From: Candidatus Nitrospira nitrificans
Lineage (GTDB): Bacteria; Nitrospirota; Nitrospiria; Nitrospirales; Nitrospiraceae
Reading direction: 5' to 3'
Assembly: GCF_001458775.1 (NCBI RefSeq)
Contig: NZ_CZPZ01000011.1
Span: 1-64,000, forward strand
DNA length: 64,000 bases
Within the stretch, counting starts at the first letter, position 1; each line of letters starts with the position of its first letter. The position numbers were made by a program, and so were the translations under genes. Below, piece by piece: positions 1-64,000 of this stretch. The notes under the pieces were generated by a model. It made no database searches. It was not told the DNA's origin and saw only the letters and a program-made list of their open reading frames with translations.

Positions 1-127
1 CGAATACATCGAGGGGTTCTACAATCGGCAGCGTCGGCACTCAACCCTCGGCTATCACTCCCCAGCTGAGTATGAAGCGCGGGCAGCAGTCGCGTAACCA
101 CGTGTCCATGAAATCGAGGGAAGATCA
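1..127 (+). mobile_element. Right end of an IS3-family insertion sequence (left part outside window)
   Basis: The window opens inside an IS3-like element. The transposase stop at 95-97 is followed by about 30 bp that read as a terminal repeat; on the minus strand it begins TGATCTTCCCTCGATTTCAT, and the TGA/TCA terminus is typical of IS3 ends. The element most likely stops at 127, because 128 onward reads as the coding end of the neighbouring minus-strand gene. The boundary is inferred: the left repeat and any target-site duplication lie outside the window. Confidence 0.6.
2..97 (+). CDS. IS3-family transposase (OrfB/rve domain), C-terminal fragment, 5' partial
   Basis: Thirty-one codons and a stop are visible. 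The peptide contains YNRQRRHSTLGYHSPAEYE, the characteristic C-terminus of the IS3-family DDE integrase (OrfB, rve fold) that catalyses transposition. The conserved order is aromatic-N-x-x-R-x-H-S-x-L-G-Y-x-S-P-x-x-[FY]. The catalytic triad lies upstream of the window, so whether the element is intact cannot be judged. Confidence 0.85.
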   Translation, partial: EYIEGFYNRQRRHSTLGYHSPAEYEARAAVA

Positions 128-1006
128 TTGTGTCTTACCTGGCTTTTGTTGGAAATCTCCTCCTCGTATGTCCTCAATCGGTGTCGATGCTCCTTTCTTG
201 GAGAGGTCTGGCTTGTCGGAGCTGTCGAACCCTTGAATATATGTGGTCTGTGCAACTTTGTTCTTGAGCTGACTGACATTAATTTTCTTTTCGACCAGAT
301 CCAATACCATTCGCCTTAAAGGTTTAATGATCTCGTCAGCTGGCAGGCTTGTAGACAATTTCCTGCTGACAACCTCTAGGCCAATCAGTTCTCTGACCTC
401 ACGCGTGGAAAGTAAACGTTCCAGCGTTGTAATCGGGAAGGAATTTATCAGGAGGTGTTTTTGGTTATCGGAGAGGTTTCCATAGGTTCTTACAAATTCA
501 AGAGCCTGTAGTGCTGGATCTCCTCCTCGAAAGCGAGAGGCTGCAAGCCCAGACCATCCAACTACTCCGCGGCCTTCATTCTCACCTGTATGTCTAAGTA
601 AGATCCACCGATTGCCTTCTTCACGGTCCGTTACCTCAAAACAAGCAATCGGCTCAATCTCTTCACGAATGAATCGTTTGCTTAATGCCTCAAATCTTTT
701 TTGGAGCGGTGATTTTACGTGCAGGCTTGTTAACACACTTGGATTTGAGAGAATCTTTAGAGCAGCAACTCGTCGGTTACCCTCCAACACAATGAACCTC
801 TCAGAATCTTTTTTCTCGCGAAGAACCAACATGCGATCCATTGGACTCAAACCTGCTTCAACTATGTCCTCTGCGAGTACAAAAAGTTTCTCCTCTTGAT
901 CGTCCAAAACCTTTTGGAGTGCGTCTCTTTGATTAGCGGCACTTTCGTTTCGAGGGTTTTCTGAATCAAGCAGCAGTTGGTCAATGGTGCGATCGATAGC
1001 TCCCAT
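125..1006 (-). CDS. ParB/Srx-superfamily nucleotide-binding domain protein, probably 3'-truncated by the IS
   Basis: A 293-residue protein with a ParB N-terminal-like domain. The N-terminus carries a D-x-x-N-P-R element (IDQLLLDSENPR). Around residue 75 there is VLEGNRRVAALKIL, the G-N-R-R box that binds CTP/NTP in ParB-like folds. A later RHTGENEG stretch matches, from memory, a ParB-like subfamily found in mobile and defence contexts rather than chromosome partition. There is no neighbouring parA. The stop codon TGA (125-127) coincides with the inferred terminus of the IS, so the natural C-terminus was probably replaced. Base composition looks more AT-rich than the downstream housekeeping genes, which fits acquisition by transfer. 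Function is unknown. Confidence 0.7.
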   Translation of the reverse strand: MGAIDRTIDQLLLDSENPRNESAANQRDALQKVLDDQEEKLFVLAEDIVEAGLSPMDRMLVLREKKDSERFIVLEGNRRVAALKILSNPSVLTSLHVKSPLQKRFEALSKRFIREEIEPIACFEVTDREEGNRWILLRHTGENEGRGVVGWSGLAASRFRGGDPALQALEFVRTYGNLSDNQKHLLINSFPITTLERLLSTREVRELIGLEVVSRKLSTSLPADEIIKPLRRMVLDLVEKKINVSQLKNKVAQTTYIQGFDSSDKPDLSKKGASTPIEDIRGGDFQQKPGKTQ

Positions 1007-1116
1007 ATTAGCCCACTAAGGGAAAAATCAGTTGTCAAAATCGCGAAAGACTACTGTGGCTAGGCAACTCTGTCAATATTTGAATCTCTCGTAAAGCTGA
1101 AGGATGGGACTAATTG

Positions 1117-1455
1117 TTATGGTGTGAACATTTCCTGTAGAACCGCGAGGACGGCAGCAAGGGTTCCGGGCGTGACGCGGCCAAGCCGCTTGACGAGGCG
1201 TTCGCTATCAACGGTGCGTAACTGGTCTATGGCCACGAATCCGGAACGGTCGCGGAAACGGCATCTCACTCGCCAAGGGTAGGTTTGCCCGCCGGTAGTC
1301 ATTGGCGCGATGATCACAGTCCGTAAATATTGATTCAATTCATCTGGAGAGACGACCAGGCAAGGTCTCGTTTTTCTGATTTCACTGCCTCGGGTTGGAT
1401 CAAGGTCAATCAGATAGACTTCACCGCGTGCCGGGCGCGCGTGCTCTAGCGCCAC
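1117..1455 (-). CDS. mazF: MazF/PemK-family endoribonuclease toxin
   Basis: A 112-residue protein of normal MazF length. It begins with R-G-E-V-Y-L-I-D-L-D-P-x-R-G-S-E, followed by K-T-R-P-C-L-V-V-S, the SH3-like barrel core of the family. Later segments II-A-P-M-T-T and FVAIDQLRTVDSERL match the second half, with the conserved DQ-R-x-D element. MazF toxins cut RNA at short sequences. The start overlaps the end of the upstream antitoxin gene by 10 bp, the usual translationally coupled antitoxin-first order. The toxin is expected to be held inactive by the MazE-like partner. Confidence 0.9.
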   Translation of the reverse strand: MALEHARPARGEVYLIDLDPTRGSEIRKTRPCLVVSPDELNQYLRTVIIAPMTTGGQTYPWRVRCRFRDRSGFVAIDQLRTVDSERLVKRLGRVTPGTLAAVLAVLQEMFTP

Positions 1456-1697
1456 TTCCAGTCTTCCTTATCGAATCGCGTGGCAGTCGGCGGGTCGAGA
1501 AGGCCGTCTTCTCCTTGCGCTCGCATGCGTCGAGCGGCATCAGTCCAGCCTGCGCGTGGTTGTGCCGATTTGGAGATCAGAATGCGGCCTGGTTCTGCTT
1601 GGAGCTCGACTTCATCCTCAAGCTGGGCTTCCTGAAGCAAGGTCTTGGGGAGCCTGATTCCCTTTGAGTTGCCGATCCGGACGATGTGTGCTTTCAT
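1446..1697 (-). CDS. mazE: MazE-like AbrB/SpoVT-fold antitoxin
   Basis: An 83-residue protein. The N-terminal swapped-hairpin DNA-binding domain reads IVRIGNSKGIRLPKTLL, the classic MazE/AbrB signature, then a beta strand ending GRILISK. The acidic, tryptophan-containing tail (LLDPPTATRFDKEDWKW) would wrap the toxin. A strong Shine-Dalgarno (GGAGGGG on the minus strand, 1702-1708) precedes the ATG. The antitoxin normally represses its own operon, probably through the small dyad at 1720-1728. Confidence 0.88.
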   Translation of the reverse strand: MKAHIVRIGNSKGIRLPKTLLQEAQLEDEVELQAEPGRILISKSAQPRAGWTDAARRMRAQGEDGLLDPPTATRFDKEDWKWR

Positions 1698-1719
1698 GTC
1701 ACCCCTCCAGCCATGAGGC

Positions 1720-1751
1720 TACATTGTAATCACATCTTGCACGGAAGGCAA
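1720..1751 (-). promoter_or_regulatory. Candidate mazEF promoter with operator dyad
   Basis: On the minus strand, TTGCCT (1746-1751) is separated by 17 bp from TACAAT (1723-1728), 26 bp before the mazE start. The -10 overlaps the odd-length palindrome TACAnTGTA (1720-1728), a plausible binding site for the MazE homodimer or MazEF complex. Seen by eye only. Confidence 0.5.
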
Positions 1752-1798
1752 ACCCCCTGACGAACTCTGGATTTACAAGCAGCAGGCGGGTTGTTACT

Positions 1799-3820
1799 AT
1801 GCCTGGCGTGAAACCCTTTCTTTCTCTGCTCTGGGTCCTGCTCTCTCTTCTCGGTGCGCTTGCGCTTGCCCACGTGGTTGGCGTCGTCAATCCAGATGAG
1901 AAGGTAAACGGGCTCTGGTTGGTGGTGGCAGCGGCCTGCATTTATGTGCTGGCCTATCGGTTCTATGGTCGTTGGCTGGCCAAGCAGGTCGTCGGACTGA
2001 ACAATCAGCATGTGACACCGGCAGTGCGGTTGAACGATGGGGTCAATTTTCATCCGACCAATAAAGTCGTGCTTTTCGGTCATCACTTTGCGGCGATTGC
2101 GGGAGCGGGACCCTTGCTTGGTCCGGTCTTGGCGGCGCAATTCGGATTTGTGCCGGGATTTCTGTGGTTGGTGATCGGAGCGGTGCTGGCTGGGGCGGTG
2201 CAGGATTTCATCATTCTCGTTGCCTCCATGCGGCGCAATGGGCGCTCGCTCCCTGAGATTGCGCATGATGAACTGGGCTCTGTCACCGGCACGGCGACGG
2301 CGGTCGCGGTGCTCTTTATTGTCGTGGTGGCGCTGGCGGGACTTGGGTTCGCCGTGGTGAATGCGCTCTACCACAATGCTTGGGGCACGTTCACGATCGC
2401 GATGACGATTCCGATCGGTCTCCTCATGGGCTTCTATCTTCAGAAGTTTCGTCCCGGCGCGGTGGCGGAGGTGTCGATCCTTGGCGTGGCGCTGTTGATT
2501 GTCGCGGTCCTGTTCGGCCGTGTGGTGGCGCAGTCGTCCTACGCGTGGCTTTTTGAATTCGATAAACCGGCGTTGGTTTGGCTTTTGGCCGGGTATGGCT
2601 TTCTTGCCTCGGTGTTGCCGGGCTGGATGTTGCTGGTCCCACGCGGCTATCTTTCAACATTTATGAAGCTTGGGGTCGTGTTTCTGCTTGGACTTGGCGT
2701 GATCCTCATGGCGCCGACGGTCGAGATGCCGCGCGTGACACAGTTTGCCAATGGCGGCGGGCCGATTATTCCCGGTACGCTTTTCCCCTTTCTCTTCATC
2801 ACGATTGCCTGCGGGGCGATTTCTGGATTTCACTCACTGGTCTCGTCCGGTACGACGCCCAAGATGATCGAACAGGAATCACAGGCGGTAGTGGGGTACG
2901 CGGCGATGCTGCTGGAAAGCTTCGTCGGAGTCATGGCGTTGATCGCGGCCTCGGTGCTGATTCCTGGCGACTACCTGGCGATCAATACGACATTGAGCGC
3001 GGATGCATTGGCGGCCATGGGTTTTCCCCCGTCGCGAATTGCTGAACTGTCACAAATGGTCGAGGTGGATGTGGCGGGACGCCCAGGAGGGGCTGTGTCG
3101 CTGGCAGTCGGCATGGCGTCTATCTTTTCCGCACTGCCCGGTATGACGGGCCTGATGGCCTATTGGTACCAATTTGCACTGGTGTTTGAGGCCCTGTTCA
3201 TTCTGACAACGATCGATACGGGCACCCGTGTGGGTCGTTATCTCGTCCAGGAAATGGCTGGGCGGGTCTATGCCCCCTTTCGCCGGATGAACTGGGTGCC
3301 GGGTGTGATGTCGAGCAGTGGCTTGGTGGTGGGAGCATGGGCCTACCTGATTGGGACGGGAAGTATTTCGACCATTTGGCCGATGTTTGGTGCCGCGAAT
3401 CAGTTGTTGGGGACGCTGGCTCTTTGCATTGGGACGACCGTCTTGATCAAGATGTGGAAGTCGCCCTATCTGTGGGTGACGGCGCTGCCGATGCTCTTCG
3501 TGGGCATTATCACCCTGACCGGATCTTATGAAATGTTTTGGATGTTCTTGAAGAAAGCCGGAACATTGACGGCGGGACAGGCCTTTGCTCTCTATCTGGA
3601 TGCGGTATTGGTGGCGCTGGTGGCGGTGCTGGGCGTGATCGTTTTGAGCGACAGCATGAGGCAGTGGTATGGTTACGTGGTTCTGAAGAAGCCGTTTACG
3701 TCGAGCGAAGTCGTCGTGATGGCGGGTGGAGGATCGGCGGGAAGGATGCAGGCGGCGATCCGTCAACACGATGACGAACAGAGGTGCTTCAAGCTGCCGC
3801 ATGGAACGGGGTGTTGTTGA
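1799..3820 (+). CDS. cstA: Carbon starvation protein A (CstA/BtsT-type peptide or pyruvate transporter)
   Basis: A 673-residue polytopic inner-membrane protein with at least 15 hydrophobic segments. The N-terminal part contains YRFYGRWLAKQVV, then DGVNFHPTNKVVLFGHHFAAIAGAGP, the hallmark of the CstA family. A GFHSLVSSGTTPKM segment and a DTGTRVGRYLVQE segment also match. In E. coli the family imports peptides or pyruvate (CstA, BtsT), often under carbon limitation. Length is close to that of E. coli CstA (about 700). The gene stands alone, divergent from mazEF by about 100 bp. The substrate here cannot be told from sequence. Confidence 0.92.
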   Translation: MPGVKPFLSLLWVLLSLLGALALAHVVGVVNPDEKVNGLWLVVAAACIYVLAYRFYGRWLAKQVVGLNNQHVTPAVRLNDGVNFHPTNKVVLFGHHFAAIAGAGPLLGPVLAAQFGFVPGFLWLVIGAVLAGAVQDFIILVASMRRNGRSLPEIAHDELGSVTGTATAVAVLFIVVVALAGLGFAVVNALYHNAWGTFTIAMTIPIGLLMGFYLQKFRPGAVAEVSILGVALLIVAVLFGRVVAQSSYAWLFEFDKPALVWLLAGYGFLASVLPGWMLLVPRGYLSTFMKLGVVFLLGLGVILMAPTVEMPRVTQFANGGGPIIPGTLFPFLFITIACGAISGFHSLVSSGTTPKMIEQESQAVVGYAAMLLESFVGVMALIAASVLIPGDYLAINTTLSADALAAMGFPPSRIAELSQMVEVDVAGRPGGAVSLAVGMASIFSALPGMTGLMAYWYQFALVFEALFILTTIDTGTRVGRYLVQEMAGRVYAPFRRMNWVPGVMSSSGLVVGAWAYLIGTGSISTIWPMFGAANQLLGTLALCIGTTVLIKMWKSPYLWVTALPMLFVGIITLTGSYEMFWMFLKKAGTLTAGQAFALYLDAVLVALVAVLGVIVLSDSMRQWYGYVVLKKPFTSSEVVVMAGGGSAGRMQAAIRQHDDEQRCFKLPHGTGCC

Positions 3821-3974
3821 GGCGACATGGTTGATCTTCTTGCTCGCCGGACGCGCACGTCTGCTTATTAGATTAGGCCACTTGATGTGAACGATGCGCT
3901 CGTTCGCCGCGCGCATTCGAGGATCAACCAGGCCGATCCTTGGAGTGGAGAGTAAAGTAAAGAGGGAGGAAATC

Positions 3975-4472
3975 GTGGCTGATCAGTTTTCATTTGATGT
4001 GGTGTCGGAAGTGAATATGCAGGAGCTCAAGAACGCGCTGGATCAGGCGACGAAGGAGATCAAGCAGCGGTTCGACTTCAAGGACACGAAGACGGAGATC
4101 ACTCTGAAAGAGAAAGAAAAGGAGCTGGTCGTGGTCTCCGACGACGAATACAAGTTGAACGCGGTGCAGGAGATCATCAAAGGGAAATGCGTGAAGCGCG
4201 GAGTATCGCTGAAGGCTTTCGACTACGGCGCCGTGGAGCCGTCGTTAAGCGGAACGGTTCGGCAGACGGCGAAGATTCAGAGCGGCCTCGCTTCGGAGAA
4301 GGCCAAAGAGATCACGAAGGCGGTCAAGGATGCCAAATTGAAGGTCCAAGCGCAGATTCAGGGCGAGCAAGTGCGGGTATTGGGCAAGAGCAAGGATGAA
4401 TTGCAGTCCGCGATCGCGTTCTTGAAGGGGAAGGATTTCGGGATCGACCTACAGTTCACGAACTATAGATAA
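3975..4472 (+). CDS. yajQ: YajQ family nucleotide-binding protein
   Basis: A 165-residue protein beginning (V)ADQFSFDVVSEVNMQELKNALDQA, the conserved YajQ N-terminus. It continues through RFDFKDTKTEI and ends with KGKDFGIDLQFTNYR, the family C-terminus. YajQ proteins have two ferredoxin-like domains; some bind cyclic di-GMP and act with transcription factors. The GTG at 3975 is preferred over an in-frame ATG at 3894 because GGGAGGA lies 4 bp upstream and the family consensus starts there. The upstream 27 codons have no family match. Confidence 0.9.
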   Translation: MADQFSFDVVSEVNMQELKNALDQATKEIKQRFDFKDTKTEITLKEKEKELVVVSDDEYKLNAVQEIIKGKCVKRGVSLKAFDYGAVEPSLSGTVRQTAKIQSGLASEKAKEITKAVKDAKLKVQAQIQGEQVRVLGKSKDELQSAIAFLKGKDFGIDLQFTNYR

Positions 4473-4497
4473 ATAGTGAGGGATTTGCATCGATTTC

Positions 4498-5514
4498 ATG
4501 AAGATTCTGCTCTCTCTTCTCTTTCTCGCGATCATTCTTGCCGGCTGCAATCGCAGCGACCCGATCGTTCTCATCCAGCTCCATCCGAAGAATCCCGATA
4601 TCATCTACATCGCGACGAACGATTATATCTATAAGACCCGTGATGCTGGCCAGACATGGACGAACCTTTCTCAAGGAATGAGCTATTCCCGTGTGATCGC
4701 CATGGCCATCGATCCTGTTTATCCTGCGACGGTTTATGCAGGGACGAAGGGCGATGCCGTCTACAAGAGCCATGATGGGGGGCAGCGCTGGACCTCAATG
4801 CGATCGGGTCTTGATGATGCGACTATTACGTCTGTGGTGAATCAGTTCCTCTTCGATCCGGCCGACGCCCAGCACATCTTTCTCGCCACAACGATGGGTG
4901 TGTTTGAAACCAAGAACGGCGGCGAGCAATGGACGAAGAAAATGGAGGGTATGAAAGAAGTGTTGATGGTCGTGACGTTAGGCATGGATCCGACCAGACC
5001 GTCCATTCTCTATGCAGGAACCAGCGGCGGCGTCTATAAGTCGATTGATCAGGCCGGCCATTGGATAAAAGTGAACAACGGGCTGGTGCCGCCGGACATG
5101 GTGAAGACGTCCCGGGCGTTGAATGTCACCTCAATACTGGTCGATCCATACGAGCCCGATACCATCTATGCCGCTACACTGGCAGGAATATACAAAACGA
5201 CCGATGGAGCCACGTCCTGGAATCGAATCGGAGCGTCGCTTCCTGATCAAATGATTATTGCCATGGTGCTCGACCGAACGCGACGGGGCGTGCTCTACAT
5301 CACGGGACGGGATGGCATACATCGGAGTGATGACGGTGGGGCCACGTGGGTGATGATGAACAGAGGGTTGTCGACTACCAACATTAGAGCCATTGCACAG
5401 AGTCAGACGGATCCGCCGGTGCTCTATGCCGGGACCAATGGGAGTGGGCTCTATCGCAGCAAGGATGCGGGGGAGACCTGGGAGCCGATGCCGACAGTGG
5501 GAGGGAAGCCCTGA
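4498..5514 (+). CDS. Lipoprotein with seven Asp-box repeats (predicted seven-bladed beta-propeller, Ycf48-like)
   Basis: 338 residues. A short signal peptide ends in the lipobox LAGC with Cys17, so it is predicted to be lipid-anchored. The mature part has seven Asp-box (BNR) motifs of the form [ST]-x-[DN]-x-[GA]-x-x-W, such as KTRDAGQTW, KSHDGGQRW, RSDDGGATW and RSKDAGETW. They are spaced 40-60 residues apart with intervening P-x-x-[IV]-Y-[AI] strands. Seven repeats predict a seven-bladed propeller like Ycf48/HCF136 or VPS10/sortilin folds. Those are assembly or binding proteins, but the ligand here is unknown. The stop lies 6 bp from the convergent neighbour. Confidence 0.8.
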   Translation: MKILLSLLFLAIILAGCNRSDPIVLIQLHPKNPDIIYIATNDYIYKTRDAGQTWTNLSQGMSYSRVIAMAIDPVYPATVYAGTKGDAVYKSHDGGQRWTSMRSGLDDATITSVVNQFLFDPADAQHIFLATTMGVFETKNGGEQWTKKMEGMKEVLMVVTLGMDPTRPSILYAGTSGGVYKSIDQAGHWIKVNNGLVPPDMVKTSRALNVTSILVDPYEPDTIYAATLAGIYKTTDGATSWNRIGASLPDQMIIAMVLDRTRRGVLYITGRDGIHRSDDGGATWVMMNRGLSTTNIRAIAQSQTDPPVLYAGTNGSGLYRSKDAGETWEPMPTVGGKP

Positions 5515-5520
5515 GGGAGG

Positions 5521-6522
5521 CTATCGTCTCTTGCTGTTCAAGTCGGAGTCTCCGATAGAGGCCCCGACTCCGCGTCGTGGAAGCGTCGAGATTCCTTCAC
5601 GATTCTGCGCACTGTCGACCTCGAGCCCTGTGCTGCTGGGTATTGAGGTGTCCTGTATATCCGTTCCCGGCCGATGGGGAAGTTGGCTATTGTGAACGGT
5701 CTCTCCTCTCCTTGGGCGCAGTAATTCTCCTGTCTTGGTATAGGGGGAGACCGAGCTTCCGATGTCTGCCCCGAAGTGGGGATTCAACTTCGTGTCTTCG
5801 ATATCTCCTCCGATTCGTGAGCGCAAGGTCGTATCTTGAATCTCCATCCCGGTCGGCGCTGCTGATGGCGGCCTGTTGGCTTTGAACTCGTTCTTGATCG
5901 CCTCTTCATCCTCTTGGATCTGTGCTTTGACCCTACCGCTGGTTTCGTAGTCAACCTCTTTGAGACTCTGTTGTGCCTCGATCAATTTATCCAGGCGGTT
6001 CTGAAGACGCAATAGATCTTCCCGAGCATGTGCAACCGTTCCGACAATGCTGGTTCCTTGGCGTTTCCCCAGCTCCGTTGAATTATAGACGCCATTCTGT
6101 CGAACGGCTTGGAGGATATGATTGGCCTCATCGATCATCTCGACGATTTCGCTCGGTGCTTCGCTGGTGGTCAAACAGCAGGACAGGAAGGTCCGATAAC
6201 GATCTGAAAATTTGGAGGCTACATTCCGCAATTCTGCAATTTTTATCGGATCACGATCGGGGAGATCGAATCCTTGTTGGCGTGCTTTCTCCCGAAAAGA
6301 TTCTGCTGCCTGCTGGTCGTAGAGCGGCTCACAGCCCGCACTCTTTTTGGCTGAAATCTGTTGGCCCGGCATCTTGCTCGAACACCAATAGATCGGTGCC
6401 GGCTGATTGAGTGGATTATCCGGATTGAAGTCCTTCGCGTCGGCCTGCTCCAGGCAGAAGAGCGGAAGGATGAAGAACAGAAACGGTTTTATGTATGAGG
6501 AAGACGAATAGTCTAGAGACAT
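5521..6522 (-). CDS. Secreted protein of unknown function with C-terminal 13-residue repeats
   Basis: I do not recognise the family. From the ATG at 6522 the protein has 333 residues and a signal peptide (FLFFILPLFCLEQADA, cleavage after ADA). An in-frame TTG at 6559-6561 would add 13 residues that would spoil the signal. The mature N-terminus is Cys-containing (IYWCSS, SAGCEPLYD, FLSCCLTT). A helical middle part (residues about 130-220) is followed by imperfect repeats of the type [DE]-I-x-D-[TS]-x-[LI]-x4-G from about residue 225 to the end. It is convergent with the propeller lipoprotein gene and divergent from the dcw promoter. Confidence 0.65.
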   Translation of the reverse strand: MSLDYSSSSYIKPFLFFILPLFCLEQADAKDFNPDNPLNQPAPIYWCSSKMPGQQISAKKSAGCEPLYDQQAAESFREKARQQGFDLPDRDPIKIAELRNVASKFSDRYRTFLSCCLTTSEAPSEIVEMIDEANHILQAVRQNGVYNSTELGKRQGTSIVGTVAHAREDLLRLQNRLDKLIEAQQSLKEVDYETSGRVKAQIQEDEEAIKNEFKANRPPSAAPTGMEIQDTTLRSRIGGDIEDTKLNPHFGADIGSSVSPYTKTGELLRPRRGETVHNSQLPHRPGTDIQDTSIPSSTGLEVDSAQNREGISTLPRRGVGASIGDSDLNSKRR

Positions 6523-6717
6523 AACAACATTCTCTAATCGAAATCCCTTGAAGTCAATCAAACTTCACCAGTTTGAGAGGCTTGAAAAGTGTGGGCACTT
6601 TATCAGAAGGCTAAGATGCGTAGCCTATTGCAATTAAAGAATAAATCGATCTGGTATCAGCTGCCACATGACATTTCTCTATCTGAATTTAGGACGCTCT
6701 AAGTTACCGAAAGACTG

Positions 6718-6745
6718 TTGACAAGCAAAAATGCCAGAGTATACT
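6718..6745 (+). promoter_or_regulatory. Sigma-70 promoter of the dcw cluster
   Basis: TTGACA (6718-6723), a 16-bp spacer and TATACT (6740-6745) form an almost perfect sigma-70 promoter. The expected transcription start is near 6752, at the first of the TGGGN-type boxes and about 20 bp before the rsmH start. It is the only strong promoter seen upstream of the division and cell-wall genes, which then follow with small gaps or overlaps to ftsZ. Confidence 0.75.
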
Positions 6746-6752
6746 TCGTCAG

Positions 6753-6784
6753 GTGGGTGAAAGTGGAGGCGTGTGGGTGAAAGT
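6753..6784 (+). promoter_or_regulatory. 10-bp-phased TGGGN boxes, candidate MraZ operator
   Basis: TGGGT (6754-6758), TGGAG (6764-6768) and TGGGT (6774-6778) repeat with exact 10-bp spacing. The 12-mer GTGGGTGAAAGT occurs twice, 20 bp apart (6753-6764 and 6773-6784). MraZ, the repressor usually encoded first in dcw clusters, binds TGGGN-N5 direct repeats near its own promoter in E. coli and AAAGTG-type repeats in mollicutes. The boxes lie at the predicted transcription start, a repressor position. The middle box doubles as the Shine-Dalgarno. No mraZ is encoded here. Confidence 0.5.
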
Positions 6785-7705
6785 ATTGTGGACGAAAATT
6801 TGCACATCTCAGTACTTGGTCGAGAAGTGTGTTCTTGGCTTATTTCTGAGCGACCCACCACTATTGTGGATTGTACGGTGGGATATGGTGGGCATGCTGA
6901 AATACTCTTAACATCTAGTCCTGTTGGAACAAGGGTTATTGGGCTAGATCGAGATTCTCAAGCTATTGAGTTCAGTCAGCGGCGTTTGAGTCGATTTGGA
7001 GACCGCATTGTGTTGCGACAAGGAAATTATCGCGATCTGAAGTCGCACCTTGCTGAAGCGGGTATCGCGAAGGTCGATGGGGTCCTTTTCGATTTCGGGG
7101 TTTCATCTCCACAGTTGGATGATCCCTCGCGAGGGTTTAGCTTTCAGCGAGAGGGTCCGCTGGATATGCGTATGGATCAAACGGTTGGGAAGACTGCCGC
7201 CGATCTGGTGAACCGTAGTCCCGAAGATGAGCTTGCGGACATCATCTTTCAGTATGGAGAAGAGCGGTATGCCAGGCGAATTGCTCGGGCCATTGTGCAG
7301 GAAAGGCAACGACATCCGGTTGAGACCACGGGAGTACTTGCCTCTGTCATCACTCGGTCTGTGCCGGCCTCGTATCGCCATGGACGGATTCATTGTGCCA
7401 CGCGAACCTTTCAGGCGCTCCGCATTGTGGTGAATCAGGAGTTGGACTTCTTGGAGTCCTCGCTGCGAGATGCAACCGAAGTGTTGGCTGTAGGGGGGAA
7501 GGTCTGCGCGATCGCCTTCCACTCTCTCGAAGATCGCATCGTTAAGCATACATTCCGGTCCCTCGCACAAGGTCCGGAAGCCACCTTGTCAATACTTACC
7601 AAGAAGCCGGTCCTCCCTTCTAGAGCTGAGTGTGGAGCAAATCCCCGATCGAGAAGCGCGAAATTACGAGTCGCTGAACGTCAACCGAGGATGGGACCTT
7701 TATGA
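6773..7705 (+). CDS. rsmH: 16S rRNA (cytosine(1402)-N(4))-methyltransferase RsmH
   Basis: 310 residues from GTG 6773. It shows the RsmH/MraW pattern: HISVLGREV at the N-terminus, then VDCTVGYGGHAEILL (SAM-binding motif I), VDGVLFDFGVSSPQLDDPSRGFSF, MRMD, RIARAIV, and AIAFHSLEDRIVK near the C-terminus. It methylates C1402 of 16S rRNA and is normally the first or second gene of the dcw cluster. A GGAGG at 6765-6769 is only 3 bp from GTG 6773. GTG 6788, giving MDENLHISVL, fits the family start better but has no close Shine-Dalgarno, so the start is uncertain. The 3' end overlaps ftsL by 4 bp. Confidence 0.95.
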   Translation: MGESIVDENLHISVLGREVCSWLISERPTTIVDCTVGYGGHAEILLTSSPVGTRVIGLDRDSQAIEFSQRRLSRFGDRIVLRQGNYRDLKSHLAEAGIAKVDGVLFDFGVSSPQLDDPSRGFSFQREGPLDMRMDQTVGKTAADLVNRSPEDELADIIFQYGEERYARRIARAIVQERQRHPVETTGVLASVITRSVPASYRHGRIHCATRTFQALRIVVNQELDFLESSLRDATEVLAVGGKVCAIAFHSLEDRIVKHTFRSLAQGPEATLSILTKKPVLPSRAECGANPRSRSAKLRVAERQPRMGPL

Positions 7706-8034
7706 AGCTCTTCACCGTTTTCTTAGGACTCTGTCTCGTGTTTGTATTTGTGTGGGAGCGCGTAGACATGGTTCGGATCGGCTATCAAATTGAACGGTTG
7801 AAGCGTGACAAGACAGCGCTGGAACGTCAACGGGATGAGCTCCGCGTGAAATTTTCCACATTGAGTGCCTCCGACCGCATCGCAAAATTGGCAACCCAGA
7901 AACTCGGCATGAGCTTGCCTCAACAAGGACAGATCATTGTGGTCCAGTCCAGACCAAGTGGTGTCCGTCCCTCCGATATTGCGCTGGTTGAGCTGAAAGT
8001 CGCTAGGAACGATCTTCCCACCGGGAGGTTCTAG
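7702..8034 (+). CDS. ftsL: Cell division protein FtsL-like
   Basis: 110 residues: a short cytoplasmic start, one membrane segment (about residues 3-19), then a predicted coiled coil (IGYQIERLKRDKTALERQRDELR). A C-terminal ASDRIAKLATQKLGMSLPQQGQII matches the LE-x-I-A-x-x-x-LGM pattern of FtsL. FtsL joins FtsB and FtsQ in the divisome and activates FtsWI. The assignment rests on topology, coiled coil and position between rsmH and ftsI. It is coupled on both sides: ATGA with rsmH, and a TAG/GTG overlap with ftsI. Confidence 0.85.
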   Translation: MKLFTVFLGLCLVFVFVWERVDMVRIGYQIERLKRDKTALERQRDELRVKFSTLSASDRIAKLATQKLGMSLPQQGQIIVVQSRPSGVRPSDIALVELKVARNDLPTGRF

Positions 8035-9752
8035 TGGCCGGCTCCCTCTCTCGCGGTCGTCGGTATGTCCTGCTGCTGCTGCTGCTGTGTGGGTTTGGAG
8101 TAGTTCTGTTCCGGCTGGTCACGTTGCAAGTGTTGCAAGCAGCTGAACTCTCGCTTAAAGCGGATCGACAACATCAAAAGAGGGTATCGCTGGAAGGGGC
8201 GCGCGGCTCGATTGTCGACCGACATGGCAAGATTCTGGCTATGAATGTGGAAGTGCCGTCTGTATTCGGAGTGCCGAACGCATTAGAAAACCGTGTCCAG
8301 ACCGCTCGGCAGTTGTCGCCGATTTTGCATGTAAGGACCGATGAGCTGGAACGAAAGCTTCGACAGGACCGGAGTTTCGTGTGGTTGGCTCGCAAGGTGG
8401 ATCCAGAGCAGGGGCGTCGACTTGATCATTTGTCGCTTGATGGAATCGGAGTTGTGATGGAAGGGCGGCGGTTCTATCCCAAAGGACCGCTCTTGGCTCA
8501 TGTCTTGGGTTTTTCGGGAATGGACGGTGAGGGTTTGGAAGGTGTAGAGCACCGCTATGAATCGTACTTGCGCGGTGAGAAGCGAATGATGGTGTTGCAG
8601 CGTGATGGCAAGGGGCGCACGGTGTTTCCCAAGGGAATGACGGAACAGAGTCCGACGCCAGGCCATAGCTTGACGCTTACGATCGATGAAGTGATTCAAT
8701 ATATCGTCGAGAGAGAGCTGGAGGATGCGGTCGGCCGCGCCCGGGCAAAGTCGGGAACAATGATTGTGCTTGATCCAAAGACCGGATCGGTGTTGGCTAT
8801 GGCGGTTAGTCCACGGTTTGATCCCAATGCCGTGTCGGCCCTCACCCCTGATCGCTGGCGAAACAGGGCGCTGACGGATGCGTATGAGCCAGGGTCCACC
8901 ATGAAGGCAATGATGGCTGCGGCCGCCATTGAGGAACGAGTGATAAAGCCGAATTCGATGGTGTTCGGGGAGCATGGTCGGATGACGGTCGCAAACACCG
9001 TGATTCATGATCATGAACGACTGGGATGGGTCTCCTTTGCTCAGGTGATTCAGAAGTCCAGCAACATCGGAGCGGCAAAGACCGGTATGGCACTGGGGGA
9101 GCAGCGGCTCTATCGGTATCTCCAGGCGTTTGGTTTCGGCCAGCGAACGGAGATCGACCTGCCTGGTGAGGGAGCCGGACTATTTAGAACCCCAAAAGAC
9201 TGGGGGCGTCGTTCGGTTGCGTCTATTTCCATGGGACAAGAGATCGGCGTCACACCGCTTCAAATGGTATCTGCGGTTGCGGCCATCGCGAATGACGGTG
9301 TGTTGATGAAGCCCTACGTGGTGTCAGAAATTCGAGATGCTGACGGCCACATCCTTAGACAGGTTCCTCCTCAGATCAAGCGGCGGGTTATTTCCCCGGA
9401 AACGGCCCGTAGTGTGACGAAGATTCTTGAAGGCGTCATCACGGACGGTACCGGGACGAAGGCGGCTATCCCCGGGTTTCGGGTGGCTGGGAAAACCGGT
9501 ACAGCTCAAAAGATCGACCCTCGAACCGGTGCCTATTCAGCCACTCGAGTTGTTGCGTCCTTCGCCGGATACGTTCCGGCGGACATGCCTCAGCTTGCCA
9601 TGCTTGTGGTGATTGATGAGCCACAGGGCGATACCTCGGGAGGCTCGGTCGCTGCCCCCGTCTTCAGCCGTGTCGGGGAGCAGGTGCTCAGTTACTTGGG
9701 CGTGCCATCGAATGCACCTGTCACCTTGGCGATGGCCTCGCGGAAATCATAA
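8034..9752 (+). CDS. ftsI: Penicillin-binding protein 3 / FtsI, septal peptidoglycan transpeptidase
   Basis: 572 residues. One N-terminal membrane anchor (about 10-30) is followed by the pedestal domain (GARGSIVDRHGKILA) and the transpeptidase domain. The active-site motifs are S288-T-M-K, S342-S-N and K487-T-G-T-A. It cross-links septal peptidoglycan as the partner of FtsW. There are no PASTA domains after the KTG box. Translation starts at a GTG overlapping the ftsL TAG by one base, with GGGAGG about 5 bp upstream. Length is that of E. coli FtsI (588). Confidence 0.95.
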   Translation: MAGSLSRGRRYVLLLLLLCGFGVVLFRLVTLQVLQAAELSLKADRQHQKRVSLEGARGSIVDRHGKILAMNVEVPSVFGVPNALENRVQTARQLSPILHVRTDELERKLRQDRSFVWLARKVDPEQGRRLDHLSLDGIGVVMEGRRFYPKGPLLAHVLGFSGMDGEGLEGVEHRYESYLRGEKRMMVLQRDGKGRTVFPKGMTEQSPTPGHSLTLTIDEVIQYIVERELEDAVGRARAKSGTMIVLDPKTGSVLAMAVSPRFDPNAVSALTPDRWRNRALTDAYEPGSTMKAMMAAAAIEERVIKPNSMVFGEHGRMTVANTVIHDHERLGWVSFAQVIQKSSNIGAAKTGMALGEQRLYRYLQAFGFGQRTEIDLPGEGAGLFRTPKDWGRRSVASISMGQEIGVTPLQMVSAVAAIANDGVLMKPYVVSEIRDADGHILRQVPPQIKRRVISPETARSVTKILEGVITDGTGTKAAIPGFRVAGKTGTAQKIDPRTGAYSATRVVASFAGYVPADMPQLAMLVVIDEPQGDTSGGSVAAPVFSRVGEQVLSYLGVPSNAPVTLAMASRKS

Positions 9753-9770
9753 TCGTACCGGGGAGTGTTG

Positions 9771-11273
9771 ATGACTTTGGCAGCCTTGCTTCAGTCGCTG
9801 GAAGGACAGGTAAGGATTCTTGATCGCCGTGGGAATTTAGACGTGTTTGTCCATGCGATCACCGATGATTCTCGGGCTGTCTCGCCCCACAGCCTTTTTG
9901 TCGCCGTAAAAGGCGAGCGGGTCGATGGGCATGAATTTATTTCGGAAGCCATGAACGGCGGAATGGTCGCATTGGTGTCGCAGCAGCCGCTGGATGAGGT
10001 GGCTCTGCCGTTTGTCCGTGTAGATGACTCCAGGAAGGCACTCGGTCTGCTGGGGAGCTGCTTTTATGAAGAGCCGTCGTCGCATATGCGGATGATCGGC
10101 GTGACTGGAACCAACGGAAAAACCACCACGACCTATATCTGCAAAGCCTTGCTGGAAGCCCTGGGCCGCCCGGTAGGGTTGATAGGGACTGTCGCCTATC
10201 AAATCGGTGAGCGCTCGATACCGGCGACGCACACGACACCTGGTTCTCTTGAACTCCAACAACTGCTTGCCGAGATGGTGGCCGGCGGGTGCACCACTGC
10301 CGTGATGGAAGTGTCTTCTCACGCCCTGGCACAGGACCGCACGAGTGGATGCGAATATGATGTAGCGGTCTTTTCGAATCTGACTCAGGACCATCTCGAC
10401 TTTCATAAGACCATGGAAGAGTACTTTCAGGCAAAATTGAGGCTTTTTTCGGGATTGAAAAAAGGACTCAAGGCGAATAAACGGGCGATCGTCAACATTG
10501 ATGATCCCTATGGACATCGCATTGTCGAGCATTGTCCCGCTCCGGTGTGGACCTACGCCTTAAAGGCCAAGGCGGATCTACGCGCGGAAGCGGTGCGATT
10601 GTCTCTTCAAGGGACAACGTTTACCGCCGCAACGCCGGTCGGAAGTTTTCCCATCAAGAGTCACCTGGTGGGCGAGCACAATGTCTATAACTTACTTGCC
10701 GCCATCGGGGTCGCGCTTCACGAAGGAGCCACACCCGCGCAAATTCGCGAGGCTGTGGCAAGAGTCACTAACGTGCCAGGACGATTCGAGCGTGTGATCG
10801 CGGGCCAGCCGTTTACGGTAGCCGTCGATTATGCCCACACCGAAGACGCGCTGATCCGATTGCTGACGGCAGCCCAAGCGCTGAAAACCGGACGCATCAT
10901 CACGGTCTTCGGGTGCGGTGGAGACCGCGACCGAGGAAAGAGGCCGAAGATGGGAGAAGCGGCCGTGCGTTACAGCGACGTCGTGATATTGACCTCGGAC
11001 AATCCCAGAACCGAGGACCCCCGTTCAATCCTGGAACAAGTAGAAGTCGGGGTGCTCGAAGCGCTGCGCCAACGGCCACACGTCCGGTACCGAAAAGTGC
11101 CTGATCGGCGAGAAGCCATCGAGGAAGCGGTGCGGGAGGCCCGGAATACCGATACGGTGTTGATTGCCGGGAAAGGGCACGAAGACTACCAGATCATCGG
11201 CACGAAGAAAGTTCATTTCGACGACCGCGAGGTGGCGCGCGACGCCATCGAACGACTCGGCACCCGCGTGTAG
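9771..11273 (+). CDS. murE: UDP-MurNAc-tripeptide synthetase MurE (meso-DAP-adding)
   Basis: 500 residues from ATG 9771, which has GGGGAG 5 bp upstream; a GTG at 9765 is also in frame. The ATP loop GTNGKTTT lies at 113-120, with SSHALAQDR and the carbamylated-lysine region before it. FNLTQDHLDFH appears here as SNLTQDHLDFHKTM. The TSDNPRTEDP segment contains DNPR, the motif that selects meso-diaminopimelate in MurE, so Gram-negative-type peptidoglycan is expected. It catalyses addition of the third stem residue in the cytoplasm. Confidence 0.95.
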   Translation: MTLAALLQSLEGQVRILDRRGNLDVFVHAITDDSRAVSPHSLFVAVKGERVDGHEFISEAMNGGMVALVSQQPLDEVALPFVRVDDSRKALGLLGSCFYEEPSSHMRMIGVTGTNGKTTTTYICKALLEALGRPVGLIGTVAYQIGERSIPATHTTPGSLELQQLLAEMVAGGCTTAVMEVSSHALAQDRTSGCEYDVAVFSNLTQDHLDFHKTMEEYFQAKLRLFSGLKKGLKANKRAIVNIDDPYGHRIVEHCPAPVWTYALKAKADLRAEAVRLSLQGTTFTAATPVGSFPIKSHLVGEHNVYNLLAAIGVALHEGATPAQIREAVARVTNVPGRFERVIAGQPFTVAVDYAHTEDALIRLLTAAQALKTGRIITVFGCGGDRDRGKRPKMGEAAVRYSDVVILTSDNPRTEDPRSILEQVEVGVLEALRQRPHVRYRKVPDRREAIEEAVREARNTDTVLIAGKGHEDYQIIGTKKVHFDDREVARDAIERLGTRV

Positions 11274-11312
11274 TCCACGGGGAAGGGCCGGTCGGTGCAC
11301 GGAAGCATCCAG

Positions 11313-12761
11313 ATGACGCTGTTTACCGTCGAAGAATTGCGGGAAGTGATCGGTCCTAAAGTCATGGCCGGCGACGGAGCGGGTTGGGCGAAGCAACGTA
11401 TCCGGCGAATCAGCATCGATACTCGGTCTCTGCGGCCTGGCGATCTCTTTCTTGCGCTGCAGGGAGATCGATTCGACGGCCACGATTTTGTGGCGACGGC
11501 GCTGTCGCGCGGAGCGGTTGGAGCGGTCGTGCTCGATTCCTATAATATGGCAGGGCTTTCCGTGAAGCCTGGCTCGAAGCGGACGCAGCCGTTTGTCCTC
11601 GGCGTCAGCGATCCGCTCCAGGCGTATCAGCAACTGGCCGCCTATCACCGAAGCCGATTTCACATTCCTGTCGTTGCCGTCACGGGAAGCAACGGCAAGA
11701 CGACGACGAAGGAAATGGTCGCCGCTGTCATGGCCCATCGATGGAAGATCCTCAAGACCGAAGGCAATTTGAATAACCGAGTGGGAGTTCCTCAGACTCT
11801 GCTTCGCCTCAATGATCGACACAGCGGAGCGGTCATCGAGATGGGAGTCGATAATCTCGGCCAGACCGCCAGGCTGTGTGAAATGGCTCGACCTACGATC
11901 GGGATCATTACGAACATCGGCCCAGACCACTTGGAGTTTTTCGGGACGATGGAGGTATCGGCTCAGGCGAAGGCGGAGATGCTCGATTTGCTTCCTCCTG
12001 ATGGAGTGGCAATCCTGAACGCAGATGATTCGTATTACGACTACCTGGCCGCGCGAGCTCGGTGCCGGGTGGTGTCGTTTGGCCTTTCATCAAAGGCCGA
12101 TGTCCGCGCCATGGATCTGAAATCCGATGGGCGCAATGGGACGATCTTTCGTCTTCTGCTCCCAGGAACGGCACGCCGTACCATGGTTCATATTCGAGTC
12201 CAGGGCGACCACAATGTTACCAACGCATTAGCGGCAGGAGCGGTCGGTTCGATTCTGGGTTTGTCCGGAGGGGTGATCGCTCAGGGACTGTCCCGTTTTC
12301 GGCCTGCCGCCATGAGGTCGCAAGTACGAGTGAGTCAGGGCGTGAAATTGATCATTGACTGCTACAATGCCAATCCGGCCTCCATGACCGCAGCGGTTCG
12401 GCTGCTCGCGCAAACGGGGGCGAAGGGAAAGAAAATTGCCGTGCTTGGCGACATGCTGGAACTGGGCCCGAATGCCGCTCAGATGCACGAGGAAGTCGGC
12501 GGGTTCGTGGCTCGCCACGGGATTGATCGGCTCGTGGCCTGTGGGCCATTAGGGCGAAACCTTGCCAAAGGGGCGAAGCGGGCAGGGTTGGCTCCATCCC
12601 AGATCTTCGAAGTGCCGGATGCGCGCGCGGCAGCCGCCGCCGTGAAAACGATCGTCAAATCCGGCGATGCCGTGCTGATCAAAGCGTCCCGCGGCATGAA
12701 ATTAGAACTTGTCGCTGATGCACTCCAAGGAGCGAAACGCGCGACGAAGAAGGCTTCGTAA
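11313..12761 (+). CDS. murF: UDP-MurNAc-tripeptide--D-Ala-D-Ala ligase MurF
   Basis: 482 residues from ATG 11313, which has GGAAG 7 bp upstream; an in-frame GTG at 11295 is less favoured. The Mur-ligase pattern includes the N-terminal SIDTRSLRPGDLFLALQGDRFDGHDF, the P-loop GSNGKTTTKEM, the NIGPDHLEFFG region and LIIDCYNANPASM, the last typical of MurF. It adds D-Ala-D-Ala to complete the pentapeptide. It follows murE with a 39-bp gap and precedes mraY by 14 bp. Confidence 0.95.
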   Translation: MTLFTVEELREVIGPKVMAGDGAGWAKQRIRRISIDTRSLRPGDLFLALQGDRFDGHDFVATALSRGAVGAVVLDSYNMAGLSVKPGSKRTQPFVLGVSDPLQAYQQLAAYHRSRFHIPVVAVTGSNGKTTTKEMVAAVMAHRWKILKTEGNLNNRVGVPQTLLRLNDRHSGAVIEMGVDNLGQTARLCEMARPTIGIITNIGPDHLEFFGTMEVSAQAKAEMLDLLPPDGVAILNADDSYYDYLAARARCRVVSFGLSSKADVRAMDLKSDGRNGTIFRLLLPGTARRTMVHIRVQGDHNVTNALAAGAVGSILGLSGGVIAQGLSRFRPAAMRSQVRVSQGVKLIIDCYNANPASMTAAVRLLAQTGAKGKKIAVLGDMLELGPNAAQMHEEVGGFVARHGIDRLVACGPLGRNLAKGAKRAGLAPSQIFEVPDARAAAAAVKTIVKSGDAVLIKASRGMKLELVADALQGAKRATKKAS

Positions 12762-12775
12762 CGGTCGTCCAGGCT

Positions 12776-13852
12776 ATGCTGTACATCTGGCTCTATCCGT
12801 TCCATAAAGAATTCTCGTTTCTGAATGTCTTTCGATATCAGAGCTTTCGTGTCATTTACGCCGCCGTCACGGCGTTTCTGATTGCGTTCGTGTTCGCCCC
12901 GTGGGTGATTCGCAAGCTTCAAGAAATCAAGCTGGGGCAACAGATACGCGACGACGGGCCTAAACGGCATCTCGCCAAGAGTGGAACACCCACGATGGGC
13001 GGCATCCTCATTATCTTCGCTGTCACGCTGTCCACGTTCCTCTGGGCCGACATCTCACGACCCCACATCTGGCTGGTTCTTGCCTCGACGTTGGGGTTTT
13101 GCGCCATCGGGTTTGTGGACGACTACCTCAAATTCATCAAGGCTCGATCGAAGGGGCTTTCGGCGTCCCAAAAGTTCACGGCTCAAATAATCGTCGCGCT
13201 CATCGTCGCACTGGTTTTGTACTCCTTGCCCGGCTACAGCACGAAACTGAGCGTGCCGTTTTTTAAGAATTTCACGCCTGATTTGGGATGGTTTTATGTT
13301 GTCTTTGCCGTCCTGGTGATCGTCGGATGTTCCAATGCCGTCAACCTCACTGACGGTCTCGATGGGCTGGCCATCGGTCCGGTGATGATCGCTGCATTGG
13401 CATACACCGTGGTCGCCTACGTAACCGGTCATCGATTGATGTCGGAATATCTTCTGATCCCGCATATCGACGGAGCCGGAGAGTTGGCGGTGTTTACGGC
13501 GGCCATCCTGGGTTCGAGTCTGGGGTTCTTGTGGTTTAACACCTATCCGGCCTCGGTCTTCATGGGAGATGTCGGGTCGCTCCCGCTCGGGGCGGCCCTT
13601 GGAACGGTAGCGGTCATCAGTAAGCATGAGTTGTTGTTGCTGCTGGTCGGCGGTGTTTTTGTGATCGAGGCCGTCTCGGTCATTTTTCAAGTCGCTTCAT
13701 TCAAGTCTCGAGGGAAGCGGATCTTCCTGATGGCCCCGATTCACCATCATTTTGAGATGAAAGGGTGGGAAGAGCCCAAGGTCGTCGTGCGTCTGTGGAT
13801 CATCGCCATTTTGTTGGCGCTATTGAGTTTGAGCACACTCAAGTTGAGGTAA
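12776..13852 (+). CDS. mraY: Phospho-N-acetylmuramoyl-pentapeptide transferase MraY
   Basis: 358 residues with about ten membrane segments. Family signatures are present: KSGTPTMGGILI, GFVDDYLKF (DDxxK-type catalytic region), NAVNLTDGLDGLAIG, FMGDVGSLPLGAALG and APIHHHFEMKGW. It makes lipid I from UDP-MurNAc-pentapeptide and undecaprenyl phosphate at the inner membrane. Length equals the family norm (360). The stop overlaps the murD start by one base. Confidence 0.97.
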   Translation: MLYIWLYPFHKEFSFLNVFRYQSFRVIYAAVTAFLIAFVFAPWVIRKLQEIKLGQQIRDDGPKRHLAKSGTPTMGGILIIFAVTLSTFLWADISRPHIWLVLASTLGFCAIGFVDDYLKFIKARSKGLSASQKFTAQIIVALIVALVLYSLPGYSTKLSVPFFKNFTPDLGWFYVVFAVLVIVGCSNAVNLTDGLDGLAIGPVMIAALAYTVVAYVTGHRLMSEYLLIPHIDGAGELAVFTAAILGSSLGFLWFNTYPASVFMGDVGSLPLGAALGTVAVISKHELLLLLVGGVFVIEAVSVIFQVASFKSRGKRIFLMAPIHHHFEMKGWEEPKVVVRLWIIAILLALLSLSTLKLR

Positions 13853-15267
13853 TGAGGATGGTGGGGGTGGACACCACGCAGTTGGCCGGAACGCGCGTCA
13901 CCGTCGTCGGGTTGGCCCGGAGCGGCGTCGCTGCCGCCCGCCTGCTCGAGGAAGTCGGTGCGGTGGTGACGGTGACCGACCGAAAGGATCGAAGAGAGCT
14001 GCTCGGTGTGCTTGATTCGCTGAACCAGGCCACGACCCGCGTCGTTCTAGGCAAGGACTATGAAGAGGCTCTCGATGCAGCCGAACTCGTCGTCATTAGT
14101 CCGGGAGTTCCCTATCGGTTGGAAGCGCTTGAGCGTGTTCGTCGACGAGGCGTGAAGGTCATTAGTGAACTCGATCTTGCATCGCGATTTCTTTCCGCTC
14201 CGATCTTGGCGTTGACCGGCACCAATGGGAAGAGCACGACGGTCACGTTGATCGGGAAGATGTTGCAAGAGAGCGGAAAACGGGTATTTGTCGGAGGCAA
14301 TTTGGGGACGGCCATCAGTGAGGCAGCCGTACAGTCACTGCAAGCCGTGAAGGCAGGGCGTCCATGCCCGTATGACGCGTTGATCGTGGAAGTGTCCAGC
14401 TTCCAGCTGGAAACCATCGAGCAGTTTCATCCCTGGATTGCCGCGATTCTCAACGTGACGGTGGATCATCAGGATCGCTATTCGTCGATCGACGAATATG
14501 TCGCCGCCAAAAATCGGATTTTCGAAAACCAAACTCCGTCCGATTACGCCCTCTTCAATCTCGACGATTCGAAAGTGGCTCCGCTGCGGCGGGATGTGAA
14601 GGCTCGCGCGTTGGGTTTCACCATGACTCAGACGTTGCCGCCCGATCTGGCCGGGGGGACCTATCTCGACGGCGATCGCATCATGACCACCGTGGGAGGC
14701 CGGATTCAGGAAATCTGCGCGCGGAGCGAGATCAAAATCATCGGTAATCACAACGTCGCAAACGCCATGGCGGCGGCCACCTTCGCCTTGTTGAGCGGGT
14801 GCCCTCTCACTGTTGTCCGTCAAGTTCTCAAGGACTTTCCGGGCTTGGAACATGCGTTGGAGGTCGTTCGTGAGCGGCGAGGCGTGCGGTTCATCAATGA
14901 CTCCAAAGGCACCAACGTGGACGCGACGCTTAAAGCGTTGGAAAGCGTCGATCAACCGATTTGGCTGATCGCCGGGGGACGCGACAAGGGAGGAGATTTT
15001 TCTCGGTTGGCTCCCGCGATTCGTCGGCGAGTGAAACGCCTTATTTTGATCGGGGAAGCGGCGCCGCTGATTGCGACCGCGATGGAAGGCTACCAGACGA
15101 TCGAACGGGCCGATACCTTGAAGCAGGCCATTGAGTCGGCGGCATCGGGAGCCGATGGAGGCGAGGTGGTGCTGCTGTCGCCGGCCTGCGCGAGTTTCGA
15201 CATGTTTGCCGATTATCAAGATCGAGGGCGGCAGTTTAAAACTCTCGTGCGGTCTTTGCCGGAGTAA
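13852..15267 (+). CDS. murD: UDP-MurNAc-L-alanine--D-glutamate ligase MurD
   Basis: 471 residues. The N-terminal Rossmann-like domain (VTVVGLARSGVAAARLLEE) is followed by the P-loop LTGTNGKSTTVTLIG. NVTVDHQDRYSSIDEYVAAKNRIFENQ matches the LN-x-x-x-DH-x-D-R element, and INDSKGTNVDATLKAL the C-terminal nucleotide site. It adds D-glutamate to UDP-MurNAc-Ala. The start is the ATG overlapping the mraY stop; a second ATG at 13858 is also possible. The open frame reaches upstream into mraY, but that extension is not family-like. Confidence 0.95.
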   Translation: MRMVGVDTTQLAGTRVTVVGLARSGVAAARLLEEVGAVVTVTDRKDRRELLGVLDSLNQATTRVVLGKDYEEALDAAELVVISPGVPYRLEALERVRRRGVKVISELDLASRFLSAPILALTGTNGKSTTVTLIGKMLQESGKRVFVGGNLGTAISEAAVQSLQAVKAGRPCPYDALIVEVSSFQLETIEQFHPWIAAILNVTVDHQDRYSSIDEYVAAKNRIFENQTPSDYALFNLDDSKVAPLRRDVKARALGFTMTQTLPPDLAGGTYLDGDRIMTTVGGRIQEICARSEIKIIGNHNVANAMAAATFALLSGCPLTVVRQVLKDFPGLEHALEVVRERRGVRFINDSKGTNVDATLKALESVDQPIWLIAGGRDKGGDFSRLAPAIRRRVKRLILIGEAAPLIATAMEGYQTIERADTLKQAIESAASGADGGEVVLLSPACASFDMFADYQDRGRQFKTLVRSLPE

Positions 15268-15277
15268 CGAGGATATA

Positions 15278-15391
15278 CAGGCTGTTCAAAAAGGCCGTCC
15301 GGCAAGGCCGCAGTGAGCGAAGGAGCGAGGGATACGTCGTTAGGTATGAGCGATGCGAGCAGGCCCCCGGGGGACTTTTTCAACAGCTTGC
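15278..15391. repeat. REP-like palindromic element between murD and ftsW
   Basis: The ends are imperfect inverted repeats: CAGGCTGTTCAAAAAG at the left (15278-15293) and CTTTTTCAACAGCTTG at the right (15375-15390). The interior (GCAAGGCCGCAGTGAGCGAA, then GAGCGATGCGA) recurs in inverse orientation at 28937-29085, where the same terminal sequence reads GCTGAAAAAGTC. It is therefore a two-copy element within this window and probably a dispersed genomic repeat. It occupies most of the 151-bp gap between murD and ftsW in an otherwise tightly packed operon. Confidence 0.7.
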
Positions 15392-15418
15392 AGGCAAGAG
15401 GAGCATTGACGCTGAAAA

Positions 15419-16624
15419 ATGTCACAGAGATCTGCAGGGACCTTGGCGTTGCCATGGCCCACCGGCAGCCCACAGGGCCCGAAGCGGCCGGGGATGGATC
15501 ACGTCCTGCTGTGTGTGACCATCACTCTGACGTTGATCGGCCTTGTGATGGTCTTCAGCGCGAGTGCTGTGGTGGCGGGCAACCGGTTCCACGATTCCTG
15601 GTACTACCTGAAGCGGCAATTGGCATGGCTGACATTCGGTTTGGCGTTTTTACATGTCGTGTCCCGTATCGACTATGTGTGGTGGAGGCGACTAGGGCTT
15701 CCGCTTCTGGGCCTCATCATGGTGTTGTTGGTGGCCGTCTTGATCCCGTCGATCGGCGCGATGCGAAACGGGGCCAGACGATGGCTGGACCTGAGGGTCA
15801 TTACAGTTCAACCGGCCGAGATGGCAAAATTGATCGGTGTGATCTATCTCGCGGCGTACCTCGCGAAAAAAGAGGACCAGCTACAGCAGTTCTCCACCGG
15901 GTTGCTGCCGGCGTTGCTCATCATCGGGATCCTCAGCGGGTTGGTTCTTTTGGAGCCGGATTTGGGGACCGTGGTGATGCTGGGGTTGGTCACGGGAGGG
16001 CTTTTGTTTGTCGGAGGCGCGCGATTGTCCCACCTCTCAACGCTGGCGCTCGTTGCTCTGCCGATCGGGCTTGTCCTGATCCTGACATCCGACTACAGGC
16101 GCCAGCGGTTCATGGCATTCTGGGAACCGTGGAGGGATGCGTCGGATACGGGATTTCAGATTACCCAATCGTTCCTGGCGTTCGGCAGCGGAGGGCTTTT
16201 CGGCGTTGGGTTGGGAGAAGGCAAGCAGAAACTCTTCTTTCTTCCGGAGGCGCATACGGACTTCGTGCTGGCGCTCGTCGGCGAGGAGCTTGGGTTTGTT
16301 GGAACGGGGATGGTCGTGCTGCTCTTCGTCCTCTTTGTGATCAGAGGATTTCAGATCTCCTCCCGAGCGCGCATTCCGTTTGGCCGCTACCTGGGAATCG
16401 GCATCACGACACTGATCGGTATTCAAGCGCTCATCAATGCCTGTGTCGTGACGGGTTTGCTGCCGACCAAGGGACTCACTTTGCCGTTCGTCAGTTATGG
16501 CGGGTCTTCCTTGGTGATCAGCCTGATCGGTGTCGGGATCTTGCTGAACATCTCGCGAGATCGGCAGGCTGGGCGAGAAGAGACCAGAGAGCAGGGCAGA
16601 CGTGGCTGGGCGAGTCGACCATGA
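15419..16624 (+). CDS. ftsW: Lipid II polymerase / cell division protein FtsW (SEDS family)
   Basis: 401 residues, ten predicted membrane segments. SEDS signatures include LGLVMVFSAS-type TM1 (here IGLVMVFSASAV), LLEPDLGTVVML, FLPEAHTDFVLALVGEELGF and the C-terminal LPFVSYGGSSL. It polymerises lipid II with its partner FtsI. ATG 15419 gives a 25-residue cytoplasmic tail before TM1, a normal FtsW feature, but its AGAGGAG is about 16 bp away. ATG 15494 would leave no tail. The end overlaps murG (ATGA). Confidence 0.93.
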   Translation: MSQRSAGTLALPWPTGSPQGPKRPGMDHVLLCVTITLTLIGLVMVFSASAVVAGNRFHDSWYYLKRQLAWLTFGLAFLHVVSRIDYVWWRRLGLPLLGLIMVLLVAVLIPSIGAMRNGARRWLDLRVITVQPAEMAKLIGVIYLAAYLAKKEDQLQQFSTGLLPALLIIGILSGLVLLEPDLGTVVMLGLVTGGLLFVGGARLSHLSTLALVALPIGLVLILTSDYRRQRFMAFWEPWRDASDTGFQITQSFLAFGSGGLFGVGLGEGKQKLFFLPEAHTDFVLALVGEELGFVGTGMVVLLFVLFVIRGFQISSRARIPFGRYLGIGITTLIGIQALINACVVTGLLPTKGLTLPFVSYGGSSLVISLIGVGILLNISRDRQAGREETREQGRRGWASRP

Positions 16625-17742
16625 CGATCGTGATCGCCGCGGGAGGCACCGGTGGGCATCTCTATCCGGCTGTCGCGCTGGCTCGAGAGTTTCTGCGCCG
16701 CGATCCATCCTCGAACATTCTCTTTGTCGGGACCGCGCGCGGGGTCGAGTCTAAGGTGTTGGCTCACGAAGGATTCGAGTTGGCGTTGATTACCGCTAAG
16801 CCGGTTATGGGAAAGGGACTGCTGGACGTCATACGGGGAGTGCTTTCTGTGCCCATTGGGATTTGGCAATCACTGGACCTTCTGAAGCGCCGGCAGGCCG
16901 ATCTTGTGATCGGAGTGGGGGGCTACACGAGTCCAACGATGTTGCTTGCCGCTGCCTTGAAAGGAACTGCTCGAGTGATTCTGGAGCCAAATGCCTATCC
17001 TGGATTGGCCAACAAGGTGGTCGCTCCATTTGCGCAACGGATTTTTTTGGCGTTTGAATCGGCCGGGACTTCCTTTGATCGGCGAAAGGTGCGCGTCGTC
17101 GGGACTCCGATTCGGCAAGCGTTCTTGGCGCAACCGGACAACAACGCGCCACCCAAGCAGGATGGACGGCATCTGCTGATTTTCGGTGGAAGCCAGGGCG
17201 CCCGGGCGATCAATAGCGCGGTGTTGGAAGCATTGCCCGTACTGAGCCGGCGGCTTCCAGGCCTGACCATCACGCATCAGACGGGCGAGGGAGATTGCGA
17301 GCGAGTCAGTGACGCGTACCGGACATTGGGTATTCACGCCAACGTTGTCCCGTTTCTCTACGACATGCCGGCAGTGCTTCGGACGGCCGATCTGGTGGTG
17401 GCTCGTGCCGGTGCGATGACGATCGCCGAACTGACCGCCTGCGGGAAAGCCGCGATTCTGATTCCGTTGCCGACGGCCATCTATGACCACCAGATGAAGA
17501 ATGCGCGGGCGATGGAGGCGGCGGGAGGAGCCATTGTGCTTCCGCAGGCAGATCTCACCGGAGTGAAACTGGGCGAGATGATCGGCACGGTCTTGTCGGA
17601 CCCGCAACGGTTGGGAATGATGCAACGGAAGAGCTTGGAGATGAGACGAATCGATGCCGGCGAAGTGATCGTCGGTGAATGTTACGCGCTCATGGGAGTG
17701 ACACATGACAGCAACCAATCTACTGGAGCGACCGGAGGGTAG
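16621..17742 (+). CDS. murG: Undecaprenyl-PP-MurNAc-pentapeptide GlcNAc transferase MurG
   Basis: 373 residues from the ATG overlapping the ftsW stop. The N-terminus [19 protein letters not shown] carries the GGTGGH loop. The rest includes [64 protein letters not shown] and [17 protein letters not shown], the full GT28 MurG pattern. It converts lipid I to lipid II at the inner face of the membrane. The same reading frame stays open 1.3 kb upstream through ftsW, but that part is a shadow. Confidence 0.96.
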
Positions 17743-17803
17743 CGTTGTCGGGGAACGAGGGACTCGATCACAGACGTCGGCAGGACGACAAAGGCGAGCG
17801 CAT

Positions 17804-19195
17804 ATGACACTTTTTCGAAAAATACAGCAGATTCATCTTGTCGGAATCGGCGGGTCCGGCATGAGCGGCATCGCGGAAGTCCTGCTCACGATGGGATACA
17901 AGGTGACCGGTTCAGATCTGCACGCTTCCGAGACGACGAGGCGGCTGGAAGAACTCGGCGGGAAGATATTCCTTGGTCATCAGGAGTCCAATGTGGGAGA
18001 GGCGCAAGTCGTCGTCATCTCTTCCGCCGTGTCCGCGGGGAACCCGGAAGTTGTGGCGGCGAAGGCGAAGCAGATTCCCGTGATTCCAAGGGCGGAGATG
18101 TTGGCGGAGCTGATGCGTCTGAAATTCGGGGTGGCCATCGCGGGGGCCCATGGAAAGACCACGACGACATCGATGGTCGCGAACGTACTGGCGCAAGGCG
18201 GGCTCGACCCCACGATGGTCATTGGGGGCAAGGTCAATGCCTTGGGCAGCCACGCCCGGCTTGGACGAGGCGACTTGCTCGTGGCGGAGGCGGACGAAAG
18301 CGATGGATCATTTCTTCGCCTCTCTCCGACCATCGTGGCGGTGACCAATCTGGACCGTGAGCACCTTGATCACTATGGGTCGATGGAACGAATCACCGAA
18401 AGCTTTCTGGAATTCATCAACAAAATACCATTTTACGGCGTGGCGGTTTTGTGTGCCGATGACGATCATCTGGCCGCGCTGTTCCCTCGCTTGGTCAAGC
18501 GGTATCACACGTACGGGCTTCGCGATCGAGATGGGGCGACGCCCGATTTCAAGGCAACCGACATCAACTTGAGGCAATGGAGTGCCGAGTTCCGGGCGCA
18601 TTTTCGCGGGAAGCATCTTGGTCCCTTCCGCCTGGCTGTGCCGGGGATCCACAACGTTTCCAACGCGTTGGTGGCCATTGCCATCGGCATCGAGCTGGAG
18701 ATTCCTGTCGACCTGATCCGCAAAGGGTTGGCGGCCTTCACGGGAGTCGAACGGCGGTTTCATTTGCGAGGCGAGGCCGGCGGCATCATGGTGGTCGACG
18801 ACTATGGCCACCATCCCACCGAGGTGAAGGCGACCCTGGCGGCCGCCAAGCAAGGCTGGGATCGTCGATTGGTGGTCATTTTCCAGCCGCATCGATATAG
18901 CCGGACGCGGGATTGCATCGGAGAGTTTGCTCATGCCTTTGCGCATGCCGACGTGCTGTTCATGACGGAAATTTATCCGGCCGGTGAATCCCCGATACCG
19001 GGAGTTTCCGGAGCGGCGCTTGCGGACACGATCAAATCGGCAGGTCATCCATCGGTGACGTTTCTGGAGCGCAAGGAAACGCTGCCGGATCAGGTGTTGC
19101 CTTATCTTAGGCCGGGCGACCTCGTGCTGACGTTGGGGGCGGGTGATATCTGGAAGGCCGGAACCGGGATTCTTGCGCGGCTTGAGTCTGCGTGA
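17804..19195 (+). CDS. murC: UDP-N-acetylmuramate--L-alanine ligase MurC
   Basis: 463 residues from ATG 17804 ([21 protein letters not shown], the normal family start). The P-loop is [11 protein letters not shown], followed by [23 protein letters not shown], and [14 protein letters not shown] near the C-terminal domain. It adds the first alanine of the stem peptide. An in-frame ATG at 17705 has a stronger Shine-Dalgarno (GGGAG, 6 bp upstream). It would add 33 non-conserved residues and overlap murG by 38 bp, so the start is open. Confidence 0.94.
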
Positions 19196-19242
19196 TGGCC
19201 CATGGCGCATCGCTGCATACAGGTGGAACGAAGGAACGATCA

Positions 19243-20145
19243 ATGCGGACACAGCGCAGATTGGAGTCTGCCGTGGCCGGCGTTCGAGGGGTGGTTCGCT
19301 TCACTGCGCCGCTTAAAGAGTACACGTCGTTCCATATCGGCGGTCCGGCCGATGTATTGGTGGAGCCGGTTGATGTGGAAGATGTCGTCCGGCTCACCCG
19401 GCAGGCGCGCGAACAAAAACTTCCGATCTTTGTATTGGGTGGCACCAACCTCCTCGTTCGAGACAAAGGCATTCGGGGTGTGGTGGTCAGTTTGGGAAAA
19501 CTACGGGCGATCAAGGAAGAACCAGGGTCTGTGTTGTATGCCGAAGGAGGCGTCGGCATGCCGACGCTGATCGGCCATGCCATCCGCCGGTCCTTGGCGG
19601 GATTGGAGTGGGCGGCCGGTATTCCCGGCACTGTCGCCGGCTGTGTCGTGATGAACGCGGGGACGCGACTCGGCGAGATGAAGGACTCGGTGAAAGCTGT
19701 TCGGATTGTGTCGCCGAAAGGCGCACTGATCGACTGTCCCGCAGAAGCGATCGAATTTGGGTATCGCCGGGCGATATTGCCGGCGGGTGTGGTGGTCGGG
19801 GTATGGCTGCAACTGAAGCCGGGTATGCGGGCGGATCTTGAAAAGGTTGTGAAAGACTATCTCCATTACCGCCGTGAGACGCAGCCGCTCACCCTACCGA
19901 GCGCCGGCTGCGTGTTCAAGAACCCATTGAACGATTCGGCCGGGCGAGTCGTCGAGGCGGCAGGGCTCAAAGGCACATCGGTCGGTGATGCACAGGTTTC
20001 GACGAAGCATGCCAATTTTATCGTGAATCATGGGCACGCCAGTGCCTCCGATGTTCTCTCACTGATCAGGAAGGTGCGCGCGCGAATCGCTCGAAAGACG
20101 GGGATCAAATTGGAGTTGGAATTGAAAGTCGTGGGGGAAGCGTAG
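19243..20145 (+). CDS. murB: UDP-N-acetylenolpyruvoylglucosamine reductase MurB
   Basis: 300 residues, the size of the shorter (type II) MurB. The FAD domain carries YTSFHIGGPADVLVEP, LGGGTNLLV-like VLGGTNLLVRDKGIRGVVV, and GLEWAAGIPGTVAGCVVMNAG. The C-terminal part has AGCVFKNP and KHANFIVNHGHASASDV. It reduces enolpyruvyl-UDP-GlcNAc to UDP-MurNAc. ATG 19243 has AAGGA 7 bp upstream. A GTG at 19192 overlapping murC is also in frame but lacks support. Confidence 0.94.
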   Translation: MRTQRRLESAVAGVRGVVRFTAPLKEYTSFHIGGPADVLVEPVDVEDVVRLTRQAREQKLPIFVLGGTNLLVRDKGIRGVVVSLGKLRAIKEEPGSVLYAEGGVGMPTLIGHAIRRSLAGLEWAAGIPGTVAGCVVMNAGTRLGEMKDSVKAVRIVSPKGALIDCPAEAIEFGYRRAILPAGVVVGVWLQLKPGMRADLEKVVKDYLHYRRETQPLTLPSAGCVFKNPLNDSAGRVVEAAGLKGTSVGDAQVSTKHANFIVNHGHASASDVLSLIRKVRARIARKTGIKLELELKVVGEA

Positions 20146-20159
20146 AGAAGGGAGTTGTG

Positions 20160-21143
20160 GTGACGATGGGTCCTCTGACAAATGCTCGGATCGGCGTGCT
20201 CATGGGGGGGCGGTCTTCAGAGCGGGATATCTCACTCAAGACCGGTCAGGCGGTCCATCAGGCGTTGATCCGTCGAGGGTACGATGCGGTGCCTATCGAT
20301 GTCACGGATCGTCTGCATCGAGATTTGGAAGATCAGAAAGTCGCCGTCGCGTTTCTCTCGTTGCATGGACCTGGTGGTGAAGACGGAACCGTCCAGGGCT
20401 TTCTCGAGACGTTGGGGATTCCCTATACCGGATCCGGTGTGCGCGCGAGCGCCGTCGGCATGCATAAGGCGGTGACCAAAACGGTATTGGCCGCGCATGG
20501 CGTCCCCGTTCCCCCCGGAACAGTCCTACGGAAAAGCCACAAACTCTCACTCGTGCAGGTGCTGAAGAAAACCAAACTCGAACTGCCGATCGTCGTCAAA
20601 CCGGTTTCGCAGGGTTCCACGATCGGGGTGACGATTGTGCGCCGCCGCACCCAATGGAAGGAGGCGCTCGCCCTTGCGCATCGCTATGACCCCGAGGCGA
20701 TGGTGGAGAGTTATATTCCCGGACATGAAGCGGCCGTTTCCATTCTGGGAACGGCCGCGGACGATCCCAGGGTTCTCCCTGCCGTCGAAATCGTGGCGCC
20801 TGATGGTTTTTACGACTTCTCGGCCAAGTATCAGAAGGGTAAAACCCGATATCTCTGTCCCGCTCCATTCCCTGCCAAGGTGATGCGCCACATCGGCGAG
20901 TTAACGAGACGGACCTACGAGGCGTTGGGGTGCGAGGGCGCTGCTCGCGTGGATTTCCGTATCACTCCGAGAGGCCGGCCCTATGTGTTGGAGATCAATA
21001 CGGTTCCCGGCATGACGGAAACCAGTCTTCTGCCCATGGCCGCAGCTCAAGTGGGAATTGCGTACGATGACTTAGTCGAGCGGATTCTGCAGTCGGCACT
21101 CGATCGTGCGAATCGCCTTGCGCGGGTCGGTCCGAAGGAGTGA
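20160..21143 (+). CDS. ddl: D-alanine--D-alanine ligase
   Basis: About 327 residues with the ATP-grasp fold. Signatures are GVLMGGRSSERDISLKTG, HGPGGEDGTVQGFLETLGIPYTGSGV, LPIVVKPVSQGSTIGVT, AARVDFRITPRGRPYVLEINTVPGMTETSL. It makes D-Ala-D-Ala for MurF. GTG 20160 is 5 bp from AAGGGAG; GTG 20157 and ATG 20166 are alternatives differing by a few residues. It follows murB by 14 bp. Confidence 0.95.
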   Translation: MTMGPLTNARIGVLMGGRSSERDISLKTGQAVHQALIRRGYDAVPIDVTDRLHRDLEDQKVAVAFLSLHGPGGEDGTVQGFLETLGIPYTGSGVRASAVGMHKAVTKTVLAAHGVPVPPGTVLRKSHKLSLVQVLKKTKLELPIVVKPVSQGSTIGVTIVRRRTQWKEALALAHRYDPEAMVESYIPGHEAAVSILGTAADDPRVLPAVEIVAPDGFYDFSAKYQKGKTRYLCPAPFPAKVMRHIGELTRRTYEALGCEGAARVDFRITPRGRPYVLEINTVPGMTETSLLPMAAAQVGIAYDDLVERILQSALDRANRLARVGPKE

Positions 21144-21148
21144 GTGTG

Positions 21149-22006
21149 ATGCGATTCTTGGGAAGAAAACAGCGAACGTCTCCGGTGGAGCCGCGAAAGA
21201 ATCAGTGGAAGGATTCGCAAGGAGAGAGGGCCGGGAAGGAAGCCCGCCTAGGGAAAACGGTCAGACGAAAGGCCCTTGCTCGATGGGCCGGAATGACAAT
21301 CGGCATAGCGTTCACGGCATGGTTCATCGTAATGAGCGTGAAATATGCCGGCCCTGCGCTCCAAGCATTGCTGGAGATCAAGACCATCACGGTCGAAGGA
21401 GTCCAGCGCATCGATAGGCAGCACGTGCTCGATCTTGCAAAGGTGAAACCAGGCACGGGACTCCACCATATTGTCACGAGAGCGATTAAGGAGCAGGTGG
21501 AATCTCATCCTTGGGTCAAAGAGGCCGAAGTGACCCGCGTCCCGTTTCATGAGTTACGTATCTCCCTGGTCGAGCGAAAACCCGCTGCCGTCGTCCGCGC
21601 CGACTCTCAGAACTTTCTGACTGACGCGGAGGGGCATGTGCTGACCAGGCTCGGCCAGACCGATGATGATGCGTTACCGCTGGTGACGGGAATCGATTCC
21701 AAAGGTTTGCTGGAAGAAACCGAGTCGGTCAAACAGGTCGTCGCCTCGGGCATCCAGCTTGCACATTTGGTCGGGCAAACCTTCGAAGGCCGACTACAGG
21801 TGAACGCTGAAAATCCGTCAAACCTCATTGCTCTTGTACAGGGAGTGCGATTTCAGTTCGGGGAGGCAGCGGTCCAAGAGCAGTGGGAACGGTTCCGACG
21901 CGTCAAACCGACACTCAAAACACTGAACTTTGACGGTCGTGGGCGCGTAGCGAACGAAGTGGATCTCCGGTACGAAAATCGGATTGTCGTACGGGAAGGG
22001 GGGTGA
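21149..22006 (+). CDS. ftsQ: Cell division protein FtsQ
   Basis: 285 residues. A basic cytoplasmic tail (1-50) is followed by one membrane segment (MTIGIAFTAWFIVMSV). The POTRA domain follows (IKTITVEGVQRIDRQHVLDLAKVKPG, HPWVKEAEVTRVPFHELRISLVERKP), then the FtsQ beta domain ending KTLNFDGRGRVANEVDLRY. FtsQ bridges early and late divisome proteins through FtsL/B. ATG 21149 has AAGGAG 8 bp upstream. The gene is packed between ddl and ftsA. Confidence 0.92.
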   Translation: MRFLGRKQRTSPVEPRKNQWKDSQGERAGKEARLGKTVRRKALARWAGMTIGIAFTAWFIVMSVKYAGPALQALLEIKTITVEGVQRIDRQHVLDLAKVKPGTGLHHIVTRAIKEQVESHPWVKEAEVTRVPFHELRISLVERKPAAVVRADSQNFLTDAEGHVLTRLGQTDDDALPLVTGIDSKGLLEETESVKQVVASGIQLAHLVGQTFEGRLQVNAENPSNLIALVQGVRFQFGEAAVQEQWERFRRVKPTLKTLNFDGRGRVANEVDLRYENRIVVREGG

Positions 22007-22011
22007 TCGCG

Positions 22012-23244
22012 GTGCCGAAACGGGATCAAATTCTGGTCGGCCTCGACATCGGAACCACGAAGATCTGCGCGATCGTGGCGGAAATGACCGACGCGGGAGG
22101 GCTCAATATTATCGGTGTCGGAACGAGTCCTTCTCGTGGCTTACGCAAAGGAGTCGTCGTTAACATCGAAAGCACCGTCGAATCCATCAAGAAAGCGGTC
22201 GAAGAGGCGGAGTTGATGGCGGCCGTCCAGATCAACTCGGTTTACACCGGCATCGCGGGCAGCCACATTTCCGCTGAAAACTGCAAAGGCGTCGTGGCGC
22301 TGAAACGGGCCGAGGTGACTCGCGAAGATATCCAGCGGGCCATTGAAAGCGCTCGCACGCTCGCCGTGATTCCCCACGAACGCAGGATTCTTCACGTGCT
22401 CCCGCGAGAGTTCATGGTGGATGGGCAGGAAGGCGTGCGCGAACCATTAGGCCTTTCCGGCAATCGTTTGGAAGTGAACGTGCATGTCATCACCGGGGCC
22501 GTCACATCGGCGCAGAATATCGTGAAGTGCGTGAACCGAGCCGGACTCGATGTCGTGGACATCATTCTGCAGCCGCTCGCTTCCAGTGAAGCCGTATTGG
22601 GCCAAGAAGAGCGCGACTTGGGTGTGGTGATGGTGGACTTGGGAGGAGGGACGACGGACCTGGCTATTTTCCTGGACGGCAGCATTCGTCACTCGGCGGT
22701 CCTTCCCATCGGCGGCCAAAACTTGACGAGGGACTTGGCCTACGGCCTCCATACGTCACAGACCGAGGCCGAGAAGATCAAGACGCAGTACGGGGTTGCG
22801 CGGACTGAATTGGTGACGGGGCATCAGGTCGTCGAAGTATCGTCTGTCGGAGATCGTCCGGCTCGAACGTTTTCCAGACGGGATATCGCTGAGATTTTGG
22901 AGCCGCGCGTGGACGAGATGTTTGAGTTGGTCCGGAGAGAAATTGCGCGCGCCGGCTATGAAGAGATATTAGGGGCCGGGGTCGTGATTACCGGGGGTAC
23001 ATCGTTATTAGACGGCATGCCCGACGCCGCTGAAAAGGTCTTGAACTTGCCGGCGCGCCGAGGCATACCGTCCGGTGTGGGAGGGCTATTCGAAACCGTC
23101 GGCCATCCCAGTTATTCGACCGGGGTCGGTCTCTTATTACGCGCCCGGCGACATGTCGATGAATTAGAAACGGCCGGTCTGCGCAATGGAGGACCTTGGG
23201 CCAAAGTGCGTGGGTGGACAAAGTGGGTGTCGGAGGTTTTCTAA
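22012..23244 (+). CDS. ftsA: Cell division protein FtsA, actin-like membrane tether
   Basis: 410 residues from GTG 22012 (AAGGGGGG 8 bp upstream). Actin-fold motifs are visible: LVGLDIGTTKICAIVAE (phosphate 1), VVMVDLGGGTTDLAIF (phosphate 2) and GVVITGGTSLLDG (adenosine). The C-terminus GPWAKVRGWTKWVSEVF is an amphipathic helix suited to membrane binding. FtsA anchors FtsZ filaments. It is followed by ftsZ after 63 bp, the usual order. Confidence 0.96.
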   Translation: MPKRDQILVGLDIGTTKICAIVAEMTDAGGLNIIGVGTSPSRGLRKGVVVNIESTVESIKKAVEEAELMAAVQINSVYTGIAGSHISAENCKGVVALKRAEVTREDIQRAIESARTLAVIPHERRILHVLPREFMVDGQEGVREPLGLSGNRLEVNVHVITGAVTSAQNIVKCVNRAGLDVVDIILQPLASSEAVLGQEERDLGVVMVDLGGGTTDLAIFLDGSIRHSAVLPIGGQNLTRDLAYGLHTSQTEAEKIKTQYGVARTELVTGHQVVEVSSVGDRPARTFSRRDIAEILEPRVDEMFELVRREIARAGYEEILGAGVVITGGTSLLDGMPDAAEKVLNLPARRGIPSGVGGLFETVGHPSYSTGVGLLLRARRHVDELETAGLRNGGPWAKVRGWTKWVSEVF

Positions 23245-23307
23245 CCGTTAGAATCCTTGCGGGCGACGGATGAGTCGTCGTGCGAGGCGATGTGAGGAGG
23301 TGCCCCA

Positions 23308-24504
23308 ATGTTCTCATTTCAGGAAGATATGCTGTCGCCGGTCCGCATCAAGGTGATCGGAATCGGCGGTGCTGGGTGCAACGCGATCAACACGATGATC
23401 ACCTCCGGGCTCGCGCGCGTCGATTTTATCGCCGGCAACACTGATCTTCAGGCGCTTGATCGGTCGTTGGCGCCGTATAAGATTCAACTCGGGCCGGAAC
23501 GTACCCGTGGGTTGGGCGCTGGGGCGAAGCCGGAGATCGGTCGAGATGCGGCGCTCGAAAGTAAAGAGCATATCCGAGAATGTCTCGAAGGGGCCGATAT
23601 GGTTTTCGTCACGGCCGGGATGGGAGGAGGGACCGGCACGGGAGCCGCCCCCATTGTGGCCAGTATTGCCCGAGAAATGGGCATTCTGACGGTCGGCGTC
23701 GTGACGAAACCGTTTCAGTATGAAGGCCAACGGCGACACAAACACGCGGAAGAAGGAATCCGCGACTTGCGTCGGCACGTCGATACATTGCTCGTGATTC
23801 CCAACCAGCGGCTGCTGGGGATCGTCGATAAATCAACTCCGCTTCTTGAAGCCTTCAAGGTCGCGGATGATGTGCTGCGCCAAGCGATCCAAGGCATCGC
23901 CGACGTGATTACGACCACGGGACATGTGAACGTCGATTTTGCCGATGTTCGTACCGTCATGTCGCACACCGGACGAGCGGTCATGGGCATGGGCGTTTCC
24001 TATGGGCCGAACCGGGCAATCGAAGCGGCGCAAAAGGCCATGTGTAGCCCTCTCCTTGAAGAAGGCAGTGTGGAGGGGGCTCGCGGTGTCCTTCTGAACA
24101 TTACGGGAGGCCCCAGCATGTCGCTGCACGAGATCGAAGAAGCCGCCTCGATCATCCAACAGACGGCAGATCCTGAAGCCAACATCATCGTCGGTCAGGT
24201 CATCAACCCGGACATGGGCGAAGAACTCATCATTACGGTGATCGCGACCGGGTTTGAACGAGAAGAGGACTCATCGGCCGTCACAATGGGAACTGATCGG
24301 GGAGCAAGTCGACCGGCCAAACCCGTTCCCTCGGCGTTAGCCGGCATGGGTGCTTCCTTAGCGGGAGATCGACCGATAAAAGACCTCGATCGTCCGACCT
24401 TTTTGAGACGAATGAATGATGTGCGAGAGTCGATGGACCGAGCGGTGATGACCGCCGAAGACGAATGGGATGTGCCGACCTTTCTTCGCAAACAAACAGA
24501 CTGA
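23308..24504 (+). CDS. ftsZ: Cell division protein FtsZ, with two C-terminal-peptide-like motifs
   Basis: 398 residues. The GTPase domain carries [15 protein letters not shown], the tubulin signature [16 protein letters not shown], and the T7 loop region [12 protein letters not shown] strong GAGGAGGT precedes the ATG. The final residues [11 protein letters not shown] are the conserved C-terminal peptide that binds FtsA/ZipA-type partners. Unusually, a second similar motif [12 protein letters not shown] occurs about 25 residues earlier (residues 360-371). FtsZ polymerises into the cytokinetic ring. This gene closes the classical dcw cluster. Confidence 0.97.
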
Positions 24505-24542
24505 TCTCGTGTCGATCTTCAGGGGATGAGGCGGGGAATGTG

Positions 24543-25289
24543 ATGATGACAAACAGAGCGGTCATTACCGTGCCGGCGTTTGCGGCGACCGGGACTCGGG
24601 TCCGACATTTTTTCGGGACGCGTCGGCATGCCCTGGATCTTGGCCTTGAAGCGGGGATTCCGCAGCGGGGGATAGCAGGCGCGGCATCGTCTTCGTGGAC
24701 GCTCTCAGTGAAGCAAGTCCATGGAACGGAGGCGTTGGTGGTGGACCGAGCCCTCGCTCCGACGGATCGATTTCTTGGCGGTTGGGATGCCTTGGTTACT
24801 GATCAACCCGGTGTTATGGTGGCGGTGCGGACAGCCGATTGTGTTCCGATCCTCATGCATGATCCTACACATCGGGTCGTGGCCGCAGTCCATGCCGGCT
24901 GGCGAGGAGCGGTTGCTGGCATTGTTCCCAAAACGTTGGCTCTGTTGGAGTCTCGCTTTGGCTCTCGTCCGGCGCATGTACGGATCAGTATCGGGCCATC
25001 CGCTGGGATTTGCTGCTATGAAGTGGATGAGCCGGTTCTTGACCGTCTGCGTCAGGGATCTCCGGATTGGAAGAAGGTGGTTCGAACGAAGGAAGAAGGA
25101 AGAGCGCATCTTGATTTGAAGGCGCTCGTCAGAGAACAGGCGCAAGCCGTCGGGGTGTCGCCGAAGTCCATCACCACCGTCAACGTCTGTACGATTTGCC
25201 GCGAAGACCTCTTTTTTTCCTATCGGCGGGAGGGGAAGGTCAACGGGACTATGGTCAGCGCCATCGGGTTGCCGATGAGGCGAGAATAG
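24543..25289 (+). CDS. pgeF: Peptidoglycan editing factor PgeF (YfiH/LACC1, polyphenol oxidase family)
   Basis: 248 residues from ATG 24543. Family motifs are HFFGTRRHALDL, KQVHGTEALVVD, TADCVPILMHDP, VAAVHAGWRGAVAGIVPK (zinc ligands) and CTICREDLFFSYRREG. E. coli YfiH/PgeF removes mis-incorporated L-Ser from UDP-MurNAc-peptide; relatives act on purine nucleosides. Its place directly after ftsZ suits a role in cell-wall fidelity. The open frame extends upstream into ftsZ but has no family match there. Confidence 0.9.
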   Translation: MMTNRAVITVPAFAATGTRVRHFFGTRRHALDLGLEAGIPQRGIAGAASSSWTLSVKQVHGTEALVVDRALAPTDRFLGGWDALVTDQPGVMVAVRTADCVPILMHDPTHRVVAAVHAGWRGAVAGIVPKTLALLESRFGSRPAHVRISIGPSAGICCYEVDEPVLDRLRQGSPDWKKVVRTKEEGRAHLDLKALVREQAQAVGVSPKSITTVNVCTICREDLFFSYRREGKVNGTMVSAIGLPMRRE

Positions 25290-25373
25290 GGAGACTCTGC
25301 CAATTCTGAAGCGCTTCCGCTAGAATTAAGAACGGTTCGCTGAATGAGCGGCCGCGACTTGTGCGAGAGGGTC

Positions 25374-26084
25374 ATGGAACCGCTCACCCCTGAAACGCTT
25401 GCGAAACGCGTTCAATCGATTCTGACGAAGATTCGGTTGGCCGAGGAAAGATCCGGACGTTCCCCCGGCGCGGTGCGGCTCGTGGCCGCGACGAAGACCG
25501 TGACGGTCGACCAGATTGCGGAAGGTGTGCGCGCCGGCTTGTCCATTTTAGGTGAAAATCGGGTACAGGAAGCGCTCCCTAAAATAGCCCTGTTCACCCA
25601 GGCCCCGGTTCACTGGCATTTTATCGGGCAGTTACAACGGAGGAAGGTCCGGTCCGTGATCGGTCGATTCGACCTCATTCATTCGGTAGATACGGTGGAC
25701 CTCGCGCAAGAAATCAATCGCCGCGCGGAGGAAGCCGGTTGCCGGCAGGAGGTCTTGCTGGAAGTGAATATCGGGGGGGAACCGACAAAGGCAGGGTTTG
25801 ACCCCGATGACGTGGTACGATCGATACCCATGATGGCGCAATTTTCTCATATTTGTATCAAAGGCCTCATGACGATTCCTCCGCCGACCACGGGTCAGGA
25901 TTCGGCCAGGCCATATTTCCGCAAACTCCATGAACTGGCTCGACAGATCGCGGCCTTACACTTACCGACCGTCGGGATGGATGAGCTGTCAATGGGGATG
26001 TCCAACGATTATGACGTGGCCATTGAAGAAGGGGCGACATTGGTCCGAGTCGGCACCGCCATCTTTGGAGCGCGTCATGTCTAA
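25374..26084 (+). CDS. yggS: PLP homeostasis protein YggS/ProSC
   Basis: 236 residues. VRLVAATKTV contains the predicted PLP-binding lysine (K41), then GENRVQEALPKI, WHFIGQLQRRK, and LSMGMSNDYDVAIEEGATLVRVGTAIFG, the phosphate-binding end. The family is a fold-type III barrel without a racemase domain that controls free pyridoxal phosphate. ATG 25374 fits the family start; ATG 25344 would add ten residues. It overlaps proC by 8 bp, the widespread yggS-proC pairing. Confidence 0.93.
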   Translation: MEPLTPETLAKRVQSILTKIRLAEERSGRSPGAVRLVAATKTVTVDQIAEGVRAGLSILGENRVQEALPKIALFTQAPVHWHFIGQLQRRKVRSVIGRFDLIHSVDTVDLAQEINRRAEEAGCRQEVLLEVNIGGEPTKAGFDPDDVVRSIPMMAQFSHICIKGLMTIPPPTTGQDSARPYFRKLHELARQIAALHLPTVGMDELSMGMSNDYDVAIEEGATLVRVGTAIFGARHV

Positions 26085-26895
26085 TCCGACAGTCACGCGC
26101 GACATCGTGTTTGTGGGCGGTGGCCGAATGGCGGAGGCATTGATCAGCGGAGTGCTGTCCGCAGGGGGCTACAAGGCCGAGCAGATCCATGTCGCTGATC
26201 CCGATACGGCCCGCCTGGATCATCTCAAGAAGCAGTACGGCGTTCAGATCAGTGCCACGAATCATGAGGCGGTCGTCTCGGGAGATGTCGTTGTGCTGGC
26301 CGTGAAACCTCAAGTAACCGCCGCAGTTCTCAAGGAGATCGGGGATGGGTTGGCGAAACGGCTTGTGGTCTCGGTGGTTGCGGGAGTGCCGCTCAGACGA
26401 ATTATTGAGGCTTGTGGGCCGCAGGCCCGCGTCATTCGCGCGATGCCGAATATGCCGGCGATGGTCGGTGAAGGGATGACTGCCTTGGCGATCGGTCCCG
26501 GGGTAGGAGAAAACGAGGTGGCCTGTGCGCGGCAGCTCTTTGAATCGGTCGGGAAGGTGATGCCTGTCGATGAGCGCCTCATGGATGCCGTGACCGGCTT
26601 GAGCGGAAGCGGGCCGGCCTACGTCTTTCTCATGATCGAAGCGATGGCCGATGGCGGAGTCAAGATGGGGTTGTCGCGGGAAACGGCCAGCCTCCTTGCA
26701 GCGCAGACCGTGTTGGGTGCGGCCCGGATGGTCGTCGAAACCGGGAAGCATCCGGCGCGGCTTAAAGATGAGGTTGCGTCTCCTGGCGGGACGACGATTG
26801 CGGGGTTGCATCGGCTGGAACAGGGAGGCCTCCGGGGCGTGTTGATCGACGCCGTCGAGGCCGCGACGAAACGTTCTCAGGAGCTTGGAGGCTGA
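26077..26895 (+). CDS. proC: Pyrroline-5-carboxylate reductase
   Basis: 272 residues from ATG 26077 (GGAG 6 bp upstream, inside the yggS end). The Rossmann start IVFVGGGRMAEALISG is followed by VVLAVKPQ, MPNMPAMVGEGMTAL, and the signature SGSGPAYVFLMIEAMADGGVKMGL. DEVASPGGTTIAGL is at the C-terminus. It catalyses the last step of proline synthesis with NAD(P)H. A longer open frame upstream lies inside yggS and is not coding. Confidence 0.95.
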   Translation: MSNPTVTRDIVFVGGGRMAEALISGVLSAGGYKAEQIHVADPDTARLDHLKKQYGVQISATNHEAVVSGDVVVLAVKPQVTAAVLKEIGDGLAKRLVVSVVAGVPLRRIIEACGPQARVIRAMPNMPAMVGEGMTALAIGPGVGENEVACARQLFESVGKVMPVDERLMDAVTGLSGSGPAYVFLMIEAMADGGVKMGLSRETASLLAAQTVLGAARMVVETGKHPARLKDEVASPGGTTIAGLHRLEQGGLRGVLIDAVEAATKRSQELGG

Positions 26896-27191
26896 TGTTT
26901 GTCGTGGGAAATACGTTGTTAGGGGTGGCCACGGTGCTTGATTATGCGTTGACGTTCTATAGCTGGATCGTCATTGCTCGAGCGCTGATTTCTTGGGTGA
27001 ATCCGGATCCGTGGAATCCAATCGTGCAATTCCTTACCCGCGCCACCGAACCGATCTTGGCCCCGATCCGACGGCGAGTGGGCTCGGGTGTGGGCATGGA
27101 TTGGTCGCCATTGATCGTCATCGTGACCATCTGGTTTTTGCAGATTGCAGTCGTACAGTCGATTAAGGATCTCGCGGTACGGATGAATTGA
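26895..27191 (+). CDS. yggT: YggT family membrane protein
   Basis: 98 residues, two YggT-type hydrophobic hairpins. The family pattern SWIVIARALISWVNPDPWNPIVQFLTRATEPILAPIRR is clear, followed by MDWSPLIVIVTIWFLQ. YggT proteins are small inner-membrane proteins next to proC or divIVA; some have been linked to osmotic stress and cell shape. The start ATG overlaps the proC stop by one base. Confidence 0.9.
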   Translation: MFVVGNTLLGVATVLDYALTFYSWIVIARALISWVNPDPWNPIVQFLTRATEPILAPIRRRVGSGVGMDWSPLIVIVTIWFLQIAVVQSIKDLAVRMN

Positions 27192-27211
27192 TTCAACGAA
27201 TGGGGGATGTC

Positions 27212-27724
27212 ATGAAGATCACACCGCTCGACATTCAACAGATGGTCTTTCAAGTCAAGCTTCGTGGATATGACCGTGAAGAGGTCAACCGCTTTTTAGA
27301 AGAGATCGCGCAAACCGTCGAATACCTGAACCGTGACAATGCCACGTTGCGTGATCGAATTATGACGCTGGAACAGCAGGTCTCGGACCTAAAACGGACC
27401 GAGGCGACTTTGTCTACCACGTTGATTTCGGCGCAGTCCTTGGCCGAGGATGTCAAGCGCAGCGCGCAACGCGATGCGGAGTTGATCGTCAAAGAAGCGG
27501 AGCTGAAAGCCAGCGAACTGTTTCGACAGGCGCGAATCGAGTTAGGAAACACACAGAGAGACCTATCCGTGTTGCAGAAGCAGCGGCTGCTCACGGTTGA
27601 GCGGATGCGGGCCACGCTTCATACCTTCGAGCGAATGTTGGACGTGGAAGCCAGTGAAGCGTATCAGGATCATGGCGTCATGCACGAAGAAAAGCTGGAA
27701 GGGGAATCAAGCCCTACCCGTTGA
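27212..27724 (+). CDS. divIVA: DivIVA-domain protein
   Basis: 170 residues from ATG 27212, with GGGGGA 4-5 bp upstream. The conserved N-terminal motif reads ITPLDIQQMVFQVKLRGYDREEVNRFLEEI, followed by a long coiled coil rich in E, Q and A (residues about 35-150). DivIVA proteins bind curved membrane at poles and septa and organise division or envelope partners. It ends the yggS-proC-yggT group, a common arrangement downstream of ftsZ. Confidence 0.9.
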   Translation: MKITPLDIQQMVFQVKLRGYDREEVNRFLEEIAQTVEYLNRDNATLRDRIMTLEQQVSDLKRTEATLSTTLISAQSLAEDVKRSAQRDAELIVKEAELKASELFRQARIELGNTQRDLSVLQKQRLLTVERMRATLHTFERMLDVEASEAYQDHGVMHEEKLEGESSPTR

Positions 27725-27796
27725 CCGTTTCCGTGAGAGTGCCGCGCTGAGTAAGGCGCGATCAACTCCTGAGCATTCTCCGTCATCCTCATCCCG

Positions 27797-28933
27797 ATGC
27801 CCAATCTTCGTGTTATTCAAACAGCGCTCGATCGAGCCGTTACCGACGGGGTCTTCCCGGGGGCCGTATTGGTGGTGCGGCGCGGAGACGGACCGGTTGC
27901 TCGCTTTCATGCCGGGCATCTTTCAACCGTCCCCCCAGGATCCCTTGTCAACACCTCCACCATCTATGACCTAGCTTCGTTGACGAAACCGTTGGCAACC
28001 GTCACGGCTCTCGCCCTACTGATTCAACAAGGCAGTCTCAGGCTTGAAGATACTGTCGCGGAGCATCTTCAAGAATGTGCCGAGACGTCCATCGGCTCGG
28101 CCACACTTCGGGACTTATTGACCCACTCTTCCGGATTACCCGGATGGCGGCCGTTCTATGAGCGGATCAATCCGGAAGGAAAGATTCCTTCATCTCAAGA
28201 CGAGAGGGATCGCGCGAAACAAGCGATGCTCGGAACAATCAGCGCTGAAGCTCCTGTGTACGAACGAGGAACGCGGAGCCTGTACAGCGACCTCGGTTTC
28301 ATGTTGCTCGGCATGATCGTTGAACGAATCAGCCGGCAATCGATGAACGACTATTTCCTTGATCACATTGTACGTCCGCTCGGAGGGCCGCAAATCGGAT
28401 TCATCTTGTCCGAACAGTGCCGTCTACTCTTTAACAGCGTGGACGGCGACACTGGTGGCGTGGCGCCGACTGAGGTTGATCAATGGCGAGGATACTTCTT
28501 ATGTGGAGAGGTGCATGATCAGAATGCCGCAGCCTTAGGCGGCGAGGCCGGCCATGCCGGGTTGTTTGGGACTGCCGACGGGGTGTTGGCCATTACGGGT
28601 GAGTGGTTGCATGCATACCATGGTCGAAAGGCTATCCTTGATCAAGGAATTGTGCGTGAATTTACACGACGACAAAAGCAGGAAGAAGCATCCAGCTGGG
28701 CGCTCGGGTGGGACACTCCATCAGCACCGTCATCTGCAGGGTGTTGTTTCGGGGTCCGATCGTTCGGTCATCTTGGCTATACAGGGACCTCGATTTGGAT
28801 CGATCCTGACCGGGAATTGGAGGTCGTGCTGCTCTCGAATCGCGTGCATCCCTCGAGCAAGAATGAGGCGATTCGGGGGTTCCGTCCTGCGATTCATGAT
28901 TTGGTGTATCAGGAATTCATCGGCTCGCTCTAA
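27797..28933 (+). CDS. Serine hydrolase, beta-lactamase / class C PBP-like fold
   Basis: 378 residues. S61-L-T-K64 (DLASLTKPLATVTALAL) is the catalytic S-x-x-K, then LTHSSGLPGW and RSLYSDLGFMLLGMIVE, where YSD stands for the Y-x-N motif. GEAGHAGLFGTADGVLAI is typical of EstB-like and penicillin-binding-like esterases, and GHLGYTGTSIWIDP supplies the third (H/K-T-G-like) box. No clear signal peptide is seen, so it may be cytoplasmic. Substrate unknown; muropeptide or ester hydrolysis is possible. No good Shine-Dalgarno was found. Confidence 0.8.
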   Translation: MPNLRVIQTALDRAVTDGVFPGAVLVVRRGDGPVARFHAGHLSTVPPGSLVNTSTIYDLASLTKPLATVTALALLIQQGSLRLEDTVAEHLQECAETSIGSATLRDLLTHSSGLPGWRPFYERINPEGKIPSSQDERDRAKQAMLGTISAEAPVYERGTRSLYSDLGFMLLGMIVERISRQSMNDYFLDHIVRPLGGPQIGFILSEQCRLLFNSVDGDTGGVAPTEVDQWRGYFLCGEVHDQNAAALGGEAGHAGLFGTADGVLAITGEWLHAYHGRKAILDQGIVREFTRRQKQEEASSWALGWDTPSAPSSAGCCFGVRSFGHLGYTGTSIWIDPDRELEVVLLSNRVHPSSKNEAIRGFRPAIHDLVYQEFIGSL

Positions 28934-28936
28934 TAG

Positions 28937-29085
28937 GATGCTGAAAAAGTCTGCCAGCGGCGTTCCCCGCCTTGCCGAAGCGGCTTCGCGAGGCAGGTCG
29001 CATCGCTCAGAGGGTCAACGTACCGAAGGGTATGCCTCGCCACTTCGCTCACTGCGGCCTTGCTGGACAGCCTTTTTGACCATTC
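28937..29085. repeat. REP-like palindromic element, second copy (inverse orientation)
   Basis: Read on the minus strand, it begins GTCAAAAAGGCTGTCCAGCA, then GGCCGCAGTGAGCGAA and GAGCGATGCGA, and ends GACTTTTTCAGCATCC, matching the element at 15278-15391 along its length. The middle differs and is about 35 bp longer. It lies directly after the serine hydrolase stop and may also act as a transcription-stopping hairpin. Confidence 0.7.
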
Positions 29086-29158
29086 TGAGTTATTCTAGTA
29101 TTAGCACCGAACAAACTTCCGGCCATATCGCGGCATTATCTAAGCTTTTCCGCAGCTA

Positions 29159-29476
29159 TCAAGGCAGGTCTGGGTAGTCAAGCCATGTTTCTTTTTCAGC
29201 CAGATAGCGAGTCCCCTTGAAATTGGCCCGCGATCTGAGGCGAGTGAACCCAAATTCTTGAAGTTTACCCACTAATTCTTTCACCGCTGCGGCAATCGTT
29301 GAGTGTGAGCCGCTCTCCACAACGAAGGCTTCATACATAATCTTAGCCGAGTATCCCGATGGGATCCGATTGACCAGGATGGTGCGGTTGAAATATCGAT
29401 CGCTCGGATCGACCCCTTCAAGCTGATGTTTCTCAACCAATCCTTCTTTCTTAAACATCAACGGCAACGTGCTCAT
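29159..29476 (-). CDS. Conserved-looking small protein of unknown function
   Basis: 105 residues, no signal peptide or membrane segment. I do not recognise the family. The sequence is well mixed and globular in character (RYFNRTILVNRIPSGYSAKIMYEAFVVE in the middle, then an amphipathic stretch IAAAVKELVGKLQEFGF and LRSRANFKGTRYLAEKETW). The ATG has GGGGGAT about 7 bp upstream and a good promoter is present, so expression is likely. It is divergent from pgsA. Confidence 0.6.
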   Translation of the reverse strand: MSTLPLMFKKEGLVEKHQLEGVDPSDRYFNRTILVNRIPSGYSAKIMYEAFVVESGSHSTIAAAVKELVGKLQEFGFTRLRSRANFKGTRYLAEKETWLDYPDLP

Positions 29477-29526
29477 GCTTTCTCATCCCCCAGAAATAAC
29501 AGTTGACGACAAGCCTAGATCCATCA

Positions 29527-29556
29527 ATTATAGAAGGTCATTCGTGCAGCCTGCAA
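29527..29556 (-). promoter_or_regulatory. Promoter of the 29159-29476 minus-strand gene
   Basis: On the minus strand TTGCAG (29551-29556), an 18-bp spacer and a perfect TATAAT (29527-29532) would start transcription near 29520, about 43 bp before the gene. Its -35 lies only 4 bp from the -35 of the divergent pgsA promoter. Confidence 0.6.
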
Positions 29557-29560
29557 CTCG

Positions 29561-29589
29561 TTGACAAGCGGTGTGTTGATTACTATGAT
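29561..29589 (+). promoter_or_regulatory. Promoter of pgsA
   Basis: TTGACA (29561-29566), a 17-bp spacer and TATGAT (29584-29589), a near-consensus sigma-70 promoter. The expected transcript start is near 29596, leaving a leader of about 36 bp before the pgsA ATG. Confidence 0.7.
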
Positions 29590-29631
29590 GGCTTTCCCCA
29601 TCCAGTTCTGAGGTTTGTCCGGCTCCATCCC

Positions 29632-30174
29632 ATGAATATCCCCAATAGCCTCACGATTCTTCGGATCCTCTTGGTCCCTGTCTACATAGGGTTCATGACC
29701 TATGGCTCATATGGGTTCGCACTCTTGACGCTACTCGTCGCAGGCCTGACGGATGCCATTGACGGGTATCTTGCCCGCAAACTGAATCAGCGGACACGAT
29801 TAGGGACCTTGTTAGACCCTCTTGCAGACAAGCTGCTGCTGACGTCAAGCTTCATCTCGCTGGCGATGCTCCATCTAGTGCCGTCCTGGCTGGTCATCCT
29901 GGTCGTAAGCCGGGACATTATTCTCCTCCTGGGGACGGTGGTGGCTCACGTCACCAGTACACCGATTAATGTGACTCCGACATTCTTGGGAAAAGGCGCG
30001 ACCCTATTTCAGCTGAGTTACGTTCTTTTGATTGTCCTTTTAACATGGCGAGGGTTCGACCGCTCCATACTTACCCCACTCGTTGCGCTGATGGTTGGGT
30101 TCACCCTGGCCTCCGGGTTACATTACCTGTATCGCGGATATCGAGACACGAATGTAGCGCCTCCGCTTGCCTAA
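29632..30174 (+). CDS. pgsA: CDP-diacylglycerol--glycerol-3-phosphate 3-phosphatidyltransferase
   Basis: 180 residues with several membrane segments. MNIPNSLTILRILLVPVYIG is the usual PgsA start. The CDP-alcohol phosphotransferase motif is complete: D-A-I-D-G-x2-A-R-x8-G-x3-D-x3-D, ending LLDPLADKLL. It makes phosphatidylglycerol phosphate at the inner membrane. The open frame reaches upstream to 29503 but runs through the promoter. The Shine-Dalgarno is weak. Confidence 0.9.
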   Translation: MNIPNSLTILRILLVPVYIGFMTYGSYGFALLTLLVAGLTDAIDGYLARKLNQRTRLGTLLDPLADKLLLTSSFISLAMLHLVPSWLVILVVSRDIILLLGTVVAHVTSTPINVTPTFLGKGATLFQLSYVLLIVLLTWRGFDRSILTPLVALMVGFTLASGLHYLYRGYRDTNVAPPLA

Positions 30175-30230
30175 TAATGTCGGCCGCAAATACGACTTCT
30201 TCGGCGGCCCGGTAAATAATTCAATTGTTT

Positions 30231-30259
30231 TTGACAGGTTTCCGACCCCCCAGTAGACT
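30231..30259 (+). promoter_or_regulatory. Promoter of pilC
   Basis: TTGACA (30231-30236), a 17-bp spacer containing six consecutive C, and TAGACT (30254-30259). The start would be near 30266, about 56 bp before pilC. Confidence 0.6.
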
Positions 30260-30321
30260 CGCTTCGTAGTCCTAGCTTTCCCGCACAACCGGCTCAGAGA
30301 GCCACAACAGGACGAGAATTT

Positions 30322-31539
30322 ATGGCCACGTTTGCATATGTCGGACGGAGCAGGTCCGGAGCGGTCAAAAAAGGTGAACTTGTCGCGAAATCGCGCGATG
30401 AAGCGGTGGAGCAATTACGCAAACAAAGCGTGGTGGTGACGAGTCTTGAGGAAAAGGCGGCCAAAGAGGGATTTAGCTTTAAGATCGGTAGCGGGGTGAG
30501 CGAAAAGGACTTGGTCGTTTTTACCAGACAATTCGGGACCATGATCAATGCAGGGTTACCCTTGATTCAGTGTCTGGAAATTCTATCGAACCAATCAGAG
30601 AATGCAGCGCTGAGGAAATCTGTGGGCGAGATCAAAGTCCAAGTCGAGGGAGGTTCGACGTTTTCAGATGCCCTCCGCAGGCACCCCAAAGTATTTGACG
30701 ATCTGTATGTCAACATGGTGCATGCGGGAGAAGTGGGAGGATTGCTCGACACCATTCTCGGTCGACTTTCCAAGTATATTGAAAAAGCGATGAAATTGAA
30801 GGGGCAAATCAAAAGCGCCATGGTTTACCCGGCGTCGATTTTGGGAATCGCCTTTATCGTGATTGCCGTATTGATGATCTTCGTGATTCCGGTGTTCGAG
30901 AAGATGTTCAAAGATATGTCCGGCGGAAAAGTAGCGCTCCCCGGGCCGACTCAACTCGTGATTGATATGAGTAATTTCGCCCAGTCGAGCTGGTACATCA
31001 TCCTTGGTGGGGTCATTCTCGCAGTCGTCGCGTTCAAGAAATACTATGCAACGGCCAAGGGCAAGTACCAGATCGACAAGCTGCTCCTCAAGCTGCCTGT
31101 TTTCGGAGATTTGGTGCGAAAAGCGTCGGTAGCGAAGTTCACGAGAACGTTGGGGACACTCATAACTAGCGGCGTGCCGTTGCTGGACGCCTTGACGATT
31201 TGCGCGAAGACGTCGGGGAACAAAATCATTGAAGAAGCGCTGGTCAACGCCAGGGTAAGTATCAGCGGAGGCAAGACGATCTCCGAGCCGCTCGCGAAAA
31301 GTCAGGTATTCCCGAAGATGGTGACACACATGATCGCGGTCGGCGAATCAACAGGGGCACTCGACGCCATGTTAGGGAAAATCGCTGATTTTTACGAGGA
31401 CGAGGTGGATCAGGCGGTGGCCTCGCTGACCGCATTGCTGGAACCGATGATGATGGTCTTTCTCGGAGTCCTCATCGGCTTCATCGTGGTGGCCATGTAT
31501 CTGCCTATCTTCACAATGGCCCAGGCCATCAGCTCCTGA
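30322..31539 (+). CDS. pilC: Type IV pilus inner-membrane platform protein PilC (GspF family)
   Basis: 405 residues, the normal PilC length. MATFAYVGRSRSGAVKKGELVAKSRDEAVEQLRKQ is the family N-terminus. Two T2SSF domains follow: FTRQFGTMINAGLPLIQCLEIL and FTRTLGTLITSGVPLLDALTI, each leading to a VGESTG/HAGEVGG loop and membrane segments. PilC is the platform on which PilB/PilT motors act. No pilB, pilT or pilin gene is in the window. pilS-pilR follows 138 bp later. Confidence 0.93.
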   Translation: MATFAYVGRSRSGAVKKGELVAKSRDEAVEQLRKQSVVVTSLEEKAAKEGFSFKIGSGVSEKDLVVFTRQFGTMINAGLPLIQCLEILSNQSENAALRKSVGEIKVQVEGGSTFSDALRRHPKVFDDLYVNMVHAGEVGGLLDTILGRLSKYIEKAMKLKGQIKSAMVYPASILGIAFIVIAVLMIFVIPVFEKMFKDMSGGKVALPGPTQLVIDMSNFAQSSWYIILGGVILAVVAFKKYYATAKGKYQIDKLLLKLPVFGDLVRKASVAKFTRTLGTLITSGVPLLDALTICAKTSGNKIIEEALVNARVSISGGKTISEPLAKSQVFPKMVTHMIAVGESTGALDAMLGKIADFYEDEVDQAVASLTALLEPMMMVFLGVLIGFIVVAMYLPIFTMAQAISS

Positions 31540-31677
31540 AAACGGATGCGTTTGATGTGCAGCGATGTATCTATTAGGAAAGGCTGACTCCGGTCGTCAG
31601 GATCTGAATAGACCCTACCTCGATCTTATCCCAGCGCCATATTTCTCGATGAACGTGGATATGGGTCTAATCATGTC

Positions 31678-33390
31678 ATGATGACGTATGGACCCATGGG
31701 CGATATTAAGGCAAGAATCTATCGGTTAATGGGGTGGCGAGTCGTGATCGTCACCGGGCTGTTAGGGCTTTCCCTTGCCTTTCAGGTCACCAAGGGTGAA
31801 CGGGTTGAAACGTTCTATGCCCTGATCATTTTCACCTATGCGGTCACAATCCTCTACGCGTTCCTGTTCCGGTTATTGACTACTCCTCATGCGCTTGTGC
31901 AGTTTGCCTGGGCTCAGATCGCCGTCGATTTTTTGACCGAGACGGTCTTGATTGCCAGGACGGGCGGAATCGAAAGCCCGTTCGCGGTGCTCTATGTGAT
32001 CAGTGTGACGGTGGCAAGTTTGGTTCCCCGTTGCAGAGTGGGGCTTTTGACGGCCAGCCTCTGCATCATCTTGTTTGGGATTCTGACCAATGTGCAGCTC
32101 TACGGCCTTGCCGAAGTCTGGGGATGGCTACCTCATGCGGACCTCACTGCCGCCGAGACACTCCAGGCGTTCGGCGTCTATGGCCTGGCATTCCTCGTCG
32201 TCGGCTTTTTAAGCGGGGCCCTTGCGGATCAGCTTCGGCTGGCGGATCAATCGCTCCGCGAAAAAGAACAGGGGCTGAGCCGCCTTCAAGCATTCCATGA
32301 GAATATCGTTCACAGTATCAGCAGCGGTGTCTTTACGACCGATGAGAAGGGTCGGATTACTTCCTTCAACCCAGCGGCGCAGGAAGCCACGGGCTACGGC
32401 TTTGAGCATGTACGGGGGCGTCCCTGGCGGGAAGTGTTTAACTGGTATCCCAGTCCGCACGATGACGATCTCACGCAGGATGTGTATTCTCATATGCGGT
32501 TTGAAGTGGAGTGTAAACGGTCCGACGGCAACCGGTTGATTCTCGGCATGACGCTCGCGCCATTGCATGAACGAGGAGGGCAAACGGGACTGGTTGGAGT
32601 GTTCAAAGATCTCACGCAGATCCGTGATCTCGAAGAAGAAATGCAGCGAAAGGAGTGGTTGGCCAGTCTCGGGGAGATGTCGGCGGGGATGGCGCACGAA
32701 ATTAGGAATCCCTTGGGTGCACTCGCCGGAGCGATGCAGATGCTTCGGAAGGATCTCCAGGCCGATGACATCAGCCAACGCCTGATGGACATTGCGGTTC
32801 GCGAAGCGACCCGGCTGGATACCATCATTACAGAGTTTCTCCAGTATGCCAGGCCGCCGGCGCTGAATTTAGCGGAGTACGATTTAAACAAAGTCCTTGC
32901 CGAGACCCTTGATCTGGTACAACATGAAGCACAAAGCAGAACGAATATCACGATCGCGGCGGCACCGTGCACCGGGGCATTGCCCGCGCAAGTGGATCAG
33001 GATCAAATGAAACAAGTGTTCTGGAATCTGGCGGTGAATGCCTTCGATGCCATGCCGAAGGGCGGGCAACTGACGATCGCAACGGGGGGGAGAAAGGTTG
33101 ATGTCGGCGGGCGAAAGGCTGAGGTGGTAGAGATCTCATTTCAAGATACCGGAGAAGGCATTCCGAAGAACAATCTCGGTAAAATCTTTCTTCCGTTCTT
33201 TACCACCAAAAAGCGAGGATCCGGGTTGGGGTTGGCTGCAGTCCATCGCATCGTCGATCTTCACGGAGGGTGGATCAAAGTGGACAGTCAGGAAGGGCAC
33301 GGGACACGATTCGGCGTTTGCTTGCCCCGTACGGCGGATTCAGGCGTGCGACTTTGGCACGAAGGTAGAGAGCCGTGGAAAAGATCTTAG
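31678..33390 (+). CDS. pilS: PilS-like sensor histidine kinase
   Basis: 570 residues. Six hydrophobic segments fill about residues 20-180. A short coiled coil and a PAS domain (about 205-320; ENIVHSISSGVFTTDEKGRITSFNPAAQ) follow. HisKA carries the phospho-acceptor in MAHEIRNPLGALAGAMQML, and HATPase_c has NLAVNAFDAMPKGG, DTGEGIPKNNLGKIFLPFFTTKKRGSGLGLAAVHRI. This is the NtrB/PilS architecture. In pseudomonads PilS senses pilin in the membrane. It overlaps pilR by 16 bp. The start is uncertain (ATG 31678, 31681 or 31696). Confidence 0.88.
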   Translation: MMTYGPMGDIKARIYRLMGWRVVIVTGLLGLSLAFQVTKGERVETFYALIIFTYAVTILYAFLFRLLTTPHALVQFAWAQIAVDFLTETVLIARTGGIESPFAVLYVISVTVASLVPRCRVGLLTASLCIILFGILTNVQLYGLAEVWGWLPHADLTAAETLQAFGVYGLAFLVVGFLSGALADQLRLADQSLREKEQGLSRLQAFHENIVHSISSGVFTTDEKGRITSFNPAAQEATGYGFEHVRGRPWREVFNWYPSPHDDDLTQDVYSHMRFEVECKRSDGNRLILGMTLAPLHERGGQTGLVGVFKDLTQIRDLEEEMQRKEWLASLGEMSAGMAHEIRNPLGALAGAMQMLRKDLQADDISQRLMDIAVREATRLDTIITEFLQYARPPALNLAEYDLNKVLAETLDLVQHEAQSRTNITIAAAPCTGALPAQVDQDQMKQVFWNLAVNAFDAMPKGGQLTIATGGRKVDVGGRKAEVVEISFQDTGEGIPKNNLGKIFLPFFTTKKRGSGLGLAAVHRIVDLHGGWIKVDSQEGHGTRFGVCLPRTADSGVRLWHEGREPWKRS

Positions 33391-34760
33391 TCGTTGATGA
33401 TGAACAAAGTTTGCGCGACGTATTGAGTATTATGCTCAAGCGGGCTGGGTATGCCGTCACCAGCGCCATGGACGGCGAAGAAGCCATCGAGCTGCTGAAT
33501 AAGGAAATCTTTGATCTGGTCATCACCGATTTACGGATGCCGAAGATCGATGGCATGGAGGTCCTGAAGGCCGTAAAGTCTGCCTCGCCGGAAACCGTCG
33601 TGCTGATCATTACGGCCTTTGCCAGCGCGGATTCTGCCGTCGAGGCCATGAAACAAGGCGCGTACGACTATCTGACGAAGCCCTTCCAGGTCGATGAAGT
33701 ACAGTTGATCATTCGGAATGCGCTGGAAAAACGGCGTCTCACGACCGAGAACATGCTCCTGAAGCGGGAAATGGCGAGTCAGTCATCATTCGCGCAGCTG
33801 GTCGGCCAGAGCGAGGCGATGCAGAAAGTGTTCGACGTCGTACGGAAAGTCGCCGATTCAAAGAGCAATGTCCTGATCTGCGGCGAAAGTGGAACAGGAA
33901 AAGAGTTGGTCGCGCGTGCGATTCACTACAACAGCGCCAGAAGCGTCATGCCGTTTGTGGCGGTGAACTGCAGTGCCGTACCTGAAACGCTGTTGGAAAG
34001 TGAACTGTTCGGCCACATGAAAGGTTCGTTCACGGGGGCTATTGCCAATAAAGCCGGACTGTTCGAGGTCGCCGATGGAGGGACCATCTTTCTCGATGAG
34101 ATCGGTGATACGACTCCCACCATTCAGGTCAAGCTTCTGCGCGTGATTCAAGAACGAGAATTCAGACGGGTAGGCGGCAGTCAGGACGTCAAGGTCGATG
34201 TGCGCGTGGTGGCCGCCACCAACAAGGATCTTGAGAAAGCGGTTGCCGACGGTTCGTTCCGCGAAGACCTCTACTATCGGTTGGATGTGCTTCCCATACG
34301 GCTCCCGCCTTTGCGCATGCGTGCCGGCGATATTCCGTTACTGGTCACTCACTTTCTGGAACGCTTTTCGAAAGAAAGCGGCAAGCCCAAGCCCGTGATC
34401 AGCCCGGAGGCGATGCACGTCTTGCTGGGGCATGAATGGCGCGGCAACGTCCGTGAGTTGGAGAATCTGATCGAACGGGTCGTCGCATTTGCAACGGAAG
34501 AGTCTGTGACCGACGCCGAAGTGCACGGATGGCTTCATCGACCTACGACGCAGCCTCAGCACCCGGCGATGCCGCTGGATCTGACCGACGAGGGATTGGA
34601 TCTTGAGGGGCTCATCAACAGCATCGAAAAAGATTTGTTGCTGAAGGCGCTTGAGCGATCGAAGTGGGTCAAAAAGAAAGCCGCGCGCATGCTCCGTCTG
34701 AACACCAGATCGTTTCGGTATCGCCTGGAGAAGTATGCTATAAAAGGAGGCCGTGACTAA
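33375..34760 (+). CDS. pilR: PilR/NtrC-family sigma-54-dependent response regulator
   Basis: 461 residues. Receiver domain 1-120 with phospho-acceptor Asp in [13 protein letters not shown]. The AAA+ domain has Walker [16 protein letters not shown] and Walker [12 protein letters not shown]. The sigma-54 contact loop reads GSFTGA instead of the usual GAFTGA. A Fis-type helix-turn-helix ends the protein ([22 protein letters not shown]). It activates sigma-54 promoters, in relatives the pilin gene. GTG start at 33375. Overlaps ispE by 8 bp. Confidence 0.93.
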
Positions 34761-35667
34761 CCCTTCTTCCGGATCGACCATCCTCCCTGCCTCCCTTACC
34801 GTTTTCGCACCCGCCAAAATTAATCTCGTGCTCCGCATTCTCGACCGCCGGCCAGACGGCTATCATAATCTCTGGTCGCTGATGCAGATCGTGGGGTTGG
34901 GGGACGAGCTCTCGATATCGCTTAGCGGCAATCATTCGACCATTACCCTGCGGTGCGATGATCCTTCGTTGGAGACAGACCCTTCAAATCTTGTCTATCG
35001 TGCCGCGGCAGCGGTACTTGAGCGCAGTGGACGAGTAGTTGGATTGGATATGGTGCTCGCAAAGCGAATTCCGATGGGAGCGGGATTGGGAGGCGGGAGC
35101 AGCGATGCGGCGGCAACGATTATCGGCCTGAACCAGCTGTTGAATTTAGGCTGGTCGATGGAGAAGATGGCTCACGTTGGTCAAACACTCGGAAGCGATG
35201 TCCCGTTTTTCTTTTTCGCTCCTTCTGCAATCGTGGAAGGGAGAGGTGAGAAGGTGGCCCCAGTGCGAATCAAGGGGCAGCGATGGGTCGTCCTGGTTAA
35301 TCCGGGGTTCCCCGTCGAAACGAAGTGGGCATATCAGCAGCTTTCTGGAAGCCGAACAGGGGTACGATCGATTTCGGAGGTCCATGCGGCGCTGGGGAAT
35401 GCATCTGAACTCGCATGGGAGAACCTGCTCCAATTGGTGGAGAACGATTTTGAAGCAGCGGTGTTCAAGGCGCATCCGGTTCTTCACGGAATCAAGCAGA
35501 AACTGCTTGGTGAAGGGGCTGAGGCGGCTTTATTGTCGGGGAGTGGGGCCACGGTCTTTGGTGTATTTCATGACGAGATATCAGCTCGGCAGGCCCAGTC
35601 ATGTCTTCAGGTGGAACCCCACCTCAAGGTCTATGCGGTGTCAACCCCCTCCGATCCCCAGCAGTAA
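34753..35667 (+). CDS. ispE: 4-diphosphocytidyl-2-C-methyl-D-erythritol kinase
   Basis: 304 residues, GHMP kinase fold. FAPAKINLVLRILDRRPDGYHNLWSLMQ is the family N-terminus and PMGAGLGGGSSDAAATIIGLN the ATP loop. SDVPFFFF and LLSGSGATVFGVF follow. It phosphorylates CDP-ME in the MEP isoprenoid pathway. GTG start with AAAGGAGG immediately upstream, inside the end of pilR. Confidence 0.94.
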   Translation: MTNPSSGSTILPASLTVFAPAKINLVLRILDRRPDGYHNLWSLMQIVGLGDELSISLSGNHSTITLRCDDPSLETDPSNLVYRAAAAVLERSGRVVGLDMVLAKRIPMGAGLGGGSSDAAATIIGLNQLLNLGWSMEKMAHVGQTLGSDVPFFFFAPSAIVEGRGEKVAPVRIKGQRWVVLVNPGFPVETKWAYQQLSGSRTGVRSISEVHAALGNASELAWENLLQLVENDFEAAVFKAHPVLHGIKQKLLGEGAEAALLSGSGATVFGVFHDEISARQAQSCLQVEPHLKVYAVSTPSDPQQ

Positions 35668-35782
35668 CCACGCGATGTAAGAAATGTTCCTTCGCCCCAG
35701 TGGGTGACGGCGCATTTGATTTTGAAGGAAGGGCACTCATACAATGTCGTGGCTGGGAGAGTGAGACTACAGAGCTTGGTGC

Positions 35783-36499
35783 ATGTCTACGCGACGCCCC
35801 TCCAATAAGAAAAAGCCTGGGAAGTCCGTCTTGCCCGAGCTATCTGCCAAGCGGCGATTCCAACTGAGGCTTCTGAAGTGGTATGGAGAACATGGCCGGG
35901 ATTTGCCCTGGCGGAAAACCTCGGACCCGTATCATATCCTCGTCTCCGAGGTGATGCTGCAGCAGACCCAAGTTGATCGGGTGATCCCTAAGTACCATGA
36001 GTTTTTGAAACGGTATCCAAGTTTTGAAGATTTGGCAGAGGCTCCGGTTGCTGACGTCAAGAGGACCTGGTATCCCCTCGGGTACAACATTCGTCCGGAA
36101 CGGTTGCATGGGATTGCTTGTGAAACGGTGGAACGGTATGGGGGGAAATTACCCAACGACGCTGATGAGTTACTCTCGTTCAAAGGGATCGGGCGGTATA
36201 CTGCCGGGGCAATTCGCTCCTTCGCGTTCAATGAAGATGCCCCCATTCTGGACACGAATGTAATCCGTGTCTTGCACAGGGTGTTTGTGGCGGAAGGTAA
36301 TCCCAAAGCACAGAAGACGATGCTATGGGAATTGTCGGAAACCTTGATCCCGCCTGGCAAAGGGTATGACTTTAATCAGGCGATTATGGACTTTGGCGCG
36401 ACGGTATGCACTGCTCGGGATCCCTATTGTCTCCTCTGTCCGATGAAGTCCTTCTGTAAGACATATCCGTTCAGTCCGACGACGCGCGAACGGCAATAG
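35783..36499 (+). CDS. mutY: A/G-specific adenine glycosylase MutY lacking the C-terminal domain
   Basis: 238 residues, against about 350 for MutY. The catalytic module is complete: LPWRKTSDPYHILVSEVMLQQTQVDRVIPKY (catalytic Glu), the helix-hairpin-helix FKGIGRYTAGAI, the aspartate in APILDTNVIRVLHRVF, and the 4Fe-4S ligands C-x6-C-x2-C-x5-C near residues 210-227. The MutT-like C-terminal domain that recognises 8-oxoguanine is absent; the next gene encodes a free NUDIX protein. It probably removes adenine opposite 8-oxoG, but a MIG-type mismatch glycosylase cannot be excluded. Confidence 0.85.
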   Translation: MSTRRPSNKKKPGKSVLPELSAKRRFQLRLLKWYGEHGRDLPWRKTSDPYHILVSEVMLQQTQVDRVIPKYHEFLKRYPSFEDLAEAPVADVKRTWYPLGYNIRPERLHGIACETVERYGGKLPNDADELLSFKGIGRYTAGAIRSFAFNEDAPILDTNVIRVLHRVFVAEGNPKAQKTMLWELSETLIPPGKGYDFNQAIMDFGATVCTARDPYCLLCPMKSFCKTYPFSPTTRERQ

Positions 36500-36506
36500 G
36501 TTGATC

Positions 36507-36911
36507 ATGCAAGTTATTGAAGTGGCGGTAGGGCTCATCCACCGTGATGGCCGCTATTTGATCGCCCGCCGGAAACCCGGTGTCCACTTAGCGGGTTTCT
36601 GGGAGTTCCCTGGGGGAAAACGGGAAATGGACGAATCGCTCACGGAGTGTTTGCAACGGGAGCTATTTGAAGAGCTGAGTGTTCGCGTCGACCAACCTAT
36701 TCCGTATCGAATCATTCGGCACGACTATCTGGATCAAATCATCGAGTTGCATTTTTTTCGATGTGCCATTGAACAGGGAGAACCTATGCCTATCGGTTGC
36801 GAAGAAATCCGCTGGGTATATCCCGAAGATCTCACGCAGTTTACATTCCCGCCGGCGGACTATGCGATTATCGAAGCGTTGCGGCGTGATGCGTTCGGAG
36901 TTTCGCGATGA
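36507..36911 (+). CDS. NUDIX hydrolase, MutT-like (8-oxo-dGTP diphosphatase type)
   Basis: 134 residues from ATG 36507. IEVAVGLIHRDGRYLIARRKPGVHLAGFWEFPGGKREMDES is the MutT N-terminus. The Nudix box G-x5-E-x7-R-E-L-x-E-E-L-S is intact in its metal-binding residues, with Ser where Gly is usual. Enzymatic removal of oxidised dGTP is likely; an accessory role to the truncated MutY encoded 7 bp upstream is possible. The stop overlaps the next gene by 4 bp. Confidence 0.88.
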   Translation: MQVIEVAVGLIHRDGRYLIARRKPGVHLAGFWEFPGGKREMDESLTECLQRELFEELSVRVDQPIPYRIIRHDYLDQIIELHFFRCAIEQGEPMPIGCEEIRWVYPEDLTQFTFPPADYAIIEALRRDAFGVSR

Positions 36912-37624
36912 AGGTCGTACTCGATATCGAAACCATCCAAGCTACTCGTGAAGAATGGACACGGTTGGTGGGGAAGGCACCGGTGTGCAGTGAATCCTCT
37001 CACGCGGATGAGGGGTACGACCTCTTTGCCGCCGGTGCGGCAGAAGAACGGCGGCACGCGGAAGATGAGCTGTACGCCAAGTCGGCGTTCGATGGGACGT
37101 TCAGCCGCATCGTCTGTATCGGTCTGCTGGAATTTTCCGATCAGATGGAAGCACGCAGCGCCGTCGCCTGGTTCGGGGCGAATGAACGGGAGCTGCTCCG
37201 CCAATTCTGGGCGAGGCTTGCCCAGGACCGTCCCGCCTTGTTCATCACGCATAACGGACTTGGCTTTGATCTGCCCTTCATCAAGAAACGGTCGATCATC
37301 AATCAAGTAAAGCCCAGTCTCGATATCAACCTTGCGAAATTCCGCGCCGAACCGGTCTATGACACGATGGCCCTTTGGAGTAATTGGGATACGAGGGGTT
37401 GGGTCAAGCTCGATGTGCTGGCCAGAGCGTTGCAGGTCGAAACGAAGTCAGGCAGTGGGGAACAAGTCGCCGAAATGTGGGAGCGGAGGCAAGGTCGCGA
37501 GCTTGCGCAGTACTGTCTGCAAGATACCTATGTGACCTATGCCTGCTACTGCCGCATGAACTTTCGTCAGCCTCTGTCTCGGGAGGTTGTTCTGCTGCAG
37601 CCTGAGCTTTACGACGTCGGGTAG
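36908..37624 (+). CDS. Predicted 3'-5' exonuclease related to the PolB proofreading domain
   Basis: 238 residues, DEDDy-type exonuclease. Exo I is VLDIETI near the start, Exo II THNGLGFDLPFIKKR and Exo III YCLQDTYVTYACYCRMN, with the tyrosine four residues after the aspartate. These match the DNA_pol_B_exo2 family, stand-alone exonucleases without a polymerase domain. It is translationally coupled to the NUDIX gene, suggesting a DNA-repair operon mutY-NUDIX-exonuclease. Confidence 0.85.
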   Translation: MKVVLDIETIQATREEWTRLVGKAPVCSESSHADEGYDLFAAGAAEERRHAEDELYAKSAFDGTFSRIVCIGLLEFSDQMEARSAVAWFGANERELLRQFWARLAQDRPALFITHNGLGFDLPFIKKRSIINQVKPSLDINLAKFRAEPVYDTMALWSNWDTRGWVKLDVLARALQVETKSGSGEQVAEMWERRQGRELAQYCLQDTYVTYACYCRMNFRQPLSREVVLLQPELYDVG

Positions 37625-37640
37625 ATCGAGCGGTCGACGA

Positions 37641-38651
37641 TCAACGGGTCGGATAGGCTTCCGCCGATTTCTTTTTGGGGACTGAGCGAACGGCTGTCTT
37701 GCCGGTCTTCACGGCTTTCACTTCTTCCGCCCGTTGACGGAGCTCTTGTTTCATCCACACTGCTTCCTTCTTCAGCATTGCGATCTCGGAGTCTTTCCGT
37801 TTGTTGGCTTCGCGCGCTTCACGAAGCTCATCCAGTTTCCGATTGAGCAGTTCATCGGTGTTCAATTGAGGAGGTCCTGACTCAGTCCGGTTATGAGCCG
37901 GAAACGCTTGGGGAGCCGGCAAGACGGACGCTTCCTGAGGCGATGCTGCCTCCGTAACCGATGGGTGCATCGGGGCAGAGGCTGATACCACCGGAGCAAT
38001 CTGAGATGCCGAAGCAGGGATAGGTCTAAGCGCCCTTGCTGTAGGAGGTGAACCCGGCGCCGCTGCTTTAGCGAGGGTTTGATAGTCGATGACCATCGTC
38101 ATGGCGCCCCTTCCCAGAGCGACAAAGAGAGGAGCTTTTTCATGGCGCGCAGCAGAGCTAGGAGTGAATTCCAAAGCCTTCTTGTTTTGAGAAGGAGTGA
38201 TTGTCAAATAGATCGACCCTTTATGAACATAGAGGGTGCCCGCTGTGGGTTCAGTGCCTGACCCTGCCGATGGAGACACCTTGAAACCGACAATCTGCTC
38301 CGGTTTCGCTTGCGATAAGCCTTGGGCTAGCAGGGGAGCAAGAAACTCGGCATCTTCATCGCTGAATACCCTCATCGGCTTGCTGCCACTGGCGGGCATG
38401 TTGCCTGACATTTTTTGAGCGTCATCAGTCACCACGCCTTTGACTATTTTCAGCATGGTCATCTGGTCGATAGTGGCGGGATGATTGGCTACAAATGACC
38501 AATCGGCGATCTCCTTAAGATAGACGGATCCTTTAGTGTTCTTGTGAAGCTTTGTCTCTCCGGAAAACATCGAGCATCCGGTCGCTATCAGGCTGAGAGA
38601 CATCAAGGCTCCGACATAGAGAGAACTGTGGACATTGAAGTGGACATGCAT
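37641..38651 (-). CDS. Lipoprotein of unknown function with C-terminal coiled coil
   Basis: 336 residues from ATG 38651, which has GAGGAG 7 bp upstream; upstream in-frame starts have no support. The lipobox is IATGC with Cys26. A globular part (about 30-200) contains WSFVANHPATIDQMTMLKIVKGV and FSDEDAEFLAPLLAQGL. It is followed by a Pro/Ala-rich linker (about 200-270) and a charged coiled coil (LNRKLDELREAREANKRKDSEIAMLKKE). I do not recognise the family. The architecture suggests an outer-membrane-anchored periplasmic protein. Confidence 0.65.
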   Translation of the reverse strand: MHVHFNVHSSLYVGALMSLSLIATGCSMFSGETKLHKNTKGSVYLKEIADWSFVANHPATIDQMTMLKIVKGVVTDDAQKMSGNMPASGSKPMRVFSDEDAEFLAPLLAQGLSQAKPEQIVGFKVSPSAGSGTEPTAGTLYVHKGSIYLTITPSQNKKALEFTPSSAARHEKAPLFVALGRGAMTMVIDYQTLAKAAAPGSPPTARALRPIPASASQIAPVVSASAPMHPSVTEAASPQEASVLPAPQAFPAHNRTESGPPQLNTDELLNRKLDELREAREANKRKDSEIAMLKKEAVWMKQELRQRAEEVKAVKTGKTAVRSVPKKKSAEAYPTR

Positions 38652-38743
38652 ACGGGATCTCCTCATCTGTGGGCTTGTGACCGGAAAGGCCGGTTGGCCA
38701 TATGCCAGAGAGCGCTGGGTTTCACGATGGTTCTTATACCGAA

Positions 38744-38881
38744 CTACCATACGCCTAGGCCCATGAGTACAATACCGATTACCAACCATCCGACTACACC
38801 GACCGAAATGATCGCTTCGAGCGTGACACGAGAATCAGGTGGGTTGGGATTAGATTTTGAATCGGAGTCGGCGGATTTCAT
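38744..38881 (-). CDS. Possible small single-pass membrane protein (45 aa)
   Basis: From ATG 38881 the frame gives a hydrophilic N-terminus (KSADSDSKSNPNPPDSRV) and a C-terminal membrane helix (EAIISVGVVGWLVIGIVLMGLGVW). It could begin at 38935, giving 63 residues. There is no convincing Shine-Dalgarno. A clean transmembrane helix with an acidic tail is suggestive, but chance is not excluded. Confidence 0.35.
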   Translation of the reverse strand: MKSADSDSKSNPNPPDSRVTLEAIISVGVVGWLVIGIVLMGLGVW

Positions 38882-38935
38882 AACGAGAAACGAAATCTCA
38901 GATTGCAGAACGTAAAGACTCAGGATTTTCAGCAA

Positions 38936-39308
38936 GGTCCATGCCTTCCGATTGTTGGAAGGGTAGGGTGTATCATCGCCACAGGTAAGGGAGATCCTGA
39001 ATAGGTCTCAGGATCAGAAGGTCAGGACTGGTGGCCACACTCCAAAAGGAAGAATTTAGATGGTGCCTTTGTAATCATGGGGTTAGCGGCGCAAGCTTGA
39101 TCAGGCAGGATGGAATATTGGGGGCCAACTGATCATCAAGAGGCCATCTGGGAGCGATAGAACAAAAGAATGGCCGAAGAATAGTCTGAATAGAGAGGAG
39201 GGAGCTGGTCAAAAAATGTTCATTTCACTCAAGTGAGCGTGCAGAATTGTTCAAAGAGGTGAGATTGTTAATGTCTCCAATACAAAACTGCATTTGATGC
39301 CGGTGACC
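38936..39308. other. Gene-poor interval downstream of miaB
   Basis: No credible coding frame or RNA gene was seen here. The only structure noticed is a perfect 8-bp hairpin, GATCCTGA (38993-39000) and TCAGGATC (39008-39015), with a 7-base loop and no following T-run on either strand. Confidence 0.4.
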
Positions 39309-40640
39309 TCACCTCCCGTAGAGGGTCGCAGCCGAGGCATCAATGATATGTTTCGTGGTCAGAGTGCCCGGACCAAAACCACCCGTACCCTTATCCCATA
39401 CAACCGTGATGTTTCCGTCGGTTTTCCCCATGGCCTGAGCCGGCGAGCGGGTTGCATCCCTTTCAACTAACACCCGTATTGACTTGCCGATGTACCGTCG
39501 GTTGCGCTCCAGGGTGATGCGGCGTTGAGTTTCTAAGAGTTGAGCGACGCGCATACCCTTGACTTGATCAGGGACATCGTCGGCATACTTTCTTGCCGCG
39601 ATCGTATGTTTCCGTTCCGAATATTTGAAGATGTAGGCTGAGTCGAACTGGACCTGTTTCACCAGACGGAACGTGGATTGAAAGTCCTCATCCGACTCAG
39701 AGCAGAAACCGCAGATGATGTCTGTGGTCAGGACGATATCGGGGACGGCGCGGCGAATGAGCGCGACCAACGTGAGGTATTCGGTTCCCGTGTAAGTTCG
39801 TCCCATCAGTTCGAGGATCCGATCGCTTCCTGCCTGAAGGGGAAGATGAATGTGTTTGCAGATTCTTGGGTGCGTGGCGATGGCCTCAATGAGCGCGGCG
39901 GGAAAGTCTTTCGGGTGCGGCGAGGTAAACCGAACTCGATCGATTCCCGGAGTATCCGCCACAGCGGTAATCAGTCTGGAAAAATCCCATTCTTCGTGGC
40001 GATAGGAATTGACGTTCTGGCCGAGCAACGTGATTTGCCTGAACCCACGAGCCGCGGCATCACGGGCTTCGAGTAAAATGGACTTCGGGTCGCGCGACCG
40101 TTCACGACCCCTGGTATAGGGGACGACACAGAAGGAACAGAAGTTATCGCAGCCTCGCATGACGGTAATCCATGCGTTTACTCCGCTGTCGCGATCCGGC
40201 ATGATCCCTTCATAGGTTTCGTACTCCGACAGATCGAGGGCGAGTCCTTTCTGAGAGAGTCCCTGTTCTTGTTCCTCGAGTGCGGCCGTCAGCAATGAGG
40301 GAAGTTGACGATAGGCATCCGGGCCGGCCAAGACGTCAATCAGCGGCTCCTTTTCCGCCAGTTCACCTTTGAGGTTCTGGGCCATGCAACCGAGGATGCC
40401 AACGACGAGAGGGCGCTGCTTTTTGATCGCTTTTAGCTCGGAGAGGTGGGCGTAGATCTTCTTGTGCGCGTTCTCCCGAATGGCGCAAGTGTTGACCAAC
40501 ACCACGTCGGCCCGTTCACGATCCTCAGTAAAGACGAATCCTTCTCGCTTCAGCATCGAGCGAACAAGTTCGCTGTCGGACTCGTTCATTTGGCAGCCGA
40601 ACGTTTCGATATGAACGCGGGGGATGGTCTTCAGAATCAT
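39309..40640 (-). CDS. miaB: tRNA-2-methylthio-N6-dimethylallyladenosine synthase MiaB
   Basis: 443 residues. UPF0004 domain first (HIETFGCQMNESDSELV, NTCAIRENAHKKIYAHL, GCMAQNLKGEL), with three cysteines for the auxiliary cluster. The radical-SAM motif C-x3-C-x2-C is in MRGCDNFCSFCVVPYTRGRERSR. A C-terminal TRAM domain begins about residue 375. It methylthiolates A37 of tRNAs reading U-starting codons. The gene overlaps the stop of mtaB by 4 bp and is probably co-transcribed with it. Confidence 0.94.
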   Translation of the reverse strand: MILKTIPRVHIETFGCQMNESDSELVRSMLKREGFVFTEDRERADVVLVNTCAIRENAHKKIYAHLSELKAIKKQRPLVVGILGCMAQNLKGELAEKEPLIDVLAGPDAYRQLPSLLTAALEEQEQGLSQKGLALDLSEYETYEGIMPDRDSGVNAWITVMRGCDNFCSFCVVPYTRGRERSRDPKSILLEARDAAARGFRQITLLGQNVNSYRHEEWDFSRLITAVADTPGIDRVRFTSPHPKDFPAALIEAIATHPRICKHIHLPLQAGSDRILELMGRTYTGTEYLTLVALIRRAVPDIVLTTDIICGFCSESDEDFQSTFRLVKQVQFDSAYIFKYSERKHTIAARKYADDVPDQVKGMRVAQLLETQRRITLERNRRYIGKSIRVLVERDATRSPAQAMGKTDGNITVVWDKGTGGFGPGTLTTKHIIDASAATLYGR

Positions 40641-41974
40641 AGCATCGCCATGGCAGTGTGTGTATGTCGAGAAGCAGTCAGATGGCCAAACGTGAAACGG
40701 TCTGCGGCGGCGGTAATGGTGACTGGTAAGATCCGATTCTGAAGGTCGCCTGTATCTGCGACTGCTACTCTGGTGAAGTTTGGAGTTGTGCCGAAGCGAT
40801 GGGAGTCTCGAGTGCCGGCTTCAAACAGGACAGAGACGGTCTTGCCGATCTGTTTGTTGTGAAATGCCAGTCGTTTGGCATGATCCAGATCGAGCAGCAG
40901 TGCGGTGCGTTTCTTGACCGACGCGGACGGCACACGTTGTTTGATACGTAGCGCGGCCGTTCCCGGTCGGGAAGAGTATGGAAACACATGAAGATAAGAA
41001 AAGGGAAGGTCCGTCGCAGCCGCTACTGTATTCCGAAATGCGGTCTCAGTTTCGCCGGGGAATCCGACGAGAAGATCCGTTCCAAGGCCAAGGTTGGGAA
41101 TCTTCGTGAGCGCCGTTTCGATCAGTTTGGTATAGGCCTTGACTGTATGGCGTCGATTCATGGCCTGTAATACCTGGTCGTCTCCGCTTTGCAGAGGAAT
41201 ATGGAGGTAAGGGCAGAGTTTGGTGGAGGAGGCGAGGAGGTCAATCATGTCCTCGCCGACAGTGGTTGGTTCGATTGAAGAGATGCGAATGCGTTCGAGC
41301 CCTGGCTGTTGATCGAGCCAACGAAGCAACATGCAAAAGTTCAGGCCATCGTGTGCGTATCGACCGATGTTCACCCCGGTGAGCACGATTTCTCGGTATC
41401 CCCGAGCCGTCAAGCTTTCGACCTCTCGCCGGATGTCGTCAAATCTTCTGCTGCGCTCATGCCCTCTGGCGAATGGGATGATGCAGAAGGCGCACATTGC
41501 GCCGCAGCCGTCCTGTACTTTCACTGCCGCACGGGTCGAATCCGATTCCGAAAAGTACGGAAGATCGAAGTCTCCGCGAACGATCATTTTCGTATAATGC
41601 ACCTCAGGGATGGAGCGTTTCCGTAGTTCGTGGGCGGGGGGAATGTAGGCCGGCAGGTCGAGCTTGAATTGGTGGCCGACGATGAGATCGACGCCTGCTT
41701 GCCGCTTAAGCATTTCCATGCCTGTTTGGGCGTAGCAACCTGTGACAGCGATGAAGGCATTCGGAGAGTGTTTCAGTGTCTTCCGGATCAGATATCGCGA
41801 TGTCCGTTCGGCGTCTTCCGTCACGGAACAGGTATTGAGTACGAGAACGTCGGTTGGTTGGCCGAACTCGACGAGCTCAAACCCCTTGCGTCTGAGCCCT
41901 TCCCCCAGGATCGAGGTTTCGGCTTGATTCAAGCGGCAGCCGAGCGTATGAAGAGAGGCACGGGGCATTACCAT
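40637..41974 (-). CDS. mtaB: tRNA threonylcarbamoyladenosine (t6A37) methylthiotransferase MtaB
   Basis: 445 residues, same fold as MiaB. LHTLGCRLNQAETSILGEGL, NTCSVTEDAERTSRYLIRK and TGCYAQTG form the UPF0004 domain. VQDGCGAMCAFCIIPFARGHERSR carries the radical-SAM cysteines. GxRLNQ-type wording at the start favours MtaB (t6A to ms2t6A) over MiaB or RimO. The start is only 8 bp after a perfect -10 box, so the message may be leaderless; an ATG two codons further on is an alternative. Confidence 0.9.
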   Translation of the reverse strand: MVMPRASLHTLGCRLNQAETSILGEGLRRKGFELVEFGQPTDVLVLNTCSVTEDAERTSRYLIRKTLKHSPNAFIAVTGCYAQTGMEMLKRQAGVDLIVGHQFKLDLPAYIPPAHELRKRSIPEVHYTKMIVRGDFDLPYFSESDSTRAAVKVQDGCGAMCAFCIIPFARGHERSRRFDDIRREVESLTARGYREIVLTGVNIGRYAHDGLNFCMLLRWLDQQPGLERIRISSIEPTTVGEDMIDLLASSTKLCPYLHIPLQSGDDQVLQAMNRRHTVKAYTKLIETALTKIPNLGLGTDLLVGFPGETETAFRNTVAAATDLPFSYLHVFPYSSRPGTAALRIKQRVPSASVKKRTALLLDLDHAKRLAFHNKQIGKTVSVLFEAGTRDSHRFGTTPNFTRVAVADTGDLQNRILPVTITAAADRFTFGHLTASRHTHTAMAML

Positions 41975-41982
41975 AGGGTGGC

Positions 41983-42012
41983 ATTATAGGGAGATCATGC
42001 GTGTTCCGGCAA
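41983..42012 (-). promoter_or_regulatory. Promoter of mtaB-miaB
   Basis: On the minus strand TTGCCG (42007-42012), an 18-bp spacer and TATAAT (41983-41988). Only eight bases separate the -10 from the mtaB ATG, so transcription should begin at or within a base or two of the start codon. Confidence 0.6.
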
Positions 42013-42107
42013 GGTTGCCCCTTGTGACCGGAAATCTTAAGGATTGTGGCCTCATTGTCGGAACGACCTAGAGTAGGGTTGCATCCACCTCGTCGGGGAG
42101 CGCGGAC

Positions 42108-42512
42108 ATGCATTTGCGCACGCTCATCGTGTTTGTTTTGGCGGGATTGTTCTGGAGCCATCCTGTGACGGGATGGAACGCGGAGTCACTTCCTGCCGAG
42201 CCCGATCTCACCACTCGTGTCGATGAGCTGTATGACCATGAGGCCCGTCTCTTCATCATGCTGTATTCTCTTCGCGGAAACGGCCAAATCGATTATGTCA
42301 CGGCCCGACTGGTTCAAGAATATTCGCGCAGCACCTACGGGAATCCTATCTATCAGACCGAGGCCCAACCGCTGTTCTATTGGTGGAACCACACCATGTG
42401 GAATGATCCTGAGCAGGACGGGGTCAACGGCAACGAAAAGGTCTACCAGGAAAATACGGACTTCGATATCTCGCGATACAAGCCCTGTTTGTTCAACGGA
42501 CAGCCCTGTTAA
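42108..42512 (+). CDS. Small secreted protein of unknown function
   Basis: 134 residues with a signal peptide (LRTLIVFVLAGLFWSHPVTG) and GGGGAG 7 bp before the ATG. The mature part is acidic and aromatic (PLFYWWNHTMWNDPEQDG, YKPCLFNGQPC) with two C-terminal cysteines that could form a disulfide. I do not recognise the family. It stands between the divergent mtaB gene and the AmpG-like gene. Confidence 0.6.
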   Translation: MHLRTLIVFVLAGLFWSHPVTGWNAESLPAEPDLTTRVDELYDHEARLFIMLYSLRGNGQIDYVTARLVQEYSRSTYGNPIYQTEAQPLFYWWNHTMWNDPEQDGVNGNEKVYQENTDFDISRYKPCLFNGQPC

Positions 42513-42665
42513 TCTCGGCGCCAGCCAGTGAGATGGTTCCCGCCTGTTTTGTGATTCTACTGAACGGCGGCGCAAGGCGGTGGTATTCTGCATGGCAACT
42601 GAAACGAGTTGCGCTGCTGATGGTACCTCTGTCGGATTCAGCTCACGTTTGTGCGAGTAAATTCC

Positions 42666-43952
42666 ATGACACCAGGATCTTTCAGCCTATCAAGCCTGAT
42701 GAATCGCCGCATCCTCGTGATGCTGCCGTTGGGCTTTGCCTCCGGCCTTCCACTCGCCCTCACGTCCGGGACCTTGCAGGCCTGGTTGACGGTGGAGGGA
42801 GTCGACCTCAAGACCATCGGTATTTTCACGATGGTCGGCCTGCCCTATACGCTCAAGTTCTTATGGGCTCCTGTGATGGATCGTGTGATACCTCCTTGGC
42901 TCGGGCGGCGTCGCGGCTGGATGGTGCTGACGCAACTCTGTGTAGCGGTCGGCCTTGGACTCATGGCCCTGACCAATCCTCGGATACATCCTGGATGGCT
43001 GGCGGCCTATGCCGTGCTCGTGGCGTTCCTGGCCTCCTCCTTGGATATTGTCTTCGATGCCTATCGCACGGACACGCTCCGATCTCATGAGCGCGGTTTG
43101 GGTGCGGCCGTATGGGTGAACGGCTATCGAATCGCACTATTGGCTTCCGGTGCCGGCGCGCTTGTCCTTGCCGATTATGTCGGGTGGCCCATGACATATC
43201 TGGCCATGGCGGCGGTCATGGTAGCCGGAGTAGGCATCGTCTTGATCAGCCCCAACCCCACGTTCGTTGCCGAGGCTCCGAAGAGCATGAGAGAAGCAGT
43301 CGGCGCGCCGTTGGCGGAGTTCTTCGGACGGCCCCACGCCCTGGGGTTCTTGGCCGTCATCATCCTTTATAAGCTTGGAGATGCCTTTGCGTCTGCCCTT
43401 CAGACCGCTTTCCTGATCGGAGGGCTTGGTTTTTCCGCGACGGACGTCGGCGCCGTGAAGGGACTTGGGGTCTTTGCCACCTTGCTGGGTGCTTTTGTCG
43501 GCGGACTCATGATGACCCAGTCGGGACTTGTACGGTCGCTATTGATCTTCGGGGTCTTGCAGGCGGTCTCGAATCTGGGCTTCGTCGTATTGGCATTGAT
43601 GGGCAAAGACGCGAGCGTCCTGACTGCGGCGGTCGTCATCGAAAATGTGACGGGAGGAATGGGCACCGCTGCGTTCGTCGCGTTGGTGATGTCGCTCTGC
43701 GATCCACGGTATACCGCGACTCAGTTCGCGCTGCTGTCTTCATTTGAGGCGTTGGGGCGGGTGTTTGCCGGGCGCCCCTCGGCGGATATCGTGACGCTGG
43801 TCGGATGGACACAGTTTTTCGTCTTGACCGTCGTGGTGGCGCTGCCGGGTCTTTGGGCAGTGTGGCGAATCCGGCGTTCCATCGAGCCCGAGCAGCAGAG
43901 CGGCGCGCCTCCTCCCGCTCTGAAGCCGGCAGTCGCTCCTGTTGCCGAATGA
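42666..43952 (+). CDS. AmpG-like MFS permease
   Basis: 428 residues from ATG 42666; a GTG at 42651 is in frame. Twelve hydrophobic segments. The N-terminal GFASGLPLALTSGTLQAWLTVEGVDLKTIGIF and LPYTLKFLWAPVMDR are typical of AmpG, the inner-membrane importer of anhydromuropeptides. RRRGWMVLTQL and SLDIVFDAYRTDTL also fit. A wall-recycling role suits the gene content, but other peptide or sugar substrates are possible. The C-terminus is Pro/Ala-rich. It abuts the convergent next gene without a gap. Confidence 0.82.
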   Translation: MTPGSFSLSSLMNRRILVMLPLGFASGLPLALTSGTLQAWLTVEGVDLKTIGIFTMVGLPYTLKFLWAPVMDRVIPPWLGRRRGWMVLTQLCVAVGLGLMALTNPRIHPGWLAAYAVLVAFLASSLDIVFDAYRTDTLRSHERGLGAAVWVNGYRIALLASGAGALVLADYVGWPMTYLAMAAVMVAGVGIVLISPNPTFVAEAPKSMREAVGAPLAEFFGRPHALGFLAVIILYKLGDAFASALQTAFLIGGLGFSATDVGAVKGLGVFATLLGAFVGGLMMTQSGLVRSLLIFGVLQAVSNLGFVVLALMGKDASVLTAAVVIENVTGGMGTAAFVALVMSLCDPRYTATQFALLSSFEALGRVFAGRPSADIVTLVGWTQFFVLTVVVALPGLWAVWRIRRSIEPEQQSGAPPPALKPAVAPVAE

Positions 43953-44243
43953 CTACGATAAGCGCCGTTGTAGGAACAGTACGAAAAGCATCAGGGTGGG
44001 CAGCGGAGCCAGTATGAACGGCAACAACCATAACCAGACATTTTTGCCGCGCACGCGCGCTTGGTCGATCATCCAGACGAAGAGCCACACCAGCAGACAG
44101 GCATAATTCAAGATGATCCATTGGGTGGTGTGAGTTTTGAGGACGCTCGTGCTCTCCGAGGAACCTTGGAGGAGAAAGATTCCTAACAGCAGAACAAATG
44201 CGCCTAACAGGCCACCGACAAGCTTTTTGCTCCAGACAAACAT
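43953..44243 (-). CDS. Small membrane protein of unknown function (three helices)
   Basis: 96 residues, ATG preceded by GGAGG about 5 bp upstream. Three hydrophobic helices (about 10-27, 40-60, 70-91) and a positively charged loop (QARVRGKNVW) predict an inner-membrane protein. No family recognised. Its stop codon is adjacent to that of the convergent AmpG-like gene. Confidence 0.6.
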   Translation of the reverse strand: MFVWSKKLVGGLLGAFVLLLGIFLLQGSSESTSVLKTHTTQWIILNYACLLVWLFVWMIDQARVRGKNVWLWLLPFILAPLPTLMLFVLFLQRRLS

Positions 44244-44340
44244 AGCGCCTCCAGACTCGATAAGGCCGTGTGAACTGAATCTGGGCTTAAGCTAATTGGC
44301 CCGACAATTGTTTGTCAAATCATGGGGTCGTATCGTGTTT

Positions 44341-44414
44341 CGTTCGTGGTGAGCGTGTCGAACCGTGAGCGAACTTCCTTAACGGTGCATGTCTTCGACA
44401 AGCTCAGGACGGAC
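44341..44414. repeat. REP-like palindrome (TTCGACAAGCTCAG type)
   Basis: GTGAGCGTGTCGAA (44349-44362) and TTCGACAAGCTCAG (44394-44407) are inverted repeats matching at 12 of 14 positions. They are separated by 31 bp and flanked by further partial matches (GTTCGTGG, GGACGGAC). It resembles the CTTCGACAAGCTCAG palindromes scattered in many bacterial genomes. It is different in sequence from the element at 15278. Confidence 0.6.
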
Positions 44415-44437
44415 GGCGCATGAAGAGTGGAAATGTA

Positions 44438-44466
44438 TTGGACTTGACTTGAAGCTCGAATAGGAC
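44438..44466 (+). promoter_or_regulatory. Candidate promoter of the DUF4359-like gene
   Basis: TTGGAC (44438-44443), a 17-bp spacer and TAGGAC (44461-44466), 25 bp before the ATG at 44492. Moderate matches only. Confidence 0.4.
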
Positions 44467-44491
44467 CCCGGCTTGTTCGGGCAAGAACGTT

Positions 44492-44863
44492 ATGAGCCTC
44501 CTTCGTTTGAGCGTAATCGTCGTTGGATTGACTGCCGCGATCGGTCTGGCTTTATCGAATCCAACGATGGACGACTATGTACGCTTCGTTGAACGAGAAT
44601 TGAGCAAAGCGATAGACCGAATGGACCAGGGTACATCGACTCGAGAACAGCAATTCATTCGGCAGGTGTTTCAGTCGCAAAGTAAGAAGCTTCTCGAATC
44701 AGTCGTGAGGCCGAATACCGTGCGACAGAACTGGGGAATTATGAGCGAATATGAAACACAGGTGGCGGGCACGAAAGTCATCGTGCTCGGTCTCGGTGGT
44801 CGGTTCATTCCCCTTCAAGGTGTCGAGGAAGCGACGTTGAAAATCGGACGAATGGCCTTCTAA
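44492..44863 (+). CDS. Membrane-anchored DUF4359-like protein
   Basis: 123 residues. An N-terminal hydrophobic segment (residues 4-20) may be a signal anchor. It is followed by SNPTMDDYVRF, an amphipathic helix, VRQNWGIMSEYET and VIVLGLGGRFIPL. The NP-x3-DY-x-F start and the FIPL end resemble DUF4359, a family of small anchored proteins of unknown role. Recognition is from memory. Confidence 0.6.
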   Translation: MSLLRLSVIVVGLTAAIGLALSNPTMDDYVRFVERELSKAIDRMDQGTSTREQQFIRQVFQSQSKKLLESVVRPNTVRQNWGIMSEYETQVAGTKVIVLGLGGRFIPLQGVEEATLKIGRMAF

Positions 44864-44917
44864 CAAGAAAAAATGGCCAGGGTAATCTGGCGGGGCCGGA
44901 TTTCCACTGGTTATTTC

Positions 44918-44926
44918 TGTGGATAA
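44918..44926 (-). promoter_or_regulatory. DnaA-box match upstream of nrdJ
   Basis: TGTGGATAA on the plus strand is the exact complement of the E. coli consensus TTATCCACA. A second, 8/9 match (TGATCCACA, plus strand) lies at 45003-45011. DnaA is known to regulate the nrd operon of E. coli; here the link to nrdJ is inferred from position. Confidence 0.45.
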
Positions 44927-45006
44927 CCTCGTTGACAAGCGATTAAAATTGGCTCGGATATTCGCATTTCGACTATTCACAGCCTTTCCTCTCATTTCCC
45001 AATGAT

Positions 45007-45050
45007 CCACAATACTTGGTGTTGACAAAAATTTATGATAACTATATGTA
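45007..45050 (+). promoter_or_regulatory. nrdJ promoter with NrdR-box-like sequence
   Basis: TTGACA (45022-45027), 17 bp and TATGTA (45045-45050) form the promoter. CCACAATACTTGGTGT (45007-45022) abuts the -35 and agrees with the NrdR-box consensus at about 12 of 16 positions, including the central C-x-ATA and the TxGTGT-like right half. NrdR represses ribonucleotide reductase genes, usually through two boxes; only one good box is visible. Confidence 0.45.
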
Positions 45051-45113
45051 GCTATCCATTGGAACCTACAGGCGCTCAACGTACATTTTTTTCCACTCCG
45101 TAGGAGGGCTACC

Positions 45114-48100
45114 GTGAGAATTGATCGAAGATTTACCCGTCGCGGCCAGAATCCCTACGAGGGGATCACCTTTGTGAAGCGTTCGTCCGAGATTCGGAAT
45201 CCCGATGGATCCACCGTCTTCAAGCTCGATGATATCGATGTTCCTGAGGCCTGGTCGCAGCTGGCCATCGATATATTGGCCCAGAAGTACTTCCGGAAGG
45301 CTGGAGTGCCGCAGCGCGATCCGAACGGTCAGCCGCTCGTCGGCTCAGACGGCAAGCCGGTGTTGGGTGGCGAGCGAGACGCCCGTCAAGTCTTCGAGCG
45401 CATGGCCGGGTGCTGGACCCATTGGGGCAAGTCCTATGGATATTTCAAGACGCCGGAAGATGCCGAGTCCTTTCACGATGAGATGTGCTACATGCTGGCG
45501 CGTCAAATGGCGGCGCCTAATTCACCGCAGTGGTTCAATACAGGCCTTCATTACGCCTATGGGTTATCGGGACCGGCGCAAGGACATTATTACGTCGATC
45601 CCTCGACTCGTGAAGTCGTGAAAGCCACCAATGCGTTCGAACATCCTCAGCCGCACGCCTGTTTCATTCAATCAATCGAGGACGATCTTGTGAATGAAAA
45701 CGGGATCATGGATCTCTGGGTTCGGGAAGCGCGGTTGTTCAAGTATGGATCCGGGACCGGGACCAATTTTTCGAAACTGCGTGGGGACGGCGAAGGGCTT
45801 TCCGGCGGCGGGAAGTCTTCGGGCCTTATGTCATTTCTTAAGATCGGCGATCGAGCCGCCGGAGCGATCAAATCCGGAGGGACGACGCGCCGTGCCGCTA
45901 AGATGGTCTGTTTGGACCTCGATCATCCGGATATCGAAGAATTCATCGATTGGAAAGTCATCGAAGAACAAAAAGTCGCAGCGATGGTGACGGGGTCGAA
46001 GATTTGCGCGCAGCGCCTCAACGCCGTGCTGAAAGCTTGTCATACGGTCGATGGCGAGGGCGCTCTCAGGCTGGATCTCGATCAGAAGACCAATCCGGTC
46101 TTATGTGAGGCGCTGACATTGGCCCGTCGGGATCTGGTGTCCGAGGCCTATATCCAACGAATGTTTTCTTATGCGCAGCAAGGTTTCACCCATTTCGTCT
46201 TTCACGAATATGACACGAATTGGGATGGGAAGGCTTATCAGACTGTCTCCGGCCAAAACTCCAACAACAGCGTCAGGATTCCCAATGAGTTTTTTGCCCT
46301 CCTCGAAGCCGACGGCGACTGGCAACTCAAGCGCCGAACGAACGGCAAGGTTTGTAGGACCATCAAGGCACGGGAGCTGTGGGACCGGATCGCGTGGGCG
46401 GCGTGGATTTGCGCGGATCCAGGGACTCAGTACGATACCACCATCAACGAGTGGCATACCTGTCCGGAGGACGGTCGGATCAACGCGTCGAATCCCTGTT
46501 CCGAGTACATGTTTTTGGATGATACGGCCTGTAATCTCGCATCCCTGAATCTCACGAAGTTTTATACCGCCGATGGGCAATTCGAGCTGGAACATTTTCG
46601 CCATGCCGTTCGGCTGTGGACGATCGCGTTAGAAATCAGCGTGTTGATGGCCTCCTTCCCGAGCCGCTCCATCGCCGAAAAGAGCTATCAGTTCCGGACG
46701 CTTGGGTTGGGGTATGCAAATTTGGGCACCGTGCTCATGCGGCAAGGGATTCCATATGACTCGCCCAAGGCCTTGGCGATTTGCGGAGCCATCACGGCCA
46801 TCATGACCGGGGAAGCCTACGGGACGTCGGCTGAAATGGCTGCCGAATTGTCGCCCTTCCCGGGATACGCAAACAATCGAGAGCACATGCTGCGGGTCAT
46901 CCGCAATCACCGTCGGGCTGCATACCAGGTGTCTCATGTGGACTATGAAGGCCTGACGATCACTCCGGCGGGAATCCGCCCCGAGCATTGTCCTCCCGAT
47001 ATGCTCCTCGCCGCCAGACGAGCGTGGGACCATGCGCTTGAATTAGGGACAGCCTATGGATATCGCAATGCACAAGTGACCGTCATCGCGCCGACCGGCA
47101 CGATTGGGTTGGTCATGGACTGTGATACCACGGGGATTGAACCGGACTTTGCGCTGGTGAAGTTTAAGAAACTGGCCGGTGGCGGGTATTTCAAGATCAT
47201 CAATCAGAGCTTGCCGATGGCGCTGGCCAACCTCGGCTACACGGACCAGCAAGCGCAGGATATCGTTCGGTATTGTGTCGGGGCTCGGACGCTCAAGGGC
47301 GCACCGTTCATCAATCACGACACGCTGCGTCAAAAGGGATTCGACGACGCGGCCCTCGATCGTTTGGAAGGCAGCTTGGGGCAAGCTTTTGAAATTCAGT
47401 TCGTCTTCAATAAGTTTACGCTGGGAGAGGCGTTTTGCGTGGAAAAGCTCGGCATGACCGAGGCCCAGCTGAATGAAACGACCTTCAACATGCTGAAGAC
47501 GCTCGGTTTTACGCAAGAAGAGATCGCTGCCGCGAATGATTTCTGCTGCGGAACGATGACGGTGGAAGGCGCCCCGTATTTGAGGGCCGAGCATCTCGCG
47601 GTGTTCGACTGCGCCAATCGATGCGGTCGAATCGGGCAACGCTCCATCGCCGTCGATGCGCATATCCGCATGATGGCCGCGGCGCAGCCGTTCATCAGCG
47701 GCGCGATCAGCAAGACCATCAACATGCCGGCCGATGCCACGCTCGAAGACGTCAAGGCGGCCTATTTGCTTGCCTGGAAAAGCATGGTCAAAGCGGTCGC
47801 TCTTTATCGTGATGGGTCCAAACTGAGTCAGCCGTTGAGCGCTTCGACGGACAGTGGAAAGGCCGTGGAGACGGCCACCGGCGTGATGGGGATGGCGGAG
47901 AAGATCACTGAACGGGTGCTCGTTCGGTATCTCGCCAAGCGACGCCCGCTCCCAAGTCGACGAAGCGGATACACTCAAAAGGCGATTGTCGGGGGACATA
48001 AGCTGTACCTGCGCACCGGTGAATATGAGGATGGGACGGTCGGAGAAATCTTTTTGGACATGCACAAGGAAGGAGCGGCGTTCCGAAGCCTCATGAATTG

Positions 48101-48650
48101 TTTTGCGATCGCCATCTCTTTGGGACTTCAGCACGGCGTGCCGCTGGAAGAATTCGTTGAGGCGTTTGTCTTTACCCGGTTTGAGCCGAACGGTCCCGTG
48201 AAATTGAATGATCGAATCAAAATGTCAACGTCGATCATCGATTATATCTTCCGTGAATTGGCTGTGACGTATCTCGACCGGTATGATCTGGCGCAGGTGA
48301 AGGAAGACGATCTCCGCATGGATTCGATGAAAAAAGACAACATGGATCCCGAATGCTTCGAGGAAGAAGCGGACCTTGATGCACTGGCGAAATCTTCCAT
48401 TATTACGGAACATCTTCCCATCCGTCGGAACGGCGGCAAAGGAAATGGTCATGGCAATGGACACAGTGTGGCCAGACAAGTGGAGATCATGCGCGAGACG
48501 GTCACGCTGACGGAGGTCCAAAACGCAAAAGAGGCCAAGGTCAAGGGGTATGAAGGCGATCCCTGTCAAGAGTGCAAGCAATTTACCATGGTTCGTAACG
48601 GCACCTGCCTCAAGTGTGTGACGTGCGGTGCAACAAGTGGATGTTCATAA
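45114..48650 (+). CDS. nrdJ: Adenosylcobalamin-dependent (class II) ribonucleotide reductase NrdJ
   Basis: 1178 residues, typical of long NrdJ. GTG start with GTAGGAGG upstream. The barrel carries [70 protein letters not shown] and [21 protein letters not shown]. The C-terminal part has a TSCPD-like domain ([12 protein letters not shown]) and a cysteine-rich tail (C-x2-C, then C-x2-C ending SGCS) for re-reduction or zinc binding. It makes deoxyribonucleotides with B12 and without oxygen. No ATP-cone is evident at the N-terminus. The cell must obtain cobalamin. Confidence 0.95.
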
Positions 48651-48664
48651 AGAGGAGGGTACGA

Positions 48665-48871
48665 ATGCGGAGTAGGCGGCCGTCATTGTGTCGTTGGTGT
48701 AGAAAGCGGCGGTTCCTCCGCGTTCGATCGGGTGCCGGCGTCTGTATGTCGTTAGGGTTACGGGATCGAAAACCGTGCGTGAGATCGGCGTCCTCTCGCG
48801 TCATATCGTATCATTGTGGGTCGTGGTCTCCGTTGCGAGCCGCTCGCTCGGCGAAGCGAAAAAAGTCCTGA
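48665..48871 (+). CDS. Possible 68-residue basic protein downstream of nrdJ
   Basis: An ATG with a strong AGGAGGG 6 bp upstream begins 14 bp after the nrdJ stop. The product is very Arg/Ser-rich with several cysteines (CRWCRKRR near the start). The composition could equally arise from non-coding GC-rich sequence, and no family is recognised. Kept because of the Shine-Dalgarno and the lack of any other gene between nrdJ and the ACT gene. Confidence 0.3.
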   Translation: MRSRRPSLCRWCRKRRFLRVRSGAGVCMSLGLRDRKPCVRSASSRVISYHCGSWSPLRAARSAKRKKS

Positions 48872-48898
48872 CGCCGGAGGTACACAAGGAGTCTTACT

Positions 48899-49309
48899 AT
48901 GCCGACAACAACGCAACTTATTATCAGTGGTCAGAGTAAACCGGGCGCCCTTGCCAGAGTGACGGCGGTCCTCGGTGAAGCCGGAGTCAATATCAAGGCC
49001 TTCTCCGCGCCGGAGGTGATGGGAACGGGCAAGTTGCGGCTTCTGGTCGCGGACTTGGACAGCGCTCGCGCGGCCCTTAAGGCGGCGAAGATCAAGTTCG
49101 GCGAAGAAACCGCGCTCCTTCTGAGTCTTGAGAATAAGCCCGGGGCGCTGAGGAAAGTGGCGGATACCTTGATGAAGAGCCGGATCAACATCAAGTGCGG
49201 CTATTGCACGCCTTCACGGGAAGGGAAGCGGGCGATCGTCGTTCTGACCGTTTCCAATACGGACAGAGCCTTGGCCATTCTACGCAATCAGTCGCTCGAC
49301 GAGTTTTGA
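48899..49309 (+). CDS. Tandem ACT-domain protein
   Basis: 136 residues composed of two ACT domains: KPGALARVTAVLGEAGVNIKAFSA (about 14-37) and KPGALRKVADTLMKSRINIKCGYC (about 80-103). ACT domains bind amino acids and regulate enzymes; free-standing pairs like this have unknown targets. AAGGAG lies about 8 bp before the ATG. Confidence 0.85.
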   Translation: MPTTTQLIISGQSKPGALARVTAVLGEAGVNIKAFSAPEVMGTGKLRLLVADLDSARAALKAAKIKFGEETALLLSLENKPGALRKVADTLMKSRINIKCGYCTPSREGKRAIVVLTVSNTDRALAILRNQSLDEF

Positions 49310-49430
49310 TCAAGCGGACCCTCCCCTCGTGACCTCGACGTACTATTTCAAGCACGTGTCGGCCCATCCGGGCTCCGTGCACCTGTCTCGCGTGGCGGCT
49401 TCGCGATTTCTCCACGAACGGTCATGAATA

Positions 49431-50105
49431 ATGTGCGTTAGGCCGCTCACGAAATCTACTCTGCCCATCATCGTGATCGGACTGAGTGCCGCCCTCTACC
49501 AGGGTTGTACCGTAACTCTCCGTTCCGTTGATCGCTTCATCGGATATCCTGTCGGCTTTGTAGAGCGAGGGACGGCCTCGTGGTATGGTCCTGGTTTTCA
49601 TGGGAACAGGACGGCTAACGGAGAGCGGTACGACATGTACAAATTGACGGCTGCTCATCGGACGCTGCCGCTTGGGTCCGTCGCGATTGTTCATTCGTTG
49701 ATATCTGGTCGCCACATTACAGTCAGGATTAATGATCGAGGGCCGTTCGCGAAGGGGCGAATTTTAGACCTTTCGCTGGCCGGCGCCCAAGTCCTCGGGA
49801 TGGTCGGCAACGGAACCGACCAGGTCGAAATTCGAGTTGTGGACTATCATCCTCAACCCGAAGGGATGGGGGTGTTACGGGTACAAGTCGGTGCCTTCAC
49901 CGCCCTTCAGAATGCCAGGGCGCTGTTGGCACACGTTCAACGAGATTTTGCCGATGGGCGTATCATTCAGGTCGATCTTCCAGAAGGGCGCCGGTACCGA
50001 GTTCAAATCGGTCGATTTTTGATCGAATCCGAGGCTCAGATAGCCGTGGGTCGGCTCGATCGCACCTTTAACCTACACTCGTTTGTGGTTCGGGATGATG
50101 GCTGA
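49431..50105 (+). CDS. rlpA: RlpA-like septal lipoprotein with SPOR domain
   Basis: 224 residues. The signal peptide ends in YQGC (Cys26), a probable lipid anchor. The double-psi beta-barrel follows: GTASWYGPGFHGNRTANGERYD, LTAAHRTLPLGSVAIV and VRINDRGPFAKGRILDLSLAGAQVLGM. This contains the conserved Asp and His of RlpA lytic transglycosylases. A SPOR domain (about 148-218) would direct it to denuded glycan at the septum. It complements the division genes in the first third of the window. Confidence 0.9.
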   Translation: MCVRPLTKSTLPIIVIGLSAALYQGCTVTLRSVDRFIGYPVGFVERGTASWYGPGFHGNRTANGERYDMYKLTAAHRTLPLGSVAIVHSLISGRHITVRINDRGPFAKGRILDLSLAGAQVLGMVGNGTDQVEIRVVDYHPQPEGMGVLRVQVGAFTALQNARALLAHVQRDFADGRIIQVDLPEGRRYRVQIGRFLIESEAQIAVGRLDRTFNLHSFVVRDDG

Positions 50106-50357
50106 CCCTGGAAGGGCGGGGTGCCGCCCCTGGAAGTTCTATCTGGAACCAGTTGATTTTCAAGTGACATTTTTTGAATTACTTGCCTGCATTTGATCCC
50201 TGTGATAGATGTATCAGCTGTGGACTCTATTCTAAGCAGTTCGATTATCCTAATCGTACGATCCTCTGAAGGGTGGACCAAGAGGTATCCTCTGGAAGAC
50301 GCCCGGCTTCTCATCAGGCCAGCCATACTGGTCCAACGTCCCTAATAGACTACTGCG

Positions 50358-51623
50358 ATGGACATCCTCATCCTATTAGGATTGATAGGGTTATCCGCCG
50401 TTATTTCTACAGCCGAGATCGGCTTCTTTTCGGTCAACGAAACCCGGCTGAAGGCATTGGCGCAGAACGGAAGTAAACGAGCAGCCAAAGCCCTCCAGTT
50501 GAGGAGCGACCCTCAAAAGCTCCTCTCGACCATTCTCGTCGGTGATCGCCTCGTCAGTACCGCGACACCCATGTTCGCCACCTTCATCACATTGAATGCC
50601 TATGGGGGCAAGAGTGCGCTTGAAGAAGCGATCGCCGTCATGATCGGTATCCTGACCTTCGTGCTCCTCGTGTCAGTGGATGTTATCCCAAAGACCCTGG
50701 CGGCAAAATTCTCCGTGCCCGTGACGCTGAATATGGCTTACCCTATCTATTGGGTTCAGGTCATGTTGAGACCGCTTCTTTTTCTAATCGTTCCTCTGAT
50801 CTACAGTTTGACGGGAGGAAAGGGGTTGACGCTTCCCTTGGTAACAGAGGAAGAGCTGAAAATTATGCTCGACCAAGGAGGGAAGGCCGGCGAATTGGAA
50901 TCGGAAGAAGTCAAAATGATCAAGAATGTGTTTCAGCTGAAAGATATCACGGCGGAAGATGCGATGACGCCGCGCATCTACGTGTTTTCTCTTGACGGGA
51001 ACCTTCGGCTCAAGGAAGCACAAGAGCCGCTCTATAATTCAAAATACTCCAGAATTCCGCTCTATGACGGCATGCTCGATAACATTACCGGAATTCTTTA
51101 CAAGACGAAAGCGCTGACCGAGTTGGCCAAAGGGAGAACCGATTTGCGTCTCCGGGATATCGCCCATCCTCCGCTCTTCGTCCCGGCCGGCAAGACGGCG
51201 GACGATTTGATGAAGCAGTTCCAGCAGGAAAAGCGGCATATGGGGATTGTGGTGAATGAGTTCGGCGGAGTCATGGGGCTGGTGACCCTCGAGGATCTCC
51301 TCGAAGAGGTAGTCGGTGAGATTGTCGATGAGACGGATATCACGGAAGAACTCATCAAACGGATCGGAAAAAACCAAATCCTGGTCCATGGACGGACGGA
51401 AGTTCGTAAGGTGAACGACTTTCTGAAAGTCGAGCTTGGAGAGGAAGCGCTGACCATCGGAGGGCTGATCCAGGAAAATCTCGGTCGCATTCCGCAGGCA
51501 GGAGAAGAACTCCGCATTGAGAACTGCCGATTGATCGTTCACGAAGCTGATCCACGCTCGATACGAAGCGTGCAAATTTTCAAGGATGAGAAAGTGCCTG
51601 TGCCGGTCGAAGCTTCGGTGTGA
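50358..51623 (+). CDS. CNNM/CorC (HlyC) family transporter-like protein with DUF21 and CBS pair
   Basis: 421 residues. An N-terminal DUF21 membrane domain (TAEIGFFSVNETRLKALAQNGSKRA, four hydrophobic segments to about 150). A CBS pair follows (about 195-320; EDAMTPRIYVFSLD, MGIVVNEFGGVMGLVTLEDLLEEVVGEI) and a C-terminal CorC_HlyC domain (GRTEVRKVNDFLKVEL). Members have been linked to Mg2+ or Co2+ efflux; haemolysin naming is historical. The stop abuts the convergent ligA stop. Confidence 0.9.
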   Translation: MDILILLGLIGLSAVISTAEIGFFSVNETRLKALAQNGSKRAAKALQLRSDPQKLLSTILVGDRLVSTATPMFATFITLNAYGGKSALEEAIAVMIGILTFVLLVSVDVIPKTLAAKFSVPVTLNMAYPIYWVQVMLRPLLFLIVPLIYSLTGGKGLTLPLVTEEELKIMLDQGGKAGELESEEVKMIKNVFQLKDITAEDAMTPRIYVFSLDGNLRLKEAQEPLYNSKYSRIPLYDGMLDNITGILYKTKALTELAKGRTDLRLRDIAHPPLFVPAGKTADDLMKQFQQEKRHMGIVVNEFGGVMGLVTLEDLLEEVVGEIVDETDITEELIKRIGKNQILVHGRTEVRKVNDFLKVELGEEALTIGGLIQENLGRIPQAGEELRIENCRLIVHEADPRSIRSVQIFKDEKVPVPVEASV

Positions 51624-53807
<2,184 letters not shown>

Positions 53808-53832
53808 TCAAATCCGATGGGGCCGGTCCGCT

Positions 53833-53861
53833 TTGACTTTCGCAGCAGTGGCCACTATTCT
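53833..53861 (+). promoter_or_regulatory. Promoter of the LysM lipoprotein gene and probably the trp operon
   Basis: TTGACT (53833-53838), a 17-bp spacer and TATTCT (53856-53861), about 54 bp before the LysM gene. No other promoter-like sequence was seen in the 9-bp gap before trpE, so this promoter may drive all eight genes. Confidence 0.55.
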
Positions 53862-53914
53862 AAGCATCTTCGGCAGGTCCGAAGTCGGCAAAGCGCCTGG
53901 GCAAAGGAGGATAT

Positions 53915-54559
53915 ATGGGGAAGGGAGAGCGGCAGGTCTGCGATCGCGCGCGCGGGATGGTTGTACTAGGGATATTGCTCTGCAGCGGTTTGTCGGCAAG
54001 TGGGTGTGTCGTGTTGGAAGAAAAATACAACGCAGAAAAGGCGAGAAGCTTGAATTTCCAGCGTCTCCTGGCACAGGAAGAGAAACGGACGGCGGAGCTC
54101 GACAGTGAGATCAGGCACACCAAGGCCGAACTGACTGAATTTGAGTCGAGAAATCGTGAGCTGTCCGCGCAGGTACAGCTTGCACGCGAGCAGATGGGGC
54201 GCCTTCAAGAGGAGGCGGAGGCGATCAGGGAAGCGACAGTGCTGGAACGAAAAGCGTTGGAGGATATGCAGCGGAAAGGTCCTTCTTCTTCCGCCAAACC
54301 GAAAAAAGTCGAACTGCCGAAAGCTGTTTCCGGCGGTCGGAGCGGAGGCAGTCTTTCAGAGAAAGGTCTGGCGGCTGCGACCGAGCCGGCTGCTCCGATA
54401 AAGGTCACGCCAGGGATGGTGCATGTGGTCAAAGCCGGGGAAACGCTCTATAGCATCGGCAGGCGGTATGGCATTGAGGTCGATAAGATCAAGAAGCTGA
54501 ATAAACTGCCGGATGACATCGTCGAGATCGGACAGAAGCTCCTGGTGGGGGTCGAATAA
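53915..54559 (+). CDS. LysM-domain lipoprotein with coiled coil
   Basis: 214 residues, GGAGG before the ATG. The lipobox is SASGC (Cys31). A long coiled coil (about 38-115; ERKALEDMQ at its end) and a Ser/Lys/Ala-rich linker are followed by a C-terminal LysM domain (VHVVKAGETLYSIGRRYGIEVDKIKKLNKLPDDIVEIGQKLLV) that binds peptidoglycan. The arrangement recalls NlpD-like envelope proteins without the peptidase domain. It lies 9 bp upstream of trpE in the same orientation. Confidence 0.8.
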   Translation: MGKGERQVCDRARGMVVLGILLCSGLSASGCVVLEEKYNAEKARSLNFQRLLAQEEKRTAELDSEIRHTKAELTEFESRNRELSAQVQLAREQMGRLQEEAEAIREATVLERKALEDMQRKGPSSSAKPKKVELPKAVSGGRSGGSLSEKGLAAATEPAAPIKVTPGMVHVVKAGETLYSIGRRYGIEVDKIKKLNKLPDDIVEIGQKLLVGVE

Positions 54560-54568
54560 GCGAACGAC

Positions 54569-56065
54569 ATGCGGGCAGCGATCTATTCACTCACGTTGGA
54601 TGAGTTTCGCACCTACGCCAAGCAGGGCAATCTCATTCCCTTATTCCGTGAAATTTTGGCGGACCATGACACGCCGGTCTCGGCCTTTGCCAAGATCGAT
54701 CACGGTCCTTCCGCCTATTTGCTGGAGAGTATTCAAGGGGGAGAAAAGTGGGCGAGGTACTCGTTTCTTGGGAGTGGCTCTCCCATTGTCATCTATGAGG
54801 ATGACGGCGATCTGTGCGTGAAGGAGGGGGCTCATCGACGCCGGATCCCCAGTCGAGGCGCACCGCTGGACCGCCTGCGGGAGATCATGGAGACATATCG
54901 CCCCGTCACCGTTCCAGATTTGCCTCGTTTCGTAGGCGGAGCCGTCGGATACCTCGGCTATGATATGGTGCAGACGTTCGAGGATCTTCCCACTCGCAGG
55001 AAGGAACAACTCAAGGTTCCGGACTTTGCATTTTTACTGACCGAGACGCTGCTCATCTTCGACAACGTATCGCAGAAGATCAAGGTCGTCGCCAACGCCT
55101 ACGTGAAGTCTCCGTCGGAACGGGATATTCGTTCGGCCTATCGTGACGCGACCGGCAGGATTGAAGCGATGATTGCCCGAATCCGTCGACCGCTTCGACC
55201 AGCCCGGCCGAGGCGTCGGCGAACTCCGATTCGTTTCACGGCCAACATGAGCCAGGCGGACTTTGAGAAGATCGTGTCTCGCGCGCAGGACTACATCAAG
55301 GCCGGAGACATCTTTCAGTGTGTCTTGTCGCAACGATGGGAAACGAGCCTCCAGGCTCCCCCCTTTCAACTCTATCGGGCCTTGCGCCTTGTGAATCCGT
55401 CGCCCTACATGTATTACCTCCGAATTGCGGGGGTTGAACTGGTCGGCTCGTCTCCGGAAATTCTTGTGCGGTGTGAGGACGGGTTGGTCTCGGTACGTCC
55501 GATCGCCGGAACAAGACGGCGTGGCGCGACGACGGAGGAAGATGTGGAATTGGAGCGTCGTCTTCTTGCCGATGCCAAGGAGCGGGCCGAGCACATTATG
55601 CTGGTGGATCTCGGACGCAATGATGTCGGTCGCGTGGCTGAACGGGGATCCGTCCAGGTCGAGTCGCTGATGAATGTCGAGCGATACTCGCACGTCATGC
55701 ATATGGTTTCGAATGTCACAGGCAAGTTGTGCCCGGACCAGACGGTGTATGATGTGCTGAAGGCGTGTTTTCCCGCCGGTACCGTCTCCGGCGCGCCGAA
55801 AATCAGAGCGATGGAAATCATCGAGGAGCTTGAGCCGACCAGACGTGGCCCCTATGCCGGCGCCGTCGGCTACATCAGTTTTTCAGGGAATATGGATATG
55901 TGCATCAATATCCGTACGGTGGTGGTCTCGCGTCGTCGCGCCTTCATCCAGGCCGGGGCGGGCATCGTCGCTGACTCGAATCCGGCACATGAGTATGAAG
56001 AAACCTGCAACAAATCCCGAGCCATGATGAAGGCGATCGAACTGGCGGAACAGGGGCTGGAATGA
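54569..56065 (+). CDS. trpE: Anthranilate synthase component I
   Basis: 498 residues. AYLLESIQGGEKWARYSFLG carries the L-L-E-S element of the tryptophan feedback site. The chorismate-binding domain shows AGDIFQCVLSQRWE, ELVGSSPEILVR, PIAGTRRRG, MLVDLGRNDVGRVAERGSV and GTVSGAPKIRAMEIIEELEP. It makes anthranilate from chorismate with TrpG. It is the first enzyme gene of the complete set. Confidence 0.96.
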   Translation: MRAAIYSLTLDEFRTYAKQGNLIPLFREILADHDTPVSAFAKIDHGPSAYLLESIQGGEKWARYSFLGSGSPIVIYEDDGDLCVKEGAHRRRIPSRGAPLDRLREIMETYRPVTVPDLPRFVGGAVGYLGYDMVQTFEDLPTRRKEQLKVPDFAFLLTETLLIFDNVSQKIKVVANAYVKSPSERDIRSAYRDATGRIEAMIARIRRPLRPARPRRRRTPIRFTANMSQADFEKIVSRAQDYIKAGDIFQCVLSQRWETSLQAPPFQLYRALRLVNPSPYMYYLRIAGVELVGSSPEILVRCEDGLVSVRPIAGTRRRGATTEEDVELERRLLADAKERAEHIMLVDLGRNDVGRVAERGSVQVESLMNVERYSHVMHMVSNVTGKLCPDQTVYDVLKACFPAGTVSGAPKIRAMEIIEELEPTRRGPYAGAVGYISFSGNMDMCINIRTVVVSRRRAFIQAGAGIVADSNPAHEYEETCNKSRAMMKAIELAEQGLE

Positions 56066-56081
56066 GAACGTGGTTCGTGAA

Positions 56082-56119
56082 TCGTGAAGCGCAGGATACG
56101 TACGAGATACGCTTCACGA
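56082..56119. repeat. Palindrome between trpE and trpG
   Basis: TCGTGAAGCG (56082-56091) and CGCTTCACGA (56110-56119) form a perfect 10-bp stem around an 18-base loop that itself contains TACGTA. It fills most of the 70-bp gap between trpE and trpG. It resembles short dispersed palindromes; an attenuating or RNA-stabilising role is possible but unproved. Confidence 0.55.
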
Positions 56120-56135
56120 GCGACGAGTGACACCC

Positions 56136-56699
56136 ATGCTATTGGTCATCGATAACTACGACTCCTTTACGTACAACCTCGTCCAGTATCTCGGAGAATT
56201 GGGGGAAGATGTGCAGGTCTATCGAAACGATAAAATTACGCTCAACCAGATCGAGGAACTGCAGCCGAGCCGTCTTGTGATTTCCCCGGGGCCGTGCACA
56301 CCAAGGGAGGCGGGTGTTTCAGTCGACGCGATCCGTCGGTTCGGGGGGAAGCTGCCCATTCTCGGCGTGTGCCTGGGGCATCAGTCGATGGCCGTTGCCT
56401 ACGGAGGAGAAGTCGTTCGCGCTCCGCGTTTGATGCATGGAAAGATGTCGCAGATCAAGCACGACGGCAAGACCATCTTTCAATCGTTGCCCAATCCCTT
56501 CGACGCGACGCGCTATCATTCCCTTATCGTCGATCGAGGTACTCTCCCGGAGTGTTGCGAGATTTCCGCCGAGACCGCCGAAGGTGAGATCATGGGAATC
56601 CGTCATAAGACGCTGGGTGTCGAAGGGGTCCAATTCCATCCTGAATCGATTCTGACGACCGTCGGGAAAGACCTGCTCCGAAACTTCTTGAAACTCTAA
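56136..56699 (+). CDS. trpG: Anthranilate synthase component II (glutamine amidotransferase)
   Basis: 187 residues from ATG 56136 (a GTG at 56127 is in frame). [23 protein letters not shown] is the family start, [13 protein letters not shown] the oxyanion strand, GVCLGHQSM the catalytic Cys, and [11 protein letters not shown] the His/Glu. It supplies ammonia to TrpE and may also serve as PabA, since no separate pabA is visible. Confidence 0.95.
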
Positions 56700-56740
56700 C
56701 AGAATGCATTCCGCCACCGATCTCCTTTACTGAGAGTCTC

Positions 56741-57754
56741 ATGATCAAAGACGCGCTTGCCAAATTAGCCGACCGAACCGATCTTTCCGCGCAAGAGGCC
56801 GAGACGATCATGTTGGAGATCATGGATGGGGCCGCGACCTCGGCTCAGATGGCCGCCTATCTCATGGCGCTCAGACAAAAAGGTGAAACGGTCGCTGAAG
56901 TCGTCGGTTCGGTGCGCGCCATGCGGGAACGAGCGATCCGAATCAGAGTCGGCTCGTCGATCGTTGTCGATACCTGCGGAACGGGAGGGGATGGGGCCGA
57001 TACGTTCAATATTTCCACGACCGCGGCATTCGTGGTCGCAGGGGCCGGCATTACCGTGGCCAAGCACGGAAATCGCTCCGTGTCCTCAAGGTCCGGCAGC
57101 GCGGATCTCCTGAGCATGCTCGGTGTGACGATCGACATCGAGCCAAGTCGTGTGGCCGATTGTATCGACGAAGTCGGTATCGGTTTCTTGTTCGCGCCGC
57201 TCTATCACGGCGCGATGAAACAATGCGCGGGCGTGCGCCAGGAAATGGGAATCCGGACTATTCTGAATGTGATCGGTCCGCTGGCGAATCCGGCCGGGGC
57301 CACCCATCAAGTGCTTGGGGTCTACGATGCGAAGTGGACCGATATTCTTGGGCGTGTTCTCCTGGAGCTAGGAACCCAACATTGTTTCGTGATTCACGGC
57401 CTGGATGGCCTGGATGAGATCACCTTGTCGGACCGGACGAAAGTGGCTGAAGGCAAGGGTGGTGTCGTGTCGAGTTATTTTATCGCGCCGGAGGAATTCG
57501 AGGTCCGGCGTACGGCGCGAAAAGAATTCGCCGGCGGTTCGCCGGAGGAAAACGCGCGAATGACGAAAGAGATTCTACAGGGCAGGAAGGGGCCGAGGCG
57601 GGACATCGTGTGCCTAAACGCCGCGCCTGCGATGGTCGTCGGTCAAAAAGCGAAGACACTCAAAGATGGATTCCGTCTTGCGCAGCAGACCATCGATTCG
57701 GGTGCCGCCTCCGAGAAGCTGGAGCGGCTCATTGCGTTCACCAAGAAGGCGTGA
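56741..57754 (+). CDS. trpD: Anthranilate phosphoribosyltransferase
   Basis: 337 residues. DTCGTGGDGADTFNISTTAAFVVAGAG carries the PRPP loop, then KHGNRSVSSRSGSADLLSMLG and RTILNVIGPLANPAG. It joins anthranilate to PRPP. Family length and order in the operon are normal. Confidence 0.96.
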   Translation: MIKDALAKLADRTDLSAQEAETIMLEIMDGAATSAQMAAYLMALRQKGETVAEVVGSVRAMRERAIRIRVGSSIVVDTCGTGGDGADTFNISTTAAFVVAGAGITVAKHGNRSVSSRSGSADLLSMLGVTIDIEPSRVADCIDEVGIGFLFAPLYHGAMKQCAGVRQEMGIRTILNVIGPLANPAGATHQVLGVYDAKWTDILGRVLLELGTQHCFVIHGLDGLDEITLSDRTKVAEGKGGVVSSYFIAPEEFEVRRTARKEFAGGSPEENARMTKEILQGRKGPRRDIVCLNAAPAMVVGQKAKTLKDGFRLAQQTIDSGAASEKLERLIAFTKKA

Positions 57755-57761
57755 GTGATGC

Positions 57762-58589
57762 ATGATTCTCGATCGCATCCTTGAGCACAAGCGAGCCGAA
57801 CTGAGGCATAAGCAGAGCCGTTCCTATCTGGCCGACCTCAAGGCGGCGATCCGGGATGCTCCGCCGGCTCTTGGGTTCGCCGTCACCCTGGATGCCACAA
57901 GGTCTCCTGCCGGCCCGGCCTTGATCGCGGAAATCAAGAAAGCGTCGCCGAGCCTGGGGCTGTTACGAGAAGAATTTTCGGACACGTTCGATTATTTGGG
58001 GCTTGCGCGAACATACCGGGAGCATGGGGCAGCGGCCCTATCCGTCTTGACCGACAAGGACTTTTTCCAAGGCGACCTTCGGTATCTCAAAGAGATCAAA
58101 CAAGCCTTGCCGATTCCGGCGCTCAATAAGGAGTTCATGGTCGGCGACGTGCAGTTTTATGAGGCGCGGGCCCACGGCGCCGATGCCGTCTTGCTGATCG
58201 TGGCGGCGTTGGAGCGGCGCCAACTGATGGATTTCCATGCCCTAGCCACGGAACTCGGCATGGATAGTCTGTTTGAAACCCATCATGAGAGAGAGCTGGA
58301 TACGGTTCTAGAGTGGATTCCCGCTGCGAGGATGATTGGGATCAACAATCGGGATCTGAACACGTTCACCACCGACCTCAATGTGACGTTTCGCTTGGCG
58401 AAACGAATTCCTCCCGATAGGCTCATCATCAGTGAGAGCGGGATTCAGGGTCGGGATGACGTGACTAAGCTGGCCGAGGCAGGGGTCCATGCCATGTTGA
58501 TCGGAGAGTCGCTCATTCGCGCGGAGCACACAGCAGACAAAGTTCGAGAGTTGCTTGGCTTGGCTGCGCGCAGTGAAGGGGCCGGCTAA
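57762..58589 (+). CDS. trpC: Indole-3-glycerol phosphate synthase
   Basis: 275 residues, (beta/alpha)8 barrel. ALIAEIKKASPSLG, AALSVLTDKDFFQGDLRYL, ALNKEFMVGDVQFYEAR, GINNRDLNTFTTDL and ISESGIQGRDDV are the family motifs, including the catalytic Lys and Glu residues. It follows trpD by 7 bp and is not fused to trpF. Confidence 0.96.
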   Translation: MILDRILEHKRAELRHKQSRSYLADLKAAIRDAPPALGFAVTLDATRSPAGPALIAEIKKASPSLGLLREEFSDTFDYLGLARTYREHGAAALSVLTDKDFFQGDLRYLKEIKQALPIPALNKEFMVGDVQFYEARAHGADAVLLIVAALERRQLMDFHALATELGMDSLFETHHERELDTVLEWIPAARMIGINNRDLNTFTTDLNVTFRLAKRIPPDRLIISESGIQGRDDVTKLAEAGVHAMLIGESLIRAEHTADKVRELLGLAARSEGAG

Positions 58590-58597
58590 ACTTCAAC

Positions 58598-59224
58598 ATG
58601 AAAATCAAGATCTGCGGGATTACCAATGTCGAAGACGCGGCCGTGACGGTCAAGGCTGGCGCGGACGCCTTGGGGTTTGTCATGTATCGTAAAAGCCCCC
58701 GTTTTGTCGAGCCGGCGGTGGCCAGGGCTATTGTGGCGGGCCTTCCGCCTTTTGTGCTCCCTGTGGGGGTGTTCGTCAATGAAGAGGCGGAGAAAGTTCG
58801 AGCGCTCATGGACGAATGTGGATTTGCCTTGGCTCAGCTCCATGGAGATGAATCAGCTCTCTATTGTCAGACCCTCGGACGTCCGGCTCTGAAGGCCTTT
58901 CGGCTGAAGGACCGGGGTACATTTCTCGCCCTGGCTGAATTTCAAGGGTGCGCGAATGTGCGAGGGTTTCTCATTGATGCGTTTTCGGACCAGGCCTATG
59001 GCGGCACGGGGCAAACAGTCGATTGGACATTGGCTCAGGAGGCGGCTCGCTCGACGCCGATCATTCTGGCTGGGGGGTTGAATCCGACAAACGTCGCAGA
59101 AGCGATCAGAGCGGTCCGTCCCTATGGAGTTGATGTCAGCAGCGGTGTGGAGAAGAGCCCTGGCAAGAAGGATCCTGACAAGGTGAAAACTTTTATCGAG
59201 GCGGCGAGACTTGTGCCCCTCTGA
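58598..59224 (+). CDS. trpF: Phosphoribosylanthranilate isomerase
   Basis: 208 residues. KICGITNVEDAAVTVKAGADALGFV carries the catalytic Cys, AQLHGDE follows, and the catalytic Asp lies in LIDAFSDQAYGGTGQTVDW. ILAGGLNPTNVAEAI and GVDVSSGVEKSPGKKDPDKV are the phosphate site. Monofunctional form. Spacing to trpC is 8 bp. Confidence 0.96.
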   Translation: MKIKICGITNVEDAAVTVKAGADALGFVMYRKSPRFVEPAVARAIVAGLPPFVLPVGVFVNEEAEKVRALMDECGFALAQLHGDESALYCQTLGRPALKAFRLKDRGTFLALAEFQGCANVRGFLIDAFSDQAYGGTGQTVDWTLAQEAARSTPIILAGGLNPTNVAEAIRAVRPYGVDVSSGVEKSPGKKDPDKVKTFIEAARLVPL

Positions 59225-59271
59225 TCGCCATGGCTATACTCGCGGAAATCCATTGAGGAGGGGTTGATTCC

Positions 59272-60465
59272 ATGCCAATGCTTCCAGACAGCCATGGCCG
59301 GTTCGGAGCTTATGGTGGGCGGTATGTGCCCGAAACCCTCATGCCGGCGCTTTTGGAGCTGGAGACAGAGTATGCCAAGGCAAAAAAGGACCGCCGATTT
59401 CAATCGGACCTTGCCTATTATCTCAAACAGTATGTTGGGCGCCCTACGAGTCTCTATCGTGCCGATCGGCTGACGAAAAAGTTGGGCGGGGCAAAAATTT
59501 ACCTGAAACGGGAAGACCTGTGCCATACCGGCGCGCACAAGATCAACAATGCGATCGGGCAGGTCTTGCTGGCCTTGCGCATGAAGAAGCCGCGAATCAT
59601 CGCCGAAACGGGAGCCGGTCAACACGGTGTTGCAACCGCAACGGCGGCTGCCATGTTCGGCTTGCAGTGTGAAGTCTACATGGGCACCGAAGATATGCAG
59701 CGCCAAGCGCTGAACGTCTTCCGCATGCGTTTATTGGGCGCGACGGTGACCGGCGTCAATGCCGGCAGCCGCACCCTCAAGGATGCCATCAGCGAAGCGA
59801 TGCGCGATTGGACCACGAACGTGCGGACCACACATTACATTCTCGGGTCGGTGTTGGGCGCGCATCCCTATCCCATGATGATCCGCGATTTCCAGGCGAT
59901 CATCGGCAAAGAAGCGCGGAAGCAGATTCTTTCCGCTGAACAACGGTTGCCGGATTATCTGGTGGCCTGTGTCGGGGGAGGGAGCAACTCGATCGGTCTG
60001 TTCCATGCGTTCCTCCGCGACCTCAAGGTCAAGATGATCGGAGTGGAGGCCGGGGGGCTTGGGATCGAGAGTGGAAAACATGCGGCAAGGTTTTCCGGCG
60101 GGAAGCCGGGGGTCTTGCAAGGCACCATGACCTATCTGCTTCAAGACGAGAATGGGCAGATCAATTCGACCCATTCCGTCTCGGCGGGATTGGACTATGC
60201 GGCGGTTGGTCCGGAGCATAGCCTCTACCGTGACCAAGGCCGGATCGACTACACCTTTGCGACGGATGCCGAGGCGTTGGCGGCCTTTGATCTGCTGGCT
60301 CGTGAAGAAGGAATTGTGCCGGCGTTGGAAAGCGCCCATGCCATTGCGCATGTCATCAAGCTCGCACCCACACTGAAAAAGTCACAGGTGATCATCGCCA
60401 ACCTTTCCGGTCGTGGAGATAAAGATGTGCAGCAAGTGGCGAGGATGCGAGGAGTTGAGCTATGA
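59272..60465 (+). CDS. trpB: Tryptophan synthase beta chain
   Basis: 397 residues. [23 protein letters not shown] at the start, [20 protein letters not shown] with the PLP lysine, [34 protein letters not shown] (phosphate loop) and [13 protein letters not shown] at the end. This is the TrpB1 type that pairs with TrpA. GAGGAGG precedes the ATG. Confidence 0.97.
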
Positions 60466-61265
60466 GGGGGCGGCTGGAAGCGACGTTTAAGCGATTGCGC
60501 GACAAGAGCGAGAAAGCGCTCATTGCCTATCTCATGGCGGGGGACCCTGGGTTGGCAGAAACGGAACAGTTAGTGGTGGCCTTGGAACAGGCCGGGGCGG
60601 ATATCATCGAACTGGGTGTCCCCTTTTCAGACCCAATTGCCGATGGGCCGGTGATTCAGCAGGCCGCCGAGCGGGCGTTGAAGAGCGGCACGTCGCTGCG
60701 GAAGATCCTGGATTCCGTGAAGTCGCTCAGGCAGCGCACAGAGATCCCGATCGTCCTTATGTTGTATTACAACTCGATCCATGCGATGGGGTACGAGCCG
60801 TTTTGTACGGCTGCGACGACTGCCGGCGTGGATGGCTTGATCGTGCCGGATATGCCGCCGGATGAAGCAGGGCCGCTCAAAGGTCCCGCCGATGCTGCCG
60901 GTCTGCCGCTCATTTTCTTGCTCGCGCCGACCAGCACACCCATCCGACGAAAACTTGTGGCGGAAGAATCGCACGGGTTTGTCTATTACGTCTCCTTGAC
61001 CGGTATTACCGGGGCAAAGCTCAGCAACGTGACGGACATCCAACAGAATGTTCAAAAGCTCAAGAAAGTCTCGGCGTCTCCCGTCGCCGTCGGCTTCGGT
61101 GTCGCAACGCCCGAGGATGCCGCGCAGGTCTCGAAAATGGCGGATGGCGTCATCGTCGGCAGCGCCATTGTGAAACGCATTGCGTCCCACCAGCAAGATC
61201 CTGGGATGGTCGGGCACGTCGCTGAGTTTGTGCGGTCGCTCAAAGCCGCGATGGCGCCGGCCTAG
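60462..61265 (+). CDS. trpA: Tryptophan synthase alpha chain
   Basis: 267 residues. [40 protein letters not shown] (catalytic Glu), [32 protein letters not shown] and [16 protein letters not shown] are the family motifs. It overlaps trpB by 4 bp and ends the operon. No clear terminator was seen after it. Confidence 0.96.
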
Positions 61266-61474
61266 CTAGCCACACACGAATCGACTTTCCAATCCAAAGA
61301 AGGATCGCTGAGACGGTTACGGCGAACATTCTGACTAGCCATAGGATCGATCAGCTTTCCGCACCGACAGATGCACAATTAACAAGGGAGAAAACCTTGT
61401 CGTAGGGATAGTTATGTGGTGGATGGTCAATGCTCCGCTATGTAGGATCCAAGATCTGACGATAGGATTTTAAC

Positions 61475-61596
61475 ATGCGGCGAGTCAGCTGGATGTTCAC
61501 CTTCGCCACCGTCTACAACCTGGTGGGCATCGCAATCTAGTCAAAGCCGCGGCCTTCAAGAAAAGAGGACTGGTTGCTCAACATGGAGCTTATTAG
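61475..61596 (+). pseudogene. Decayed transposase C-terminus (IS5-like DDE family), frameshifted
   Basis: From 61475 the frame reads MRRVSWMFTFATVYNLV and then breaks. In the next frame it continues RNLVKAAAFKKRGLVAQHGAY to a stop at 61594-61596. Together they match the usual end of IS5-type transposases (RVxWMFTxAxxxYNLVRxRxL). One lost base and at least one substitution near 61530 explain the break. The rest of 61266-61474 shows no further recognisable transposase. Confidence 0.6.
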
Positions 61597-61682
61597 GTGC
61601 ATGCGCACAGCGTTTTCCGCAGCCTGCTAGGAGGCTGCATGTGATCTCTGGTCCTCGCCGTCACCCTGAAGGTTTTTGCCGG

Positions 61683-62798
61683 TCAGTTGGCGTCCCCGAT
61701 AACTGCTCGTGGCTGCTTCCGAACAGGCTTCATTACCAAATATCTGGCTATAGGCACCTTCCCTACACCAAGCGTGACGAGTACTGAAACGGCATAGACC
61801 ACAAGGGCACCAAGAACTTCTCTCAAGGGCCAATTCCCCAGTTTCGACCATAGGATCGGTCTAAGCGTATACATCACCAGAATGTGGGACACATAGACTC
61901 CCAAGGTGAATCGGGCCAGGAAAGGGAGGGGAGTCGATTGACCCAATGTAGGCTTCGCGAGCGCCAGGAGGAAGATACCTATGCTCAGGGCAATGCCCCC
62001 CAAGAAGGCGTGTTTCTGAATGACCAGGTATGAACTCTGAAACAGAGACCGCATGACTGTCCCTTCGATTATGGTAAAAACATACCCTCCTACAATCAGA
62101 CTGCACGCCATGGCCATCGAGGGCTGTTCTCGTTCTGCAAGCCACCACCCAAGGGCTGTGAGGAGAATGGCCAGCATCCATTTCCCAAGATAAATGGCCG
62201 AGTTGAAGGGATCTCCACCAATGAATTCCTCAGCGAGTATCAAGACGTAGAGGATGACAATCAAATGAATCAGGTACTTCTGCAGTTGAAAAACCGCAAC
62301 CAATGTCAAAGCGGCAAGGCTGGCTATGAGAGCGGGTAGGAACCAAAGATGCCAGACCGGGCGCCCTCCCTCTAGGAAAAGATGGATATGTTTGTCGGCG
62401 AGGATATGTATGTTCTTCTGAACTGCCGAGTAAAACGGTTGCCACCAGCCATGGCTAAGGACCTCGGTAGGCCAATTTGACGGAACCACGATGTAGATGC
62501 ACAGCCATCCGAAGAGTAACCATCCGAGAGGGGAAGTATATCGAAGAAAGTGAGCAATGAAATCTTCGTGTGGCAATGCTGATTGCCGGAAAAAATATCC
62601 GGCTGTGATCAAGAAATACGGCAACCCCATCCACCAGAGTAAATGCCCGGTGAGGACGACGGGTCCGGCGAGGACTACAGGGAGGTGCCCCTCTGCGAAC
62701 CGTGAGAGATTAGGGACAAAGGTGGAGGTGTGCCAGAGGATCACCGCAAAGATGGCGAGCACCCGAAAACTTTCTATGCTGGCTATGCGTATCTTCAC
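61683..62798 (-). CDS. Acyltransferase 3 family membrane protein (OafA/YrhL-like)
   Basis: 371 residues with about ten membrane segments. RIASIESFRVLAIFAVILWHTS contains the conserved R/H near the N-terminus (E-x-x-R-x-x-A and W-H). GLPYFLITAGYFFRQ resembles the second motif, and WHLWFLPALIASL the third. Such proteins O-acylate sugars of LPS, capsule or small molecules. It stands alone between two transposase relics, so it may have been transferred. Confidence 0.8.
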   Translation of the reverse strand: MKIRIASIESFRVLAIFAVILWHTSTFVPNLSRFAEGHLPVVLAGPVVLTGHLLWWMGLPYFLITAGYFFRQSALPHEDFIAHFLRYTSPLGWLLFGWLCIYIVVPSNWPTEVLSHGWWQPFYSAVQKNIHILADKHIHLFLEGGRPVWHLWFLPALIASLAALTLVAVFQLQKYLIHLIVILYVLILAEEFIGGDPFNSAIYLGKWMLAILLTALGWWLAEREQPSMAMACSLIVGGYVFTIIEGTVMRSLFQSSYLVIQKHAFLGGIALSIGIFLLALAKPTLGQSTPLPFLARFTLGVYVSHILVMYTLRPILWSKLGNWPLREVLGALVVYAVSVLVTLGVGKVPIARYLVMKPVRKQPRAVIGDAN

Positions 62799-63084
62799 CA
62801 GATCATATCCTTCGCCATCCCTGAACGAAACAGTTCAAGAAGAGCGTTTGGCATTGTCTCCTCATCAGCTTGCGGTTCCGATTCAGGCTTTCCCTCGTAG
62901 GGTTCAGCGGCAGTGCATCAATCTATCACAAGAGTGTTCCGGAGCCCTGATCTAACTTATGAAGAAATTCGTCAAACTAGCTGTAGAAAGCATATAAGAA
63001 TGAAGTGAAATGTGCCTATCGGATAAAACCCGAATGCGTGATCAGATTGTCCTCTGAAAAGATCCATCAAATGATCGGCAGGGA
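62799..63084. other. Non-coding interval upstream of the acyltransferase gene
   Basis: No credible gene or RNA seen. It should contain the promoter of the minus-strand acyltransferase gene, but no convincing -35/-10 pair was identified. Confidence 0.4.
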
Positions 63085-63385
63085 TTAGCCAAAGCTCGCC
63101 CATGGGACGAGCTTCAAGGCCGGGTACTAGTCGACCGCGAGCGGTTCGTCGAAGGTCCGGCGCCTAGGCTTCAAGATATGCGTCTCTTTAACGAGATTCC
63201 CCTGACGGCAGCGTTTTGCTTCACGACCGATGCTCATTCAACTCTTCGGATCGAGGATTTGCATCGATCGGTCACGGCGCAATGACCACTCGCCGGCCAG
63301 CCATAGCCTCTTGGAGATCGGCCGTGCCGTGGGCTTGCACTATGCGACGATCAGTCGCATTGCGTTTCTCCGAGACAGTGGTTGA
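63085..63385 (+). pseudogene. Relic of a REP-associated (RAYT, Y1/IS200-like) transposase C-terminus
   Basis: Three fragments in different frames fit one RAYT C-terminus. First WDELQGRVLVDRERFVEG from about 63103 (cf. WxxLRGQxxLGSExFV), then LRIEDLHRS (cf. RPSLEDLF), then HSLLEIGRAVGLHYATISRI ending at the stop 63383-63385. The last is the typical YSxxEIxxxxGLHYATVSR helix-turn-helix-like end. The frame changes and internal stops mark it as dead. The catalytic HUH and Tyr parts are missing. Confidence 0.6.
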
Positions 63386-63522
63386 TCCAGGCCTGATCCT
63401 CTATCTTTCTCTTCTTGTGTGTTCTCAGAAATTTATCTGAAAGGATCTAGGCGCTAGGGGTTGGGCAAACAACGGTCCATAGGGCTATTCGCTGATCCTG
63501 CCCCATTGGACGAGGAGACACC

Positions 63523-64000
63523 TCACCGATGCGCTCGATGGTTGGCTCGCAGGTCTTTCCGATCGTGATGCATCTTGCGTCGATCCTTCCGGGCTTTGTG
63601 GCGGTCTTCCCGACGATGCTGCCGATCGGCTTGAAGGTCCTGTCGGTCGTATGGGAGTTCCTGACGGGCGTGGTGCAGGTCTCGCCGATCTTGATGAAGC
63701 TGTCCCACATTGGCTCGGTCCCGTACATCCTGCCGAGGCTGTTGCCGATCACGGCGAACCACTGCTTCGTCTTGCCGGAGATCCCGCCGGTCGCCCTGGA
63801 TATCTTGGTTGTCACGGCGTTCATCGTGCGGCTTACGATGACCTTCACGAAGCTCCTGCGTGTTCTGTTGCACCTCGCGCCACGGGCGTCGCGGTTCCGT
63901 GAATCCCTGACTGAATTCGGTCTCGGGGAAGACAGCCTGGGCGGAGGTCGGTCCGCTACTAAGCATCGCCATTGCCATACTCACCTGTATGACAATTCTA
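63523..64000 (-). CDS. Secreted Arg/Asp-rich repeat protein, 5' partial
   Basis: The frame is open to the window edge, with an in-window GTG at 63984. The visible start (IVIQVSMAMAMLSSGPTSAQA) is the end of a signal peptide whose true Met probably lies beyond 64000. The mature part, about 130 residues, is extremely rich in R, D, Q and H. It has repeated units of the type D-R-x-D-L-x-x (DRRDLRQ, DRRDLHH, DRQDLQA, DRKDLRA), predicted as a long charged helix. I know no function. An overlapping frame on the same strand (63447-63848) is judged a shadow. Confidence 0.65.
   Translation of the reverse strand, partial: RIVIQVSMAMAMLSSGPTSAQAVFPETEFSQGFTEPRRPWREVQQNTQELREGHRKPHDERRDNQDIQGDRRDLRQDEAVVRRDRQQPRQDVRDRANVGQLHQDRRDLHHARQELPYDRQDLQADRQHRREDRHKARKDRRKMHHDRKDLRANHRAHR

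Follow-up and report, generated by a model that had tools for sequence, protein, structure and literature searches.

The window analysed here, a stretch of 64,000 nucleotides (contig 11, bases 1-64000) from the genome of Candidatus Nitrospira nitrificans (4.12 Mb, 36 contigs, 99.8% complete), contains at 63079-63382 the remains of a RAYT-like Y1 (HUH) transposase; judged from its sequence, this is a dead TIRYT-type gene of which the C-terminal third is left. In the explanation that we hold to be very probably correct, this TIRYT-type relic is truncated and inert, and the palindromic repeats of the window, named A, B and C here, are of other origin. The relic is an ordinary and well-supported representative of a known kind. 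The link to the palindromes that the initial annotation had drawn was wrong, and the palindromes appear to come from a different source. Two things that can easily be confused in Nitrospira genomes are separated in this way: decaying Y1 genes of the TIRYT type, in which every type is preceded by a short motif of its own, and numerous palindromic repeats, seemingly independent of these genes. The features are listed in Table 1.

Table 1. Features located in the window and the evidence for each.
Feature	Position	Strand	Evidence and remarks
Family A repeat	15278..15390	+	113 bp; ends CAGGCTGTTCAAAAAG / CTTTTTCAACAGCTTG
Family A repeat	28934..29087	-	154 bp; oriented C-type end first
Palindrome B	44341..44420	.	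GTGAGCGTGTCGAACC ... TTCGACAAGCTCAGG; limits by eye
Palindrome C	56078..56131	.	GTGAAGCGTATCTCG type; limits by eye
Acyltransferase-3 gene, between trpA and relic	61683..62798	-	PF01757, E 7e-13
RAYT/TIRYT relic, first piece	63079..63219	+	residues 180-226 of 285-aa parent; tblastn with L034 protein; hmmsearch E 1.6e-8
RAYT/TIRYT relic, second piece, next frame	63188..63382	+	residues 216-285, C-terminal helix-turn-helix; tblastn, 60% identity; hmmsearch E 2.9e-11; HTH_38 E 0.02 (below cut-off)

A transposase relic downstream of trpA

A profile built from 21 intact relatives was searched, with E up to 1, against the 1,490 stop-to-stop pieces that the window yields at a minimum length of 25 codons. 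Two pieces matched: 63058-63282 in frame 0, at model positions 180-226, and 63206-63382 in frame +1, at model positions 222-280. The reversed window, used as the control, gave no match. When the closest relative, the 285-aa protein of locus L034, was used as the tblastn query, the two segments of Table 1 were found in adjacent frames, together covering residues 180-285 of a RAYT-type Y1 transposase with one frame break between them. The fragments of a RAYT C-terminus noticed earlier at 63085-63385 were borne out by both searches, and the translated comparison of the 63000-63400 region with RAYT relatives that had been proposed as a check matched on both pieces. The decay of the RAYT had also been recognised correctly: its C-terminal third is all that remains and is frame-broken. 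Several frame breaks had been claimed, of which one was detectable, near 63206-63219; all sequence N-terminal to residue 180 was also lost.

The Y1 core, with the HUH motif and the catalytic tyrosine, was absent from the relic. No convincing N-terminal match was obtained with tblastn in 61500-64000, and the Y1 domain of the parent lies in residues 13-120, which indicated that the catalytic part is gone. Because the remnant begins at residue 180 and is frame-broken, it should be without transposase activity and is presumably inert. Further DNA copies of the relic were not found in its own genome at E 0.01. A search of 98 genomes with the relic peptide gave a match in 23, the own genome included, and the best intact matches were 49-55% identical.

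The trpA gene upstream was identified by PF00290 (E 1.8e-90). DNA around the relic had a match in 10 of 59 genomes including its own, and the best match outside it was in a second Nitrospira, G007. There the order of trpA, relic and the same downstream gene was retained, with 76-82% DNA identity to the window. The acyltransferase-3 gene had no match in the corresponding G007 stretch, and the RAYT match in G007 contained one TGA and one TAG. Since the relic occupies the same place after trpA in both genomes, its decay is probably old, and the decayed gene most likely predates the divergence of the two species at this locus.

Intact relatives of the relic and their upstream motif

The intact parent-type protein of L034 passed both Y1_Tnp (E 6.5e-13, 49.3 bits, cut-off 23) and the NCBIfam model REP_Tyr_transpos, where it scored 83.7 bits (cut-off 80). 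The parent type has a C-terminal helix-turn-helix extension, which was matched in two intact relatives by HTH_38 with E 0.00059 and 0.00017; neither match reached the curated cut-off, and those to HTH_23 and HTH_28 were weaker still.

Relic-type genes were collected at 109 loci and reduced to 42 distinct genes by requiring a MAR(P/A/Q)L start and deduplicating on the first 150 residues. With up to two mismatches, GGGGTCAGAYCTTG was present within 120 bp upstream of 31 of the 42, each of which has a copy 45-56 bp before the start, and it was present in inverted form within 120 bp downstream of only 13. The upstream copy was seen in 21 of 22 relic-type genes from Nitrospira; the 11 genes without it comprised ten from outside Nitrospira and one from Nitrospira.

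GGGGTCAGAYCTTG has the form of the GGGGWSAS motif of TIRYT (TnpAREP subclass 2.1) genes and agrees with its published description (PMC3733652, PMC6006769). Domain layout and motif together make the parent look like an enzyme of this kind. Subclass 2.1 genes are reported to have no REPs nearby (PMC3733652, PMC6006769), and the likeness to the parent type extends over the Y1_Tnp core with the C-terminal helix-turn-helix, the GGGGWSAS motif, placed upstream of the gene at a nearly constant distance, and the lack of REP-like repeats beside it. The window copy differs from TIRYT genes: it is dead, consists of a C-terminal fragment and has no motif match in its vicinity. The Nitrospira genes differ in that they usually lack the inverted downstream copy. 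The gammaproteobacterial RAYT (PMC2817692) is a related HUH Y1 transposase, and the L034 protein passes REP_Tyr_transpos, but no inverted GT(A/G)G REPs were seen around the gene and its upstream motif is of another kind.

A single GGGGTCAGAYCTTG site, with one mismatch, was found in the own genome. The window contained no match at 0-1 mismatches and 11 at up to three mismatches, compared with 11.6 expected by chance. With counts at chance level, the idea that a remnant of its motif survives close to the relic was rejected.

One relic-type RAYT frame, at L047 in G032, continues without a stop from upstream RHS repeats (PF05593, E 2.8e-15) and is open over 510 codons.

The intact Y1 gene of the genome

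One Y1_Tnp gene was found in the own genome, at G000:C10:87976-88647, coding for 223 aa. It passed Y1_Tnp (43.7 against 23) and did not pass NCBIfam REP_Tyr_transpos (63.8 bits, cut-off 80). A different motif, GGGTCGGGASTCTT, lies 54 bp upstream of this gene, and no inverted GGGTCGGGASTCTT was present within 300 bp downstream. Genes of this type were collected at 57 loci, giving 17 distinct genes, 16 of which have GGGTCGGGASTCTT 53-54 bp upstream (L141, L144-L163). An inverted copy within 120 bp downstream was found for four of the 17, the gene of the own genome not being among the four.

Genome-wide, GGGTCGGGASTCTT occurred at 13 sites, compared with 2 in the control. Five of these sites are located on C10 at 84.7-98.9 kb, around the 223-aa gene. 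In the window, up to three mismatches gave 7 matches where 12 were expected, and GGGTCGGGASTCTT was rejected as a window repeat on these counts. It is possibly a small low-copy repeat family tied to the 223-aa gene and none of the palindromes noted earlier. The suggestion that the repeat flanking an intact RAYT would be one of the four palindromes failed when it was checked, as this gene carries GGGTCGGGASTCTT and none of the four.

Three families of palindromes

The loci at 15278, 28937, 44341 and 56082, which had been noted as palindromic repeats, are all palindromic. They do not form a single family: the first two belong to family A, the third is B and the fourth is C. The genome does have dispersed palindromes, as had been supposed. 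The ends of family A, CAGGMTGYTSAAAAAG, were found at 180 genome sites compared with 21 for the reversed control (up to two mismatches), and C was found at 35 sites (L078-L107) compared with 2 for its control. For B, one arm was searched and gave 2 genome sites, equal to the 2 of the control, and B was rejected as an amplified family on that count.

Family A is built around a 58-nt inverted pair (86%). It gave at least 49 BLAST matches genome-wide, some of which are pieces of one element (40 of 89 first-look candidates were scored). Twenty elements with both ends visible were picked (L164-L183). They measure 76-154 bp, 11 of them 122-126 bp. When the two 16-bp ends of each element were compared, with position 10 excluded, 295 of 300 positions agreed; shuffling gave a mean of 275.8 and a maximum of 288 (5,000 shuffles, relatedness ignored). 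Position 10 is a near-fixed mismatch, differing in 19 of the 20. Target-site duplications of at least 3 bp were found at none of the 20, and a 2-bp match was seen at one where 1.4 were expected.

Ends of family A (up to one mismatch) were detected in all but one of 98 genomes. Of these genomes, 39 are not from Nitrospira; the number of end sites was 0-16 in 36 of them and 22, 59 and 135 in G064, G070 and G096, respectively, with controls of 0-3. Family A is common in Nitrospira, and a number of other genera in the order have it too, as in G096. At Rfam gathering scores there was no match from eight sources, namely five A elements and one locus each of B, C and the own-type motif. No description of family A in Nitrospira was found in open-access titles and abstract openings. 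In PMC12306157, Nitrospira moscoviensis is a row in the genome table, and RAYT and TnpAREP are absent from the text.

The C copy of the window is located in a short gap between two genes that read, by eye, like trpE and trpG/pabA. Two further C copies, L078 and L105, appear by eye to lie inside family A elements.

Y1 genes and the palindromes

We examined the flanks of the intact genes for A, B and C. Within 300 bp, one of the 42 relic-type genes had such a repeat, a single B-like site at L043, and none of the 17 own-type genes had any. The chance expectation in these flanks is about 0.7 A elements, estimated from about 80 elements per 4.1 Mb. At these counts A, B and C do not behave as the REPs of a RAYT/REPtron, which would both flank the gene and be dispersed. 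Pointing the other way, family A was seen beyond 300 bp at four loci. In L144 and L150 a copy was located about 680-710 bp from the Y1 gene; L157 has an A-like end (two mismatches) at a distance of about 500 bp; and in L062, where the gene is on the minus strand, an A pair lies about 1.06 kb off.

The density of A was compared with gene counts across genomes, where Y1 counts take in IS200 genes and fragments and miss Y1 relics like that of the window. The rank correlation with Y1 count was 0.16 (p 0.21) in 59 genomes and 0.04 (p 0.82) in the 30 genomes that are at least 95% complete; with relic-type count it was 0.15 (p 0.26) and 0.10 (p 0.61) in the same sets. Given genome size, the partial rank correlation of A with Y1 was -0.03 in both sets. 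A RAYT as the mobiliser of A, B and C was rejected on the flank counts and the lack of a size-corrected correlation, and labelling these palindromes as REPs of a RAYT is wrong on present evidence.

Alternative explanations

The first rival explanation is a working RAYT/REP system, in which this RAYT or a close lost one spread A, B and C and the relic is what remains of it. The relic and dispersed palindromes do occur in one genome, and A elements lack a target duplication, which HUH enzymes would likewise not leave. Median A density is also lower in genomes with no Y1 hit (8.3 per Mb, 13 genomes) than in those with Y1 (13.7 per Mb, 46 genomes); among genomes at least 95% complete the medians are 5.7 (4 genomes) and 14.5 (26 genomes). 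However, there is no correlation after size correction, and A is present in genomes without a Y1 hit: 57 A ends were counted in G053 and 40 in G058, each of them 99% complete. Such genomes could have lost the Y1 enzyme after the repeat spread. The repeats are also absent within 300 bp of intact Y1 genes except for the one B-like site. A REP is a palindrome of 20-40 bp (PMC3733652) with a GT[AG]G tag, whereas the A elements have the greater lengths given above and none of the 20 starts with GT[AG]G. We therefore regard such a system as improbable here; A, B and C would owe nothing to Y1 enzymes and have a different origin.

Two other readings concern the relic alone. One denies that a RAYT is behind the similarity at 63085-63385 and puts it down to coincidence or to an isolated helix-turn-helix; in its favour, Pfam reported HTH_38 as the sole, sub-threshold match on the relic, and NCBIfam had no match in this region. 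But adjacent pieces match consecutive positions of the model, the reversed control was empty and a relic at the same locus exists in a second genome, so that tblastn, the profile search and the shared G007 locus rule this reading out, leaving it a negligible probability. In the other reading, selection maintains the surviving C-terminal helix-turn-helix as a DNA-binding peptide that has been domesticated, in keeping with a second piece that is open over 59 codons and has the best profile score. That piece, however, starts inside the old gene and lacks five residues relative to the profile, and its G007 counterpart has in-frame stops; we consider domestication very unlikely.

In the preferred explanation, that of a TIRYT-type relic unconnected with the palindromes, a Y1 gene of the TIRYT kind would have come to lie downstream of trpA in an ancestor shared by two or more Nitrospira species, and would have lost its catalytic domain and suffered the frame break. 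Its intact relatives presumably act on the TIR-like GGGGTCAGAYCTTG about 47 bp before the start codon, sometimes also inverted after the stop; this motif is the predicted substrate of the transposase in view of its position and the published TIRYT motif. A, B and C would have arisen from a different origin.

Family A and its possible mobiliser

What remains of interest is family A, a candidate hairpin repeat with matched ends. It has in common with MITE-like repeats that it is short, dispersed and bounded by terminal inverted repeats, and differs from them in the missing target duplication and in that no autonomous partner was identified among the end pairs listed. The partner search was made by eye and covered 100 of the 180 end places in the own genome and places in a few other genomes, and two G053 end pairs 1.0-1.5 kb apart were examined.

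We tentatively suggest, as a possibility on the unlikely side, that family A represents a hairpin element not described before, with a length of often 122-126 bp and an occurrence in several families of the order, whose 16-nt ends co-change and nearly always pair, and which is mobilised without target duplication by a non-Y1 enzyme, possibly on a folded single strand. In one of the two G053 pairs (L138:301-1349), the A-type ends are separated by about 1.05 kb, and fragments of an IS110-type transposase lie between them (PF02371, E 8e-18; PF01548 at E 4e-6, below cut-off). This transposase is a possible partner of family A, but an IS that has jumped into an A element, and does not drive it, may equally account for L138. 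The other, L139, consists of two A copies flanking a response-regulator gene (PF00072, E 1.1e-25).
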